This document shows positions 1-64,000 of a DNA stretch of 64,000 bases, piece by piece. Positions within the stretch are counted from its first letter, which is position 1. Each line of letters begins with the position of its first letter. Under the pieces are notes generated by a model. It had not been told where the DNA came from, searched no databases, and saw only the letters and a list, made by a program, of their open reading frames with translations. The position numbers and the translations under genes are program-made. Origin of the DNA: Paracrocinitomix mangrovi (GTDB lineage Bacteria > Bacteroidota > Bacteroidia > Flavobacteriales_D > Crocinitomicaceae); NCBI RefSeq assembly GCF_019740355.2, contig NZ_CP091819.1, positions 682,001-746,000 of the forward strand, given 5' to 3'.

Positions 1-1
1 C

Positions 2-796
2 GGACCATTAAATAAAATGTTAGCTAAAACAGCTGCCAAATATGGTTTTGGAATGGGATTGGGTTCATGTCGAATCATCTTAGAAGACAATACCTATTTT
101 GAAGATTTCAATTTAAGACCCATTTTAGGAGACGAAGTACCATTTTATGCCAATGTTGGTATAGCCCAAATTGAACGAATTTTACAAGAAAATAAAGGTG
201 ATCTTCTTAAGAAATTGGTAGAAAAGCTGAGTGCTGATGGTTTGATAGTTCACGTAAACCCTTTACAGGAGTGGCTTCAACCAGAAGGCGATTTGATTCA
301 GCAATCTCCTTTAGTAACAATTCAACAACTTTTAAATGAATTTGACAAGCCTATTATCGTAAAAGAGGTTGGACAAGGATTCGGTCCTAAAAGTATGGGT
401 GAATTGTTGAAACTCCCACTAATGGCGGTAGATTTCGCAGCTAATGGAGGTACTAATTTTTCAAAGCTTGAGTTAATTCGTAACAAAAAATTGCAAGATT
501 TTTACGGTGATGTTGTAGCTTTGGGACATTCAGCGGAAGAAATGGTTACTTTTTTGAACGATACCGTTGATAAACTAGCTAGCTTAAGAAAGTGCAATCA
601 CGTAATCATCAGTGGAGGTGTAAAAAACTTCCTAGATGGGTATTATCTGATTTCAAAATCTGAACTTGATGCAGTATATGGTCAGGCTGCGCCTTTTCTT
701 AAATATGCTAACGAATCGCAAGAAGCATTGGATGAATTTGCTGCGTTTCAAATTAAAGGCCTACAAATGGCACAAAGATTATTAAGAGTAAAGTGA
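2..796 (+). CDS. fni: Isopentenyl-diphosphate delta-isomerase type 2, 5'-truncated
   Basis: FMN-dependent isomerase converting IPP to DMAPP, cytosolic. The frame is open back to the window edge, so the true start and roughly the first 80-90 residues lie upstream. The visible part begins in the conserved segment around MGLGSCR, then shows a TIM-barrel with the NGGTNFSKLE signature and the late ISGGVKN phosphate/flavin-binding loop, all typical of type 2 (not the Nudix type 1) enzymes. It is the first visible gene of the mevalonate operon and ends 15 bases before the HMG-CoA reductase ATG. The internal ATG at 17 is not the start, because conserved sequence precedes it. Confidence 0.93.
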   Translation, partial: GPLNKMLAKTAAKYGFGMGLGSCRIILEDNTYFEDFNLRPILGDEVPFYANVGIAQIERILQENKGDLLKKLVEKLSADGLIVHVNPLQEWLQPEGDLIQQSPLVTIQQLLNEFDKPIIVKEVGQGFGPKSMGELLKLPLMAVDFAANGGTNFSKLELIRNKKLQDFYGDVVALGHSAEEMVTFLNDTVDKLASLRKCNHVIISGGVKNFLDGYYLISKSELDAVYGQAAPFLKYANESQEALDEFAAFQIKGLQMAQRLLRVK

Positions 797-811
797 TTGA
801 ATAAGTAAGTG

Positions 812-2143
812 ATGGATAAATTTATTGAAGGGTTTTCGAAAAAGGAAAGAGAAGATAAGATTAGAGCCATAGCTCAGTTCTTCAAAGATTCCGACAAGGC
901 AGTTTCTACTTTTAAAAGTTTTAATCATCCTGATGCCAAAATTCAGGAGATGATAAATGAGTTTAGTGAGAATACAATTTCAAATTTTCACTTACCCTAC
1001 TCTATAGCACCTAATTTTTTAATCAATGGTAAAACTTATGCAATACCAATGGTTATTGAAGAAAGTTCAGTTGTAGCTGCAGCTTCTAAAAGTGCTAAAT
1101 TCTGGCACAAATTAGGTGGATTCAGAACAGAAATCATTGACACAGAAAAAGTAGGTCAAGTTCACTTTGTTTGGAAAGATGATGTCAATAAATTGAAAGC
1201 CAGATTTGAGGAGTTGAAAGAATTGTTGATTGAAGGATCAGCTGACATCACTAAAAACATGCAAGCCAGGGGCGGAGGAATCAAAGATATCGTTTTGAGA
1301 GATCTATCTGATAAAGAACCGGGAGCTATGCAGCTTTTTGTGACTTTTGAAACAGTTGATTCAATGGGAGCCAACTTCGTAAATTCTTGCTTAGAAAGAT
1401 TTGCTGACCTATTCAGAGACTGGCATAAGGATCAAGATGAATTTACTCCTAACGGATTAGAAATCATCATGTCTATCCTTTCAAACTTAACTCCTAACTG
1501 TATGGTAAAGTGTTGGGTTGAAACTGAATTGGAAAACATGAACGACATTGTTCCTGGTATAACAGGAGAAGAATTTGCTAATAAATTCAGACGTGCTGTA
1601 CGAATTGCACAAATAGATCCATACAGAGCAACTACACATAATAAAGGAATTTATAACGGAATTGATGCTGTTGTTTTAGCAACTGGTAACGATTTTAGAG
1701 CAGTAGAAGCGTGCGGACATGCATATGCTAGCATGAATAAAGACGGTTACACTTCTTTAACTCATTGCGAAATTAAAGATGGTAAGTTCAGATTTGAGCT
1801 TAACCTTCCAATTGCATTAGGTGTAGTTGGTGGTTTAACTAATCTCCATCCTTTGGTAAAATTGTCACATGAAATTTTAGATCATCCTTCGGCTAGAGAA
1901 TTAATGAGTATTGCTGCAGCTGCTGGATTAGCAAACAATTTTGGAGCGGTAAAATCATTGACTACAACCGGTATCCAACAAGGACATATGAAAATGCACC
2001 TTTTCAACATTATGAACCAATTAGAAGTTGAAAAAGGTAACAGACAGAAAGTAGTGGATTATTTCAAGGACAAAAATGTCTCTGTTTCTGCTGTTAGAGA
2101 ATATGTTGAAGAGTTAGAGTTGGCTGCAACATCTAAAAATTGA
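812..2143 (+). CDS. Hydroxymethylglutaryl-CoA reductase (class II-like)
   Basis: Reduces HMG-CoA to mevalonate, the committed step of the mevalonate pathway. The protein is 443 residues and soluble, without the membrane anchor of eukaryotic class I enzymes. Catalytic residues expected for the bacterial class II family can be placed: Glu near 83 in EESSVVAAAS, Lys278 in THNKGIYNG, Asp294 in GNDFR and His392 in IQQGHM. ATG at 812 is preferred; a GTG directly before it (809) could add one residue. The stop overlaps the next gene's TTG start, suggesting translational coupling. The cofactor (NADH or NADPH) cannot be read with confidence. Confidence 0.95.
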   Translation: MDKFIEGFSKKEREDKIRAIAQFFKDSDKAVSTFKSFNHPDAKIQEMINEFSENTISNFHLPYSIAPNFLINGKTYAIPMVIEESSVVAAASKSAKFWHKLGGFRTEIIDTEKVGQVHFVWKDDVNKLKARFEELKELLIEGSADITKNMQARGGGIKDIVLRDLSDKEPGAMQLFVTFETVDSMGANFVNSCLERFADLFRDWHKDQDEFTPNGLEIIMSILSNLTPNCMVKCWVETELENMNDIVPGITGEEFANKFRRAVRIAQIDPYRATTHNKGIYNGIDAVVLATGNDFRAVEACGHAYASMNKDGYTSLTHCEIKDGKFRFELNLPIALGVVGGLTNLHPLVKLSHEILDHPSARELMSIAAAAGLANNFGAVKSLTTTGIQQGHMKMHLFNIMNQLEVEKGNRQKVVDYFKDKNVSVSAVREYVEELELAATSKN

Positions 2144-3057
2144 TTCAAGAAAGTACACATAAAACAACAACTTATCAGGCTGCTGGTAAGCTGATGCTCT
2201 TTGGAGAGTACCTTGTACTTGATGGAGCTAAAAGTCTCGCTTTCCCTTTAAAATATGGCCAAAAACTAGAAGTATCACCTAATGAAAATAATTTAATTCG
2301 TTGGGAAAGTCATGGTCCGGATGGTATTTGGTACAATGCTATTTTGGATGATAAGTTCAGAGAAATTGAATCATCTGACAGTAATGTAACGCAGGTATTG
2401 AAACGCTTGTTAAAAGAGATTTCAATTATGAATCCTGAGTTGCATATGTTCAACGATTTTAAAATTACAGCTGATTTTAATTTGAAATGGGGATTTGGCT
2501 CATCCTCTACTTTTATAAGTCTACTTTCTCAATGGTCAGATATTGATCCCTTTTTCCTTTTGCAAGAGTCTTTTGGAGGATCTGGATATGATTTGGCTTG
2601 TGCCACAGCCAATGGCCCTATCGTCTATCAAATTTTGCCAGATGATATTGGTTGGGAAGAAGTTAATCTAAGCAGTGAATTAACCAATAAATGGTTATTC
2701 GTCTATTTAGGTCAAAAACAAAGTAGCAAGGATGAAATAGAGAAATTTCAAAAAAGGCTTGTCACTATTGAAGATATTAAGAAAATGAACGATATAGTTG
2801 ATGAGGCATTGGCTAGCAATGAGATAGCACATTTTGAGTCGCTAATTAACGACTCTGAATCGTTAATATCTTCAATTATTGGCCGTAAAATGTTAAAAGA
2901 CCATATCTTTGCGGATTATAATTATGGTATCAAATCTTTGGGAGCATGGGGAGGAGATTATTTTCTCGCCACATTCCGTGATTTAGAAGAAGCTAAAAAC
3001 TACTTTAAATCAAAAGGGTATGATACCATGTTTACGTATGATGAACTCATAAAATAG
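2140..3057 (+). CDS. GYDIA-type GHMP kinase, candidate phosphomevalonate kinase
   Basis: GHMP-superfamily small-molecule kinase of 305 residues. It has an N-terminal GKLMLFGEYLVLDG motif, a glycine/serine-rich ATP loop (WGFGSSSTFIS) and the GGSGYDLACATANGP segment that gives the GYDIA family its name. The start must be the TTG at 2140, because conserved sequence begins before the first ATG; it overlaps the HMGR stop by four bases. The operon already has a clear mevalonate kinase and a decarboxylase, so the unassigned step is phosphorylation of mevalonate-5-phosphate. Assignment to that step is inference from gaps and neighbours; the family has no function proven by this sequence. Confidence 0.8.
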   Translation: MIQESTHKTTTYQAAGKLMLFGEYLVLDGAKSLAFPLKYGQKLEVSPNENNLIRWESHGPDGIWYNAILDDKFREIESSDSNVTQVLKRLLKEISIMNPELHMFNDFKITADFNLKWGFGSSSTFISLLSQWSDIDPFFLLQESFGGSGYDLACATANGPIVYQILPDDIGWEEVNLSSELTNKWLFVYLGQKQSSKDEIEKFQKRLVTIEDIKKMNDIVDEALASNEIAHFESLINDSESLISSIIGRKMLKDHIFADYNYGIKSLGAWGGDYFLATFRDLEEAKNYFKSKGYDTMFTYDELIK

Positions 3058-4113
3058 ATGGGAAATACTACTGAAACTACAAACGAGATCAAAGTTAAAT
3101 GGCGTTGTCCGTCTAACATTGCAATTGTAAAATACTGGGGAAAAAAGAGTGTTCAAATTCCTTGCAACCCTTCGTTAAGTTTAACGCTTAGTAACTCTTA
3201 CACTGAGGTAGAAGTTACTGTGTCTGAAAAAACTACACACGAGCAAGTTGAACTAACGTATTATTTTGAAGGAGAGGAGAATCAAAAATTCGGAAATCGT
3301 GTAGCAGCTTATTTGGCTGACAACATTGATAGTTTTCCTTATTTAAATATGGTGGCTGTTACAATTCAGTCAAAAAATAGTTTTCCACACTCGGCTGGTA
3401 TTGCTTCTTCAGCTTCTGCTTTTGGAGCAATTGCACTTGCTATGCTTGATATCGCTTATCAATTTGAAGAAAAAGAAATTGATGATGACTTTTATCAAAA
3501 AGCAAGTGAATTAGCAAGATTAGGAAGTGGAAGTGCATGTAGATCTGTTTTTCCTTCATACTCAATCTGGGGTGAAGTAGACGGAATTGAAGGTACTTCA
3601 AATGAATATGCAGTTGGTGTTCACAACATCCACCCTATCTTTAAAAATTACAAAGATGCTATCCTTATTGTTGAGGATGAGCCAAAAAAGATATCAAGTA
3701 CAGTTGGTCATTCTTTGATGAATGATCATCCATTTGCTGAAATTAGATTTAAACAAGCAGAAAAAAGAACAAAAGAGTTGGTTGATATATTGGAAGAAGG
3801 AGATATTGATTCTTTCATCCAAATATGTGAATCAGATGCGTTGACATTGCATGCAATGATGATGACATCTACTGATTATTATCTTTTGGTTAAGCCTGGA
3901 ACTATTACTGCTATCGAAAAAATCATGCAGTTTAGACTAGAAAATCTTGTACCTGTTTGTTTTACATTGGATGCAGGTCCAAATGTTCATGTTTTATATC
4001 CTGAAAAATACCAGGATGTTGTTGAAGAGTTTATCAACACAGAGTTGAAAGACACTTATAAAAAGGTTATTTTTGACCACGAAGGCGAAGGCCCTCAAAA
4101 ATTGAGCATCTAA
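3058..4113 (+). CDS. mvaD: Diphosphomevalonate decarboxylase
   Basis: ATP-dependent decarboxylation of mevalonate-5-diphosphate to IPP. The 351-residue protein carries the diagnostic N-terminal NIAIVKYWGKK motif, the GHMP loop PHSAGIASSASAFG and the late TLDAGPNVH segment, where Asp305 is the expected catalytic aspartate. The ATG follows the preceding stop codon with no gap, so the gene is part of the same translational unit. Its presence indicates the classical eukaryotic-type route, with decarboxylation of the diphosphate, not the archaeal monophosphate route. Confidence 0.96.
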   Translation: MGNTTETTNEIKVKWRCPSNIAIVKYWGKKSVQIPCNPSLSLTLSNSYTEVEVTVSEKTTHEQVELTYYFEGEENQKFGNRVAAYLADNIDSFPYLNMVAVTIQSKNSFPHSAGIASSASAFGAIALAMLDIAYQFEEKEIDDDFYQKASELARLGSGSACRSVFPSYSIWGEVDGIEGTSNEYAVGVHNIHPIFKNYKDAILIVEDEPKKISSTVGHSLMNDHPFAEIRFKQAEKRTKELVDILEEGDIDSFIQICESDALTLHAMMMTSTDYYLLVKPGTITAIEKIMQFRLENLVPVCFTLDAGPNVHVLYPEKYQDVVEEFINTELKDTYKKVIFDHEGEGPQKLSI

Positions 4114-4119
4114 ACACCA

Positions 4120-5061
4120 ATGGAAAAGTTCACCTCCAAAGTTTTGTTGTTTGGAGAGTATAGTTTACTCTACGACAGCATGGCACTAACAATGCCTTTT
4201 GACAAGTTTTCAGGGCAATTTAGCTATGCTGATACGGCTATTGATGCAATTCAAGCTGCTAAATCAAATCAGGGACTTAGAAAATTTTGCACGCATATTT
4301 TGGATAATCACACTGATGAGCAATTCAAATTGAACGTACAAAAATTCAAAACTGAATTAGATAAAGGACTTTTCTTTGAAAGCAACATACCTCAAGGTTT
4401 TGGGTTAGGAAGTTCAGGAGCATTAGTGGCCGCTATATTTTTAAGATATCTGGATAAAGCAGGTGACTTTAAGGATGAATTGAAAGTATTAACCAAAGAG
4501 AAAATCAAGCACTTAAAAGCTACACTAGGTGGCTTAGAAGGATATTTTCATGGCACGAGCTCTGGAATTGATCCATTAAGTATTTTGATCAATGAGCCAC
4601 TTTTAGTTAAATCAAACTTTGAAATTGTTCCGGTTAAGGTACCAACCTACAAGCCCGAAGGAAAACATGTAGTGTTTTTACTAAATACAGGATTGTCTAG
4701 AAATACAGACAAATTAGTTGGTCAATTTAAAGCAAGTGCATCTACTGCTGAATTCAAGAATAAATTAGAGTGTCAATTAACTCCATATACAAATGACGGT
4801 ATTAACAACTTTTTAAATGCTAATACTGATGAATTGTATTTGAATTTATACAATCTGGTAAAATTTCAGCACGGTGAAATGAATTACTTAATTCCTGAAA
4901 AATATCTAGATACTGTATCAAACGGACTAGATTCAGGAGATTATTTTTTAAAAATATGTGGAGCCGGTGGTGGCGGATACATGTTAGGTTTTACTCAAAA
5001 TTGGGAATCAACTCAAGAACAACTACAAGGTGAAGATCTTGAGGTTTTATATAGATTTTAA
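4120..5061 (+). CDS. Mevalonate kinase (GHMP family)
   Basis: Phosphorylates mevalonate to mevalonate-5-phosphate. It is a 313-residue GHMP kinase with an N-terminal KVLLFGEYSLLYDS motif, the ATP-binding loop PQGFGLGSSGALVAA, a central HGTSSGIDPLSI motif and a C-terminal glycine-rich CGAGGGGYMLG segment. The HGTSSGID segment carries the Asp expected to act as base in mevalonate kinases. It starts six bases after mvaD. It is clearly distinct from the GYDIA kinase upstream, so the operon has two different GHMP kinases as well as the decarboxylase. Phosphomevalonate kinase activity of this one instead cannot be fully excluded. Confidence 0.85.
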   Translation: MEKFTSKVLLFGEYSLLYDSMALTMPFDKFSGQFSYADTAIDAIQAAKSNQGLRKFCTHILDNHTDEQFKLNVQKFKTELDKGLFFESNIPQGFGLGSSGALVAAIFLRYLDKAGDFKDELKVLTKEKIKHLKATLGGLEGYFHGTSSGIDPLSILINEPLLVKSNFEIVPVKVPTYKPEGKHVVFLLNTGLSRNTDKLVGQFKASASTAEFKNKLECQLTPYTNDGINNFLNANTDELYLNLYNLVKFQHGEMNYLIPEKYLDTVSNGLDSGDYFLKICGAGGGGYMLGFTQNWESTQEQLQGEDLEVLYRF

Positions 5062-5064
5062 GTT

Positions 5065-6042
5065 ATGACAGCAATCGCAACAAGTTTACAGGAACAAAAA
5101 GAAGCAATTGAGAAGTTTTTAGAAACCAAAGCGTTGGAAACTTTTCCAGAGAATTTATATGATGCTGTTCATCATATCATGACCTTAGACGGAAAACGTC
5201 TGCGTCCTATGATGGTATTGATGAGTGCTCAAGGATTCAATGTTCCTCAAGAAAAAGCTATGGCTGCTGCCATTTCTATTGAAGTATTTCACAACTTCAC
5301 TTTGGTTCATGATGATATTATGGACAAAGCCAAATTGAGAAGAGGAAAAATAACAGTTCACGAAAAATTTGGTGTAGACAAGGCTATCGTAACCGGAGAT
5401 GCCATGCTTCCTCATGCGGTAAGTCTATTAATTCAAGATAATGCTGATAAAGCCGGAGAATTATTGAATTGCTTCAACAAAATGGGAAAAGAAGTAATGG
5501 AAGGTCAGCAATTTGACATGGAATTTGAAACCAGAAATGATGTTTCAGTTGATGAATACATGAATATGATTCGTCTTAAGACATCTGTTTTATTTGGTGC
5601 TGCTTGTGAAATTGGAGCTATCATAGGAGGTGCATCTGAAGCTGACAAAAGAGCTTTGTATGACTTTGGTTTATATTCTGGATTAGCATTCCAAATTATG
5701 GATGATTATTTGGATACTTTCGGAGATGAATCATTTGGTAAAAAGATTGGTGGAGACATCCTTTTAAATAAAAAGTCTTTCTTATTGGTTAATGCTATGC
5801 AAAAGGCCAATGACGAACAAAGAAAAAGAATTTTTGACTTGTTCGAAGAGAAGGATGAAAACACTAAAATTAAAGCTTTCCAGGATTTGTATCACGAAAT
5901 GGGAATACCTCAAATTGCATTGGATACAATGGAAGAATTGCACGATAAATCTGTCAATGCAGTAAAATCTACTTCATTAGATGATGAAAACAAAGAACGT
6001 ATCATTCATCTTGGAGAAGTAATGCTTAGAAGAACCAAATAA
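5065..6042 (+). CDS. Short-chain polyprenyl diphosphate synthase
   Basis: Trans-prenyltransferase that condenses IPP with allylic diphosphates. Both aspartate-rich motifs are intact: DDIMD at residues 83-87 and DDYLD at 213-217. GKRLRP, the IPP-binding motif, lies near residue 50. The 325-residue length fits FPP or GGPP synthases. The first motif is DDxxD, without the two-residue insertion of the common bacterial farnesyl synthases, so chain length is uncertain. A location directly before an oxidosqualene cyclase favours farnesyl diphosphate, the squalene precursor; this is inference. Confidence 0.9.
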   Translation: MTAIATSLQEQKEAIEKFLETKALETFPENLYDAVHHIMTLDGKRLRPMMVLMSAQGFNVPQEKAMAAAISIEVFHNFTLVHDDIMDKAKLRRGKITVHEKFGVDKAIVTGDAMLPHAVSLLIQDNADKAGELLNCFNKMGKEVMEGQQFDMEFETRNDVSVDEYMNMIRLKTSVLFGAACEIGAIIGGASEADKRALYDFGLYSGLAFQIMDDYLDTFGDESFGKKIGGDILLNKKSFLLVNAMQKANDEQRKRIFDLFEEKDENTKIKAFQDLYHEMGIPQIALDTMEELHDKSVNAVKSTSLDDENKERIIHLGEVMLRRTK

Positions 6043-6047
6043 TTTTT

Positions 6048-8339
6048 ATGAGTTCAGCAGATCAAACTACCCAAACTAAAATCAACTTTGCTGAAAAGGA
6101 CAAAACCTATTTCTGGAATTGCTGGAAATTTGAGACTAAAAATGGACAGCAAAGATGGTACTTTGATCTACCTACTGAACTTAAGGATATTGTAAAATCT
6201 GAAGCAGACTGGGATAAAGCTGAAGCAAAAGATTTTCTTAAACACTTTGATGAAGCCTACATATTTGATAAATCTGTTAATCCTAACAGTGCAGATCAAG
6301 TATTACGTTGGTTAAGAGCTGAAGAAGTTGATCCTCATAAATTAATTGATATAGATGAAAATGCTTCTCTTAAAGAAAGAGTAAGAACATCTTTGTTAAA
6401 CGGATTTTCATATTACGAAACACTGCAAGAGCCTGATGGTAACTGGGCAGGAGATTATGGCGGGCCTCTTTTTCTAATTCCTGGTTTAATTATCGCTTCT
6501 TATATCACAGATTCACCTTTTGAAAAGCCTATGCAGGTTTTAATGAAGCGAAATTTGTGGAACCATCAAAATGAAGATGGTGGATGGGGATTACACATTG
6601 AAGGAGAATCAATCATGTTTGGAACAATCATGCAGTACATAACACTGCGATTGTTAGGCGAAGATTTGAGTAATCCTGATATGCAGAGAGCGCAAAAATG
6701 GATTTTAGATAATGGTGGTGCCGTAAATGTTCCAATGTGGGGTAAATTCTATTTATCAGTTTTAAATGTTTACGAATGGAAAGGAAATGATGCCCTGCTT
6801 CCTGAAATGTGGAAGTTTCCTAAATGGGTTCCTTTTCATCCAGGAAAGTACTGGTGCCATGATAGGATGATCTTTTTACCAATGTCTTATTGCTATGGTA
6901 ACAAAGTAAAAATGGAAGAAAATGATTTGATCAGAGAAATCAGAACTGAAATTTATACTGAGGACTACGATAAAATCAATTGGAAAAAGGCTAGAAAACA
7001 GGCTTGCGAAAAAGACATTTTTCATCCCGTAAACAAATGGTACAAGCGCTTAAGCAAGATTACCAACGGTTATGAAAAAATCCATCTAAAAGGACTTAGA
7101 AGAAAATCATTGAAATATGTTCGCGATTATATAGATCACGAAGACATTCATACAAGATATATCAATATTGGACCGGTGAATCAAGCCATCAATTCAATTT
7201 GTGTTTGGCACATGCACGGTAAGGATTCTGAAGAATTCAAACAACACGTTTATCGTTGGCAGGATTATTTGTGGATTGCAGAAGATGGAGCTAAAATGGG
7301 AGGATACAATGGTTCTCAGTTATGGGATACTTCATTTGCCGGACAGGCTTTACTTGAAGCCAATATGGAAGATGATTTCCCTGAAATGGCTGAGAAAATC
7401 TACCATTTTATTGATATCACCCAAATTGATAGAGATCCTAAAGACCACAAAAAATACTGGAGAGATGTTACATTAGGATGTTGGCCATTTTCAACTATTG
7501 ATCACGCCTGGGCTGTAACAGATTGTACCTCTGAAGGAATGAAGACTGCCCTACTCTATAATAACAAGCCTCATGTAAACAAGGCTAATGTTATAGATGA
7601 AAACAGACTAAAACCTGCGATAGATTGGTTGCTTTTTATGCAAAATGACGACGGTGGTTGGGCTTCATATGAAAAGAAACGTGCTCCTCAATGGATTGAA
7701 GTATTAAATCCTGCCATGCTATTTGAAAACATCATGGTTGAAGTTACTTATACCGAGTGTTCTTCTGCTACCATGCAAGGATTAAAGGAGTTTTCTCAGA
7801 ATCATGACTATAGAAAAGCTGATATTCAAAAAGCCTTAGCCAAAGGAACTGAGTTTATAAAAAAGAAACAAAGTGAAGACGGATCATGGTACGGTTGCTG
7901 GGGAGTTTGCTTTACTTATGGAACCTGGTTCGGGATTGAAGGGCTATTATGTGGTGGATTAGAAGGATATGAAAACGGAAATCCTTCAAAAGAAATTAAA
8001 GATGCTTGTGAGTTTTTAATGAGCAAGCAAAACGAAGACGGAAGTTGGGGTGAATCTTTTGAGAGCTGTGTAAACCATTGCTATATTCAACATGAAGATG
8101 GTCAGATCATTAATACTGGCTGGGCATTATTGGGATTAATGAAGGCAAAATATCCTGACAAGCAAGCCATTGAAAAAGGAGTTGAATTCTTGATGTCTCG
8201 TCAATGGGAAAATGGAGACTTTCCTCAAGAAGGTATCTCTGGAGTATTCAATGGAAACTGCATGGAAACCTATACGTCATATAGAAACGTATTTCCACTG
8301 TGGGCGCTAGCCAGATACTATCAGTACTATGCTGATTAA
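6048..8339 (+). CDS. Oxidosqualene cyclase (lanosterol/cycloartenol/arborinol synthase type)
   Basis: Cyclises 2,3-oxidosqualene to a tetra- or pentacyclic triterpenol, probably as a monotopic membrane protein. The 763 residues hold several QW repeats (QEPDGNW, QNEDGGW, QNDDGGW, QSEDGSW, QNEDGSW). The catalytic motif is TDCTSE with Asp492 and Cys493. It is partnered by Cys571 in TECSSAT, the second cysteine that activates the Asp in animal lanosterol synthase. Squalene-hopene cyclases would show DxDD here. Other cavity residues are His271 in WCHDR, Tyr420 in GGYNGSQ, His486, Val490 and Phe749 in YRNVFPLW. Tyr420 and His486 match cycloartenol synthase, while Val490 matches lanosterol synthase, so the product cannot be predicted. 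It lies six bases after the prenyl synthase. Squalene synthase and epoxidase are not in the window. Confidence 0.95.
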   Translation: MSSADQTTQTKINFAEKDKTYFWNCWKFETKNGQQRWYFDLPTELKDIVKSEADWDKAEAKDFLKHFDEAYIFDKSVNPNSADQVLRWLRAEEVDPHKLIDIDENASLKERVRTSLLNGFSYYETLQEPDGNWAGDYGGPLFLIPGLIIASYITDSPFEKPMQVLMKRNLWNHQNEDGGWGLHIEGESIMFGTIMQYITLRLLGEDLSNPDMQRAQKWILDNGGAVNVPMWGKFYLSVLNVYEWKGNDALLPEMWKFPKWVPFHPGKYWCHDRMIFLPMSYCYGNKVKMEENDLIREIRTEIYTEDYDKINWKKARKQACEKDIFHPVNKWYKRLSKITNGYEKIHLKGLRRKSLKYVRDYIDHEDIHTRYINIGPVNQAINSICVWHMHGKDSEEFKQHVYRWQDYLWIAEDGAKMGGYNGSQLWDTSFAGQALLEANMEDDFPEMAEKIYHFIDITQIDRDPKDHKKYWRDVTLGCWPFSTIDHAWAVTDCTSEGMKTALLYNNKPHVNKANVIDENRLKPAIDWLLFMQNDDGGWASYEKKRAPQWIEVLNPAMLFENIMVEVTYTECSSATMQGLKEFSQNHDYRKADIQKALAKGTEFIKKKQSEDGSWYGCWGVCFTYGTWFGIEGLLCGGLEGYENGNPSKEIKDACEFLMSKQNEDGSWGESFESCVNHCYIQHEDGQIINTGWALLGLMKAKYPDKQAIEKGVEFLMSRQWENGDFPQEGISGVFNGNCMETYTSYRNVFPLWALARYYQYYAD

Positions 8340-8342
8340 TTC

Positions 8343-8936
8343 TTGATTTTTTCCGAAATTGGGAGAATTCAACATCATTTTTTGAAGTCCTACCTAGACG
8401 ATATTATCCCTTTACAAGATTTGCTTGATAAGTTGCAAAAAATAGCCAATCAGCTCAATGCTGAGCTCACTATTAACGATCAAAAAGACAATTTACTAAC
8501 AGAAATCAACCAACCAAACCCCGTTGTTTTAATTGTGTATCAAAATGATGAACAAAAATTTTTCATCAAATATAGTTTAGGATTAAGTTGGTCGGCAGAA
8601 GTAACTACCTTTCTAAGTAGTATTAATCATTACAAATTAGAAATTGCATGTGTAAATCACTTTCTAAATTTATTTCTACAAAAAAAGAATCGGTTCAAAA
8701 TTAAAACTGACGATCATATTTTAAAAAGCAAAATTAAACAGGAATCATCCTTTCTAAAGCTTTCTGATATTGCGAAACAAACAAGTTTTGAGCCTAATTT
8801 ATATACCTATCAAAAGGATGACAAAATTGTCATTAAAACAGAATATGATATTCGATACTTTTACGAAAGAACTAGTGAAATTATTCCAATGATAGAATTT
8901 TACCGATTCCTTGGATTACATTTCAAAACAAAATAA
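8343..8936 (+). CDS. Unknown protein encoded directly after the cyclase
   Basis: A 197-residue protein of no family I recognise. It appears soluble: no signal peptide or membrane segment is evident. The N-terminal third is predicted helical (LQDLLDKLQKIANQLNAEL) and the rest is rich in Lys, Ile and Phe. It lies in the same frame as the cyclase and begins three bases after that stop codon. No in-frame ATG exists near the N-terminus, so the start is probably the TTG at 8343, read by coupled translation. Its position suggests a role linked to triterpenoid synthesis, but nothing in the sequence proves it. Confidence 0.6.
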   Translation: MIFSEIGRIQHHFLKSYLDDIIPLQDLLDKLQKIANQLNAELTINDQKDNLLTEINQPNPVVLIVYQNDEQKFFIKYSLGLSWSAEVTTFLSSINHYKLEIACVNHFLNLFLQKKNRFKIKTDDHILKSKIKQESSFLKLSDIAKQTSFEPNLYTYQKDDKIVIKTEYDIRYFYERTSEIIPMIEFYRFLGLHFKTK

Positions 8937-8937
8937 T

Positions 8938-9405
8938 ATGCCTTTAGAAATTGAACACAAATATCTGATCAATCAAGAAGAATGGAGTAAAGTCACTCCT
9001 GATCAATCAATACATATACAACAGGCTTTTATCTTTTCAACAGTTGAAAAATCAGTACGTGTAAGAATTTATGGAGAACAAGGTTTTTTGACCATAAAGG
9101 GCAAAACCATGGGCGCTACAAGAAAAGAATTTGAATATGAAATTCCGAAAACAGAGGCTCAAGAACTAATCAATGACTTTGGAGAGAATCTCATTGAAAA
9201 AATCAGATATATAGTAACTATCAATGATAATTGCTGGGAAGTAGATGAATTTTTAGGAGCTAACAAAGGTTTATTTGTTGCAGAAATTGAATTGTCCAAT
9301 GAATCTGAAAACTACAGTAAACCTTCTTGGCTAGGAATAGAAGTCACCGAGGATCCGAAATATCTCAACGTTAATTTGGCTAAAAATCCTTTCAGTAAAT
9401 GGTGA
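8938..9405 (+). CDS. CYTH domain protein
   Basis: A single-domain CYTH (triphosphate tunnel) protein of 155 residues. The family signature ExExK is at the extreme N-terminus (EIEHK, residues 4-8). It is followed by the charged beta-strands expected of the tunnel: VRVRIYG, FLTIKGKTMG, RKEFEYEI, KIRYIV and VDEFLG. Relatives hydrolyse inorganic triphosphate or other triphosphorylated substrates with a divalent metal. The ATG at 8938, one base after the preceding stop, is chosen because the motif requires a near-terminal start. It is probably the last gene of the mevalonate operon, and ends two bases from the converging siaC-like gene. Confidence 0.88.
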   Translation: MPLEIEHKYLINQEEWSKVTPDQSIHIQQAFIFSTVEKSVRVRIYGEQGFLTIKGKTMGATRKEFEYEIPKTEAQELINDFGENLIEKIRYIVTINDNCWEVDEFLGANKGLFVAEIELSNESENYSKPSWLGIEVTEDPKYLNVNLAKNPFSKW

Positions 9406-9407
9406 TT

Positions 9408-9791
9408 TTACAAAGCTTTACGTTTTACTTTGACCTTGATAATGTCTCCCAACATGTATTTAAAGTCCTCTCCTACTAACCTCATGTCCTCATCATCCTG
9501 ATCATATTCCCAATAAACTTCAAAAAGTCTATCTGAAAAATGACTTTTTAAACCAGACAAGGTTTTAAAAAGTATCATTCCTGAACTGGTGTTTACGTAT
9601 TTTAAATCAACATATAATCTGATATGTTTGAGCTCAACCATTTTAAAAATGGATAACCAATTTAAAAATGGTCTGAAAAATGTCACACTATCTTCTGGCT
9701 TACATATTCCCCGGATAGATATGATCCCATCAATTTTGCTACCCTCAATGTGCGGTGTGTTATCAGTAGCGTTAAGTTTGAATTCGTTCAT
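9408..9791 (-). CDS. SiaC family regulatory phosphoprotein (DUF1987)
   Basis: A 127-residue protein of the DUF1987/SiaC family, whose Pseudomonas member is reversibly phosphorylated on Thr68 to control a diguanylate cyclase. From the ATG at 9791 the hallmarks fall in family positions: TDNTPHIEG near the start, SIRGICKPED, and YVNTSSG with the threonine exactly at residue 68. An upstream ATG (9839) would add 16 residues not typical of the family. No SiaB kinase or SiaA phosphatase lies nearby, so it is an orphan here. Bacteroidota use may differ from the Pseudomonas case. Confidence 0.85.
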   Translation of the reverse strand: MNEFKLNATDNTPHIEGSKIDGIISIRGICKPEDSVTFFRPFLNWLSIFKMVELKHIRLYVDLKYVNTSSGMILFKTLSGLKSHFSDRLFEVYWEYDQDDEDMRLVGEDFKYMLGDIIKVKVKRKAL

Positions 9792-9923
9792 TTTAAAGTC
9801 TGTTATGGTCGTACCTTTAAGATACAAACAATTATGCATACATAACTTAAATCTTTCGTTGAATGAACTTAGAATTCAGCTAAATGAACATATTCTACCT
9901 AGTAATAAAATTGCAACTTACTA

Positions 9924-10493
9924 TTATTTAGCTATTTCTACCCAAAACTCTCTTCCTTTTCTTGGCTCAATAGAATTACGACAAGGCTCAATTTTAATGG
10001 ATGAAAAATGATTTGTGAACCTGTCAACATATTCATCTTTGCATCCCCCAAAAGGTGGACCATCTACAAGTGGAAAATCAAATAACAAACCAACCAATTT
10101 ACCTTCTCTATGCAAAAGTTCATCCATCTTTTTACAATACATATTTCGCATCTCAGGATGAATGGCACAGAAAAATGTTTGTTCAATAATTAAATCATAC
10201 TCACCACTATGCTCAAAAAAGTCCTTGTGTAAGACATGATTTCTAGGAAAATCAGGATAACGCTCCATAAAAGAATTTACTGCACCTTCTGATATATCAA
10301 TGACAGTTACATTGCTGAATCCTTGATGGTGTAGGTACTCAGCTTCGTATGCATTTCCTGCTCCGGGAATTAGAATTCTAATTTCTTTGTTTGCAATTTG
10401 ATCAACATATTCCTTAATGGGTGTACTTATATAGCCAATATCCCAGCCTGTATTTCCATTTGCCCATTTATCTTCCCAGAAATCCTTTTCCAT
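9924..10493 (-). CDS. TPMT-like SAM-dependent methyltransferase
   Basis: A 189-residue class I methyltransferase of the thiopurine S-methyltransferase-like family. The N-terminal FWEDKWANGNTGWDIG matches the family's substrate-side motif. It is followed by the SAM-binding loop ILIPGAGNAYEAEYL, the acidic strand end VTVIDIS and the HKDFFEH segment. The physiological substrate is unknown; relatives act on thiols, thiocyanate, selenium or tellurium species. It runs opposite to the upstream secreted-protein gene at 10545 and is followed on its own strand by the SiaC gene after a gap of about 130 bases. Confidence 0.85.
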   Translation of the reverse strand: MEKDFWEDKWANGNTGWDIGYISTPIKEYVDQIANKEIRILIPGAGNAYEAEYLHHQGFSNVTVIDISEGAVNSFMERYPDFPRNHVLHKDFFEHSGEYDLIIEQTFFCAIHPEMRNMYCKKMDELLHREGKLVGLLFDFPLVDGPPFGGCKDEYVDRFTNHFSSIKIEPCRNSIEPRKGREFWVEIAK

Positions 10494-10544
10494 TTTGGTT
10501 CACATTTTGATATTTACTAATTTAGTTATCTTCTTACTTTCAAA

Positions 10545-11525
10545 ATGAAAAAATTAATAATAGTAGCTGTCATCCTTTCATCCTTCACTGCATTAGCCGG
10601 TGGATTTAGATGGCCTAACGTACCTTATCACCACGCGAAACTACATCTGTTTAACATTCCATTTAAAGAGCCTGCCAAAATTGACTATTATTTGGTTAAA
10701 GATGGTGCATATGCTAAATCTAAAATTGGTGAAGGATATGTACTGGACGATACGTTTTTAAAGGAATTACATGCTGTTTTGGCCAGAGGAGTTGATGAAT
10801 TAATTCAGGGACTTTCTGGATGCTACATCCCGCGTCATGGAATTATCTATTACAATGAAAAGAATGAACCAGTAGCCGCTTTTTCAGTATGCCTTGAATG
10901 TGAGAAAATTGATTTTTGGAGCAGTAGAGATATAAGCAGCCAAATCAGACATCCTCATGGTAAGTTGAATATTCAAAAAGCTGAATATCAAATAAAGAAA
11001 ATTAAAGAACTATTTGTAGGTAAAAACATCCCTGTCTATGATAAGGAAGAACAATATGAAGCATATTTGGACAGTTGTGAAGGATGCAATAATTTGGGTG
11101 AAATGAATTTTTCAATGGACGAACGAGACACTTTATTTAATAAACCATTCACAATTCAGGATATTTGGGGATGGATGAACGAACACTATAAAGATGATAA
11201 CGGTTTTAAAGAAGAAGAAACCACTAAAATAACTGCAGGTGGAGACAAATACACATATAAACAAATCGTTGATAAAGAAGGAAGTAAATTCGTCTTTAAT
11301 TTTGATGAGCAGCCAAAGATGATTGAAGCTACAATAGTCAGTAATAAAGTAATTCTCCCAAATGGATTAAGAGTTGGTATGTCACTGGAAGATATTCAAA
11401 ATCAAATGCTGGTTTATGACGGAATATCCTGGCCAGCGATAATGAAATTTAAAAAACCGGCTTACACTATCACCTATCATATAGCGAGACAAACTATCAC
11501 TAAAATAGAAATGGTGAGTAAGTAA
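10545..11525 (+). CDS. Secreted protein of unknown function
   Basis: A 326-residue protein with a clear Sec signal peptide (MKKLIIVAVILSSFTALAGG), probably periplasmic. It has cysteines arranged as CLEC (about residues 121-124) and CEGC (about 178-181), which could form disulfides or bind a metal. No known domain is recognised. It converges with rlmD, whose stop abuts this stop codon. The ATG follows a weak AT-rich leader without a Shine-Dalgarno sequence, as is usual for this phylum. Confidence 0.75.
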   Translation: MKKLIIVAVILSSFTALAGGFRWPNVPYHHAKLHLFNIPFKEPAKIDYYLVKDGAYAKSKIGEGYVLDDTFLKELHAVLARGVDELIQGLSGCYIPRHGIIYYNEKNEPVAAFSVCLECEKIDFWSSRDISSQIRHPHGKLNIQKAEYQIKKIKELFVGKNIPVYDKEEQYEAYLDSCEGCNNLGEMNFSMDERDTLFNKPFTIQDIWGWMNEHYKDDNGFKEEETTKITAGGDKYTYKQIVDKEGSKFVFNFDEQPKMIEATIVSNKVILPNGLRVGMSLEDIQNQMLVYDGISWPAIMKFKKPAYTITYHIARQTITKIEMVSK

Positions 11526-12953
11526 TTATTCCTTGATAAAAAGCGCTACAGCTTCAATGTGAGAAGTGTGAGGAAATTGATCAACTAAGGACAGTTTTTT
11601 TAACTTATAACCTTCCATATCCATTTCTTTTGCATCTCTTGCTTGTGTTGCCGGATTACATGAAATGTACACTATTTGCTTAGCACCTATAGCCATTACT
11701 TTCTTTAGTGTTTTGGGAGCAATCCCCGCTCTCGGAGGATCCAAAATAATAGTGTGAATCTTTCCTGTGAAATTTGGATATTCATTCAAAAACTTTCCTA
11801 CATCAGCCGCATAAAAATCCAGATTTCCAATTTTATTACGCTTAGCATTTCGTTTAGCATCTTCTATTGCTTCAGGTACTATATCCACTCCAACAACTTT
11901 AACTCCTTCTATTTTAGAGGCCATAATTTGACCTATTGTTCCGGTACCACAAAACAAATCCATCAAGTATTGATTACTTAAATCAAAATTCTCCTGCGCG
12001 TACTCAATGGCTTTAGCATAAAGTCTTTCTGCACTTTTAGGATTGGTTTGAAAAAAGCTCTCCATACTAATCTCAAAGTTCAACCCCAACAATTTCTCTA
12101 ATACAACAGTTTCACCAAATAGCAATTCATTATTACCATTTTCAATCTTTGCTCTGTCTGAAACATCATCATTGATGGTATGCTGTAAACCTGCCAGTCT
12201 CTTTCCTAAAAGGTTTTGCATAAAGTCTGCAAATGCTTTTCTGTCAAACTTTTTTAACCCTTGTGAAGAGGTCACTAGATTGATCAACAATTGGTCCTGA
12301 TCAAATGATTTTCTTACTACCAGATGCCTAAAAAATCCCTTTTTCTGAGGAGGGTGCCAGGCAGGTAAATTTGTAGTGGCCAGAAATTCTCGTATCTCGT
12401 GCAGTTTATTCTCAAAATCTTTGTCAAATAATCCACTTTCCTTATCCAGATTTTCCACTTTCCACCAGGTTCCTCTTGTCTTAAATCCTAAAGCAAAAGC
12501 ATCATCTACTTCTTCTCCACTCTCTAAATCCTGACGAATACTAGAGAAAGAATACTCCATTTTATTACGATAATTAAAATCAGCTGGTGAAGCAATATAT
12601 GATTCAAATTTGTCTTCAACGTCTTGAATATCTCCAATTCTCTTGTATTGCTGAAGTGTGGATTCTTGCTTTAATTTATGCTGAACATCCACCGGTAATT
12701 TGATATACGGAGCACCGGAAATTGGTTGATATCCTAAATCTACCGCAATTGGAGAATCTTTGATTACTCTCAACAATTTACATTCAGCATGTTTTTTGCG
12801 CTTTTTGGCGATTCTGGCCTCAACTACTTGACCCGGATAGGTATTTTCAACAAAAATCACATACTGACCTTGTTCAGTTTGTTGTTTAGCAATTCCTTTA
12901 CCACCAAAGGCGTAATCGGTAATTTCTACTTCTATGATATCTCCTCTTTTCAA
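11526..12953 (-). CDS. rlmD: 23S rRNA (uracil-C5) methyltransferase, RlmD type, without Fe-S cysteines
   Basis: Methylates a uracil of 23S rRNA using SAM. The 475-residue protein has an N-terminal TRAM RNA-binding domain (MKRGDIIEVEITDYAFGGKG) and a C-terminal Rossmann methyltransferase domain. The latter shows LMDLFCGTGTIG, the DPPRAG motif and the ISCNPATQARD motif with the catalytic cysteine. In the place where RlmD proteins usually have the cluster of cysteines ligating a 4Fe-4S centre, this protein reads PISGAPYIKLPVD, with no cysteine. The site specificity (U1939) is assigned by family similarity only; it could be another member of the TrmA/RlmCD group. Confidence 0.88.
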   Translation of the reverse strand: MKRGDIIEVEITDYAFGGKGIAKQQTEQGQYVIFVENTYPGQVVEARIAKKRKKHAECKLLRVIKDSPIAVDLGYQPISGAPYIKLPVDVQHKLKQESTLQQYKRIGDIQDVEDKFESYIASPADFNYRNKMEYSFSSIRQDLESGEEVDDAFALGFKTRGTWWKVENLDKESGLFDKDFENKLHEIREFLATTNLPAWHPPQKKGFFRHLVVRKSFDQDQLLINLVTSSQGLKKFDRKAFADFMQNLLGKRLAGLQHTINDDVSDRAKIENGNNELLFGETVVLEKLLGLNFEISMESFFQTNPKSAERLYAKAIEYAQENFDLSNQYLMDLFCGTGTIGQIMASKIEGVKVVGVDIVPEAIEDAKRNAKRNKIGNLDFYAADVGKFLNEYPNFTGKIHTIILDPPRAGIAPKTLKKVMAIGAKQIVYISCNPATQARDAKEMDMEGYKLKKLSLVDQFPHTSHIEAVALFIKE

Positions 12954-12978
12954 CTTAAATGTAAATTATTTAGGGCTG

Positions 12979-13007
12979 CAAATTTAGGTATAAATTAGGC
13001 AAGGCAA
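12979..13007 (-). promoter_or_regulatory. Bacteroidota-type promoter for rlmD
   Basis: On the - strand a TAAATTTG -7 box (12979-12986) lies 18 bases from a TTG -33 box (13005-13007). The expected pair is TTG, 19-21 bases, TAnnTTTG. The inferred start point near 12973 leaves a short leader of about 20 bases before the rlmD ATG. It lies back to back with a + strand element for the next gene. Confidence 0.5.
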
Positions 13008-13023
13008 TCTGATTGCTTTTGAG

Positions 13024-13031
13024 TAGATTTG
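13024..13031 (+). promoter_or_regulatory. Promoter -7 box close to the CocE-hydrolase start
   Basis: TAGATTTG fits TAnnTTTG exactly. No TTG is found at the expected -33 distance. The ATG at 13038 is seven bases after the box, so transcription from it would give a leaderless or nearly leaderless mRNA. Confidence 0.35.
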
Positions 13032-13037
13032 TTTCCT

Positions 13038-14936
13038 ATGAAAAATTTAAGGCTACTATTTCTTGCTCCATTATGGACAATCCTAGTATTTATAGGCAAT
13101 TCATGTAGTAGTGAATCTGAGAATTCCTCTTATAAAACATTTACAAAAGAGGACTATTCAAAGAAAGAAGTTTACATTGAAATGAGAGATGGAGCCAAAT
13201 TATTCACGACCATCTATTCGCCAAAAGATAAAGATCAAGATTATCCCGTGATCATTAAAAGAACTCCTTATAGCTGTAATCCCTATGGCGCAGATACAAT
13301 GCCGGAAAAGATCTCTCACAATCCTAAACTAGTTGAATCCGGATATATTTTTGTTGTGCAGGATGTAAGAGGAAGATGGAACAGTGAAGGTGTATTTGAA
13401 AATGTAAAACCACCCTATTCCCTTTGGGATTCAACAGCAACAGATGAGTTGACAGATAGCTATGACACTTATGATTGGTTGGTAGAAAATCTTGAAAACT
13501 TCAATGGAAATATTGGACAATATGGGAATTCGTATCCTGGATGGACCACCTTGATTGGAGCCAGAACTAATCATCCAAACCTAAAAGCCGTAATGGCAAT
13601 GGCTCCAGTTACCAACTTTTTTTATGAAGATTTTTACAGATATGGATTGTGCGGGATGAATTATATCCCAGTGATGAATGCGTTTGGAACCTATAAAGAT
13701 GAACCTACCACAGAAAGCTGGTATGATATGAAAGATTCAATTTATGGTTTAGATCAGGTTGAAGAAGGAGAATCAGTTCCATATTACGAGTTTTTTAGGG
13801 AAAGACTTGCGCTTACCAATTTTGAAGACATTATGGGTGACAACTTTTTTTGGAAGGAAATTAAGGCTCATCCTAATTATGATGAATATCAAGACAAAAG
13901 AAATTGGTTGAATTACATTAAAGAACCCATGTCGCCTCAAATTATGATAGTAGGTGGTTGGCATGATGAACAAAATTTATTTGGAATACTTAATTCCTAC
14001 AAATCGCTCGTAGAATCTAATCCTGACGCGCAGCTGGTGGTAGGTCCCTGGTCACATGGACACAATAAGAACAGAGATTCATTGTATTGCTTAGGAGATA
14101 TTTGTTTTGGGACAGATATTTCAAAGAACTTTCAAGAAGGAATTGAATTTGATTATTGGGAGTATCACTTAAAAGGAAAAGGAGAAGCTCCGAATTTTAG
14201 TGTGAGATTATTTGATACGGGAATATTAGTTTGGAAAGAATTTGAAGAATTTCCTCCTACTTCAAACGAAGAAATCACCTACTTTTTGTCAAATGATGGG
14301 AGCTTAAGTTCTGAATTGACGCATCAAGAAGGATTCAAAGAATTTGTTTCAGACCCATTGAATCCTGTTCCGTTTTTAGAAGAAGATAATTTTTACCGAA
14401 TGGCACCCAAGTCATACATGACAGCTGATCAAAGATTCTTAGCGAACCGTAAAGATGTTTTATCGTTTACATCTGATGTATTAGAAGAGGACTTGACAGT
14501 TAATGGCGAAGTGAAGGCATTGATAAACTTTGCTTCTAGTATGGAAGATGCAGATGTGTACGTTAAATTAATAGATGTTTATCCGGATGTAAGAAGTAAT
14601 AAAGAACATGATTTAGAAGATGTAGATTACAGTGGGTATCAAAGATTGATTCGACTTGGTTACATTAGAGCAAGATTTAGAAATGGATTTGTTACTCCTG
14701 AGCGTTTGGTTGCAGGTGAAAAAACTTCTATTCAAGTACCTTTATTAGAGGTGTTTCATACCTTTAAAAAAGGTCACCGAATTATGATACAGGTGCAAAG
14801 TAGCATGTTTCCATTATTTGACATGAATCCACAAAATTGGAAAGACAATATTTTTGAAGCAACGAAAGAAGACTTTAAATCGTCTGTCCACAAAGTTTAT
14901 AATGACAGTAAAATCATTTTACCAATAAATAATTAA
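13038..14936 (+). CDS. CocE/NonD family hydrolase, secreted
   Basis: An alpha/beta-hydrolase of the CocE / X-Pro dipeptidyl-peptidase (S15) / glutaryl-acylase group, 632 residues, acting on ester or amide bonds; substrate unknown. The likely triad is Ser165 in GQYGNSYPGW, Asp310 in GGWHDEQ and His340 in GPWSHGHN, followed by the C-terminal jelly-roll domain typical of the family. The N-terminus is a signal peptide ending at a cysteine (FIGNSCSS), probably a lipoprotein although the lipobox is not canonical. ATG at 13038 is chosen over an upstream TTG because the hydrophobic leader begins there. The small secreted gene four bases downstream is probably cotranscribed. Confidence 0.87.
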   Translation: MKNLRLLFLAPLWTILVFIGNSCSSESENSSYKTFTKEDYSKKEVYIEMRDGAKLFTTIYSPKDKDQDYPVIIKRTPYSCNPYGADTMPEKISHNPKLVESGYIFVVQDVRGRWNSEGVFENVKPPYSLWDSTATDELTDSYDTYDWLVENLENFNGNIGQYGNSYPGWTTLIGARTNHPNLKAVMAMAPVTNFFYEDFYRYGLCGMNYIPVMNAFGTYKDEPTTESWYDMKDSIYGLDQVEEGESVPYYEFFRERLALTNFEDIMGDNFFWKEIKAHPNYDEYQDKRNWLNYIKEPMSPQIMIVGGWHDEQNLFGILNSYKSLVESNPDAQLVVGPWSHGHNKNRDSLYCLGDICFGTDISKNFQEGIEFDYWEYHLKGKGEAPNFSVRLFDTGILVWKEFEEFPPTSNEEITYFLSNDGSLSSELTHQEGFKEFVSDPLNPVPFLEEDNFYRMAPKSYMTADQRFLANRKDVLSFTSDVLEEDLTVNGEVKALINFASSMEDADVYVKLIDVYPDVRSNKEHDLEDVDYSGYQRLIRLGYIRARFRNGFVTPERLVAGEKTSIQVPLLEVFHTFKKGHRIMIQVQSSMFPLFDMNPQNWKDNIFEATKEDFKSSVHKVYNDSKIILPINN

Positions 14937-14939
14937 ACA

Positions 14940-15323
14940 ATGAAAAATTTCATTTTAACACTATCACTTTTAGTAATCAGTTCATTATCATTTTCTCAAA
15001 ATCAAGGAAACAGATACATGTTTACTGGAAAATTGATTGCAAGTCCTTCTAACATTACAACTTGTGATACAGATAAAATTGCAGCTGTTTTTGAATTTGA
15101 GGTACAAATGATTTCAGACAATGCTTACACTGCTCAAAATATTGCGATTATCGTTGTATGTCCTGCAGGATTAGGTGCAGATTACCTAAAAGTTGGTTCT
15201 ACTTACAAAATGGAATTGTTTGATGACAATACAGATACTTTTACCATCATCAATGAAAGTGTTTTAGACAACTACAGTCTTACCTACAATTATTACGCAG
15301 GAGATATCAGAAGAATAGACTAA
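14940..15323 (+). CDS. Small secreted protein, unknown
   Basis: A 127-residue protein with a signal peptide (about the first 19 residues, ending SLSFSQ). The mature part is about 108 residues, predicted beta-rich, with cysteines near residues 41 and 74. No family is recognised. It starts three bases after the CocE-type hydrolase stop, so the two are probably cotranscribed, and it converges head-on with the LytTR response regulator, whose stop abuts its own. A role linked to the hydrolase is only positional inference. Confidence 0.7.
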   Translation: MKNFILTLSLLVISSLSFSQNQGNRYMFTGKLIASPSNITTCDTDKIAAVFEFEVQMISDNAYTAQNIAIIVVCPAGLGADYLKVGSTYKMELFDDNTDTFTIINESVLDNYSLTYNYYAGDIRRID

Positions 15324-16040
15324 TTAAAGGCTAAAACGGTCTTTGAATTTTATTGTCTGTCTTCTTGAAATTTCGATTTTGGTTCCGCAACTCAGCTCAA
15401 TTTGTAAGCCACCATTGAACCAACTTTCAACATTTACAATGTGATTTAAATTCACTAGGAATTTTCTGTTTGCACGGAAAAACAATCTCTCATCCATTCT
15501 TTCTTCCAGACTATTCAAAGATCTTAAGATTAAAGGTCGAAAGCTATCAAACTTAACTTTCACGTAATTTCCTTCGGATTCAAAATAACGGATATCATTT
15601 ACGTTTATAAACCAAACTTTGTCTCCATCCTTGATTAGAACTTTATCACCCTCTTTTAAAACAGAGGCATTTTCAACAGACTCAGGCAATCTGTTTTCTT
15701 CCATTAACCTGCTATGAACCTCAGATAATCTCTCGGGGTCAATCGGTTTCATTAGATAATCATAGGCATTTAGCTCAAAAGCTTTTATTGCATATTCATC
15801 ATATGCTGTAACGAAGATGGTTCTTGGAGGATTTTGCATCTTCTCCAATAACTGAAGTCCTGTTTCACCCGGCATTTGAATATCCATAAAAACCAAATCC
15901 GGCTGATCGCGTTCAATGGCTTCTTTGGCTTCAATAGCATTCTTATACTCACCTATCACTTCAATATCTTCATATTCAGACAAAAGACCTTTTAATTCTT
16001 CTCTTGCTAAACGTTCATCATCTACTATTATCGTTTTCAT
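15324..16040 (-). CDS. LytTR family response regulator
   Basis: A 238-residue DNA-binding response regulator. The receiver domain (residues 1-115) has the acid pocket DDE at 7-9, the phospho-acceptor Asp53 in LVFMDIQMPG, and the switch residues in FVTAYDEYAIKAFE. The C-terminal LytTR domain (about 140-238) contains RYFESEGNYVKV, RSLNSLEERM and FFRANRKFLVNLNHI, the features of this beta-strand DNA-binding fold. Its start overlaps the stop of the sensor kinase by four bases (ATGA), so the two form a matched pair. Target genes are not evident. Confidence 0.94.
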   Translation of the reverse strand: MKTIIVDDERLAREELKGLLSEYEDIEVIGEYKNAIEAKEAIERDQPDLVFMDIQMPGETGLQLLEKMQNPPRTIFVTAYDEYAIKAFELNAYDYLMKPIDPERLSEVHSRLMEENRLPESVENASVLKEGDKVLIKDGDKVWFINVNDIRYFESEGNYVKVKFDSFRPLILRSLNSLEERMDERLFFRANRKFLVNLNHIVNVESWFNGGLQIELSCGTKIEISRRQTIKFKDRFSL

Positions 16041-17095
16041 CTATAGTCAATTTTTATCGTAGCGTACACCATTCCATCTCTTTCTTCAATGTTGAATGAT
16101 CCATTCTCGCCATATAATATCTCTAGTCTTTTTTTTGTGTTAGCCACTCCAACACCATTTTCTGCCAAATTATCATTCAATGTACCAGGGTTAGATACTG
16201 TAAGCACAAGTGAATTGTCTGTACACTTTCCTACAACAGTTATTTCACCGCCGTCTATTGATTTAGAAATCCCATGCTTAATTGAGTTTTCAATAATTGT
16301 TTGCAACATTAATGGCGGTACTTCACAAGACATACAGTTTTCATCAATCTTGTAATCTATTTTTAAACGCTCTTCAAAACGAATTTTCTCAAGCTCCAAA
16401 TAATTCTTAACCAATTCTAATTCATCTTCCAGCTTAACAATTGAATGTTTTCCTAAATTAATTGAGTTGCGAAGCAGGCTTGATAATCTCGTTATGGCCA
16501 CTTTTGCTTGTTCTGGATCTAAGCCAACAAGTGCACGAATTGAATTCAATGAATTAAACAAAAAATGAGGATTTAATTGGGCTCTTAAATTTTTCAATTC
16601 AATTTCATTGGCAGAGGCATCCAATTTTAATCTTTGAATTTCCTGATTTCTGGATTTCTCAATAAAAATGAATGAAAGATAAAATCCTGTCCACAGTAAG
16701 AATAGTAGAATTGATCTAAAAACAGCAAAAGTAAAGTTGGCCCAATCAAAACTTTGATCATCACTCACTGCAACGTCATTAACAAAATCTACTTCTATCA
16801 CCTCTGTAATATAATATTGAAATAATTCTAATAAAATAGCCGCCAACAAAGACATTACCAGTGTCCAAAGGATAATCACAAAAAGTGATTTGGCCACCAT
16901 ATTGTACCTAATTATAAAATACCTGATTGAATGTGAAATCAGAATAGAAACCGCAATGGATGATGAAATGTAAATGTAAAGATTGGTGGTTGCTATAAAC
17001 TCATCCGTATTAAATAGCAGAATCATTGAAAAAATGAAGTATGCACTCCAACCAATAATCTGCGCTATCCAATAAAAAAGAGCTTTTCTTTCCAT
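16037..17095 (-). CDS. LytS/YehU-type sensor histidine kinase
   Basis: A 352-residue membrane sensor kinase. Four predicted transmembrane helices occupy about residues 1-150 (for example IAQIIGWSAYFIFSMILLF). They are followed by the His_kinase domain with phospho-acceptor His177 in LNPHFLFNSLNSI, and an HATPase module with PPLMLQTIIENSIKHGI and GVGVANTKKRL. There is no separate extracytoplasmic sensor domain, so the signal probably acts on the membrane helices. It is translationally coupled to the LytTR regulator downstream. Confidence 0.94.
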   Translation of the reverse strand: MERKALFYWIAQIIGWSAYFIFSMILLFNTDEFIATTNLYIYISSSIAVSILISHSIRYFIIRYNMVAKSLFVIILWTLVMSLLAAILLELFQYYITEVIEVDFVNDVAVSDDQSFDWANFTFAVFRSILLFLLWTGFYLSFIFIEKSRNQEIQRLKLDASANEIELKNLRAQLNPHFLFNSLNSIRALVGLDPEQAKVAITRLSSLLRNSINLGKHSIVKLEDELELVKNYLELEKIRFEERLKIDYKIDENCMSCEVPPLMLQTIIENSIKHGISKSIDGGEITVVGKCTDNSLVLTVSNPGTLNDNLAENGVGVANTKKRLEILYGENGSFNIEERDGMVYATIKIDYR

Positions 17096-17191
17096 ACAGA
17101 ACTAAAGTACAAATCAAATTTGCATTTCTTCACTATGTTAGGAAATGTGGAATAGATTCCTCCAAGAACGAATTAAAACAATGATGAAAGG

Positions 17192-18292
17192 TTAAACGTT
17201 GTGTCTAAAGTGCATGATGTCTCCATCCTCAACAACGTAAGCTTTACCTTCAACTTTTAATTTTCCGGCTTCTTTCACTGCGTTCTCTGAACCTAAGCTG
17301 ATGAAATCACTAAATTTCATTACCTCAGCTCTAATAAAGCCTTTTTCAAAATCAGAGTGAATTACACCTGCAGCTTGAGGAGCTGTAGCACCAATAGGAA
17401 CTGTCCATGCTCTAACTTCTTTTACACCTGCGGTGAAATACGTTTGAAGATTCAATAACTTATACGCAGCTCTAATTAATCTGTTTACACCAGCTTCCTC
17501 TAAACCTAATTCTTCAAGAAACAAAGCACGTTCTTCGTAAGTTTCAAACTCTGCAATATCTGCTTCAATCTTTGTTCCTATTATCAACATTTCAGCTCCT
17601 TCAGCTTCCGCAATAGGTTCAATTAACTTAGTATAAGCGTTTCCAGTTTTAACAGATGATTCATCCACATTACACAGATACAAAACAGGCTTTGCTGTTA
17701 AAAGGTGCATATTCTTCATCACCTCAATTTCAGGATCTGTTTCAGGAACAACCGTTCTTGCCGGTTGACCAGCTTCTAAAGCAGATTTCAACTTTTCGCA
17801 AAAATCATATTGCTTTACCAATTCTTTATCTCCCGATTTTACTGCTCTTTTTAGAGAATTGATTTTGTTTTCAACCGTCTCTAAATCTTTAAGCTGTAAT
17901 TCGTAATCAATTACTTCTTTATCTCTTACCGGATCTACTGAACCGTCAACGTGAACAATATTATCATCATCAAAACAACGCAAAACGTGAATAATGGCAT
18001 CTACCTCTCTAATGTTGGCTAAAAATTGATTACCCAAGCCTTCACCTTTGTGAGCTCCTTTTACCAATCCGGCAATATCTACAATCTCTATAGTAGTTGG
18101 CACTACTCTTTCTGGATGTACAATATTCTCCAATTCAGATAACCTGTTATCCGGAACTGTAATAACACCCACATTAGGTTCAATGGTGCAAAAAGGAAAG
18201 TTTGCAGATTGTGCCTTAGCATTAGACAAACAATTAAAAAGAGTTGATTTACCAACATTAGGAAGACCAACAATACCACATTTCAATGCCAT
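17192..18292 (-). CDS. ychF: Ribosome-associated GTPase/ATPase YchF (Obg family)
   Basis: Universally conserved Obg-family P-loop ATPase of 366 residues, which binds ribosomes and takes part in redox stress responses. Seen here are the Walker A motif GLPNVGKST, the effector loop with FPFCTIEPNVGV, DIAGLVKG (G3), and the atypical NVDE in place of the NKxD guanine motif, which explains ATP preference. The C-terminal TGS domain holds EVRAWTVPIGATAPQAAGVIH. The length equals the family norm. It stands alone, preceded by its own -7 box and separated by a terminator from the gene behind it. Confidence 0.97.
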   Translation of the reverse strand: MALKCGIVGLPNVGKSTLFNCLSNAKAQSANFPFCTIEPNVGVITVPDNRLSELENIVHPERVVPTTIEIVDIAGLVKGAHKGEGLGNQFLANIREVDAIIHVLRCFDDDNIVHVDGSVDPVRDKEVIDYELQLKDLETVENKINSLKRAVKSGDKELVKQYDFCEKLKSALEAGQPARTVVPETDPEIEVMKNMHLLTAKPVLYLCNVDESSVKTGNAYTKLIEPIAEAEGAEMLIIGTKIEADIAEFETYEERALFLEELGLEEAGVNRLIRAAYKLLNLQTYFTAGVKEVRAWTVPIGATAPQAAGVIHSDFEKGFIRAEVMKFSDFISLGSENAVKEAGKLKVEGKAYVVEDGDIMHFRHNV

Positions 18293-18312
18293 TTATTCTT
18301 AAGTTTAGGGCG

Positions 18313-18320
18313 CAAAGATA
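18313..18320 (-). promoter_or_regulatory. Promoter -7 box for ychF
   Basis: TATCTTTG on the - strand matches TAnnTTTG and is 20 bases before the ychF ATG. No -33 TTG is seen at the usual spacing, so it is a partial match only. Confidence 0.4.
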
Positions 18321-18332
18321 GTTGAAAGAAAC

Positions 18333-18366
18333 AAAAAAAGGGGTTGAAAATTCAACCCCTTTTTAA
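18333..18366 (-). terminator. Rho-independent terminator of the T9SS type B gene
   Basis: A perfect inverted repeat (GGGGTTGAA against TTCAACCCC) is flanked by an A run on one side and a T run on the other, so it can work in both directions. On the - strand it lies just after the stop codon of the 1037-residue secreted protein and before ychF. Confidence 0.85.
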
Positions 18367-18380
18367 ATTATATAAACTAA

Positions 18381-21300
18381 TTATTGTCGTATCAGTGTGA
18401 CAGTTCCCTGTCCGGCTCCTGTTGTACCATTAGTGTAGACTATTTCATAAGTGTAGAAATAAACTCCCTCAGTACACGGTTTTCCGTTTTTATTGTCTCC
18501 ATTCCAAGCATCTGTAATGCTATTGAACTCGAACATTGTTTTACCCCATCTATCAACTATCACAGCACTGAATTCATCAACACCTTGAGAGTTTAAAAAG
18601 AATGTAAATACATCATTGTCACCATCACCACCTGGAGTAAATACGTTTGGAGGTAAAATATCAGGTTGTTCGTGAACTATAATATCCACACATGAAGTAT
18701 CAGTACATCCATTTTTATTGATAGCTACTAAACAAACTTCAAATACATTTTCACCTGTATAAATTGTATCCATTACTTCAAAGTAATCATGTGTGATGTA
18801 CCAAGGCACATTGTTATGATTTAAATTCCAGAAGAATGTTGTATCAGAGTTTGGATTGTTAGGATTTGCAAAATACAAAGACTGATTTTCAAACTGTACC
18901 TCAACTGGAGCAGTTCCTTCCAAGTTTCCATCCAATTGAGATGAAATTACAGTGAAATCTGCAATTGGATTTACTGAGTCTAATTGAATAGTTTGGTATA
19001 ACGTACATCCAACATCATCTGTAACTACAATTGAATATTGACCAGGATTCAATCCTCCCCATGTTGTATTAGAAGAAGTTTGACCCGTACCCAAATTTGT
19101 CCACAAGTATGTGTAATCTGCTACACCTCCGGTTGCAGAAACATAAACAACACCATTACCAGATTGATAATTAAAAAGTCTACAATAAGCAGGCTCTGAA
19201 CCAAATTCTGCCAAAGTAATAGGTGGGTTTTGAGTTAAAGTAAATTCATACTCATTGTTACAACCATTATCATCTAGCAAAGTAATAACATATGTTCCTG
19301 CTGGTAAATTACCTGCAGTATTAAAGTTATTAGGTGGATTTGGCACTTGACCTTGCATATTCCAGTTATACGTTACGTTACCAAAGTTTCCTGCAACACT
19401 ATCCACAATAATTCCTCCAGTAGAGTCACCATAACAAAGAACATCTTTGATTGTAAAATAACCATGTAATGAATCTGGTTGCCCCATGATTACTTCAATT
19501 GAATCCATACAACCGTTATCATCCGTTACATAAGCCCAATATGTTCCAGCAGGAATTGTATTAGCAACATCACCTGTTAAAGAAGTATTATGAGACCATG
19601 AGAATGAAAGCGGTTGAGTTCCACCACTCACTCCTACATCAATTGATCCATCTGAGAAACCGTAACATACCGGTTCATTTGAATTTTCAACAAAGATATC
19701 TAACTCTTGAGGAGCTGTAATTTCAATTGGAATACAAACTTCACATCCTAAATCATCAGTTACACAAACTGTCCATACACCTGGTAACATTCCACTTTCA
19801 GTAGTATGTGATGCGGCAGTATTTCCTGATACCTGACCATTAGGGTCTGTCCATTCAATTGAAGTAATTGTACTTGAACCAGCAGGAACAGCTGTAGCTG
19901 AAATTGAAGCAGCTCCATCACCATCTCCGTAACAGAATTCACCTTGAACAGATTGAATTTGAACATTGATGAAGTGACCTGCAGAAGGGATTGTTACAGT
20001 TGAATCTGAAATACAACCGTCTTGATCTGAAACAACAATTGGAACAATGGTTCCGGCAACATCTACATAGTTACCAGTTGTTCCTACAATTGGAGGATCA
20101 CTTGCCATAACAATCGTATAAGGCGCTCCTTGACCTGATGTTCCATTTACAGTTACATCAACTTGTCCAGTTCCTGAAACCGGACAGTCCGGTGCAGGCG
20201 TTAAAGTAATGTTAGTAATTACCGGAGCACTAAACACTCCTGATGCTGTTGCTAAACATCCTTCTGTATCTGTTAATTGGATAGACCAGTTATCGTTGTT
20301 ACCTAGATTTGCTACTGTTGCAGTTCCTCCATTTGTAACACTTGTAGAAGCAAGATTTCCTGCTCCAAGATTCACTACTGTGTAGTTTCCTGCACCTCCT
20401 GTAATATCGATATCTATTCCGTTTATTAAGCTAGGAGGGTTACAGTTAACAGATGAAGTAGTTGTGATGGCACATGCATAAGTTACCTCTATGGCATCAC
20501 CTAATAAATAACAACCATTGTTGTTTTTATCCCAATCTAATCCTCCATTATCATTGACACCATTGGCAGCATTATTATTTCCACCAATTCCGTCATCTCC
20601 GGCAACCGGAACAAAATAATAAGTTCCGCAACCAAAGTTTTGTATAATAGGAGAAGCAGCATCATTAACATCTGATAAGTCTTCCATTGGAATGATAAAA
20701 TTCAAGAAGTTAGGATCTGCACTTGGATCTCCAGAAGTTGGAACTCCATCATACACTAACCACATCAATTGAGCAGAGTAAATTCCATCACCCACTGGTT
20801 GCGCAATTGTATCATTTGGTAAAATGTAATCACCATTAGATGTAATCAAAAAAGCATCACCTTCACATAAATACAATGGTGAAGTTGCCAACACCAAAGG
20901 AGGCGCTCCAACTGGATCTTCTTGAATAACAAAAGTTCCGGGATCAGACACACATGGGTCAGGTTGTACAATACTACAATCTGTAGCTCCGGTACCACCT
21001 ACTTGAGTTAAAGTTAAATCCTGTACAGAGTTAGCGTAATTTGTAATTAGCATTACATATACTTCACCAACAACGGCATTTGGTATATCAGGAAACTCAT
21101 TATTTGTGGAAGAATAACTACAATCAATTACACTTTGACCAGCTCCACCATTTCCTAAATTTCCACATTGTCCTTGTGCAGTTGCTAAATCCGTAAATGG
21201 TCCCCAAATGATAAAGTCAATATCCTGAGGTGCCCAAAGATTCATATTAATTGCACCTGATTGTGAAATTTCCAAGTAATACCAAGTTGGATTAGGTGAA

Positions 21301-21494
21301 TAACCTAAACATCCATAATTATTACCGGGTTGAGTTGTTAACACGTTTCCACCACCTGCGTTAGCAGTAAAGTTTAGTCCGGCATCTGTACAAATTGGCT
21401 CCATATCTACGCAGGCAACATTTCCCTGGGCTATTGAGCTTACAGAAGCACCAACCAATAAAGTCGAAAACAAAAATTTCTTTAAATTATTCAT
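18381..21494 (-). CDS. Large secreted protein with SprB-like repeats and T9SS type B sorting domain
   Basis: A 1037-residue cell-surface or secreted protein. It has a signal peptide (MNNLKKFLFSTLLVGASVSSIAQ), then a region with PPxW/DFIIWGPF features common in flavobacterial adhesin-like proteins. Several tandem SprB-type repeat modules follow (VCYGFSDGSIDVGVSGGTQP, VLCYGDSTGGI and similar) through about residue 850. The protein ends with a gliding-motility-type C-terminal domain: NVFTPGGDGDNDVF, VDRWGKTMFE, WNGDNKNGKPCTEGVYFYTYEI. That domain directs export by the type IX system. It is preceded by a small secreted gene ten bases away. It is probably an adhesin; the ligand is unknown. Confidence 0.9.
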   Translation of the reverse strand: MNNLKKFLFSTLLVGASVSSIAQGNVACVDMEPICTDAGLNFTANAGGGNVLTTQPGNNYGCLGYSPNPTWYYLEISQSGAINMNLWAPQDIDFIIWGPFTDLATAQGQCGNLGNGGAGQSVIDCSYSSTNNEFPDIPNAVVGEVYVMLITNYANSVQDLTLTQVGGTGATDCSIVQPDPCVSDPGTFVIQEDPVGAPPLVLATSPLYLCEGDAFLITSNGDYILPNDTIAQPVGDGIYSAQLMWLVYDGVPTSGDPSADPNFLNFIIPMEDLSDVNDAASPIIQNFGCGTYYFVPVAGDDGIGGNNNAANGVNDNGGLDWDKNNNGCYLLGDAIEVTYACAITTTSSVNCNPPSLINGIDIDITGGAGNYTVVNLGAGNLASTSVTNGGTATVANLGNNDNWSIQLTDTEGCLATASGVFSAPVITNITLTPAPDCPVSGTGQVDVTVNGTSGQGAPYTIVMASDPPIVGTTGNYVDVAGTIVPIVVSDQDGCISDSTVTIPSAGHFINVQIQSVQGEFCYGDGDGAASISATAVPAGSSTITSIEWTDPNGQVSGNTAASHTTESGMLPGVWTVCVTDDLGCEVCIPIEITAPQELDIFVENSNEPVCYGFSDGSIDVGVSGGTQPLSFSWSHNTSLTGDVANTIPAGTYWAYVTDDNGCMDSIEVIMGQPDSLHGYFTIKDVLCYGDSTGGIIVDSVAGNFGNVTYNWNMQGQVPNPPNNFNTAGNLPAGTYVITLLDDNGCNNEYEFTLTQNPPITLAEFGSEPAYCRLFNYQSGNGVVYVSATGGVADYTYLWTNLGTGQTSSNTTWGGLNPGQYSIVVTDDVGCTLYQTIQLDSVNPIADFTVISSQLDGNLEGTAPVEVQFENQSLYFANPNNPNSDTTFFWNLNHNNVPWYITHDYFEVMDTIYTGENVFEVCLVAINKNGCTDTSCVDIIVHEQPDILPPNVFTPGGDGDNDVFTFFLNSQGVDEFSAVIVDRWGKTMFEFNSITDAWNGDNKNGKPCTEGVYFYTYEIVYTNGTTGAGQGTVTLIRQ

Positions 21495-21504
21495 GGATGA
21501 GGTC

Positions 21505-21816
21505 TTATTTAGTTTTTTTCAATTCTTCAATTCTAGCCTTCAGTTCTTTTCTAGTCTTCTCAGCATTTTCAAACCAACCATTTTCCTGTGCAATCTTCAA
21601 TTCTTCAGGATTTGATTTGATAGCCGCCTCTTTTTGATCTAAAGCTTCTAAATGTTGTTCACATTTAATAATTTCTTCTTGAGGTGTCAACTCATTATTT
21701 GTTGAATGAGAAGAAGGATATAACTTAATTCTCTCTGGTTTGTTCGGAGTTTCTTGAGCTACAGCTCCTAAAGATGCTCCCAAAACCACAAAAACTGATA
21801 AAAATAATTTCTTCAT
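21505..21816 (-). CDS. Small secreted helical protein
   Basis: A 103-residue protein with a signal peptide (MKKLFLSVFVVLGASLGAVAQ). The mature part is strongly charged and helical, ending in ARIEELKKTK, probably a coiled coil. No family is recognised. It ends ten bases before the start of the T9SS type B gene and is almost certainly cotranscribed with it, so a helper role on the surface or in the periplasm is possible but unproven. Confidence 0.7.
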   Translation of the reverse strand: MKKLFLSVFVVLGASLGAVAQETPNKPERIKLYPSSHSTNNELTPQEEIIKCEQHLEALDQKEAAIKSNPEELKIAQENGWFENAEKTRKELKARIEELKKTK

Positions 21817-21927
21817 AATATTTTAATAGATGATGGAATTGTCAAAAGTGAGACGCACCCATTAAAATTAAAGTTGCACGTACTCCTTACAAAAATGTGA
21901 TTTTTTTTTCAGTTTTAGCGGATACCG

Positions 21928-21958
21928 TTAATATAAATCCTAGTTGTGTATAACTTTG
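21928..21958 (+). promoter_or_regulatory. Promoter of the transketolase operon
   Basis: TAACTTTG (21951-21958) fits the -7 consensus exactly. A TTA (21928-21930) at 20 bases upstream is a one-mismatch -33 box. The inferred start near 21964 leaves a leader of about 70 bases. Confidence 0.55.
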
Positions 21959-22034
21959 GTGGTAAATTATTACAGCTTTTGCTGGCCCTGTTTTCAAATA
22001 AATTTAATTTTGGCGTTTAAATCAACAGCTAATT

Positions 22035-22877
22035 ATGGCAGTAGCAACAACAACTGAAATCAGTTCTCAAATCAGAAGAGACATTATTAGAATGGTAACT
22101 GCAGTACAATCAGGTCATCCCGGAGGTTCTTTGGGTTGTGCCGATTTTTTTTCAGTACTATTTTTTGAAGTATTAAATATAAATCCTGACAATTTCACAA
22201 TGGATGGAATTGGTGAAGATTTATTCTTTTTGTCAAATGGACACATTTCACCTGTATTATATAGCACACTGGCGCATAGAGGATATTTTGACAAAGCTGA
22301 ATTAGGAACTTTCAGAAAATTGAACAGCCGTTTACAAGGTCATCCTTCTCCAGACAAAGGTTTACCGGGAGTTAGAATTGCAACCGGATCTTTAGGTCAA
22401 GGTCTTTCAGTTGGAATTGGTGCTGCTTTAGCCAAAAAATTAAATGGTGATGATAAGCTTGTGTTTACATTACACGGTGATGGTGAATTACAAGAAGGCC
22501 AAATTTGGGAAGCTGCTATGTATGCTGCAGGAAACAAAGTTGATAATCTAATTGCTACGGTTGATTACAACCATAAACAAATTGATGGTGATATAGATGA
22601 TGTATTACCAATGGGAGATTTGGCACAAAAATGGCAAGCATTTGGCTGGGAAGTTCTCAAAATGGATGGACATGACCACAATGCGATATTAGATACTTTA
22701 AATAAAGCTAAATCTATGTGCGGTAACGGAAAACCAATTGTAATCATTATGGAAACCGTAATGGGACAAGGGGTTGACTTTATGATGCACACACATAAAT
22801 GGCATGGTTCTCCTCCTTCTGAAGAACAAGCAGAAAATGCACTTTCTCAGTTAGAGGAAACTTTAGGTGATTATTAA
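22035..22877 (+). CDS. Transketolase, N-terminal (TPP-binding) subunit
   Basis: First half of a split transketolase, the thiamine-diphosphate enzyme moving two-carbon units in the pentose phosphate pathway. The 280 residues include SGHPGGSLGCADFF, the GSLGQGLSVGIGAA motif and the TPP/metal motif GDGELQEGQIWEAA. The pyrimidine-binding half is encoded separately at 24259. Unusually, a VWA-domain gene lies between the two halves and overlaps this gene's end by 11 bases. The enzyme should still assemble as a heteromer of the two subunits. Confidence 0.95.
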   Translation: MAVATTTEISSQIRRDIIRMVTAVQSGHPGGSLGCADFFSVLFFEVLNINPDNFTMDGIGEDLFFLSNGHISPVLYSTLAHRGYFDKAELGTFRKLNSRLQGHPSPDKGLPGVRIATGSLGQGLSVGIGAALAKKLNGDDKLVFTLHGDGELQEGQIWEAAMYAAGNKVDNLIATVDYNHKQIDGDIDDVLPMGDLAQKWQAFGWEVLKMDGHDHNAILDTLNKAKSMCGNGKPIVIIMETVMGQGVDFMMHTHKWHGSPPSEEQAENALSQLEETLGDY

Positions 22878-24246
22878 ATTGAGTAGATTTTTATTCATAT
22901 TAATTTTATTGTTGGGCTTTCAGTTCAACAGCCACTCTCAGCAACAGCTGACTAGAATTCTATTCATTTTTGACGCTTCCAATTCAATGAACGGTAAATG
23001 GGAAGGATCAACTAAAATAGAATTAGCCAGGGTCATTTTAGCAGAAGCACTTGATGATTTAGAAGGTACGCCTAATCTTGAACTAGCCCTAAGAGTTTAT
23101 GGACACCAATCCCCTATTACTCCTACTTTTCAAGATTGTGATGACACCAAACTAGAAGTAGAATTTGGCACAAATAACTATGCAGCCATCAAGGGTTTTG
23201 TCAATACTGTTGAACCAAAAGGAACAACACCTATTGCCAGATCTTTAGAGGCTTCTGCAGGAGATTTTCCTGATAAAAATGCACGTAACGTAATTATTCT
23301 TATTACTGATGGATTAGAGGCATGTGATCAGTTCCCCTGTGAAGTTGCTAGAAAACTTAAAGAAAAAGAAATCAATGTTACCCCTTTTGTTGTTGGATTA
23401 GGAATTGATTTAAAATACTTAAATGAGTTTGATTGTATTGGTAGATTTTATGAAGCATCAACAGTAGAATCGTTTAGAAAAGTGATGAAATCTGTAATCA
23501 ATGACGCTTTGAATAATACAACAGCTCAAATAAATCTAAATGATATCAATAAAAAACCTACAGAGACCAACACCACTGTTTTTCTTTACAAGGCCGGTAC
23601 AAAAGAATTGAAATACACGTTCATGCATACCATGAACTATAAAAAGAATCCTGATACGATTGTAGTGATTGACCCTGACATGAAATATGATATGGTAGTA
23701 AATACGCTACCTCAAGTTGTAGTTAAAAATTTGGAATTAAAAAGAGGAATCCACAACGTTCTTCCTGCTGATTGTCCACAAGGAATTTTAAAAGTTAGAA
23801 TTAAAGGGGCATCTAAAAAGTTTAACGTTGATGTACGAGTAATGCAAAAAGGTCAACCTGTCACCTTAAATGTTCAGGACCTAGATCAGGAGCAAAAATA
23901 TTTAGTAGGTGAATATGACATAGAGATTTTAACCTTGCCTCGCATTTATAGAAACAATGTTAAAATTAACCAAAGCCTATTCACATATATTGACATAGAA
24001 GGTTCTGGTATTTTTGAATACAAATCATACAAACCTATTGTAGGACAAATATTTTTAGAAAAGGATGGAACTGATGTGGCAGAATGGGTGTGTGATATTG
24101 ATCCTAAAAAAATGCAAGGAAAATTTTATTTACAGCCTGGTAGTTATAGAATAGTATATCGACCTGAAGAAGCCGTATCTACGGATTATACATCAATTAA
24201 AAAGTTTACAATTCGCGCCGGAGCAAATACCGTCGTTACCCTATAA
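22867..24246 (+). CDS. Secreted VWA-domain protein inserted between transketolase genes
   Basis: A 459-residue exported protein with a signal peptide (LSRFLFILILLLGF, ending SHSQ). A von Willebrand A domain follows, with a complete MIDAS: DASNS, the threonine in GTTPI and the Asp in ITDGLEACD. The C-terminal 240 residues are beta-rich, with repeated strands of unknown fold. The start is taken as GTG 22867, overlapping the tkt N-terminal gene; TTG 22879 is an alternative. It probably binds a protein ligand through a divalent metal in the periplasm. Its place inside a cytosolic enzyme operon is odd and unexplained. Confidence 0.85.
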   Translation: MIIKLSRFLFILILLLGFQFNSHSQQQLTRILFIFDASNSMNGKWEGSTKIELARVILAEALDDLEGTPNLELALRVYGHQSPITPTFQDCDDTKLEVEFGTNNYAAIKGFVNTVEPKGTTPIARSLEASAGDFPDKNARNVIILITDGLEACDQFPCEVARKLKEKEINVTPFVVGLGIDLKYLNEFDCIGRFYEASTVESFRKVMKSVINDALNNTTAQINLNDINKKPTETNTTVFLYKAGTKELKYTFMHTMNYKKNPDTIVVIDPDMKYDMVVNTLPQVVVKNLELKRGIHNVLPADCPQGILKVRIKGASKKFNVDVRVMQKGQPVTLNVQDLDQEQKYLVGEYDIEILTLPRIYRNNVKINQSLFTYIDIEGSGIFEYKSYKPIVGQIFLEKDGTDVAEWVCDIDPKKMQGKFYLQPGSYRIVYRPEEAVSTDYTSIKKFTIRAGANTVVTL

Positions 24247-24258
24247 GTCTAATTTATT

Positions 24259-25215
24259 ATGAGAAAAACCTTTGAAATCCAGGATTATAAAGATACTCGC
24301 TCAGGATTTGGAGCAGGATTACAAGAACTAGGAAAAACAAACCCAAATGTGGTTGCACTTTGTGCAGATTTAACAGGTTCTCTTAAAATGGATGCTTTCC
24401 AAAATGACAACCCTGATAGATTTTTTCAAGTTGGAATTGCAGAAGCAAACATGATGGGAATTGCAGCTGGATTAACTATTGGAGGAAAAATTCCTTTTAC
24501 AGGAACGTTTGCTAACTTCTCTACCGGTAGAGTTTATGATCAAATTAGACAATCTATAGCCTATTCAAATAAGAATGTGAAAATCTGTGCTTCGCATGCA
24601 GGTTTAACACTTGGTGAAGACGGAGCTACTCATCAAATTTTGGAAGATATAGGGTTGATGAAAATGCTTCCTAACCTTACCGTTATTTCACCTTGTGATT
24701 ATAACGAAACTAAGGCTGCAACAATTGCAATTGCAGAACATGAAGGACCGGTATATTTAAGATTTGGTAGACCAAAGGTTCCAAATTTTACAGATCCGAA
24801 TAAAAAATTCGAAATTGGAAAAGCTCAAATTTTGAATGAAGGAAAAGATGTAACTATCGTAGCTACTGGGCATATGGTATGGAAAGCCATTGAAGCTTGT
24901 AAGCAATTATTAGAAAAAGGAATCAATCCTGAAATAATAAATGTACATACGATTAAACCTTTTGACGAAAAGACAGTCTTAACTTCAGTGAACAAAACCA
25001 AATGTGTTGTTACAGCTGAAGAACACATGATGAACGGTGGTTTAGGTGACACAGTTGCACAAGCTTTGTCAAGAAATCATCCAAGTCCGTTAGAAATGGT
25101 AGCTGTTAATGATAAGTTTGGTGAAAGTGGAACAGGTGAAGAACTCCTCTCAAAATATCACATCAACACGCAAGATATCGTTGCCGCAGCAATGCGAGCA
25201 ATCCAAAGAAAATAA
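24259..25215 (+). CDS. Transketolase, C-terminal (pyrimidine-binding) subunit
   Basis: Second half of the split transketolase, 318 residues. It shows the family's [18 protein letters not shown] motif with the catalytic glutamate that activates TPP. Further features are the phosphate-binding [14 protein letters not shown] and the C-terminal [11 protein letters not shown] domain. It begins 12 bases after the VWA gene. The downstream sigma factor gene begins 43 bases beyond its stop, so read-through transcription is likely. Confidence 0.95.
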
Positions 25216-25258
25216 TGGACATTTGCGAGTAGTGGCTTCAGAAGAAGAAAAACCGCGA

Positions 25259-25792
25259 ATGGTGGATCAAGAACTGCTCGAAGCATTCAAAACAAACCCT
25301 CAGGCAGGGTTTCAGCTTATTGTTAAAAAATACCAGGAGCGTATTTACTGGCAGATAAGACGTTTGACAAAAAATCATCAGGATACTGAAGATGTAATGC
25401 AAAATGTATTTATCAAGGTTTGGAACGGACTAGAAAATTTTAGAGCAGATTCCAATTTATATACATGGATGTACAGAATCGCTTTTAATGAAACCCACAC
25501 CTTCTTAACTAAGAATCAGAAAAGAACCACTGTAGATATTGACCCTCCATTATTTGAGAATAAAGTAGTAACTGAGGGTGGAAAGGAATTATCAGGAGAC
25601 GAAATAGAAGCAATTCTGAATAAAGCGCTTGATCAATTACCTGAAAAACAAAGACAAGTTTTTGAACTTAAATATTTTGACGAACTTAAATTCACTGAAA
25701 TTTCTGAAATGCTAGGAACGAGTGTTGGAGCATTGAAAACATCTTACCATTTGGCATCAAAGAAAATTGAAGAGTACATCAAGAGAATTTAA
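25259..25792 (+). CDS. ECF-type RNA polymerase sigma factor
   Basis: A sigma-70 family (ECF/RpoE-like) factor of 177 residues. Region 2 shows YQERIYWQIRRLTKNHQDTEDVMQ (first half) with FIKVWNGLENFRADSNLYTW; region 4 shows LPEKQRQVFELKYFDELK with a helix-turn-helix EMLGTSVGALKTSYHLA. The ATG at 25259 is preferred; longer in-frame forms starting upstream overlap the transketolase gene and add no conserved sequence. It forms a cassette with the membrane protein and the Spy-like protein that follow, a common arrangement in this phylum for envelope or metal stress, though the inducer cannot be read here. Confidence 0.9.
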   Translation: MVDQELLEAFKTNPQAGFQLIVKKYQERIYWQIRRLTKNHQDTEDVMQNVFIKVWNGLENFRADSNLYTWMYRIAFNETHTFLTKNQKRTTVDIDPPLFENKVVTEGGKELSGDEIEAILNKALDQLPEKQRQVFELKYFDELKFTEISEMLGTSVGALKTSYHLASKKIEEYIKRI

Positions 25793-25823
25793 ACCTTTTG
25801 CATTATTTAAAGTCAAAGAAACA

Positions 25824-26369
25824 ATGGAAGACAATAAAGACATATTAAACAATCTAAACAAAAGGCAGAAGCCTGATGTTCCTGAAGGTTTTTTCGATTC
25901 ATTCTCGGATGACTTAATGGCTAAGATTGCTGATCAAGAATCAGGTCTTAACGACTTCAAAAAAACTGCTAAACCAGACATTCCAGAAGGGTTCTTTGAG
26001 AATTTCACTGTGAATGTTGAATCTAAAGCATCAACAGTTGAAGACAGTCCTACCAAAGTAATCACACTTAAAATATTTGGATTTGTCTCAGCTGTGGCTG
26101 CTTGTTTACTGGTAATGTTTTACATCTTACCAAATAACAATGAAGAAGGAACATTGGCAGAAGACCAAACAACAGAAATTGATTCTACTATCGTTTTAAC
26201 GAATGATGATTTCCTGGCTTTTGTTGAAGAAGATGACATTGTTAATTACTTGCTGGACAACGAAGAAATCTCGCTTGAAAAAACAACTACCTCTTCAGAA
26301 TACAATGAGGATGATGTTTACTACTTGCTGGATGAAGATATTGAAGAATTATACTTAGAAGAATTATAA
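25824..26369 (+). CDS. Putative membrane anti-sigma factor
   Basis: A 181-residue protein with a cytoplasmic N-terminus of about 90 residues. One transmembrane helix follows (VITLKIFGFVSAVAACLLVM), then an acidic extracytoplasmic tail rich in Asp and Glu. The cytoplasmic part holds two copies of a short motif, KPDVPEGFFDSF and KPDIPEGFFENF, about 42 residues apart. Its location directly after an ECF sigma gene and its topology support an anti-sigma role, although no classic zinc anti-sigma motif is present. ATG 25824 is chosen; the frame is open further upstream but overlaps the sigma gene. Confidence 0.65.
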   Translation: MEDNKDILNNLNKRQKPDVPEGFFDSFSDDLMAKIADQESGLNDFKKTAKPDIPEGFFENFTVNVESKASTVEDSPTKVITLKIFGFVSAVAACLLVMFYILPNNNEEGTLAEDQTTEIDSTIVLTNDDFLAFVEEDDIVNYLLDNEEISLEKTTTSSEYNEDDVYYLLDEDIEELYLEEL

Positions 26370-26371
26370 AG

Positions 26372-26842
26372 ATGAAGAAGTTATTTACATTATTGTTAGT
26401 GTTTACAATCACATCTGTTTTTGCACAACCTCCGGGAAAAGAAGAGCGAAAAGAAAAAATTAAAGCGCAGAAAATTGCATTTATTTCAACTGAATTGGAT
26501 TTGACTCCAAGTGAAGCAGAAAAGTTTTGGCCAGTTTACAATGAAATGGATGCTGAGATGGAAAAATTAGAAAAAGAGAAGCGTCAGCATTTGAAAAAGA
26601 TGAGAACTTTTGATGAATTGACAGAAGACGAAGCTTATGAAATGACGCAGAAGATCTTTGAAATTGAATCAAAACAAAACGATTTGCGCATTAAATATTT
26701 GGCTAAATTCGCTGAAGTAATCGGCAAAAAGAAAGCAGCCAAAGTATATATGGCAGAAGAACGCTTTAAAAGAGAATTGCTGGATAGAATCAGACAACAT
26801 CAAGAGAATAAACAGCATGGACCACCACCAGGCGGCAGATAA
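26372..26842 (+). CDS. Periplasmic Spy/CpxP-like protein
   Basis: A 156-residue secreted protein with a signal peptide (MKKLFTLLLVFTITSVFAQ). The mature part is all-helical and highly charged, with LDLTPSEAEKFWPVYNEMDA resembling the LTxxQ-type helical sensors and chaperones of envelope stress systems. A GPPPGGR tail ends the protein. It starts two bases after the anti-sigma-like gene. It is probably an effector or sensor of the same regulon. Its 3' end overlaps the aminotransferase start by 26 bases in another frame. Confidence 0.75.
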   Translation: MKKLFTLLLVFTITSVFAQPPGKEERKEKIKAQKIAFISTELDLTPSEAEKFWPVYNEMDAEMEKLEKEKRQHLKKMRTFDELTEDEAYEMTQKIFEIESKQNDLRIKYLAKFAEVIGKKKAAKVYMAEERFKRELLDRIRQHQENKQHGPPPGGR

Positions 26843-28013
26843 ATTTCTTAATTCATTGGGGCAAACAAGTCCCTTTCCTTTTCTTATTGAAGTAGACCGA
26901 GCAGAAGGCATCTATTTTTGGGATAAATCCGGAAAGCGATATACCGACATGATTTCTGGAGTAGCTGTAAACAACATTGGCCACAGACATCCTAAAGTCA
27001 TCAAAGCTATAAAAGATCAGGTTGATCAATATTTGCATGTAATGGTTTATGGTGAATTCATTCAAGATTCACAGCTTAAAATGGCCGAGGAGCTCATTGC
27101 TACTTTACCTGAAAATTTGAATAGTGTTTATGCAGTAAATTCAGGAACAGAAGCAAATGAAGCGGCATTAAAGTTAGCCAAGCGATATACAGGAAGACAT
27201 GAATTAATTGCTTGCAAAGGCTCATATCACGGAAATACACATGGCTCAATGAGCGTTTCTTATAATGAAACGAAGAAAGCACCGTTTAGGCCATTACTTC
27301 CCGCAGTGAAATTCATTGAATTTGGAGAAGTAAAAGATCTTGAACTCATTACAGGCCAAACAGCCGGTGTAATCATGGAAACCATTCAAGGAGATGCCGG
27401 CGTTAGAATTCCGTCAAAAGAATACATGCAGGCTTTACGCAACAGATGCAATGAAACTGGTGCTTTGTTGATTTTTGATGAGATACAATGCGGGATTGGA
27501 AGAAGTGGAAAAATGCACGCCTTTGAACATTTTGGTATTGTTCCGGATATACTGACATTGGGAAAAGCTTTAGGTGGAGGAATGCCAATAGGTGCTTTTG
27601 TTGCCAATAGAGATGTAATGAAAGTTTTAAGTGACAATCCTATTTTGGGACATATCACCACTTTTGGAGGTCATCCTGTAATATGCGCAGCTGCAGGTGC
27701 CTGTTTAGAGGTTCTAAGAGAAGAGAATTGGATAGCAGATGCAGATAGAAAAGGTCAGATGCTAGAAGATATTTTGTTGCAATCTCCTGAAGTAAAAACA
27801 GTTCGCCGAATCGGAATGTTATTTGCGATTGATTTGGCTTCTGCAGACAGAGTTCAACAAGTAGTTGAAAGTTGCTTAGAAAAGGGATTATTGACATTTT
27901 GGTTCTTGTCACACCCATATAGTTTCAGGCTCTCTCCTCCTCTATCTATTAGTGATGAACAAATTCAAGAGGCGGGTAATATTATATTAGAGGCTTTGCA
28001 AGAAACGAAGTAA
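26817..28013 (+). CDS. Class III PLP-dependent aminotransferase
   Basis: A fold-type I aminotransferase of the acetylornithine/4-aminobutyrate/class III group, 398 residues. Evidence is NSGTEANEAALKLAKRYTGR (PLP phosphate), the FDEIQCGIGRSGK motif with the aspartate that contacts the pyridine nitrogen, and the Schiff-base lysine in LTLGKALGGGMPIGAF. The substrate is not clear: no arginine, proline or lysine biosynthesis genes are nearby. The start at 26817 overlaps the preceding gene; the N-terminal LNSLGQTSPFPF is conserved in this family, so the start cannot lie much further in. Confidence 0.9.
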   Translation: MDHHQAADKFLNSLGQTSPFPFLIEVDRAEGIYFWDKSGKRYTDMISGVAVNNIGHRHPKVIKAIKDQVDQYLHVMVYGEFIQDSQLKMAEELIATLPENLNSVYAVNSGTEANEAALKLAKRYTGRHELIACKGSYHGNTHGSMSVSYNETKKAPFRPLLPAVKFIEFGEVKDLELITGQTAGVIMETIQGDAGVRIPSKEYMQALRNRCNETGALLIFDEIQCGIGRSGKMHAFEHFGIVPDILTLGKALGGGMPIGAFVANRDVMKVLSDNPILGHITTFGGHPVICAAAGACLEVLREENWIADADRKGQMLEDILLQSPEVKTVRRIGMLFAIDLASADRVQQVVESCLEKGLLTFWFLSHPYSFRLSPPLSISDEQIQEAGNIILEALQETK

Positions 28014-28016
28014 AAC

Positions 28017-28052
28017 AAAAAAAGAGGCCAACGAATTGACCTCTCTTTTCTG
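28017..28052. terminator. Bidirectional terminator between converging genes
   Basis: The inverted repeat GAGG-CAA ... TTG-CCTC is flanked by an A-rich run (AAAACAAAAAAA) and a T-rich run. It lies between the aminotransferase stop and the stop of the S74/T9SS gene on the other strand, and can end both transcripts. Confidence 0.75.
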
Positions 28053-28068
28053 AAATTATTGAGACGAA

Positions 28069-31000
28069 TTAGTATCCCATTTTTTCCATTTTCTTAGTCG
28101 CTACGATATTTCCATCTGCTACTAAAGTGTAAGTATAAATTCCTCTACTCAAATCTGAACCGTAAACATTTAAGCTACCTAATCCTCTTTCTGTAATTTC
28201 AACTGACTCAATTAATTGTCCAGCGGCATTATAAAAGTGAATTTGTGCTTTTTGCACAGTTTCAGGAATTGAGAAATTAATCACAGTTCTCTCCGCAAAC
28301 GGATTTGGAACGTTTTGCTCCAATACGATACTTTGATTATCACTCAATTCAACATCAATTAATGATCTGATTTGTTCTTGAGCTTTGGTATCATTTTGCT
28401 CAACCATGCTATTGTTAATTTGACAAAGCAATGGTAAAATATTACTCAAGCAATTCTCAAGGTTTGTCAATCTATCATTTAAATCATTGATTAGAGAGTC
28501 TTGAACATTTATTACAGAATCTTGTTCTTCAATGATTGATTGCTGTTCTTTAACTCCTCCAATTAAAATAGGAATAAAAGATTCATAATCCAATCCTTTA
28601 TAAGTATAGGCAGGTACAATTACATTCCCTAAAGTATCATATTCTGCTGGGCTTGTAACTTCAGTAACAAGAGCGGGTAATATTTGCTCAACTTCTTGTG
28701 CTATCAACCCATATTGATGCCCCGTTTCTACTACCATTCCTGGAAAGTTAGCGTTAGTGTAATTAAAAGTTTTTGGATCTAACTGGTTAATCACAATTAA
28801 AGAACTATCGTAATCAACGATATTCGTTTTTAAATTTTGATCAGATGGATAAACTATACCAACAACAGAAATCGGTGCGCCCTGAAAAAATCCAGAAAAA
28901 TTATTTGGACCAACAGGAGCTGAAGCCTGAATCCCATAATTTGTATTACTACCTCCAGCAGAGAAAGTTCCTCCTGTAGATTGGAATGAACCTGCAGCTC
29001 CACTCGCTCCGAAATAACCTCCAACATTTACAAAACTACCTTCAATAGCTGCGACCCTTACCCCAGTATTATTCGCACTAGGAACTCCCGAAGCTCCAGC
29101 ATTAATAACTGCTCCTGTATTGGCATTTCCAACTTCAGTTTCAATTAACAATCCTAAATTGAAAGGTTGGTTATTTTCAGATCGAGCATAAATAGCAGGT
29201 AAGAATGAACCTTGGGCAACTCCAGTAATATCAGAGTTTCTAACAATACTTGTAATACCCGCTTGATAGTCATTTGGCCAGTTTCCAATGTCTGTAATAC
29301 CGTCGTTCATCACATAAAGTCCTACGTGCTCTGACTTATTATCTATGCTTAGTTTACCCGGGAAATTCTCTCCACAATCGTACCCAATTCCTATTTGATT
29401 TCCAGTGAACTGTGTCAATGAATCTGCGCCATCTTCAAAATACAAATCAAAATCGTTCAATGTAATATGAGAATCTTCTGTCATATTAGAAGCTCCTGAA
29501 ACATCTGAACAAGGTGTAATTCCTGAAGCACTTGCAGAATCAACAAAACAAGACATATCAATAAAAAGACTATCTCCATTTTGAACAAATACAAGTTCAG
29601 TAGAATCACAGTTTACAAAGGCCGTATCAATTACTGCAGTAGGCAAACTATCAATATGAACTTTTCTAATGTCAATGTCATTAGGATTATTCTGATCCAG
29701 AATTCTTGCCATTAGTACGTAATCTGTAGCTTCATCAGGAACATACTCTAAACGTGCGTTACCTTTTACATGAAGCTTGTGCGTTACCGGCTGATTTGTT
29801 GTAGCAAAATCTCCAACACCAAATTTCCCAAAGTTTGCACTATTAGGGTCATTGTTTACATCCTGCGTTGGTTCAAAACGACCAATTTCAAGACCGTTTG
29901 CTGATTGAGAAACAGGATCTCCCTGTCCTGGAGGCAATGCTGTTGTTGTAGAAGTAAAAATGAATCTCAAATGATCCGGTCCGTTAGCACCAGCTGGTTG
30001 ATTATCTCCCCAACTAACTACAGCATCAAATTGATCAGGTCCTTCATTTTTTAACCCCATGTAAAAGTTGTCTGTTCCATTGCTTCCAAACATTCCAATA
30101 TCCATCCAAGGTCTCCAACCGTCAGTTGTCAATCCAAACGCACCACCTGTGTTGTATCCAATATGTAATAAACTCATTGGTCTGGTAACCGGATTGTTAG
30201 GATTTTGACTAATACTCATTCTTGTGAAATTGGCATTGATATTAGCCGGATTATGCGTACCATATTGATTAAAAGCCAACTCAGTAGGTGCTCCATAATT
30301 AGTTATCCTGACTCTTTCTCTTGTATTGAGAGCAGATGCACTGTTAGTTGAAGCGTTTGTTGACAATAATAGATGTTTGTTTTCTTGTTGATAAATCAAA
30401 GCATTACCATTTCTTTGAACATTGTTTTCTCCAAGAATTCCTACTCTTAAACCGTCATTCGTTCCCTCTCCAGTTCCTGAATTTATAGCTACATTTCTAT
30501 TGGTGTATTGCGTAAACACGTCTCGATAATTACTCAAACTCAAATGCTGCAATGATTGCGGACGCACATATACATTTGGATCTCCATTTCCCTGCGTACC
30601 AAAAGTATTACCCAAACCAAATAAACCATCTCCTGTAAATCTGGCTATATGCAATCCATCTAAATCAGCAGGTGTTAATAAATTGGTTGCAGAAATAGCT
30701 GTAGCAATGTTTCCATCTGTTGAAGGTCCACCGGCAGTGAATCTAAACACCATGTCATCCGGTCCGGGAAAAGGTTGTGTTGCATTATCTGACCAAGAAA
30801 TCACCGTTTCTGTTAAATCAGTCCCTGTACCAACTTTCCTTATACCTACATAGGACAAATCATTATTATCTGTATAAGTTATCCCTGTTTTCATCCAAGG
30901 ACGATAACCTCCTTGTTGAACAAAAGTTCCGTCTCTTCCATTTAAATGAAGTAAGGAATATGCGCCTAATGGTGTCCCCCCTGGTTCCAAAAATCCACTT

Positions 31001-31338
31001 GAAAACCCGGTCATATGTCCAAGCAACATATAACCAGTCCTGTTAATACCACTAGCAATTCCATATCCTGCTACATTATAAAAAGTTCCAGGTAGTTGAT
31101 TTGCATTCAGTTTAACTCTGAAATTTGATGCACCTCCTGCACCACAAATTGTATAAATTGGACTGTCCCATTGATTACCGAATATATTTCCAGCTCCAAA
31201 TGGACCTGTTCCAGAATTTCCTCCAAGTCTCCAAAATTGACCATTACCATTTGCTCCTCCTGTATTTGGTCCTTGCGAGTAAGAACTTGTAGCAAAGAAT
31301 GCTACAAAACCTATTAAATAGTATTTAAATTTAATCAT
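28069..31338 (-). CDS. Secreted protein with S74 intramolecular chaperone and T9SS type A sorting domain
   Basis: A 1089-residue exported protein with a signal peptide (FYLIGFVAFFATSSYSQ-like leader). A long glycine/asparagine-rich region with repeated GYRPWMKTGI/GWRPWMDIGM modules is probably a fibre-forming beta structure. An S74 (endosialidase tail-fibre chaperone) domain begins at SDQNLKTNI (Ser832). It is followed by a coiled coil (EEQDSVINVQDSLINDLNDR) and a C-terminal T9SS type A sorting domain (VLEQNVPNPFAERTVINFSI to the end). S74 domains normally trimerise fibres and cleave themselves off. Having a sorting domain beyond it is common in this phylum but mechanistically puzzling. It is probably a trimeric surface adhesin. 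Confidence 0.85.
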   Translation of the reverse strand: MIKFKYYLIGFVAFFATSSYSQGPNTGGANGNGQFWRLGGNSGTGPFGAGNIFGNQWDSPIYTICGAGGASNFRVKLNANQLPGTFYNVAGYGIASGINRTGYMLLGHMTGFSSGFLEPGGTPLGAYSLLHLNGRDGTFVQQGGYRPWMKTGITYTDNNDLSYVGIRKVGTGTDLTETVISWSDNATQPFPGPDDMVFRFTAGGPSTDGNIATAISATNLLTPADLDGLHIARFTGDGLFGLGNTFGTQGNGDPNVYVRPQSLQHLSLSNYRDVFTQYTNRNVAINSGTGEGTNDGLRVGILGENNVQRNGNALIYQQENKHLLLSTNASTNSASALNTRERVRITNYGAPTELAFNQYGTHNPANINANFTRMSISQNPNNPVTRPMSLLHIGYNTGGAFGLTTDGWRPWMDIGMFGSNGTDNFYMGLKNEGPDQFDAVVSWGDNQPAGANGPDHLRFIFTSTTTALPPGQGDPVSQSANGLEIGRFEPTQDVNNDPNSANFGKFGVGDFATTNQPVTHKLHVKGNARLEYVPDEATDYVLMARILDQNNPNDIDIRKVHIDSLPTAVIDTAFVNCDSTELVFVQNGDSLFIDMSCFVDSASASGITPCSDVSGASNMTEDSHITLNDFDLYFEDGADSLTQFTGNQIGIGYDCGENFPGKLSIDNKSEHVGLYVMNDGITDIGNWPNDYQAGITSIVRNSDITGVAQGSFLPAIYARSENNQPFNLGLLIETEVGNANTGAVINAGASGVPSANNTGVRVAAIEGSFVNVGGYFGASGAAGSFQSTGGTFSAGGSNTNYGIQASAPVGPNNFSGFFQGAPISVVGIVYPSDQNLKTNIVDYDSSLIVINQLDPKTFNYTNANFPGMVVETGHQYGLIAQEVEQILPALVTEVTSPAEYDTLGNVIVPAYTYKGLDYESFIPILIGGVKEQQSIIEEQDSVINVQDSLINDLNDRLTNLENCLSNILPLLCQINNSMVEQNDTKAQEQIRSLIDVELSDNQSIVLEQNVPNPFAERTVINFSIPETVQKAQIHFYNAAGQLIESVEITERGLGSLNVYGSDLSRGIYTYTLVADGNIVATKKMEKMGY

Positions 31339-31347
31339 GATTAAGTA

Positions 31348-32520
31348 AAATTTACCTAATCAATTGAATACTCCCTTCTTGCTGATAATTTCCTCTATAT
31401 GCCATGTAGAAATAAACCCCATCCGGCACATCTTCTTCTTTATAATTCTTTCCGTGCCAATGAAAATTACTTTGAGAATCCATAATTAAAATGGTTGTTC
31501 CCCAACGATTTAATATTATTACTTTATCAAATTGCGAAAAATCTATATACTCATTTGTTTGATCATTATTAGGGGTAAAAACATTAGGCACTGTTAAATA
31601 ATCAATTTCACAGTTATTAACGTCCTCAATAAAAGTCATCTGAATACTATCAATGTAAAAAAATGTATAATCGTATTGGGGTAGAATAACACTTTCTTGG
31701 ATATAAACAGTATCCTCTAATGTTAACTTAAAGTCACCAATTGTTAGAAATTGATAAGTATCGGAAACTGTAAAATTTGTATCAATCTTGTACCAATTTA
31801 ATGTATCTGCGCCCATATTCAATTTAAAGTTTATTACTTCATCTACTAACGGTTTTTCGGTGCAATTTGATCCTTGATCACAGTAGTAAGATGAATCTTT
31901 GGAAAACGCTACACTGATATTTTGAGTATTAAAGGTTGACCAATTTGCCACTGAAATATAAAATGATATCGAATATTTTTTACAAGGTTCTAATGGTTTA
32001 GTTAATTTGGTTTGAATGTATTCAGATTCTGAATAATTTCCATTAGATTTTTGCCAAGAATGACCAGCAAAATGAACATAACCATTGCCTTCATATGGTA
32101 TTTGATATCCTCCAAAATTTTGTGGTACACTAACCAATGCAGGATTAAACGAACATGAATTCATAAAATCTGGTGTCATATAAGCACCCCACCATCCCAC
32201 GCATTTTTCAAATTCACCTTGATACAAATTATTTTCTTGAGGGCAAGAGGTATAGTCCTCAAAACTTCCATTTACCACAAGATTATCTTGAGAATAAGAA
32301 TTCAAGCATATAAATGATATGAGTAACAAAAAGGTTTTCAATTAATTAGGAATTAATATAATTCTATCTCAACCTTGTTTTTTATCGAAGAAGGCTGGCA
32401 AAAACGTACGTTTATATTTAAAACGAATTTTAGGTAAAATAGTTGGATTTGATCATAGAATACTTCATAAGTTTTTAGGTTGTGATCGCAATCTAACTAT
32501 TTAATTACCAGAAGTCAATA
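31348..32520. repeat. Tandem duplication, copy A
   Basis: This copy holds the 329-residue T9SS protein gene plus about 180 bases of non-coding DNA beyond its start. It corresponds, with a period near 1.25 kb, to copy B at 32587-33782. The same block (AAATTTACCTAATCAATTG) marks the 3' end of both genes. The non-coding flank and the ends of the genes are the best conserved parts. Confidence 0.85.
31352..32341 (-). CDS. Secreted T9SS type B protein, paralogue A
   Basis: A 329-residue exported protein. After a signal peptide (LLLISFICLNSYSQ) comes NLVVNGSFEDYTSCPQ, the start of a carbohydrate-binding-like beta domain common in flavobacterial surface proteins (about residues 20-230). A type B sorting domain ends it (NVFTPNNDQTNEYIDF, NRWGTTILIMDSQ, VPDGVYFYMAYRG). 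Paralogue B lies immediately upstream on the same strand. Cysteines at equivalent places suggest disulfides. Ligand unknown. Confidence 0.88.
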   Translation of the reverse strand: MKTFLLLISFICLNSYSQDNLVVNGSFEDYTSCPQENNLYQGEFEKCVGWWGAYMTPDFMNSCSFNPALVSVPQNFGGYQIPYEGNGYVHFAGHSWQKSNGNYSESEYIQTKLTKPLEPCKKYSISFYISVANWSTFNTQNISVAFSKDSSYYCDQGSNCTEKPLVDEVINFKLNMGADTLNWYKIDTNFTVSDTYQFLTIGDFKLTLEDTVYIQESVILPQYDYTFFYIDSIQMTFIEDVNNCEIDYLTVPNVFTPNNDQTNEYIDFSQFDKVIILNRWGTTILIMDSQSNFHWHGKNYKEEDVPDGVYFYMAYRGNYQQEGSIQLIR

Positions 32521-32586
32521 CGCATATATACGCATTTTTAATTTCGGGTTTTACGGTGTTGACGTCGAGAAATGAATGCAGAAAAG

Positions 32587-33782
32587 AAATTTACCTAATC
32601 AATTGAATTGTCCCTTTTTGTTTTAAACCTGCCTTCTCCGCAACATAATAGTAAACTCCAGCAGGTAGATCTTCTTCTCTAAAATTTTTGCCATGCCACT
32701 GAAAATTACTTTGGGTGTCCATTATTAAAACAGTTGTACCCCAACGATTTATTATGGTCACTTTGTCAAACTGTGAAAAATCAATGAAATCATTTATACC
32801 ATTCATATCTGGTGTAAAGACATTAGGTAAAAACCCATGTACCTGAACATCACAATTATCTAACTCATCTATTTTAACCAGAGAAATACTATCCAAATAC
32901 AAAAACATTGAATGATAATTTGGATAATTTATGGATTCTTGAAAAGAAACGGTATCACTTATACTAAGAGAAAAATCACCTATTGTCAATATATTAGAAT
33001 GAAAATTCGGTTGAAAAAGTAATTCACAAAAATACCAAGATACAGTGTCAAATCCCATATTAGAAATGGATATTTGCCAATACTCTAATACTTCAGGTTT
33101 ATACGCACAAGAATTTGCACCTCCATCACCTAGACAATAAAAAGAGGAATCAGAAGAAATTCCAAATTCAACATATCCCTTGTTAGAAGTTGAAGTTTCT
33201 GCTAGAGAGATGTAAAAAGAAATTTTATATATCGAACAAGGATTTAATGATTCTTTTAGCCTTGTTTGAATATATTCTGCACCGTCAAATTCTCCGGTAT
33301 TTTTATTCCAACTATGCATGTCTAAGCTTAAATATGCGTCCCCTTCAAAAGGTACTTGATTGCCCCATAAATTTGCAGGTACACCAACAGGGTTCCATAC
33401 TCCAGTATCACATGAATTCACATAATCTGGAGTACTAAAATAAGAAGGACTCCACCATCCAATGCACTTTTCAAATTCCCCATTCCATACGTTGTTTTCA
33501 ACAGGACAAGAAGTTTTCTCCTCAAAACTACCATTTACCACAAGATTATCTTGAGAATAAGAATTCAAGCATATATATGATATGAGTAACAAAAAGTTTT
33601 TCAATTAATTAGGAATTAATATAATGCTAACTCAACCTTGTTTTTTATAGAAGAAGGCTGGCAAAACGTAAGTTTATATGAAAAACGAATTTTTGGTAAA
33701 ATAGTTGGACTTGATCATAGAATACTTCATAAGTTTTTAGGTTGTGTTCGCAATCTAACTAATTAATTGCCAGAAGTCAATA
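32587..33782. repeat. Tandem duplication, copy B
   Basis: Second copy of the 1.25 kb unit, holding the 337-residue paralogue and its upstream non-coding block. The non-coding part (about 33605-33782) matches 32342-32520 at most positions, with scattered substitutions and a few single-base indels. The central coding part has diverged much more. Confidence 0.85.
32591..33604 (-). CDS. Secreted T9SS type B protein, paralogue B
   Basis: A 337-residue paralogue of the neighbouring 329-residue protein. The signal peptide and first mature residues are nearly identical (NLVVNGSFEEKTSCPVENN), as is the sorting domain (NVFTPDMNGINDFIDF, NRWGTTVLIMDTQ, LPAGVYYYVAEK). The middle region (about 60-230) differs at many positions, so the binding face has diversified while export signals were kept. 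The gap to paralogue A contains a conserved non-coding block, suggesting each gene has its own promoter region. Confidence 0.88.
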   Translation of the reverse strand: MKNFLLLISYICLNSYSQDNLVVNGSFEEKTSCPVENNVWNGEFEKCIGWWSPSYFSTPDYVNSCDTGVWNPVGVPANLWGNQVPFEGDAYLSLDMHSWNKNTGEFDGAEYIQTRLKESLNPCSIYKISFYISLAETSTSNKGYVEFGISSDSSFYCLGDGGANSCAYKPEVLEYWQISISNMGFDTVSWYFCELLFQPNFHSNILTIGDFSLSISDTVSFQESINYPNYHSMFLYLDSISLVKIDELDNCDVQVHGFLPNVFTPDMNGINDFIDFSQFDKVTIINRWGTTVLIMDTQSNFQWHGKNFREEDLPAGVYYYVAEKAGLKQKGTIQLIR

Positions 33783-33883
33783 TGTATACATATGTGATTT
33801 TGATTTCGGTTTATACAGTTTTGAGTATTCAAACACATTTCCAACCCTCTCCCAAATTATCTATCTAAATAGTAAACACTCAA

Positions 33884-34342
33884 ATGAAAAAATTACTATT
33901 TGGATTATTCTTCCTTTTTGCATTCTCAGCTACATCTCAAAAAGAAGTAAAAATCACTATTGGAGGTGAAAAAGTAAAATTCTATGGTGATGAACTAGTG
34001 CAGGATTCTACTGGTAGAACCACCTATTATGCCCTGGTAAATGGATATTTAGATTATTATGAAATCATCCAAGTAGACGGAGAAGTAATTCAATATGAAC
34101 ATGTTTATTGCCCTGCAAAGCAAATAGAATTAGGGGATGTTTTATACAAGGATATTTTAGACTCTAAAGCGATTTTGGTACTCAAAACAAAAGATGGCGA
34201 ACCTGAAGTTATGGTAGATACCTGGAAAATGTCAAATGGTGAAATTGTAAAAATGGAATACTCAGATACTACAATGAAACTGTGGATTCCTGATGAGAAA
34301 AAAGGAAAAGAGGTAGAAAAAGCCATTAAAAAAGCTTCTTAA
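33884..34342 (+). CDS. Small secreted protein, unknown
   Basis: A 152-residue protein with a signal peptide (MKKLLFGLFFLFAFSATSQ). The mature part has beta-strand-rich short segments (VKITIGGEKVKFYGDEL, TYYALVNGYLDYYEII) and a lysine-rich C-terminus (KKGKEVEKAIKKA). No family is recognised. It stands alone on the + strand between the duplicated T9SS genes and the converging M1 peptidase, and no clear promoter match was found in the 100 bases before it. Confidence 0.7.
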   Translation: MKKLLFGLFFLFAFSATSQKEVKITIGGEKVKFYGDELVQDSTGRTTYYALVNGYLDYYEIIQVDGEVIQYEHVYCPAKQIELGDVLYKDILDSKAILVLKTKDGEPEVMVDTWKMSNGEIVKMEYSDTTMKLWIPDEKKGKEVEKAIKKAS

Positions 34343-34366
34343 CTACCTCCTTGTATTTTTTATTTC

Positions 34367-36658
34367 CTAGTATCTTCTGTACCCTCGCTTATTCTCGAAA
34401 ATATCAAACTTACTAGGGATATTTTTTCTTGGCCAAAAGTTATCGTTCACATCACAGTCAGCCGTTTCTAAGAATGGATCAAGTTCTACCATGTCCACTT
34501 TTTTCTCGAACATGAAAACCTTTGAAATCTCCTTGTCATTCTTTCTCCAAATTTCAGCCGGAATTCTTACCACTTCCTGCGTTTTATCTTCAAAAGTAAA
34601 TCGTAAAATAATAGGCATTACCAATCCTCCCTTGTTTTCAAAATCCAACTGATAAAAATTATAACCTTTATCTAACAATGCTTTATCTGCATCTGATAAA
34701 GAAGCCATGAAATCTTCATATGATTCAACATCTTCCTTAGTTACTTCATATGGATCTTGTGTATTGTATTTGTCATCCAACTCAGGGAATTTTTCATTGG
34801 TAGTTTCTTTGATATCTGATTTATTTCTTATTTGAGAGATATTCTTATTCTCCATTTGATCTACCTCTTTCTTAAACTCCTTCTCAATTTCAGGATTTCG
34901 TGTGTTAATTTGATACCACTGCACACCACTTAAAGCTATATCTACATTATCATTTGTATAAAACCATCCTCTCCAAAACCAATCCAAATCAACTCCTGAA
35001 GCATCTTCCATTGTTCTAAAGAAATCCGCAGGTGTAGGATGCTTAAACATCCATCTTTGCGCATATGTTTTGAAAGCAAAGTCAAACAATTCTCTTCCTA
35101 AAATAGTTTCTCTTAAAATATTCAATGCAGTAGCCGGTTTTCCGTAAGCGTTGTTTCCAAATTGGTAAATAGATTCAGAGTTTGTCATAATAGGAGAAAT
35201 GTTGCTTTTGTCTCCTTTCATATAATCTACTATCAAATGAGCCGGTCCTCTACTCGACGGATAATCTCTTTGCCATTCTTGCTCTGTTAAATACTGTAAG
35301 AACGTATTCAAACCTTCATCCATCCATGTCCATTGACGCTCATCAGAGTTAATAATCATTGGGAAATAATTGTGTCCAACCTCATGGATAATTACAGAGT
35401 GCATTCCATATTTAGTTCTTTCAGAATAAGTTCCATCTGCATTTGGTCTTCCTCCATTAAAACAAATCATTGGATACTCCATCCCTATATAGTTGGCATG
35501 TACTGAAATTGCAACAGGATAAGGATAATCGAAAGTGTGTTTGCTGTACGTTTTTAAAGTCTGTGCCACAACTCTTGTTGAGTATTTATCCCAAAGTGGA
35601 TTTCCTTCTTTTGGATAATAAGACATGGCCATTACTGTTTTAGTTTTTTGTACTACTCTCTGTGCATCCCACATAAATTTTCTTGATGAAGCAAATGCAA
35701 AATCCCTTACATTTTCTGCCTTAAAGCTCCATGTTTTGGTTGATTTTGATTTTGATTTCTCTGCTTTTCTTGCTTCTTCTTCAGTAACGATAAAAACAGG
35801 TTCGTCAGATTCTTTCGCTTTAGCCCATCTTTCTCTTTGTTCAGCAGTTAATACCTTACTGGCATTTTGTAATTCACCGGTAGCAGCTACAATGTGATCG
35901 GCAGGAACAGTAATTTCAACTTCATAGTTTCCGAAAGGCAATGTGAATTCACCTGCTCCTAAAAACTGCTTGTTTTGCCATCCTTCAACATCATTGTAAA
36001 CACACATTCTTGGGTAAAACTGTGCAATTGTGTATAGATAATTATCTTCTTCTTTAAAATACTCGTATCCAGATCTTCCACCAATTTTCATTCTGTCATT
36101 GATGTTGTACCACCACTCAACTTTAAATGAGAACTTTTCACCTTTTGACATAGGTTTTGGTAAGTCAATTCTCATCATTGTTCCTACAACGTGATGTTCA
36201 ATGGCTTTACCTGAAGCATCAGTAACTTTTGTTAGATTAAAGCCACCTTCAAATTCCATTTGGTTTAATCTTCTGTTTAAAGCCCAGGCAGATGATAAAT
36301 CTTCGATTGTTTCTGTACTCGTTAATTCTCTGTCCGATCCTTTTTTACGCACATTTTGATCTAACTGCAACCAGATATAAGACAGAACATCAGGCGAGTT
36401 ATTTGTATAGGTAACAGTTTCTGAACCTGTAACTTTTTGATTGGCATCATCCAACTCAATTTTCATTACATAATCAGCTTGTTGCTGATAGTAATTAGGT
36501 CCTGGTGCTCCAGATGCCGTTCTGTAGACGTTTGGAGTTGCCAACTCTTCTTTGAGTTGTTTGAATTTATTGTTGTTGTAATTTGGTTGTCCAAAAGAAT
36601 TACTACCAGCTAAAATGATTCCGGCAAGTAATACGCTAATTTGTAGTTTCATGGTCAT
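34367..36658 (-). CDS. M1 family zinc metallopeptidase
   Basis: A 763-residue secreted aminopeptidase-type gluzincin. A signal peptide (LQISVLLAGIILAGSNSFG) precedes an N-terminal beta domain with YQQQADYVMKIELDD and VTYTNNSPDVLSYIWLQLD. The catalytic domain has HEVGH (His425, Glu426, His429) and the third zinc ligand Glu448 in WMDEGLN, the exact 18-residue spacing of the family. The usual GxMEN motif appears as GMEYPMI, as in the bacterial M1 group annotated near DUF6702 genes. It is the last gene of a five-gene - strand operon; its ATG overlaps the preceding stop. Confidence 0.93.
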   Translation of the reverse strand: MTMKLQISVLLAGIILAGSNSFGQPNYNNNKFKQLKEELATPNVYRTASGAPGPNYYQQQADYVMKIELDDANQKVTGSETVTYTNNSPDVLSYIWLQLDQNVRKKGSDRELTSTETIEDLSSAWALNRRLNQMEFEGGFNLTKVTDASGKAIEHHVVGTMMRIDLPKPMSKGEKFSFKVEWWYNINDRMKIGGRSGYEYFKEEDNYLYTIAQFYPRMCVYNDVEGWQNKQFLGAGEFTLPFGNYEVEITVPADHIVAATGELQNASKVLTAEQRERWAKAKESDEPVFIVTEEEARKAEKSKSKSTKTWSFKAENVRDFAFASSRKFMWDAQRVVQKTKTVMAMSYYPKEGNPLWDKYSTRVVAQTLKTYSKHTFDYPYPVAISVHANYIGMEYPMICFNGGRPNADGTYSERTKYGMHSVIIHEVGHNYFPMIINSDERQWTWMDEGLNTFLQYLTEQEWQRDYPSSRGPAHLIVDYMKGDKSNISPIMTNSESIYQFGNNAYGKPATALNILRETILGRELFDFAFKTYAQRWMFKHPTPADFFRTMEDASGVDLDWFWRGWFYTNDNVDIALSGVQWYQINTRNPEIEKEFKKEVDQMENKNISQIRNKSDIKETTNEKFPELDDKYNTQDPYEVTKEDVESYEDFMASLSDADKALLDKGYNFYQLDFENKGGLVMPIILRFTFEDKTQEVVRIPAEIWRKNDKEISKVFMFEKKVDMVELDPFLETADCDVNDNFWPRKNIPSKFDIFENKRGYRRY

Positions 36659-37152
36659 TAAAAAGTTATAGTGTCTTCACTATGAGCAGGGACTAAAGTT
36701 ACACTTTTAGTAGCATTCTTGTACTTGTAGTGAACAATATTTTGTTGTTGGTCAGAAATGCTGAAGAGCAGCTTATTTACAATTTTAATGGTAGCAGGAT
36801 TTGCTACATCTGTAAAGTAAAAATAGAAAAAGAGATCATCTCTATTGGTTACTTCAAATCCCAAGTAGATCATTTCTAATTTCTTATCTGCAGAATACAA
36901 TTGAAAATTCACTTTTAAGTACTGCTCAATGTAATGAGTAACATCTGATGAATCTTTTACTTCTTCTAAAGTGATTGTTCGTTGAAATTTTCTCTTTAAA
37001 ATCAATTCAAAATCATGAGCCGTCATTTGAGTAGTCACATTTATTCTGTTGCCAATAGAATCATATTCCATATCTGCGATAGAAATAAAGAATTTGTGTG
37101 ACCATCCTGAAAAGGATGAAAGCAGAATAATGATTAATAAGACATTTCTCAT
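36658..37152 (-). CDS. DUF6702 family exported protein
   Basis: A 164-residue protein with a short signal peptide (LLIIILLSSFSGWSH) followed by KFFISIADMEYDS and TTQMTAHDFELILKR, the features of a small beta-sandwich family found next to M1 peptidases in this phylum. Function is unknown. The start overlaps the preceding gene's stop as ATGA and its own stop overlaps the peptidase start, indicating tight coupling. It may assist the peptidase or be its partner in the envelope; this is inference from position. Confidence 0.75.
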   Translation of the reverse strand: MRNVLLIIILLSSFSGWSHKFFISIADMEYDSIGNRINVTTQMTAHDFELILKRKFQRTITLEEVKDSSDVTHYIEQYLKVNFQLYSADKKLEMIYLGFEVTNRDDLFFYFYFTDVANPATIKIVNKLLFSISDQQQNIVHYKYKNATKSVTLVPAHSEDTITF

Positions 37153-39095
37153 TGTGTTAAATACTTTTCCGGTATAATTTTGACGTAATGAAACTTACGA
37201 TATTTCACTACAGGAATTGTACCATCATAGTCAGGCCCCTGTTTTAAATATCGTTCTTCAGTGAAAATTATGCGATTTGGATCTATTAATTTTTTGCGCA
37301 TAAAATCTCTTAAACGGTTTTGACTCTCCAGTGAACGCTCATAAGCAAGGAAGATATTGGTCTTTTTTCTGTCAATCTGAATCTTTGATATTGATGATTC
37401 AATAATAAGATGGATAAAGCCTTTTTGCTCAATTTCAGCAGCCACATAATTAGCAAACTTCTTAAACACAAATGTTGAAGTATCAATTCCATTGAAGAAA
37501 TAGTCAAAGTTTACCATGTAAGGCTTACTTGAATAGGGATTTTCTTCACCTTTTTGATGCACAAGCGGTATAATATTTAGGTACTCGTATTGCGAATAAT
37601 CTGCATGTCTTTTATTGAACCAATCATACTCCGGGCCGTGTACATAGGCTTCAACTTTAATATCTATGTCTCTACCCGTTTCTTTCTTAAATTTCTCTTG
37701 TAAAAATGCTTTATAAGCATTGCCATTATCTCTAGCCAAAGCTAACATATCAGTATAACCTTGTCTTGGGATATTTGATTTAGATGATTCAATCAACAAC
37801 TTTATTGGTTTTCCGGATTTGTGATTTAGAATGATATTTTTCCAAAAATGTTTAAATGACTGAGATGTAGTATCAATATCCGTTGACAAGAGTGTTGACT
37901 GGTAATATGTAGGCAATAATGGTGGGATTATATTGTCCGATTTTACTTCATAGGTAAAAGATTGTTGACTTTCTTCATCAGATTTATCCCACATCACAAA
38001 TTTGTATTTATCATTTGGATGTCTGATAATTGAATCAATAGAAATAGATACTTCATTTTTTGAAACACCTGATGATTTTTTTATTTCCTTAAACACCAAT
38101 TTCTCTATCCCCTCCGAGAGTTTCTTTACCTCCTTACCTCCTGCTCTTTTAGGAATCATCACAACTCCTTTTAAGTCTAATCTTCCGTTTAAAAAAAGTT
38201 TACCTTCTAACTTATCAAAATCAATCTTGGCTATTACTTCTTTAGGTTCCGGCCTGCTATATCGCTCATAATTTAGCACCAAACTTTCATCTTCAACTAC
38301 TTTATCATCTGTAATTTCAATTTTAGATGTTGTCAATAAGTCACTTCCAAAATTTGAAGAATACACCTTTATACTTGCTGTGGCCCAATCAGGTAAATCT
38401 CTTTCTACAAAAACAGGATAATCAAAAAACACAGTATTTGGGTCATATCCTCTCATAGTAAATTCTCGCATTATTTTCTGCTGAGTAAACTTTGTCAGAT
38501 ATTCTAATTGTTCAAGATTATCGTAATTATTCACCCCCACCTCTATTCCAATATTTGTGAATTGGAAAAAGTCAATTTCATAAGAAAGGTCATTTACAAA
38601 TGATATAAAGAAGTTGAAATCCAAATAAGAGGTATCATAAGGCGTGATAGCGTAATAATTTATTGGTGCTACCAAATACTCTTTAAGTTCAGCATTTACT
38701 TCTTTCACCTGCGAGTGTTCTCCTACCACATTTCCGGTTATTTTCAATAACAATCTGTGTTGATCGTACACTCCCACTCTAGAAAGCACTTCAATACTTT
38801 TGGTAAACAAACCGGTTCTACCGCTGGGATCGTAACTAAACTTAAGTTCTGTTGTTTTCCCAGGATAAATTAGGGTATCTTGAGATAAAATGGCAGTACA
38901 TCCACAAGACGTTTTTACATCATAAATTTGAATGGTATCGTCTTTATAAGGATTCTGTAAATCAAATACAGCAATAACCTTTCCTTTATTTTCGTAAATA
39001 TCACCTAAATCCTTAGACGGTTCTTTGACCAGGATCTGCGCATTTGCGACCAGTCCGCTATAAATGAACCCTATAACGAACAGCCATTTTATCAT
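37149..39095 (-). CDS. DUF1573 envelope protein with duplicated C-terminal domain
   Basis: A 648-residue exported protein. The signal peptide starts at MIKWLFVIGFIYSGLVANAQ. The N-terminal Ig-like DUF1573 domain (about 22-110) has LGDIYENKGKV and the SCGCTAI cysteine pair. The C-terminal half contains two related segments of about 100 residues. Each has an LIIESS/LLIESS strand and a GPEYD or GPDYD turn, and ends in YLNIIPL or YVKIIPE; they look like degenerate OmpA-type domains. The ATG at 39095 forms an ATGA overlap with the DUF819 stop and is preferred over a start ten residues upstream. Function unknown; perhaps attached to the outer membrane or cell wall. Confidence 0.7.
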   Translation of the reverse strand: MIKWLFVIGFIYSGLVANAQILVKEPSKDLGDIYENKGKVIAVFDLQNPYKDDTIQIYDVKTSCGCTAILSQDTLIYPGKTTELKFSYDPSGRTGLFTKSIEVLSRVGVYDQHRLLLKITGNVVGEHSQVKEVNAELKEYLVAPINYYAITPYDTSYLDFNFFISFVNDLSYEIDFFQFTNIGIEVGVNNYDNLEQLEYLTKFTQQKIMREFTMRGYDPNTVFFDYPVFVERDLPDWATASIKVYSSNFGSDLLTTSKIEITDDKVVEDESLVLNYERYSRPEPKEVIAKIDFDKLEGKLFLNGRLDLKGVVMIPKRAGGKEVKKLSEGIEKLVFKEIKKSSGVSKNEVSISIDSIIRHPNDKYKFVMWDKSDEESQQSFTYEVKSDNIIPPLLPTYYQSTLLSTDIDTTSQSFKHFWKNIILNHKSGKPIKLLIESSKSNIPRQGYTDMLALARDNGNAYKAFLQEKFKKETGRDIDIKVEAYVHGPEYDWFNKRHADYSQYEYLNIIPLVHQKGEENPYSSKPYMVNFDYFFNGIDTSTFVFKKFANYVAAEIEQKGFIHLIIESSISKIQIDRKKTNIFLAYERSLESQNRLRDFMRKKLIDPNRIIFTEERYLKQGPDYDGTIPVVKYRKFHYVKIIPEKYLTQ

Positions 39096-40696
39096 AGCGT
39101 TAGTGATTGCATTAAGATAGTACACAATATCGCACCAAATGTTCCAACTGCATAACCTAAAACAGCTAGTAATACACCAACAGGTGCAAGTGAAGGACTA
39201 AATGCTCCTGCAACAACCGGAGCAGAAGCTGCTCCACCAACATTTGCCTGACTTCCAACTGCTAAATAGAAAAATGGTGCCTTGATAATTTTGGCTACAA
39301 TGAACAAAACAATTCCATGAATCATAATCCAAATTAATCCAATTGAAATCAAGAATTTAAAAACTCCCCAATTGGCAATCAATTCGCCTATATCCATCTT
39401 CATTCCAATTGTAGCTACCAAAATATAAAGGAATACACTTCCTACTTTTGATGCCCCTACACCTTCTAAATCTCTGAACTTTGTAAATGACAATGCGATC
39501 CCAAATATGGTTGCAAAAACGATCAACCAAAAGAAGCCTGATCCAAAAGAAGCCATCAAATTAGCAGCATTGGGTGAAGTTTCTTTTAAAATATCTAACT
39601 GCTCAGATATCATTGGACCTAATACATCCGCCAAACTATGAGAAACAGCAACAAAAAAGAAAGTTATACCCAACATTGAAATCAAATCATTAAAGGTTGG
39701 AACTTTAGAAATTTTTGCCTGGAAGTCCTCCATTTTTTTCTTCAAACTCTCAATTGCGGAATCGTCAGCTTTAAAGAACTTGTTTAGTTTTTTGTTGTGT
39801 CCAGTTCCAAACAAAAGAACGGACATGAATAGATTAGCAACAAATACATCTACTACAATCATTGCAGAGAATAATTTATCACTGGCGCCATAAATTTCCT
39901 TCATTGCTGTTTGGTTAGCTCCTCCACCAATCCAGGAACCTGCAACTGTAGATAAACCTTTCCAAATCTCACCATCTAATACTTCAGGTGCCATTAATGA
40001 AACTAGATAAAGTGCAATTGGCCCTCCGATAATAATCCCAACAGTTGCTGTAAAGAACATGATTAGTGCCTTTGGTCCCAATTTTAAAATCCCTTTAAGG
40101 TCAATAGACAAGCACAATAAAATCAAACTGGCAGGTAATAAGTACCTTGAAGCAATAAAATATAAGCTAGACTCCTCACTTGAAATGACTCCTACGGAAT
40201 TTAAAGCCGCAGGAATAAAATAGCATAGAAGTAATGCAGGAACTATTTTGTAGAACCCTTTAAATGACTGCATCTGTGTACTTTTAAAGATTAGAAAAAG
40301 TACTAACATTAGAATCCCAAATACAATGGCGTCATTAGTGAACCACGGGGGACTATTTTTTAGTTTAAAGGTTTTTGAAATTTCTTTTGTTTCCCCATCA
40401 TCTTTGAATAAGGTTAAGGTATGATCACCTCTTTTTAAATCTGACAGTAAAATGGGTTGATTATTGGTGAATTCAAGTGTGTCATTGTCTAATACAATGT
40501 TATAATTTGAATCCACTTTAGTGAAGTATATCTTCAATTGTGGAGATTCACTGATGTAAAACATCTTATCCTTCAATTCACTGAATTCAATTACGGTTAA
40601 TGTTGAATCCGGAATAGATGGATCTGCTTTTTCTGCCTTCATTGAAAATGAATAAGCAGCACTTAAAAAAGTAAATAGTAATGCTAAATGCTTCAC
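39092..40696 (-). CDS. DUF819 family membrane protein with periplasmic N-terminal domain
   Basis: A polytopic inner-membrane protein of about 534 residues. It begins with a signal-type segment (HLALLFTFLSAAYSFS) and an N-terminal domain of roughly 110 residues with an Ig-like pattern (TLTLFKDDGETKEISKTFKL). The DUF819 region follows, starting at PPWFTNDAIVFGILMLVLF, with about ten helices and GGGANQTAMKEIYGA in a re-entrant region. Relatives resemble anion or amino-acid transporters, but the substrate is unknown. The start is taken as GTG 40696, after the previous stop; a TTG at 40723 would overlap that gene. The N-terminal domain is not usual for the family. Confidence 0.75.
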   Translation of the reverse strand: MKHLALLFTFLSAAYSFSMKAEKADPSIPDSTLTVIEFSELKDKMFYISESPQLKIYFTKVDSNYNIVLDNDTLEFTNNQPILLSDLKRGDHTLTLFKDDGETKEISKTFKLKNSPPWFTNDAIVFGILMLVLFLIFKSTQMQSFKGFYKIVPALLLCYFIPAALNSVGVISSEESSLYFIASRYLLPASLILLCLSIDLKGILKLGPKALIMFFTATVGIIIGGPIALYLVSLMAPEVLDGEIWKGLSTVAGSWIGGGANQTAMKEIYGASDKLFSAMIVVDVFVANLFMSVLLFGTGHNKKLNKFFKADDSAIESLKKKMEDFQAKISKVPTFNDLISMLGITFFFVAVSHSLADVLGPMISEQLDILKETSPNAANLMASFGSGFFWLIVFATIFGIALSFTKFRDLEGVGASKVGSVFLYILVATIGMKMDIGELIANWGVFKFLISIGLIWIMIHGIVLFIVAKIIKAPFFYLAVGSQANVGGAASAPVVAGAFSPSLAPVGVLLAVLGYAVGTFGAILCTILMQSLTL

Positions 40697-40706
40697 AAAA
40701 ATAGAT

Positions 40707-41171
40707 TTAGTATGGTCCGACAATACATGCTAGATAAGCCAATGAAACTTCATCTCCCTTTACCGTTATTAGGCAGTCAGAGCTAAAATTTGAATCTCCC
40801 ATGTAAATTTTATTGTCGTCATAAGTTAAAATGCAATCAGTAGAAAAGGTTGAGTTTCCTCTGTAAACCTTATTGTCTGAAATTGTATAAATAATATCAT
40901 TAGAGAAAGATGAAGTTCCTCTATAAACTTTGTTATCCTTAATGGTAAATAAACAATCAAACGTCATTGTAGATTGACCATGGTAAACTTTGTTGTTATT
41001 TAAAGTAAAGACTACAATATTATTGAACACTCCATCACCCGAATAAACTTTATTGTCTTTGATGGTATAAGCTACATCCGTTTTAAAATTGGAATCACCC
41101 ATATAAAGTTCGGTTTGACCAAACAAAAATGACGTGAATAAGAGTAGTACGGACAGTATTAGCGTCTTCAT
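40707..41171 (-). CDS. Secreted protein made of 20-residue repeats
   Basis: A 154-residue exported protein. After the signal peptide (MKTLILSVLLLFTSFLFGQ) it is nearly all repeat: six units of 20 residues of the form YxGxSxFxxDxxxTIxDNKV. Each ends in DNKV, NNKV, DNKI or DEV, and four begin YRG, YMG or YHG. The protein ends in LACIVGPY. The pattern of alternate hydrophobics suggests a short beta-solenoid or beta-hairpin stack. Function unknown. It is the first gene of the DUF819/DUF1573/DUF6702/M1 operon. Confidence 0.75.
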   Translation of the reverse strand: MKTLILSVLLLFTSFLFGQTELYMGDSNFKTDVAYTIKDNKVYSGDGVFNNIVVFTLNNNKVYHGQSTMTFDCLFTIKDNKVYRGTSSFSNDIIYTISDNKVYRGNSTFSTDCILTYDDNKIYMGDSNFSSDCLITVKGDEVSLAYLACIVGPY

Positions 41172-41254
41172 GCGATCAAAAATAGCAAAAATTGAACCAC
41201 AATAAATTGTTAGTTTTTCACAATAGATGTTAGTTATACAAATGATTAAGCGAT

Positions 41255-41262
41255 TATATTTG
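41255..41262 (+). promoter_or_regulatory. Promoter -7 box for the VOC gene
   Basis: TATATTTG matches TAnnTTTG; the ATG of the VOC gene is 17 bases further on. Upstream TTA triplets lie at 18 and 22 bases, so the -33 box is weak. Confidence 0.4.
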
Positions 41263-41278
41263 CATCAAAATTTAAATA

Positions 41279-42340
41279 ATGGAAAAGATCATATCAGGTA
41301 TTCAGCAAATGGGAATCGGGGTTCCGAACGTACAAGAAATTTGGAAATGGTACAGAGAAATGTTTGGAATGGATGTACGAATTTTTGAAGAAGCAGCTGA
41401 AGCGCCTTTAATGATTGATTATACAGGAGATACTGTTCAAAGTAGAACTGCAACATTAGCCTTGAGTATGGAAGGTGGTGGAGGATTTGAAATCTGGCAA
41501 TACACCAGCAGACCTACTGAAAAAGCCGAATTTGATATCCAATTAGGAGATTTAGGTTTTTACGCTTGTAGAATGAAATCAAGAGATGTTGAAGCTTCAT
41601 ACAATTTTCACAAGTCAAAAGGAGTAAAAATAATAGGAGGATTGAACAAAAATCCAAACGGAGAATTCAACTATTTTTTAGAAGATCCAAATGGCAATTT
41701 ATTCAATGTAGTTCCGGAAAAAGAATTTTTTAGAAACACAAAACATGCCTCAAAAATGGGAGGTGTAGCCGGTGTATTGATAGGAGTAAGTGATATTGAT
41801 AAGTCATTGAAACTTTATAAAGATGTTTTAGGATATGATATCGTTGAATACGATATGGAAACTCAATTCGGATGTTTTAACGGTTTACCTTCAGGAGATC
41901 AAAAATTCAGAAGAGTATTGTTAGCTCACAAGGACGAGAGAATGGGGCCTTTTTCAAAATTATTAGGTCCTAGCAAAATAGAATTGGTTGAAGCAAAAGA
42001 AAGAACAGGAAGAAAAATATTTGACAACAGATATTGGGGAGATTGGGGATTCATTCATTTGTGTTTTGATGTTCAGGGAATGGAAGTTTTGAAAAAAGAC
42101 TGTGAAGACAATGGTTTTCCTTTTACCGTGGACAGTGGCGACACATTTGATATGGGAGAAGCAGGAGGAAGATTTTCTTATGTAGAAGATCCTGATGGAG
42201 CATTGGTTGAATTTGTTGAAACTCATAAAGTGCCAATTATGAAGAAGTTTGGTTGGTACATCAACTTAAAAAAGAAAGATCCTAAAAAGAGACTTCCTAA
42301 TTGGATGTTAAGAGCCATGGGAATGAACCGAGTGAAATAA
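41279..42340 (+). CDS. Two-domain VOC (glyoxalase-fold) protein
   Basis: A 353-residue cytosolic protein with two vicinal-oxygen-chelate modules. Module one (about 5-145) holds QQMGIGVPNV and LEDPNGNLFNVV. Module two (about 158-320) holds GVLIGVSDIDKSL and VEDPDGALVEFVE; each ends with the typical ExDPDG metal-side strand. The fold matches 4-hydroxyphenylpyruvate dioxygenase-like or extradiol dioxygenase-like enzymes, but no HPPD signature was confirmed, so the reaction is unassigned. It stands alone, with a promoter box before it and a hairpin with direct repeats after it. Confidence 0.8.
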   Translation: MEKIISGIQQMGIGVPNVQEIWKWYREMFGMDVRIFEEAAEAPLMIDYTGDTVQSRTATLALSMEGGGGFEIWQYTSRPTEKAEFDIQLGDLGFYACRMKSRDVEASYNFHKSKGVKIIGGLNKNPNGEFNYFLEDPNGNLFNVVPEKEFFRNTKHASKMGGVAGVLIGVSDIDKSLKLYKDVLGYDIVEYDMETQFGCFNGLPSGDQKFRRVLLAHKDERMGPFSKLLGPSKIELVEAKERTGRKIFDNRYWGDWGFIHLCFDVQGMEVLKKDCEDNGFPFTVDSGDTFDMGEAGGRFSYVEDPDGALVEFVETHKVPIMKKFGWYINLKKKDPKKRLPNWMLRAMGMNRVK

Positions 42341-42348
42341 CTGCTCTT

Positions 42349-42398
42349 CGGATAAGTTTTACCACTTATCGGATTTTTTCTACCACTTATCGGATTTT
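42349..42398 (+). repeat. Hairpin plus direct repeat after the VOC gene
   Basis: Just after the VOC stop there are an inverted repeat (GATAAGT against ACTTATC, six-base loop) and an 18-base direct repeat, TACCACTTATCGGATTTT, at 42360-42377 and 42381-42398. The first hairpin is followed by a T run, so it may be a weak terminator for the VOC gene. Confidence 0.65.
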
Positions 42399-42435
42399 AT
42401 TAACAATTTACTAGCAAAGCTTTGCACCGGTAGAT

Positions 42436-42443
42436 TAATTTTG
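42436..42443 (+). promoter_or_regulatory. Promoter -7 box of the candidate RNA gene
   Basis: TAATTTTG is an exact TAnnTTTG match in the 421-base gap between converging genes. Transcription would begin near 42450. No TTG lies at the usual -33 distance, so support is partial. Confidence 0.45.
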
Positions 42444-42449
42444 TACTTT

Positions 42450-42757
42450 AGCTCCATCACATCAAATGGCTACTACTATCTGACGTGAATACATAACATT
42501 TATTGGAAAATTACTACGCCTCATTGAGGTGACAAGTATATAGCATTTGGCAGTCTATTTATACTTTTGGTAACTGGTTATTTCTTAATTGAAATTTTTA
42601 TAGTATGCGACTGCCAGATAAGCGGGTATCCTCATAATATATACCTTCCCAAAGTACCCGCTTGGCTTGTTCTGGAAATTGTCACGCAAAGAACTTGCCC
42701 TGGCTGAAGAAGTCTTTATGATTCATGGGTTCATTAAGCTTCTTCAGCCTTTTTTTA
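42450..42757 (+). ncRNA. Candidate structured RNA of unknown family
   Basis: The 421-base gap 42341-42761 has no plausible protein gene but holds a series of strong inverted repeats on the + strand. TGGCAGTC (42548) pairs with GACTGCCA (42609). AAGCGGGTA (42620) pairs with TACCCGCTT (42655). GGC-TT-GTTCT (42664) pairs with AGAAC-TT-GCC (42690). Last is an 11-base terminator hairpin. A -7 box lies just before. The total would be about 300 nt. It lacks the conserved cores of RNase P RNA, tmRNA and SRP RNA, and does not fold as a single rod as 6S RNA does. Expression is unproven. Confidence 0.5.
42702..42757 (+). terminator. Strong intrinsic terminator of the candidate RNA
   Basis: GGCTGAAGAAG (42702-42712) pairs perfectly with CTTCTTCAGCC (42739-42749) and is followed at once by seven T residues. 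It points to the + strand. No protein gene ends close by, which supports a separate transcript in this gap. Confidence 0.85.
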
Positions 42758-42761
42758 TTCC

Positions 42762-43895
42762 TTAAATTTCAAAATGGAAAACCTTATTTAATTGCTTTTG
42801 TTGGATTTTTGAGGGAATTAGTTTGATTGCCATATTTCTGAATGAAGCCAACAGTGGATTTCTACTTTGTGCCAACCGCCCTATTTTCCATGATTGATTG
42901 ACAATAAAATGAGTTCGATCTATTCTTTTTCCTTCAAATAATTTAAAAGCCTCCAAGAAATTTCCTGTTTTACTCAAACATTCTGTCAACATGGCAGCAT
43001 CTTCTATCGCCATACAGGCTCCTTGCCCCATATTTGGAGTAGTTGCATGAATAGCATCTCCTATAAAGCAAATTCCTTCTTTTGCATATTGATTACTTGG
43101 TTTCAAGTCTGAAATAGAATTCCATAGAATGGCAGTATCATCTGTAGTCGATATAAGCTCTTTTACTGGTTGATGATACCCTTTAAAATGTTCAGCAATT
43201 TGAGATGCAGTATAACTTGCAAATACTTCGTCATTTTCCTTGCAACTAACTACAGCAAACCAGTACACCCTGTCTTTACTTAAAGGAACAATACCAAATC
43301 GACCATTTTTTCCCCAGGTTTCAGAAGCAATATCTATCCCAGCATAATTAGTAATTCCTCTCCAACATGAATATCCGGCATATCTCATTTGTACATCAGG
43401 AAAAATTTGTTGCCTCAAATTTGACTGAATCCCTTCTGCTACAATTACATAATCACAACTATGTTGCAACCCATTTTCAAAAGTTATGATGTACTTATTG
43501 TTGCTCAAGTTAATTTCTTTCGATCTCTCCCCTAACACCAATTGTCCCTCTTTTAATTCATCCATTAAAACCTGATGTAAATCGGCACGGTGTATTGCCA
43601 AATAATTATAAGAAGAGTCTATTTTATTAATATCTGTAGCTTGAAGTAAATGACCGTTTTGCTTTTTAATTGACAAACCATTCATCATTTTCCCTGCGGC
43701 TTTCACTTTAGTTGACACTTCAATATATTCAAGTGCTTTTAAAGCATTTGGTGCCATTATTAAACCGGCCCCTACGTTCTTTAGTTCCTTAACTGATTCA
43801 AATACCTTAAAATCTACACCTAATTTATTTAATCCTATTGCAGTTGTTAATCCTGCTATTCCTCCTCCTAAAATGCAAACTGTTGAATGTGTCAT
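42762..43895 (-). CDS. FAD-dependent monooxygenase (PHBH/TetX-like)
   Basis: A 377-residue flavoprotein hydroxylase. It has the Rossmann start VCILGGGIAGLTTAIGL, the central VIVAEGIQSNLRQQ (DG-type motif with Ala-Glu) and the FAD-ribityl motif GDAIHATTPNMGQGACMAIEDA. The family hydroxylates aromatic or polycyclic compounds, including antibiotics, but the substrate is unknown. It is not squalene epoxidase-like in length or C-terminal membrane anchor. The start ATG 43895 is preferred over 43916. A perfect palindrome and a Crp/Fnr regulator gene lie just upstream, so it is probably that regulator's target. Confidence 0.85.
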   Translation of the reverse strand: MTHSTVCILGGGIAGLTTAIGLNKLGVDFKVFESVKELKNVGAGLIMAPNALKALEYIEVSTKVKAAGKMMNGLSIKKQNGHLLQATDINKIDSSYNYLAIHRADLHQVLMDELKEGQLVLGERSKEINLSNNKYIITFENGLQHSCDYVIVAEGIQSNLRQQIFPDVQMRYAGYSCWRGITNYAGIDIASETWGKNGRFGIVPLSKDRVYWFAVVSCKENDEVFASYTASQIAEHFKGYHQPVKELISTTDDTAILWNSISDLKPSNQYAKEGICFIGDAIHATTPNMGQGACMAIEDAAMLTECLSKTGNFLEAFKLFEGKRIDRTHFIVNQSWKIGRLAQSRNPLLASFRNMAIKLIPSKIQQKQLNKVFHFEI

Positions 43896-43947
43896 GATAT
43901 AGTTGTTTATGTGCATGACAAAGTTGAGACATTACAGCTTGAATTCT

Positions 43948-43963
43948 TTTAACATATGTTAAA
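43948..43963. promoter_or_regulatory. Perfect 16-base palindrome, likely operator
   Basis: TTTAACATATGTTAAA is a perfect palindrome, about 53 bases before the monooxygenase ATG and just after the stop of the Crp/Fnr regulator gene. Size and symmetry suit a dimeric Crp/Fnr-type regulator. Shorter near-symmetrical flanks (GAATTC ... AAATTC) extend it. Confidence 0.55.
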
Positions 43964-43971
43964 TTCTGAAA

Positions 43972-44544
43972 TTACTGTATACCTTTTCTGATTCTACTCA
44001 AACTCACTTGCGAAATTCCTAAATAACTGGCAATGTGTTTGAGTGGAATTCTGTTAGAGATATCTGGATATCTATCTACAAGCTGACCATATCTTTCTGC
44101 TGCACTATAAAACCTGATTGATTCTATTCGTTTTTGACATTCTAAAAATGCAAAAAGAGCAATTTTTCTTCCGGCTCTTTCCATATCATGATGTTGCGCA
44201 CATATCCTTTCAAAGTCACTGTATTTAAAACTTTCAATAATTGAATCCTCTGTCACCTCAATTCCTTTATGGGAAGGGACAGCAGTAAACAAACTTTCAA
44301 CCCCACCTAAAAATTCACCGTCCATAGCAATGTAATCGGTCACATCTCTTCCATCTCTCAAATAATACACACGTCCTGAACCTTTTTTTATAAAATGAAA
44401 TTCCCTATCGATATTTCCTATGTCAAGTAATGATGTTCCGGATTTTAAATGTCGTTCCTCAATAATCTCGTCAAACAAAGCACAACTTTGCTCAGATAAA
44501 GGACTTACCTGAGAAATAGCTGAGATCAGACTTAAATCGATCAT
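43972..44544 (-). CDS. Crp/Fnr family transcriptional regulator
   Basis: A 190-residue regulator with an N-terminal cNMP-binding-type beta-barrel (LKSGTSLLDIGNIDREFHFIKKGSGRVYYL, in part) and a C-terminal winged helix with recognition segment IASYLGISQVSLSRIRKG. No iron-sulfur cysteine set is seen, so an oxygen-sensing Fnr role is unlikely. The effector is unknown. It precedes the FAD monooxygenase on the same strand, with the 16-base palindrome between them, and starts eight bases after the channel gene stop. Confidence 0.88.
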   Translation of the reverse strand: MIDLSLISAISQVSPLSEQSCALFDEIIEERHLKSGTSLLDIGNIDREFHFIKKGSGRVYYLRDGRDVTDYIAMDGEFLGGVESLFTAVPSHKGIEVTEDSIIESFKYSDFERICAQHHDMERAGRKIALFAFLECQKRIESIRFYSAAERYGQLVDRYPDISNRIPLKHIASYLGISQVSLSRIRKGIQ

Positions 44545-44551
44545 TCAATAA

Positions 44552-46204
44552 TTATCTTAGAATTTTACGTACAAACGCAACCGTGAAATAAGACATTAAA
44601 AACACACCTACCCAACCTTCAACGGCAGAAACTAATCTGTTCCAGCTAGTTGGGTAATAGTCTCCATATCCAATGGTAAAAAAGGTAATTGAACTATGAT
44701 ATAAGGATTTATCAAACACATCCAAACCATCCTTTGCATCAACTGTATTGATTATTTCTCCGATTCCTAGAAAGTGATTCATCACATAAATACCTGCAAA
44801 ACCGACTATGGCCACAACCATACTTACGAATACTCTATTTGGACTAGTGGCAAACAATCCCATTCTATCAAAGATCAACGACTTGGCGAAATACAATGCA
44901 GCAACCAATGGCTTAACCTTGTATTTTTCCATGGATTTTTGACGATTGTCTTTTAACTGAAATCTTTTAAAATATACATAAGCCCAATCTTCATCTGTGT
45001 ATTGGCCATTCTTGGTAAAATTGTCTTTGATTATATTGAATTGTTCAGCTGTATCAGCATCACTTGCATTTTGATTCAATATTAAATCTCTTACATTATT
45101 CTTGTTCCAATCAATGATGATCTTACCCAGGTTTCTGGCACCCGTCAAGCAAAGTTTATCAAGGGATTCGGCTTTTTGAAAACTTAAATCTGTAATCGAA
45201 TGTAAATAGGTTTGTGACAGGTCAATTTCCTCAGCTTTTTTAACCCTCAAATCTACAGTTGAATGAATATCTGAGTTAGAAATACTAAGCTTTCCTGCTG
45301 TGCAAGACTCAAATGAAATATTTCTACATCCAAAGCTTGTATCGTCAAAATTGGCTTCATCAGGACCAAAATTCATCCTTCTAAAGCTTAAATCTCCTCC
45401 TTCAAACTTACTTAATCTAAAAGTGAGCTTTCCTGAGCTAATTTCAGACTCTTCAAAGGATATGTGACCACTTCCAAATAAAGATCTTCTAAAATCTAAT
45501 TTTCCTGCTCCGAAAATCACTCTTCTAAAATCCAAAACCGGACCGTTGAATTTTATCTTCTCAAATGTCTTACTTCCATCACCAAATTCAGCAAAGTGAA
45601 ACTTAACCTTACATCTGTTAAAGTTAACACGCTTAAAATTTACTGTTTCTGCCTTAATAGAAGCATTTATAAAGGATACCAATTCTCCGTTGAAATTTGA
45701 ATTTTCAAAATTGATTTTATCACATTTAAATTCAGCATACTGAAAAATTGATTGATGCGAGTGAAATGAACAATCTGAAAAATCAACATCCGCCGTTTCA
45801 AATATGGTATGGGTAAAATTCAAAGAACCGTGAGAAAACACTGCATGATCAAAGGAAACGTCTTTATCAAATTTGGAATAAGAGAAATCTGTATATGCAT
45901 CACAATCAAAAAAGGCATAAGGCGCATTCCAACCATGAATTGTGATAATTTCTTTGGGATCTAACTTCCTTTTTCTCCTATATTCTGCAAGTGAAAAATC
46001 TTTGACATAGCAATTATTTAAATCTATTGAATGTCCGCCATCTATATCATTGTAGATGGTTTCAACATCCACATATGCCAAATAACGTTCGGTGATTTTT
46101 TTCTGAGCATAAAACTCAACAACACGAACACTACGGTTGTACTTTTTTCCGTCTAATTCAATAGATTCATCAAGAATCTCTATCTCATAAAATATTTCCC
46201 CCAT
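44552..46204 (-). CDS. Potassium channel fused to a 12-residue-repeat solenoid
   Basis: A 550-residue membrane protein. Residues 1-110 are a beta-rich cap. Residues 124-291 are 14 consecutive 12-residue units of the form xxxxxxFxxxxF (for example GAGKLDFRRSLF), with partial units on both sides, probably a cytoplasmic beta-solenoid. A helical linker (370-430) leads to a two-helix pore domain: MVVAIVGFAGIYVM, the selectivity filter TIGYGD at 510-515, and a final helix WVGVFLMSYFTVAF. Similar fusions are usually called pentapeptide-repeat ion channels, but the period here is 12. Ion selectivity for K+ is inferred from the filter. Confidence 0.87.
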   Translation of the reverse strand: MGEIFYEIEILDESIELDGKKYNRSVRVVEFYAQKKITERYLAYVDVETIYNDIDGGHSIDLNNCYVKDFSLAEYRRKRKLDPKEIITIHGWNAPYAFFDCDAYTDFSYSKFDKDVSFDHAVFSHGSLNFTHTIFETADVDFSDCSFHSHQSIFQYAEFKCDKINFENSNFNGELVSFINASIKAETVNFKRVNFNRCKVKFHFAEFGDGSKTFEKIKFNGPVLDFRRVIFGAGKLDFRRSLFGSGHISFEESEISSGKLTFRLSKFEGGDLSFRRMNFGPDEANFDDTSFGCRNISFESCTAGKLSISNSDIHSTVDLRVKKAEEIDLSQTYLHSITDLSFQKAESLDKLCLTGARNLGKIIIDWNKNNVRDLILNQNASDADTAEQFNIIKDNFTKNGQYTDEDWAYVYFKRFQLKDNRQKSMEKYKVKPLVAALYFAKSLIFDRMGLFATSPNRVFVSMVVAIVGFAGIYVMNHFLGIGEIINTVDAKDGLDVFDKSLYHSSITFFTIGYGDYYPTSWNRLVSAVEGWVGVFLMSYFTVAFVRKILR

Positions 46205-46251
46205 TCGCAGAAATTATGCAAATAAATATAACCAAAATGTCCAAATGGAAC

Positions 46252-47325
46252 TTATATATGAACAGTTTGAGATTTAAGTAGGTGATCTAACATCACCAAA
46301 GCAGCCATAGATTCAACAATAGGAACGGCTCTTGGAACCACACAAGGATCGTGTCTTCCTTCAGCTTGCATTTCTACTTCATTGCCCAATTTATCTACTG
46401 TATTTTGCTTTTTAAATATTGTGGCAACAGGTTTAAAAGCTACATTAAAGTAGATGTCTTCCCCATTTGAAATCCCCCCTTGAATACCACCAGAAAAATT
46501 GGTTTTAGTTTTGATTTTATTCTCTACCACTTCAAATTCATCATTGTGTTCAGATCCTTTCATCAAAACACTTCCAAAACCACTTCCTAACTCAAATCCT
46601 TTTACCGCATTAATACTGAACATTGCCTTTGCTAAATCTGCATTTAATTTGTCAAAAACCGGAGCTCCTAAACCTACTGGGGTTCCTGTAATTCTGCACT
46701 TAACAACTCCTCCTACTGAATCACCTTGTTTTTTGATAGATTTCACAAATTCTATCATTTCATCTGCAAGTTCAGCACTTGGACAACGAACAATATTATC
46801 GTCAATTCTATTAAGGTCAATATCATGATAGTCATCAGTCAACTGGAGATGAGCAATTTGATTAACAAAAGCTTGAATTTTAATCCCTTTATTAGCTAAA
46901 ATTTGTTGAGCAATTGCTCCAGCCACTACTCTGCATGCTGTTTCTCTAGCACTACTTCTTCCTCCACCTCTATAATCTCTAATCCCGTATTTTTCTTGAT
47001 ATGTAAAATCTGCATGAGAAGGACGGAATTGATCTTTTATACTTCCGTAATCTTTAGATTTTTGATCCTTGTTTGGAATTATAAAACCAATTGGAGTGCC
47101 CAATGTTTTTCCTTCAAATAAACCGGATAAAAAATCAACGGTATCCTCTTCTTTTCGTTGCGTTGAAATTGAAGATTGGCCGGGTTTTCTTCTGTCTAAT
47201 TGTTTTTGAACTTCTGCTATGTCAATTTTAATATTGGCAGGACATCCATCAATGATTCCTCCAATAGCTTTTCCATGCGATTCTCCAAAAGTGGTAAGTC
47301 TAAATATGTCTCCAAAACTATTCAT
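46252..47325 (-). CDS. aroC: Chorismate synthase
   Basis: Forms chorismate from 5-enolpyruvylshikimate-3-phosphate using reduced FMN, the last shared step of aromatic amino acid synthesis. The 357-residue protein carries the family motifs [16 protein letters not shown] at the N-terminus, [23 protein letters not shown] in the middle (quoted in part) and [15 protein letters not shown] near the C-terminus. ATG 47325 is used; an upstream TTG adds only one residue. It overlaps the end of the lipoprotein gene before it by eight bases. No other aro genes are in the window. Confidence 0.97.
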
Positions 47326-48322
47326 CAAATGTTTTTCTTTCTTCAGTATAAGATAATTTATCCCATTTAAATGATCCGTCTTCTTGTACCGATATTTGAA
47401 ATTCTGAGTCTGTTACCAATCTCTCTGTTTCTCCACTTGCACATCCACTTACATCACAATCAGAATTGTTTTTTCTGGTAAAAACCAAGTCCTTTGATAA
47501 TTCTGACATACTACAAGTTTCAACACAATCGTCACATCCATCTACGTAATGAAATGTACCCTCCGCTTCTATAAAGTCTAAGTTTTCTCCGTAATGATCT
47601 ACAGTTGAAAACACAATTCCATCAAACAGGCCTCTTTCATCCATGTTGCCAATTTTTACTTCTATTGCCAATAAAATAAAGTTCTTTTTTCTAACTATTC
47701 CAACATAACGAACTTCACTATTCTCAAACCACCAGTTGTCATCTTGAGCAAACTCCATGTATCTTTCCGGTAGAAACAATTGTGCATGGTAAGGGAGTAA
47801 ATTTCCTTTTTGTTTATCCTTGTCAAAGTAATTGGGAATATTTGTCATTGCTGACTCCAATTTTTTCATTGATGAAACCCTAATGTCATCTAACAAATTC
47901 ATTACCAGTTTTAGTTCTTCTCCTCCACTATTCTTCTTCCAAACACCTTCATACCTTCCTTCTTCTACTTCTGTCGCAAGAAACATCTCAGGATCATCAT
48001 CACCGGATTCAATTAATTCTAACTCTCCGTCTTTAATTGTTCCTTTCAAATCTATTTTTTCTCCAACTGTATGATAATAATATGATGCATAAGATTCTCC
48101 AGTTCCATCTGTATTTATACGCATATTAAAGTCATACTGACCATCTATTCTTCCAGTATAGTCATAACTTTCTACTAATGCTATAGGTTCATTGACAACG
48201 TCTTCAACATCCTGATTAAGTTCCTGATTTAAACTATCAACTGAATCTCCGTCATCTTTGCTATCTCCACATGAAATAGTCAACAACAGTGATGTTATTA
48301 GGAAGATATTTTTATTTGTCAT
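47318..48322 (-). CDS. Lipoprotein of unknown function
   Basis: A 334-residue protein with a lipoprotein-type leader ([16 protein letters not shown]) and an acidic Asp/Glu-rich stretch right after the cysteine. The body is beta-rich with a CDDC pair and a CDVSGC pair of cysteines (about residues 270-305). No family is recognised. The ATG at 48322 is preferred, since the hydrophobic leader starts there. Its 3' end overlaps aroC, so the two are cotranscribed, though a functional link is not evident. Confidence 0.7.
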
Positions 48323-48443
48323 GATCATACTCAACAATTGATCAGGAAATATACTAATTATGAGTAGTATAATGTTCTACAACAAAATTTAGCCAGAATT
48401 AGCTGGATAATTTTTGAATATAAAAAAGATTGCTTCTAAAAGA

Positions 48444-49859
48444 TTAAGCTCCAATCGTCAGCTTGCAAGCTTCTAAAATAACTCTCACCTCTTCCAATGT
48501 TGGAGCTTCGGCATAAGTTCGTAAAACAGGCTCAGTCCCTGACGGTCTAATCATTAACCAACGATTTTCGTCAAAGTGATATTTAAATCCATCCAAATCA
48601 TCAACACTTTTCACCTTGTATTTGCCAAACATGTGAAAGGTATCGCTTTTACATTTTTCAATGATGCTCACTTTTAAGGATTCATTAATATGCAGGTCGT
48701 TTCTCTCAAAAGCAAATGGTCCAACTATTTCATATACCTCTTGAATCAATTCGTCCAATGATTTACCTGTTTTTGCCATGAACTCCCAAATAGTAAGTCC
48801 CATCCAAATTCCATCTCTTTCTGGAATGAAAGTTTTTAATGCTATCCCACCTGATTCTTCTCCTCCAAGTAAAACATCTTCTGACGGATCAGCCATAAAT
48901 CCGGCTATGTATTTAAATCCAATTTTCACTTCCTCATGTTCTAATCCATAATGCTCACACATCTGTTTTATTCTAGGTGTAGAACTAAATCCGGTAACAA
49001 CTTTACCTGATAATCCTTTATATTTTACCAAATAGTGAATTGTCAATAAAATGATGTGATGTGAATCTACAAACTCTCCTCTTGAATTATACAATCCAAT
49101 TCTATCTGCATCACCATCAGTAGCCAAACCACAACTTAATCCATGGTTTTGCTTCATTAACATTGAAAACTCTTGAAGATTCTTATCTATCGGTTCAGGA
49201 GCTTGCCCCATAAATCCTGGATTGTGCTCGCAGTGTAAAAATGCAATATCCGGCAGCAAACGTTTCATTACATTTTGACCCGCTCCGTACATAGCATCAT
49301 ACGCCCATCCGAAATCTGCATTAGCAATTAAATCTAAATCAAATGTACTTTTTACTTTATCAATATACATTTGCTCTAAATCAACTATCTCATATAACTT
49401 ATTTGCTTTTGCTTCTGATAGAGAGATACTGTCAACATCATACGAATTAGTATCCGGAATTAATTGTTCTATCTCATCTACTTGATCAGGTAAAAGTGGT
49501 CCCCCAAAATCACCTTTTAATTTATATCCATTGTAAGTTGGTGGATTATGACTTGCTGTAATAACAACCCCCAATGAAGCTTTAAATTCTCTCGTAGCAT
49601 AAGAGATCATTGGTGTTGAAACAAAACCTTTGTCTGTTGTAATAACTTTTATACCATTTGCAGTTAAAACTTTACAAACTGCGTCAACAAACATAGGTCC
49701 TCCAAATCTACAATCATGTCCCACAACAACAGAAGGTTTATCAAAATTTGATTTTAACCATTGACTAACCGCAATTGTTACCCTGCATACATTATCAACT
49801 GTATACTCCTTAGCTATTATAGCTCTCCAACCGTCAGTTCCGAATTTAATTTTAGTCAT
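48444..49859 (-). CDS. Alpha-D-phosphohexomutase (phosphoglucomutase/phosphomannomutase)
   Basis: Interconverts hexose-1- and hexose-6-phosphates. The 471-residue enzyme has the four expected sites: FGTDGWRAI near the N-terminus, the phosphoserine loop TASHNPPTYNGYK, the metal loop DGDADRIG, and the C-terminal phosphate-binding RPSGTEPVLRTYAEA. Sugar preference is typically loose in this group and cannot be fixed here. The start at MTKIKFGTDGWR (ATG 49859) is chosen; in-frame sequence before it has no conserved content. It stands as a single gene. Confidence 0.93.
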   Translation of the reverse strand: MTKIKFGTDGWRAIIAKEYTVDNVCRVTIAVSQWLKSNFDKPSVVVGHDCRFGGPMFVDAVCKVLTANGIKVITTDKGFVSTPMISYATREFKASLGVVITASHNPPTYNGYKLKGDFGGPLLPDQVDEIEQLIPDTNSYDVDSISLSEAKANKLYEIVDLEQMYIDKVKSTFDLDLIANADFGWAYDAMYGAGQNVMKRLLPDIAFLHCEHNPGFMGQAPEPIDKNLQEFSMLMKQNHGLSCGLATDGDADRIGLYNSRGEFVDSHHIILLTIHYLVKYKGLSGKVVTGFSSTPRIKQMCEHYGLEHEEVKIGFKYIAGFMADPSEDVLLGGEESGGIALKTFIPERDGIWMGLTIWEFMAKTGKSLDELIQEVYEIVGPFAFERNDLHINESLKVSIIEKCKSDTFHMFGKYKVKSVDDLDGFKYHFDENRWLMIRPSGTEPVLRTYAEAPTLEEVRVILEACKLTIGA

Positions 49860-49947
49860 CTGTTGTTTATTAAATTTTATGCGAATGTACACAATTTAAA
49901 AGGAGCTTATGTACTTGCTTTATGTATAAATTGTTAAGAAAAAAGAG

Positions 49948-51006
49948 TTAATATTTCACATACAAGCTCACCAAAAACTGCATTGTATCAACTCCATCTG
50001 CATAATCTGTCAATGAAGGAACTTGTGCATGTCCAAACGGAATATAATTCTTCCCAACTATTAATTGAATTTGATCTTTTTGCTGATCTACAAAGCGTTC
50101 AAAATCTTCGGGCTTTTTATACCTCACATAATGGAGCACAGCTAAAGGAGAATGCAATGAATCGTCCTCTTTCAGTAAAATAAAACCATTGTCCAACAAG
50201 TTTTCTTTGTTCAATAGCATTACAGCTTTATTGTAATCATAATTGTTTGCGTATTTGTTGTGATGTATGATTTCATTAAAATCGTAAATAGCTTCAAAAA
50301 ACCTGTCTAATTCAAAGTTTTCCGGAATCCATAGTTGACTTACATTACGACAACCTAAACCGTAATAATGAAATATATCCTCACCCAATAGCTTTAATTC
50401 TTCCTTGGTTTCAGTTCCATCAATAAAGGCTATTGAACTTCTATTTTTTCTGATGATGTTTGGATATTTCCCGAAATACGATTCAAAATATCTTGAAGAA
50501 TTGTCAGATCCTGTTGCTATTACAGCATCAAACCCTTGTAGCGGAGAATTTGCAATTTCTACCCAGTCTTTCATGTTTTCATCAAACAGCATCATGGTTT
50601 TTATTAATGCAGGTAATAGATGTTGATCTTCTGATGATAACTTTATACTTGCCTTATGACCGGCCAAAAACACTGAAATAAAATCATGAAATCCAACCAA
50701 AGGAATATTACCGGCCATTATTATAGCCACCTTTTTCCCACTGTCATCCTGCACATTGTATTCAGCCAACCAATTATTCAATGATTCTTCATTTAACCAA
50801 CCGGCAATAGCTTTAAAACTACTTCGCACCTGTTCTTCTTTAAACCAACCATTGTAAATATGAACCCTTTGAATTAGTTCATTTAGTTGATCATACTCCT
50901 CTTGATTGATTCCAATTGAATAGCCTGGCCATGATTCACTGTCACCTAAATGATTCATGATTACACCAAGACGATTTAAAATATTCTTTTTTTCTGCAAG
51001 TTTCAT
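49948..51006 (-). CDS. LuxC-type acyl-CoA reductase
   Basis: A 352-residue aldehyde-dehydrogenase-like protein of the LuxC group, which reduces acyl-CoA or acyl-ACP to aldehyde. Seen are VAIIMAGNIPLVGFHDFISVF, typical of the group (first part quoted), the nucleotide-binding ATGSDNSSRYF and the catalytic cysteine in YYGLGCRNVSQLW. It is transcribed divergently from a 4Fe-4S ferredoxin gene, a pairing common in this phylum, so reduction may depend on that ferredoxin or serve wax-ester or lipid metabolism. The start at ATG 51006 is chosen, since longer frames overlap the divergent gene's start. Confidence 0.88.
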   Translation of the reverse strand: MKLAEKKNILNRLGVIMNHLGDSESWPGYSIGINQEEYDQLNELIQRVHIYNGWFKEEQVRSSFKAIAGWLNEESLNNWLAEYNVQDDSGKKVAIIMAGNIPLVGFHDFISVFLAGHKASIKLSSEDQHLLPALIKTMMLFDENMKDWVEIANSPLQGFDAVIATGSDNSSRYFESYFGKYPNIIRKNRSSIAFIDGTETKEELKLLGEDIFHYYGLGCRNVSQLWIPENFELDRFFEAIYDFNEIIHHNKYANNYDYNKAVMLLNKENLLDNGFILLKEDDSLHSPLAVLHYVRYKKPEDFERFVDQQKDQIQLIVGKNYIPFGHAQVPSLTDYADGVDTMQFLVSLYVKY

Positions 51007-51018
51007 CCAAAGACCCTT

Positions 51019-51034
51019 TATATTTGCAAAATTA
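51019..51034. promoter_or_regulatory. Abutting divergent promoter -7 boxes
   Basis: TATATTTG (51019-51026, + strand) is directly followed by CAAAATTA (51027-51034), which reads TAATTTTG on the - strand. Both match TAnnTTTG. They would drive the ferredoxin and the acyl-CoA reductase respectively, with leaders of about 15-22 bases. The -33 boxes are weak. Confidence 0.45.
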
Positions 51035-51053
51035 AAATGAAAATTCAGAACTG

Positions 51054-51407
51054 ATGGCAATAATTATTACAGACGAATGTATCAATTGTGGAGCTTGTGA
51101 ACCGGAATGTCCTAATAACGCTATTTATGAGGGTGGAGCTGAATGGAGATATGCTGACGGAACTTCTTTAACTGGTATGGTTAATTTACCTAATAGAGAT
51201 GCTCAGGTAGATGCTGATCTAGACCAGGAGCCAGTTGATATGGATGTTTATTTCATTGTTCCTGATAAATGTACTGAATGTAAAGGATTTCATGATGAAC
51301 CACAATGTGCTGCAGTTTGTCCTGTAGATTGTTGTGTTGATGATCCGGATATTAGAGAATCAGATGAAGAACTTTTGGCTAAAAAAGACTTCATGCATCT
51401 TGATTAA
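51054..51407 (+). CDS. Ferredoxin with two 4Fe-4S clusters
   Basis: A 117-residue electron carrier. The N-terminal cluster motif is [16 protein letters not shown]; the second is CTECKG...[10 protein letters not shown], with a 40-residue insertion between them typical of 2[4Fe-4S] alpha-ferredoxins. A C-terminal helix ([14 protein letters not shown]) is also usual for that group. It is likely a redox partner in cytosolic reactions; the divergent acyl-CoA reductase is one candidate, by position only. Confidence 0.94.
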
Positions 51408-51490
51408 TAAATACCCTATTCAACTATGGATTCTTTGAAATCCGGTTATTTCAATTAATATTAAATATAAATTTTACGTACTTTAGAAGA

Positions 51491-52237
51491 ATGTCAGATC
51501 AAGATAGTCGTAAAAAAGTAGAAGTTTGTTTCTCACCCTATTTATTCCCATTATACAAAGACGAGTTCGATATTATCGTGGTTATAGATGTATTGAGGGC
51601 TACTTCAGCTATCTGTGCAGCTTTTCACAATGGTGTTGAGGAATTAATTCCAGTTTCTACTATTGAAGAAGCTAAAGAATATCAAGCAAAAGGATATAAA
51701 GTTGGAGCAGAACGTGGTGGATCTATTGTTGAAGGTTTTGATTTTGGAAACTCTCCTTTTTCTTACATGAAAGCGAATTTGAAAGGAGAAACCGTTGTTC
51801 TAAGCACAACTAATGGAACAAAATCAATCAATATTGCTAAAGAATCTGGTCAAGTTGTAATTGGTGCACTTTCAAATCTTGATGTACTAAAAGATTGGTT
51901 AGAACATCAGGATAAAAATATATTATGTCTATGTTCAGGTTGGCAAAATAAATTCAATCTGGAAGATACTATTTGTGCAGGAGCCATTTTGGACCATTTA
52001 TTAAGTACCGGAAAATTTAGAAGTGAAGAAGATTCTTCAATAGCGGCTAAATATTTGTTTTTAAGTGCTAAAGACAATATTCTAGGATATTTAAAAGCTT
52101 CTTCGCATAGAAGAAGATTGAAAAACCTGAATCTAAATAAGGATATTAAATATTGTCTTACCCCTAATAAAGCTCCTGTTATTCCTGTCTTAGAAGGAGA
52201 TCGATTAGTTACTGTTGAGTCTTTAATCACCAAATAA
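51491..52237 (+). CDS. ComB-like 2-phosphosulfolactate phosphatase family protein
   Basis: A 248-residue protein of the ComB phosphatase family, magnesium-dependent, named for the coenzyme M pathway step. Motifs are VVIDVLRATSAICAAF, GAERGG and TTNGTKSI, and CSGWQNKFNLEDTICAG. Bacteria outside methanogens rarely make coenzyme M, so the true substrate here is probably different. It is followed two bases later by a lipoprotein gene on the same strand. Confidence 0.87.
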   Translation: MSDQDSRKKVEVCFSPYLFPLYKDEFDIIVVIDVLRATSAICAAFHNGVEELIPVSTIEEAKEYQAKGYKVGAERGGSIVEGFDFGNSPFSYMKANLKGETVVLSTTNGTKSINIAKESGQVVIGALSNLDVLKDWLEHQDKNILCLCSGWQNKFNLEDTICAGAILDHLLSTGKFRSEEDSSIAAKYLFLSAKDNILGYLKASSHRRRLKNLNLNKDIKYCLTPNKAPVIPVLEGDRLVTVESLITK

Positions 52238-52238
52238 T

Positions 52239-53021
52239 ATGAAAAAGTTGTTTTGGATATTGCCATTAATGATGTTTGTTTTAACGGCATGCCCAAACAA
52301 TGAAAATGGTACTTCGTCCGGAGGAGATTTACCAGAAAACCCTGAAAAATTAATCATCAGATTAAATGAAGATGGAGGGATGAATCCCCTGTCTTATGGA
52401 ATCTATATTTGCAAAGACAGCGCTTATTGGCAAATGTGGAGAAGTGGAAACCAAACTAAATTAAACTGGACACCTACAGAAAATGAGATTGCAGATTTAT
52501 ATCAGGTGTTAAAAGAAAACAACGTCAATAAGATTAAATCTAAATCTGAAGGAGAAGTTTATGACCGTGGAGGAACGAGTATAGATGTTGATATTAACAG
52601 CCAATCTTACGACTTAAACAATTCAGGAAACGCTTTTATTGATGAAAAATGGCGCAGTAACTTTAACAGTATTTCTTCAGCAATTTGGTCCTATGCCTCT
52701 CAAAAAGTAGATGAACAAAAAATTGAGGTTCCTATTCATTTTGGTGATTCGCTAAAAAGCGGAATTTACCCATTTGATTTTAGCGTTAACGACATTAGAT
52801 TGTTCTTTAACAATAAAACTGCTCCGGTAGACACTACTTTTAACTTCTATCCGGGTTTCAATGAAATTTATTCACAAACATTTTACCCTGATTCAGCATC
52901 AAGTTATGGAGGATTGGTTACCTATGAATGGAACAATGAAAGTCTAGAAATCACCCCAGAAGTTAAGGCAATTACCATAAGATTATCTCAAGATGGATTA
53001 GTTTATGAAATAGAGAATTAA
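52239..53021 (+). CDS. Lipoprotein, unknown
   Basis: A 260-residue lipoprotein with a canonical lipobox LTAC (MKKLFWILPLMMFVLTACPN). The mature body has mixed strands and no recognised domain. It starts two bases after the ComB-like gene, so it is probably cotranscribed, and it overlaps the stop of the converging small lipoprotein by four bases. Confidence 0.75.
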   Translation: MKKLFWILPLMMFVLTACPNNENGTSSGGDLPENPEKLIIRLNEDGGMNPLSYGIYICKDSAYWQMWRSGNQTKLNWTPTENEIADLYQVLKENNVNKIKSKSEGEVYDRGGTSIDVDINSQSYDLNNSGNAFIDEKWRSNFNSISSAIWSYASQKVDEQKIEVPIHFGDSLKSGIYPFDFSVNDIRLFFNNKTAPVDTTFNFYPGFNEIYSQTFYPDSASSYGGLVTYEWNNESLEITPEVKAITIRLSQDGLVYEIEN

Positions 53022-53335
53022 TATTCTCTTTCAGATAAGCATTTCAACTGCACAACTTCTCCCAATCCACAAATACTGGCACCAGCTGCTTCTTTGTATT
53101 TTACCCATACCAACTGCCCTGAATCCATATTAACATATCCATATTCGGATAAATTAGTCGCTTCTAACTTGGTTCCATCTTCAGTTTGAATAATGACACC
53201 ACAAGAATCACTTACATTAGAATAGTCTCTAATTACAGCCTTCTCTGAGTTATTTGGACATCCGTTGTTTTTATTACAAGAAGTGATACTGAAAAACGCC
53301 GCAATAACAGCACCAGCAATTACTAACTTTTTCAT
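53018..53335 (-). CDS. Small lipoprotein, unknown
   Basis: A 105-residue putative lipoprotein with leader LVIAGAVIAAFFSITSCNK. The mature part of about 85 residues has cysteines in GCPNNS, DSCG, SICG and LKCL, so two disulfides are possible. No family is recognised. It lies on the - strand, converging with the larger lipoprotein gene. Confidence 0.7.
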   Translation of the reverse strand: MKKLVIAGAVIAAFFSITSCNKNNGCPNNSEKAVIRDYSNVSDSCGVIIQTEDGTKLEATNLSEYGYVNMDSGQLVWVKYKEAAGASICGLGEVVQLKCLSEREY

Positions 53336-53379
53336 TTCAGATTATTTTGCTTTTATATATATACGTAAAGAATCGTCAA

Positions 53380-53742
53380 TTAGTTTCCAGAATACGACTC
53401 TATTCCATCTTCGGTAATCATATAAGTTTTCTGTACACCTGATTGTCTGGAAAATAAAACTTCAAAAGAAATTTTGTCATCAACCTTTAGTTTTAAAAGA
53501 GCATACTTCTCAAACTCCTTTGAATTAAGAGGTACGTTACAATGTGGACAAATGAAATCTACCAACTCTCCTGGAGTAAATTCAACCTCAGGTACGTGAG
53601 TATATTCGTAATTACCAACAGTGGCATCTAAACTGATTACACCCTTATCACCATTTTCTCTTTTCGTATTTAATACTACTAATTTTCCTTGGTTTAAGTT
53701 TGCGCTACAATATGGACAGTGAAAGTTAAAATCTTGAATCAT
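53380..53742 (-). CDS. Small zinc-ribbon-like protein
   Basis: A 120-residue soluble protein with two CxxC knuckles, CPYC near residue 9 and CPHC near residue 66, the pattern of a zinc ribbon. A beta-hairpin insert lies between them. Function unknown. It has no signal peptide. It ends 44 bases before the small lipoprotein start on the same strand. Confidence 0.72.
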   Translation of the reverse strand: MIQDFNFHCPYCSANLNQGKLVVLNTKRENGDKGVISLDATVGNYEYTHVPEVEFTPGELVDFICPHCNVPLNSKEFEKYALLKLKVDDKISFEVLFSRQSGVQKTYMITEDGIESYSGN

Positions 53743-53808
53743 GGTTTGAAGTTAAAAGGGATATTTATAAAAGGTACGAAAATTTGATTTTTTTTAAAAG
53801 CACTTTTG

Positions 53809-54795
53809 TCAAATTATTATTTCACTTGCTCTTACTTCACTTTGATACTTACCACCTGGATAATCATCATTGTAATCAAAATTAAGCCAAATAAACCCTT
53901 TACTGTCCTGAAAATAATGAATCGGTTTTCCTTTTGATTCTTCAGGAAAATAAATATCCTTTATTAAGTACACTATCCTTTCCATTTCCTCTTCACTTCC
54001 AAACTTCACTTCAGGATACAAATGGCCAATAACACTTCCGTCTTTTCGCTTTACCGTTGTTCTAACTAACCTAACTTCACCGCCAATTGCCTTTATGCAA
54101 GCTGCCATCATGATGGAATAATCATCACAATCTCCTTTAAACCTTCCGTCATATTTCAGCTGCCCAATTGTCTCACTTGCTTTAGCATAATAATCTTCAT
54201 TGGCAGGATCATAAACATAGTTCCAGTGTCCATTAATCTCTTTAAAAACACTAAAAAACTGAACCCATTTTCTATTCTTTGCAAAATATGCTTCGTCTTC
54301 AAAGTGCTTAATTGCAATACTTGCTGCATAATTTCTTACTTCAGGATTTGTATAATCAATCGCTTGTCTTAATTCCTTTTCTTTCCTGAATTCCCCGTCC
54401 TTTATTACAAACTGTTCTTCAAATGCGTCATCTGATAATTCGTACAAAAACACGTAGTAATCATCCTTTAAATCACCGAAAGTGTAAATATTAGAGAAGT
54501 TTGTTATCGTCATTACAACAAGTCCTAAAATGACTATTCCAATCACTACTAACCTAAATTTCTTAAGTAAATAATAGGTCAAAAAGAAAATCGATAAAAA
54601 CAGAATAATATAGTCTAACTTAATAGTGTTTTCACCAATCGAAAATTGCAATCTGGGTATATACTTATACAAAAAGATAAACAAAGGCATAGTCAAAACA
54701 GCTGACACTGCGCCTAAAATCAAAATACTGTAGCCAAAATTTCTATCTGTCCAGCTTTGATTTTCGTCTTGATCTTCTTTCTCTTTGGTTTCCAC
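53809..54795 (-). CDS. Membrane protein with transglutaminase-like domain
   Basis: A 328-residue protein with three or four transmembrane helices in residues 20-115 (for example LILGAVSAVLTMPLFIFLY and LDYIILFLSIFFLTYYLL). A soluble domain follows, with the transglutaminase-like core: the cysteine in GDCDDYSIMMAA, the His in GHLYPEV, and a late Asp/Asn in NFDYNDDYPGG. This is the papain-like Cys-His-Asp arrangement. It may act as a peptidase or transferase at the membrane; substrate unknown. Confidence 0.8.
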   Translation of the reverse strand: METKEKEDQDENQSWTDRNFGYSILILGAVSAVLTMPLFIFLYKYIPRLQFSIGENTIKLDYIILFLSIFFLTYYLLKKFRLVVIGIVILGLVVMTITNFSNIYTFGDLKDDYYVFLYELSDDAFEEQFVIKDGEFRKEKELRQAIDYTNPEVRNYAASIAIKHFEDEAYFAKNRKWVQFFSVFKEINGHWNYVYDPANEDYYAKASETIGQLKYDGRFKGDCDDYSIMMAACIKAIGGEVRLVRTTVKRKDGSVIGHLYPEVKFGSEEEMERIVYLIKDIYFPEESKGKPIHYFQDSKGFIWLNFDYNDDYPGGKYQSEVRASEIII

Positions 54796-54947
54796 TTCTA
54801 CTAAATTAACTATTGAATTGGACGATCGTTACATTTTCTGTTCAATTTAACAGACTTTATTATCCAACGTGTTTAAATAGAGATTAATTGCTCTTGAAAT
54901 CTTACTATATAAATATTTAAAGTCAACTCTTTTAAAAATAGATGCAT

Positions 54948-54976
54948 AAAAAAAGAGTTCGCCCCCCAGCGAACTC
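54948..54976 (-). terminator. Terminator-like hairpin in a divergent gap
   Basis: In the 316-base gap between divergent genes (54796-55111), GAGTTCGC (54955-54962) pairs perfectly with GCGAACTC (54969-54976). On the - strand this is followed by a run of seven Ts. No gene on that strand ends here, so it would terminate a short unannotated transcript starting near 54980-55100. The rest of the gap holds only the promoter of the + strand dehydrogenase. Confidence 0.6.
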
Positions 54977-55048
54977 CTTGTTTCCATTTCAAAAGTTGAT
55001 CTTGAACTTATGCTTTCATAATCATTAACGGGACCTTAAAAAAAAGGG

Positions 55049-55078
55049 TTGGGTAATGACTTTATTTAATTAACTTTA
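55049..55078 (+). promoter_or_regulatory. Promoter of the 3-hydroxybutyryl-CoA dehydrogenase gene
   Basis: TTG (55049-55051), a 19-base spacer and TAACTTTA (55071-55078) fit the Bacteroidota promoter with one mismatch at the last base. The inferred start near 55084 leaves a leader of about 28 bases. It is the best-formed promoter in the window. Confidence 0.65.
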
Positions 55079-55111
55079 TTGTCCTAATTTAAAATTCGAA
55101 ATCCACCAAAA

Positions 55112-56014
55112 ATGAAGAACGTAACAGTAATCGGAGCAGGTACAATGGGTAATGGAATTGCTCACACTTTTGCTCAATTTGGATATCAAGTTAACCTTGT
55201 TGATGTTTCGCAAGAAAACTTGGATAAAGCAATTGCAACCATCTCAAAAAACTTGGGAAGAATGGTTGAAAAAGAAAAAATTACTGAACAAGATAAAAAT
55301 GCAACCTTAGGTAACATTACTACTGGTACTGATTTAAAATCAGGAGTTGCAAATGCAGAATTGGTGGTAGAAGCCGCAACAGAAAATGTAGATCTAAAAC
55401 TGAAGATTTTTAAGGATATGGATGCTTTTGCACCGGAAGGAGCAATTTTAGCCACTAATACATCTTCTATTTCTATAACCAAAATTGCTGCTGTAACTTC
55501 TCGACCTGATAAAGTAATCGGTATGCATTTTATGAATCCAGTTCCTATCATGAAATTGGTGGAAATCATCAGAGGATATGATACTTCTGATGAAGTAACA
55601 GAAACTATCATGGCTGCTTCAAAAACTTTGAATAAAGTACCGGTTGAAGTAAATGACTATCCTGGATTCGTAGCAAACAGAATTTTAATGCCAATGATCA
55701 ATGAAGCTATCATTACTTTAAATGAAGGTGTTGCTGGAGTTGAAGAAATTGATACAGTAATGAAACTAGGAATGGCTCATCCAATGGGGCCTTTGCAGTT
55801 AGCTGATTTTATTGGATTAGATGTTTGCTTGGCAATCATGAATGTATTATATGATGGACTCGGAAATGATAAGTATGCTCCTTGCCCATTATTAGTAAAC
55901 ATGGTCACTGCAGGTAAATTAGGTGTAAAATCAGGAGAAGGATTCTACTCTTGGACACACGGAACCAAAGATTTGGTTGTTGCTAACAATTTTAAAAACA
56001 AGCAATTAGCTTAG
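55112..56014 (+). CDS. 3-hydroxybutyryl-CoA (3-hydroxyacyl-CoA) dehydrogenase
   Basis: NAD(P)-dependent oxidation or reduction at C3 of acyl-CoA, 300 residues. It shows the Rossmann motif VIGAGTMGNGIAHTFAQ, NTSSISITKIA, the catalytic HFMNPVPIMKLVE and NDYPGFVANRILMPMINEAI, followed by the C-terminal dimer domain. The size fits the short single-function enzymes of fatty acid or butyrate metabolism, not the multifunctional beta-oxidation protein. It is a single gene with a good promoter and a terminator. Confidence 0.95.
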   Translation: MKNVTVIGAGTMGNGIAHTFAQFGYQVNLVDVSQENLDKAIATISKNLGRMVEKEKITEQDKNATLGNITTGTDLKSGVANAELVVEAATENVDLKLKIFKDMDAFAPEGAILATNTSSISITKIAAVTSRPDKVIGMHFMNPVPIMKLVEIIRGYDTSDEVTETIMAASKTLNKVPVEVNDYPGFVANRILMPMINEAIITLNEGVAGVEEIDTVMKLGMAHPMGPLQLADFIGLDVCLAIMNVLYDGLGNDKYAPCPLLVNMVTAGKLGVKSGEGFYSWTHGTKDLVVANNFKNKQLA

Positions 56015-56030
56015 TAACTAATAATTTTAA

Positions 56031-56064
56031 TAAAAAAGGTCGTCATTTTGGCGGCCTTTTTTTA
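56031..56064 (+). terminator. Terminator of the dehydrogenase gene
   Basis: GGTCG (56038-56042) pairs with CGGCC (56052-56056), extended by A/T pairs on both sides and followed by a run of seven Ts. It lies 17 bases after the stop codon. Confidence 0.8.
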
Positions 56065-56236
56065 TTCTTTAGACTAAACCGAAATTCCATTTTTAAAAGT
56101 AATTTCAACTAAAAACTTAATCCCCTGACTCTTTAATACTTACAGTTTAACCTAAAAACAATTCATTGAGTTTACTTGCTAGACTAGATTCTCATTGCTA
56201 TGTTTGATAAAATGCTAAAATAATTTAAACATTAAA

Positions 56237-56680
56237 ATGAAAAGAAATCTCGTATTTATGATGCTGGCTACTTCACTTGTTTTTGTTGCTTGCCAGAAAA
56301 AAGGATGTACTGATCCAAATGCTAACAATCATGTTGATGTAGCTGATGTTGATGATGGTTCATGTACCTACACTGCTCACGGAACTTTTTGGTTTGATCA
56401 ATCTGTATCTATTGCCCAAAATCAGGCAGGAACTACCTTAATTGAAGTTTTTGTAGAAAATGTTTCTGGAGGTTCTTTACCGGTTGCGTCATATGCTGGT
56501 CCTGCTACTCCTTCATGTGGTTATGATAATACTATCAACATTGAAAAAAATATGGGATCTGAGTCTACTAAATCCTTCAATTGGGTAGCTAAAGATCAAA
56601 ATGGAACTACACTTTATTCAGGTACTTGGAATGCTTCAGGATTGCCGGATAATTCTTGTGATGTAATTCAAATTCAATAA
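56237..56680 (+). CDS. Small lipoprotein with CTDPNA...DDGSC motif
   Basis: A 147-residue putative lipoprotein with leader RNLVFMMLATSLVFVACQ. Directly after the lipidated cysteine comes the short motif CTDPNANNH...DDGSCTY, a cysteine-bounded segment common in secreted proteins of this phylum, probably a small metal or disulfide loop. The remaining about 110 residues form a beta-sandwich-like region with a CGYD/NSCDV cysteine pair. Ligand unknown. It is a monocistronic gene with a terminator close behind. Confidence 0.75.
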   Translation: MKRNLVFMMLATSLVFVACQKKGCTDPNANNHVDVADVDDGSCTYTAHGTFWFDQSVSIAQNQAGTTLIEVFVENVSGGSLPVASYAGPATPSCGYDNTINIEKNMGSESTKSFNWVAKDQNGTTLYSGTWNASGLPDNSCDVIQIQ

Positions 56681-56705
56681 TATTATTCATTGAAATATTT
56701 GGAGT

Positions 56706-56736
56706 AAACCTGGCTTTATGCTGGGTTTCTTTTTTA
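56706..56736 (+). terminator. Terminator of the small lipoprotein gene
   Basis: AAACCTGGC (56706-56714) pairs with GCTGGGTTT (56720-56728), including two wobble pairs, and a T-rich run follows. It lies 26 bases after the stop codon. Confidence 0.7.
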
Positions 56737-56739
56737 GTA

Positions 56740-57672
56740 TCAATACTTAGTCTTAAACTTCCCCTTAATTGGTAAAAATCTTCCCACTTCTTTCTGATAT
56801 CGCAAATATTCTGGATATTTTTTCGCAGAAATCTCTTCTGAAAAATCTGAACTTCCTTTGAACAATAAAACCAACAATAGAGCTCCTGCTATTGACCAAT
56901 TTATAATATGTCCGGTAGCAATAATGGAGAACAAATAAAAAACTACCCAAACTGCCTGCTCTCCCATATAATTAGGATGTCTCATATAACCCCACAAACC
57001 TGTATGAGTAAATCCAATGGCATACTTACCCTTCAACTCTTCACCAGCATTAATTCTCTTGTACTTTTCTTCTTGATAGTTAAATTGTTGTTGATCTGCT
57101 ATAAATTCTATGATTACAAATGCAATCAACAAAGCGGAAACAATGTAATCCCACAATCCAATACCAATTTCACTCCCCATCACTTTCACCAAAGGCAATG
57201 TCATTAACAAAATCAAGCCCATCTGATACATACTAATGAAAAAGAAATTAAATAATAGCCATTTCCATTCCTTTTCAAATCCTTTTTTAGACTTCAATAT
57301 GGCCCATCTGTAATCCTCTTCACCACTCCAAAACTTCCAAGAATAACCACCTCTCCGTGCAAAATTATAGGTCAATCTAACTCCCCATATCGTTATTAAA
57401 ACTGCCATTAACACTACTCTATCTTCATATTCACTCATGTGTGCTACAATCCATCCATAAGCAATCGGAATGGTGCTCCACAATTTGTCAACTTGTGAAT
57501 AATTCTTGGTAACACTGCTTACAATAAAAGTCAACGCAGCTGCAAGTCCATAAACTAACAATAATACTTTCAATGTTTCCCATTGTAATTCACTTAAGGG
57601 CTCGTCGTAATAAAATGTCACTAACGGCACAGCAATTAAAGTGAATAAAAGAAATAATGCTATTCTCCACAT
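56740..57672 (-). CDS. DUF1295 membrane protein (steroid 5-alpha-reductase-like fold)
   Basis: A 310-residue polytopic membrane protein, about seven helices. It has the DUF1295 hallmarks VDKLWSTIPIAYGWIV, TIWGVRLTYNFARRGGY, and the C-terminal GLWGYMRHPNYMGEQAVW, the motif shared with 5-alpha-reductases and isoprenylcysteine methyltransferases that bind NADPH or SAM at the membrane. The substrate is unknown. The start ATG 57672 is chosen, since a -7 box sits immediately before it. Given the oxidosqualene cyclase 48 kb away, a steroid substrate is conceivable, but the family is widespread in bacteria without sterols. Confidence 0.82.
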   Translation of the reverse strand: MWRIALFLLFTLIAVPLVTFYYDEPLSELQWETLKVLLLVYGLAAALTFIVSSVTKNYSQVDKLWSTIPIAYGWIVAHMSEYEDRVVLMAVLITIWGVRLTYNFARRGGYSWKFWSGEEDYRWAILKSKKGFEKEWKWLLFNFFFISMYQMGLILLMTLPLVKVMGSEIGIGLWDYIVSALLIAFVIIEFIADQQQFNYQEEKYKRINAGEELKGKYAIGFTHTGLWGYMRHPNYMGEQAVWVVFYLFSIIATGHIINWSIAGALLLVLLFKGSSDFSEEISAKKYPEYLRYQKEVGRFLPIKGKFKTKY

Positions 57673-57676
57673 ATCG

Positions 57677-57684
57677 CAAATATA
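57677..57684 (-). promoter_or_regulatory. Promoter -7 box at the DUF1295 start
   Basis: TATATTTG on the - strand is an exact TAnnTTTG match, ending five bases before the ATG at 57672. Transcription would start at or next to the ATG, giving a leaderless mRNA. Confidence 0.4.
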
Positions 57685-57727
57685 TATGAACCCTTTGAAT
57701 GTAAAATTGTTCAATACTATTTTTTAG

Positions 57728-57811
57728 GGTGGCTTTGTCAAAGCCAAACCGGGCTTTCCACTATAGCAGTTTATTGTCCAATAAACTGGCTGCCGCTTCA
57801 ATCCCTGCCAC
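57728..57811. repeat. Intergenic palindromic repeat of a Bacteroidota-type family
   Basis: Between the DUF1295 and tex genes there is a compact element with two hairpins. GGCTTTG/CAAAGCC lies at 57731-57745. CAGTTTATT/AATAAACTG (57767-57788) lies between the blocks CGGGCTTTCC and GCCGCTTCAATCCCTGCC. These block sequences resemble an intergenic repeat I recall from many flavobacterial genomes. This is the only copy in the window, and it is not in a coding frame. Confidence 0.55.
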
Positions 57812-57891
57812 AAAAATTGCGCAATACAATTTAAATTTCCTCTTAAAAATCAAGAAACAATTCCTTAAATTCGCTCTCCTTAATTTTTACC

Positions 57892-60009
57892 ATGGATATT
57901 ATACAACAAATCAGTAAAGAACTTAATTTATCTTCAAAAGGAGTAACAAAAGCATTAGAGTTATTGGCAGAAGGAGCTACAATTCCATTTATTGCGAGAT
58001 ATAGAAAAGAAGCCACTGGCAATTTAGAGGATGTAGAACTAATTGCAATAAAGGATAGACATTCTTATTGGACCGAATTTGCTAAAAGAAAACAAACAGT
58101 TCTAAATACAATTAATGAACAGGGATTGTTGACAGATCAATTAAAATCTAAAATTGAAAATTGCTTTGATCTTAATGAATTGGAAGATATCTATTTACCT
58201 TATAAACCTAAGAAACAAACAAAAGGACAAAAAGCCATAAAAGCGGGCCTTAAGCCACTTGCAATTTTAATTCAACAAGAACAATTTGATTTTAAAATTG
58301 AACAAGAATTACCGAGATTCGTCCGTGGAGAAATTAAAACAGAAAAAGAGGCAATTGCTGGTGCTATCAACATTCTTGCTGAATGGATTTCTGAAGATGA
58401 TAAATTACGAGAGCGAATTAGAGAACAATTCCATAGATATGCCTATTTATCTGCGAAACTAAAAAAAGGTAAAGATGAAGAAGGCGCCAAATACAAAGAC
58501 TACTTTAACTATTCTGAAAGGCTTGATAGAGTAAAAGCTCACCGTGCTTTAGCAATTTTAAGAGCTGAAAAAGAAGGAATACTAAACGTTTCTATTGATG
58601 TAGATAAAGAAAGAGCCATTGAGAACATTGAAAGAGTAGTTGGTAGAAAGTATGCCGAGAATTCCTATGCCAATTTAGCTTTTGAAGAAGCATATAAGAG
58701 ATTATTGCAACCTCAATTTGAATCTGAATCTAAAAAAGAAATAAAAGATCTAGCAGATGAAGAATCCATTAAGGTTTTTGCAGAAAATCTAAAACAGCTC
58801 TTACTACAATCTCCTCTTGGAGGAAAAAGAATACTGGCAATTGACCCTGGTTACAGAACAGGATGTAAGGTTGCAATACTTAATAACAATGGTGATTATC
58901 TTGAAAACAGAACCATTTTTCCTCATCCACCACAAAAACAAACACAGGAAGCTGTCGCTATTTTAAGAAATCTGATTCAAAGCCACAAAATTGAGGCAAT
59001 AGCAATTGGTAATGGTACAGCTGGTTTGGAAACAGAAAAACTATGTAGAAGAACATTCAATAATGCGGGCATTCAAATCTTTTCAATTAACGAAGCTGGC
59101 GCAAGTGTATATTCAGCTTCAGAAATTGCAAGAGAAGAATTCCCAAAATTAGATGTAACAGTTAGAGGTGCTATTTCAATTGGAAGAAGACTTATTGATC
59201 CTCTCGCAGAATTAGTTAAAATTGATCCAAAATCAATTGGAGTTGGACAATATCAACATGACGTTAATCAAACTTTGCTAAAACAGAAACTTGATGAAGT
59301 TGTAGAACTTTGTGTAAACCATGTTGGTGTAGAATTAAATACTGCTTCTTTTCCAATTTTATCACATGTTTCTGGTTTAGGTCCGGTATTGGCTAAAAAT
59401 ATAATCACTTTCCGTGAAGAAAATGGTAGCTTCAGGCAAAGAAAAGACCTACTAAAAGTCCCTAAAATGGGACAAAAGACATTTGAACAAGCAGCTGGTT
59501 TCTTGCGAATTGAAAACGGAACCAATCCTTTGGATAATACTATCATTCACCCAGAATCTTATCAATTGGTAAAGGAAATTGCATTGTTACATGGAACGTC
59601 CATTGATGCTATACTAAATAAGGAAGTAAATCTAGAAGAATCTAAAATCAATAGCCTGACAGGTCAGTATGATCAATTTACACTTGATTTTGTAGTGAAC
59701 GAATTAAACAAACCTACTCGTGATCCTCGTGAACCTCTAAAAGAAGCTAGATACAATGATATTTCCGGTATTGAAGATTTAATTCCTGGTATGGAGTTAA
59801 ATGGAACTGTAAATAACATTACAAATTTTGGAGCCTTCGTTGATGTTGGAATTAAAGAGTCAGGATTAGTTCATATTTCTGAACTGGCAGACGAATTCAT
59901 TTCTAATGTTCAGGATATTGTTGCTTTAAATCAACAGGTAAAAGTGAAAGTATTATCAGTTGATCTTGATCGCAAAAGAGTTCAACTTAGTATGAAGGGA
60001 CTTAATTAG
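57892..60009 (+). CDS. tex: Tex-family RNA-binding transcription accessory protein
   Basis: A 705-residue conserved nucleic-acid-binding protein. Domains in order are: an N-terminal helix-turn-helix region with ATIPFIARYRKEATG; a YqgF-like RNase fold near residue 320 (RILAIDPGYRTGCKVAIL); helix-hairpin-helix motifs (VSGLGPVLAKNIITFR); and a C-terminal S1 domain (GMELNGTVNNITNFGAFVDVG, quoted in part). The length is close to the family norm of 720-770. Tex is implicated in transcription and stress tolerance in other bacteria. It is a single gene next to the rRNA operon on the opposite strand. Confidence 0.95.
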   Translation: MDIIQQISKELNLSSKGVTKALELLAEGATIPFIARYRKEATGNLEDVELIAIKDRHSYWTEFAKRKQTVLNTINEQGLLTDQLKSKIENCFDLNELEDIYLPYKPKKQTKGQKAIKAGLKPLAILIQQEQFDFKIEQELPRFVRGEIKTEKEAIAGAINILAEWISEDDKLRERIREQFHRYAYLSAKLKKGKDEEGAKYKDYFNYSERLDRVKAHRALAILRAEKEGILNVSIDVDKERAIENIERVVGRKYAENSYANLAFEEAYKRLLQPQFESESKKEIKDLADEESIKVFAENLKQLLLQSPLGGKRILAIDPGYRTGCKVAILNNNGDYLENRTIFPHPPQKQTQEAVAILRNLIQSHKIEAIAIGNGTAGLETEKLCRRTFNNAGIQIFSINEAGASVYSASEIAREEFPKLDVTVRGAISIGRRLIDPLAELVKIDPKSIGVGQYQHDVNQTLLKQKLDEVVELCVNHVGVELNTASFPILSHVSGLGPVLAKNIITFREENGSFRQRKDLLKVPKMGQKTFEQAAGFLRIENGTNPLDNTIIHPESYQLVKEIALLHGTSIDAILNKEVNLEESKINSLTGQYDQFTLDFVVNELNKPTRDPREPLKEARYNDISGIEDLIPGMELNGTVNNITNFGAFVDVGIKESGLVHISELADEFISNVQDIVALNQQVKVKVLSVDLDRKRVQLSMKGLN

Positions 60010-60073
60010 TAAGTTATTTATCATTAATCCCTTCTTTCACCATTATCTTATCTTAATTCACCACCATCCTAAA

Positions 60074-60114
60074 ACAAAAAAAGCCTTGCTCCAAAGGAAC
60101 AAGGCTTAAAAAAG
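60074..60114 (-). terminator. Terminator of the rRNA operon
   Basis: AAGCCTTG (60081-60088) pairs with CAAGGCTT (60100-60107), with an inner TCC/GGA pair. On the - strand a run of Ts follows. It lies just after the 5S gene and faces the tex gene end. Confidence 0.9.
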
Positions 60115-60223
60115 TGGCATCCACATACTCTCCCACCCTCAAAAGGGCAGTACCATCTGCGCAAGTCGGCTTAACTTCTCTGTTCGGAATGGTAAGAGGT
60201 GGACCCGACCGCCATAGACACCG
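60114..60223 (-). rRNA. rrf: 5S ribosomal RNA
   Basis: The - strand reads as a 5S gene of about 110 nt. It has the conserved CCGAACAGAGAAGTTAAG loop and the GATGGTACTG segment, followed by the 3' strand GGGTGGGAGAGTATGTGG. Ends are approximate to a few bases. It is the last gene of the operon. Confidence 0.93.
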
Positions 60224-60357
60224 AAAATCGTCGTACCAAATTGGCACATAAATGTCTTTGGTTAGTCATAAACGCTAAAATTCTAGCGTGTAGTATCTAA
60301 CAACTAATGTCTAAAAATAAACATTGAGTTATGTTGAAGTAGTGAGTTACTTGTGAT

Positions 60358-63214
<2,857 letters not shown>

Positions 63215-63332
63215 TAATCTTGTTACTCACTACTTCAATCAATACTCAATATTTCAATGAACTTTAAAACTCAACCCTTAAACATGTTTTTCTAAAGTCG
63301 GCTGACTCATGTCTAAGAATTTCATCGTCTTC

Positions 63333-63407
<75 letters not shown>

Positions 63408-63414
63408 TAATTTG

Positions 63415-63488
63415 TAGTCCTGCGCAGATTTGAACTGCGGACCTCTACATTATCAGTGTAGCGCTCTAACCAACTGAGCTACAGGACT
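63415..63488 (-). tRNA. tRNA-Ile (anticodon GAT)
   Basis: A complete cloverleaf of 74 nt on the - strand. The acceptor AGTCCTG pairs with CAGGACT, the D arm is AGCTCAGTTGG, the anticodon loop CTGATAA gives GAT, and the T arm is AGTTCAAATCT. It lies seven bases from tRNA-Ala in the rRNA spacer. No CCA tail is encoded. Confidence 0.97.
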
Positions 63489-63618
63489 CTCTATTTTCGA
63501 TCATCCCGCTTGCTTCACTTTTCACTCTCCCTCTATATTAACGGGAGGGCAAAAATTTAATAATATCGAAAAGATAAAAGAAATAGCTAGTACTCAAATT
63601 AAGAGTGACAGCCTCTCT

Positions 63619-64000
<382 letters not shown>

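Follow-up and report, generated by a model that had tools for sequence, protein, structure and literature searches.

A sterol-type oxidosqualene cyclase with three linked active-site changes, predicted in a mevalonate operon of Crocinitomicaceae

The genome of Paracrocinitomix mangrovi consists of one contig of 4,365,762 bases; the window, i.e. the whole stretch of 64,000 nucleotides that was analysed, covers its positions 682001-746000. At 6048..8339 of the window (+ strand) an open reading frame with an ATG start encodes a protein of 763 aa, identified as an oxidosqualene cyclase (OSC) from its reading frame, its domains and an AlphaFold model. The gene is part of an operon of one direction, headed by a gene for GAPDH (L082 6353-7351, left of the window). 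Squalene synthase (G000:C1 679353-680471) and squalene epoxidase (G000:C1 680458-681774) also lie left of the window; they are followed, on the + strand, by type 2 isopentenyl-diphosphate isomerase (1..796, with its start left of the window; L082:9774-10796), HMG-CoA reductase (HMGR, 809..2143), a GYDIA-family GHMP kinase (2140..3057), diphosphomevalonate decarboxylase (MVD, 3058..4113), a mevalonate kinase-like GHMP kinase (MVK, 4120..5061) and a polyprenyl, probably farnesyl, diphosphate synthase (FPPS, 5065..6042), whose chain length is presumed. An ORF with no family match (8343-8936) and a gene for a CYTH-domain protein (8911-9405) follow the cyclase ORF almost without gap and in the same direction; neither had a match in the loci of relatives. 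Intergenic gaps range from -14 to +12 bases from GAPDH through the cyclase, and from -26 to +12 bases from GAPDH through the CYTH gene. Scans of the locus for promoters and terminators gave results at chance level.

Assignments of the supply genes came from family models and solved structures. Squalene synthase scored 391 bits with TIGR01559 (cut-off 287), and its best solved relatives were farnesyltransferase/squalene synthase entries (251-264 bits), with dehydrosqualene synthase at 46 bits. The epoxidase scored 258 bits with PF08491 and 268 bits with squalene monooxygenase 6C6N, presumably the human one (next match, 42). HMG-CoA reductase (TIGR00532), the GYDIA-family kinase (NF040656) and the prenyl synthase (PF00348) were over the model cut-offs; the isomerase (TIGR02151) and the mevalonate kinase-like protein (TIGR00549) were under them, as was the decarboxylase with TIGR01240 (162 bits, cut-off 171), its Pfam MVD domains being over theirs. 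A canonical phosphomevalonate kinase was not seen in the operon; its place is occupied by the GYDIA-family kinase, which may have this role. In the proposed pathway the mevalonate genes with HMG-CoA reductase would provide isoprenoid units, the prenyl synthase farnesyl diphosphate, and squalene synthase with squalene epoxidase 2,3-oxidosqualene. Given the squalene synthase and epoxidase matches in the operon, one stretch appears to encode the steps between HMG-CoA and oxidosqualene as well as the cyclisation; the operon thus appears to hold a near-complete pathway, largely self-sufficient for oxidosqualene, with isomerase, decarboxylase and mevalonate kinase under NCBIfam cut-offs. The sequence-only reading had placed the cyclase in a bacteroidote mevalonate operon, and the tightly packed mevalonate and prenyl-synthase genes before it agree; the search for squalene synthase and epoxidase that it had proposed found both in this operon, shortly before the start of the window.

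Both Pfam squalene/oxidosqualene cyclase domains were over cut-off in the window protein. It scored 644 bits with NCBIfam TIGR01787 (cut-off 323), 236 bits with the hopene cyclase model (under its cut-off of 431) and 630 bits with TIGR03463 (2,3-oxidosqualene cyclase; cut-off 851); we read the last as a model of a narrower subfamily and not as a definition of OSC. The best solved relative by sequence was lanosterol synthase 1W6K (688 bits), with the plant OSC 8J5Z at 509 bits and squalene-hopene cyclase at 128 bits. The AlphaFold model (pLDDT 84.9, pTM 0.86) had lanosterol synthase 1W6J and then 1W6K as top Foldseek matches (E 2.4e-54, TM 0.84-0.88). Against its closest relative the gene differs at 144, 65 and 400 first, second and third codon positions (762 codons, ungapped), as under purifying selection. 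In a 15-protein alignment the OSC motif D-C-T-x-E with Cys partners is present as DCTSE 492-496 (7521..7535) and Cys571; the DxDD motif of squalene-hopene cyclases is absent, with Val490 replacing its first Asp, while all 102 hopene-cyclase-like rows aligned have Asp there. A 40-row tree, built with columns 487 and 490 left out and 740 kept, separated 35 OSC rows, the window cyclase included, from five hopene cyclases with support 100/100. Identity of 6048-8339 as a hopene cyclase was ruled out by motif and tree, in accord with the initial assignment and with the phylogenetic check proposed for it. On these sequence grounds it is close to certain that the protein is a true bacterial sterol-type OSC with its pathway.

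The cyclase was found in 16 of 240 Crocinitomicaceae genomes (E<=1e-50), including Crocinitomicaceae bacterium Bin_13 (G026, of the same genus as the window), Taishania pollutisoli (G033), Fluviicola chungangensis (G103) and other Fluviicola. In a 150-genome sample, squalene epoxidase was present at E<1e-100 in 15 of the 16 OSC genomes and in none of the 134 others; the one without it at this level, G042, is assembled in 400 contigs, and its contig breaks off within the isomerase gene. The order squalene synthase-epoxidase-isomerase-HMGR-GYDIA-MVD-MVK-FPPS-OSC is complete in nine relatives and consistent in pieces of four (G042, G140, G132 and G010). GAPDH, one base from squalene synthase in the window genus (G000, G026, G004), had no match just upstream of the operon in the Fluviicola and Taishania loci read. 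In two distant genomes (G003 and G025, with cyclases 53-55% identical) squalene synthase and epoxidase lie divergent beside the OSC; the stretch read there held no match to HMGR, MVK or MVD beside the OSC, and MVD-MVK-FPPS are located away from it. None of 21 OSC-free loci of FPPS relatives (40-46% identical) had a mevalonate gene within about 1.5 kb; these loci are uninformative on the order of operon assembly. We also saw a Fluviicola-type operon in CP034120.1 (L006; G095), deposited as Glaciecola amylolytica; the genome falls in Crocinitomicaceae and the label is probably wrong.

Within the active site, 17 of 24 positions are identical to human OSC, including Asp455, Cys456 and Cys533; the list of positions is the one we take to line the human cavity, and the residues come from the alignment. 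The seven changes from human to window cyclase are C233D, V236I, Y237F, I338V, T381Y, C449H and G450A. Catalytic Asp492 corresponds to human Asp455, and Cys571 (7758..7760; human Cys533) is its proposed hydrogen-bond partner, a role stated for the plant OSC pair C562/D483 in the part of PMC6423090 consulted. Tyr420 (7305..7307; human Thr381) and His486 (7503..7505; human Cys449) are cycloartenol-synthase-like, and Val490 (7515..7517; human Val453) is lanosterol-synthase-like. The protein thus has neither the Tyr, His, Ile triad of cycloartenol synthases nor the Thr381 with Cys/Gln449 of animal and fungal lanosterol synthases, and it has the Val at human position 453 of bacterial lanosterol synthases. 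Every residue named in the sequence-only reading (Tyr420, His486, Val490, DCTSE 492-496, Cys571) was recovered by translation and in the 15-protein alignment, and the mosaic that it described is real.

Two further positions were added by comparison with relatives. Ala487 (7506..7508; human Gly450) is Ala in nine OSC genomes of Crocinitomicaceae and Gly in the seven others; Glu740 (8265..8267) aligns ungapped with human Ile702 and, by yeast numbering, with yeast Ile705. The three letters switch together: Ala487/Val490/Glu740 (AVE) is present in nine genomes, including this one, and Gly/Ile/Ile (GII) in seven, with no intermediates among the 16. The Fluviicola genus (g10) holds both types: of its eight genomes with an OSC, five are GII (G010, G058, G087, G095 and G103) and three AVE (G079, G111 and G132). 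The distant relatives G003 and G025 are GII as well. Comparison of eight AVE sequences with five GII sequences of the Fluviicola genus gave non-overlapping letter sets at 15 positions and five fixed one-letter differences: 368 (H/Y), 472 (R/G), 487 (A/G), 490 (V/I) and 740 (E/I). Since the distant relatives agree with AVE at 368 and 472, and with GII at 487, 490 and 740, it is the last three that distinguish AVE. In G132, the ninth AVE genome, the larger piece of the split cyclase has the same three letters; the frame of this gene is broken into two pieces in different frames (L010 / L097 and L102), by assembly error or decay. Asp272 (6861..6863; human Cys233), which adjoins cavity residue His271, is a second acidic residue; no other of the Crocinitomicaceae sequences aligned has it, 12 close ones having Asn and two distant ones Cys.

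Among 166 aligned cyclase rows, in which some genomes are present twice, the 18 with Glu740 belong without exception to the nine AVE genomes, and the pairing of Ala487 with Val490 is restricted to the same rows. None of the other 148 rows has an acidic residue at 740 (L 86, I 52, V 1, M 1, H 2, Y 2, gap 4). Codons were read at 12 of the 16 loci: Glu is encoded by GAA/GAG and Ile by ATN, a switch that takes two base changes or more. In the AlphaFold model residues 738-742 lie in one strand, which should put Cys738, Glu740 and Tyr742 on one face; Tyr742 corresponds to human Tyr704, presumably an active-site residue, and mean pLDDT of the block 731-740 is 60. In yeast numbering these three would be C703, I705 and Y707. 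Yeast C703 and I705 are named in titles cited by PMC6678101. Judged from sequence, AVE is a new active-site variant of the known Fluviicola-type cyclase. Among the papers listed, mostly from outside subscription journals, on Fluviicola sterols, on sterols or cycloartenol in Bacteroidota and on position 702/705, we recognised no report of it.

In a phylum sample, 9 of 395 genomes matched the cyclase at E<=0.001, and five of these matches were strong, its own included. Four genomes of two other bacteroidote families (G418, G540, G449 and G394; L103, L104, L105 and L106) carry deep-branching OSCs with 32-33% identity, an Ala/His/Val triad and Leu at 740; the tree includes three of them. Among 246 genomes sampled around planctomycete locus L079, the best match reached 1.2e-55 with 26% identity, and 30 loci from this sample were hopene-type with Asp at position 490. 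Viral contigs held no relative. In the 40-row tree, 15 Crocinitomicaceae sequences form a group with the two eukaryotic OSCs, human and plant (99/99), the human enzyme being nearest (89/64, weak), apart from nine Myxococcota cyclases with Y,H,I and nine deeper ones (eight A,H,V; one A,Y,V). Dahlin et al. 2016 (PMC5101207), in the part available, placed the OSC of F. taffensis with animals, fungi and amoebae. The eukaryotes of our tree are one human and one plant OSC, and its rows include no OSC of Methylococcus, Gemmata or Eudoraea; transfer of the cyclase from a eukaryote would be only a lead, which we do not press because of the two eukaryotes.

In the 40-row tree the GII Fluviicola are nested among AVE rows; a single AVE clade was weakly rejected (p-AU 0.032), a single GII clade strongly (p-AU 7.4e-06). 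A tree of squalene synthase and epoxidase (eight AVE rows, with G132 and without G042) also rejected a single AVE clade weakly (p-AU 0.046), and a 15-row OSC tree did not reject such a clade, with p-AU 0.069 without the three columns and 0.18 with them. One AVE/GII switch and two cannot be told apart on these sequences.

As to the product, the sequence-only reading had left open a sterol, a parkeol-like compound or an arborinol-type pentacycle, with Eudoraea as its bacterial example; the nearest precedent, absent from it, is Fluviicola taffensis. We infer that G058 is this species, as its gene spacing agrees with the F. taffensis locus tags. Its OSC (Fluta_3214) belongs to the same family as the window cyclase, with 73% identity and Tyr/His at human 381/449, and its operon is the same, with the epoxidase (Fluta_3221) seven genes from the OSC; at 487/490/740, however, G058 has Gly/Ile/Ile in contrast to Ala/Val/Glu in the window cyclase. 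Human lanosterol synthase 1W6K shares with the window cyclase 45% identity over 646 positions, the catalytic Asp/Cys set and Val453, but has Thr381/Cys449 instead of Tyr/His, and Gly450, Ile702 and Cys233 instead of Ala, Glu and Asp. The change of Ile to Val alone in plant cycloartenol synthase gives a product mixture, and Ala487 might compensate for the smaller Val490. In the portion of Wei et al. 2016 at hand (PMC4919349), cycloartenol was found in F. taffensis cells, and position 453 correlated completely in the tested bacteria with lanosterol (Val) or cycloartenol (Ile). By this rule the window enzyme, with Val at 453, would be a lanosterol-type synthase; the rule may be less clean than stated, because Table 3 of the same source (PMC4919349) marks cycloartenol also in the lanosterol makers Enhygromyxa and Plesiocystis. 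The same Y,H,V triad characterises bacterial lanosterol synthases in a sub-group of Stigmatella, Methylococcus and Gemmata sequences; the triad is described as apparently unique to bacteria, and the sub-group stands apart from F. taffensis in the tree of Dahlin et al. 2016 (PMC5101207), as far as that source was accessible. An OSC gene need not mean a product: in Corallococcus coralloides no sterol was seen despite the genes, according to the same part of Wei et al. (PMC4919349).

Could the window enzyme still make cycloartenol in the usual way, as the F. taffensis enzyme presumably does, with Ala487, Val490 and Glu740 compensated and the product unaffected? The 73% identity to the G058 enzyme and the operon common to both, the cycloartenol-type Y420 and H486, the space lost by Ile-to-Val that Gly-to-Ala may refill and the cycloartenol marked in two lanosterol makers point in this direction. 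Against it are the complete correlation at position 453 (Wei et al., PMC4919349, as above) and the three linked changes, one needing at least two base changes, which are unlikely to be neutral. We consider this rather improbable, and a shift of the window cyclase away from cycloartenol likely on sequence grounds.

A different outcome would follow if Glu740 redirected the cascade: its new carboxylate could steer or quench it, giving unusual C/D rings or side-chain configuration, or a protostane-, tricycle- or pentacycle-type alcohol. We know of no test of an OSC with Glu at 740. The confinement of Glu740 to AVE genomes (18 of 166 rows) fits with such a role. A docking table of human OSC, in the part of PMC8911567 consulted, lists several ligands in contact with Val453 and a single one with Ile702. 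The title of Wu et al. 2011 (cited in PMC6678101) ascribes to mutation of yeast Ile705 altered C/D-ring cyclisation and 17alpha/beta side-chain stereochemistry. On the other hand, the carboxylate might lose its charge within the cavity or point out of it, and the model has low confidence locally. Redirection by Glu740 is a tentative possibility, somewhat ahead of unchanged cycloartenol synthesis. One could speculate, with similar caution, that AVE is a natural coordinated redesign of the sterol cyclase cavity, in which a carboxylate at a usually aliphatic position steers C/D-ring closure or final deprotonation. Val490 is one of three co-switching positions, and the other two, A487 and E740, may matter more.

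For an arborinol-type pentacyclic synthase we found no specific support. The arborane-making OSC reportedly belongs to Eudoraea adriatica and, like the window cyclase, is a bacteroidote OSC. That a bacterial OSC makes arborane triterpenols is known from the title of Banta et al. 2017. Eudoraea and Fluviicola OSCs, however, do not cluster but form separate clades in the part of Wei et al. available (PMC4919349), and we regard this product as very improbable.

The reading that we hold with moderate confidence is a sterol-type AVE cyclase in a largely self-sufficient operon, a variant of the enzyme whose GII form occurs in cycloartenol-containing F. taffensis. Asp492 would protonate the epoxide, with closure to a tetracyclic 3-hydroxy triterpene, most likely lanosterol and/or parkeol, not cycloartenol, and little modified. 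Gene content, motifs, orthology and the linkage of the three positions are observations; each catalytic step and the product would follow from them by inference.

Determinants of lanosterol, cycloartenol or another skeleton are known largely from mutants. The two types offer a natural pair of one bacterial enzyme, about 73% identical, with five fully fixed differences (8 versus 5 aligned sequences), of which three lie at the active site or next to it; named strains exist for both, Taishania pollutisoli CZZ-1 for AVE, Fluviicola chungangensis and F. taffensis for GII. If AVE is indeed a coordinated redesign steered by the carboxylate, two cyclase types that differ in product would coexist in Crocinitomicaceae, even in one genus, and one product would be a bacterial triterpenol undescribed so far; an unusual skeleton, should E740 enzymes make one, would serve as a new lipid marker of bacteria. 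Products of bacterial cyclases bear on the reading of sterane and triterpane fossils.

Little further modification of the product is expected, because the genome has no ERG24/ERG4-type reductase at E<=0.001 and its two P450s do not resemble CYP51 in the solved relatives listed. The solved relatives listed for these P450s are CYP97 (LUTEIN DEFICIENT 5), CYP102/BM3, CYP3A and others; a CYP51 acting on lanosterol was looked for, and none was named CYP51 among the best 60 of 211 and the best 60 of 147 solved relatives. Long P450 matches were present in AVE genomes G000 (two), G004, G026 and G140, with a partial one in G042, and in GII genomes as a long match in G025 and a weak one in G095; there was none in AVE genomes G033, G079, G111 and G132 nor in GII genomes G003, G010, G058, G087 and G103. 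By this pattern, P450s tracking the AVE type were rejected. Hydroxylases of family PF04116 were matched in 16 of 16 OSC genomes and are uninformative. A match to an ERG4/ERG24-type sterol reductase in one of the distant GII relatives (G003:C40, L209; 161 bits, two in-frame TGA) suggests that sterols may be modified in that organism.
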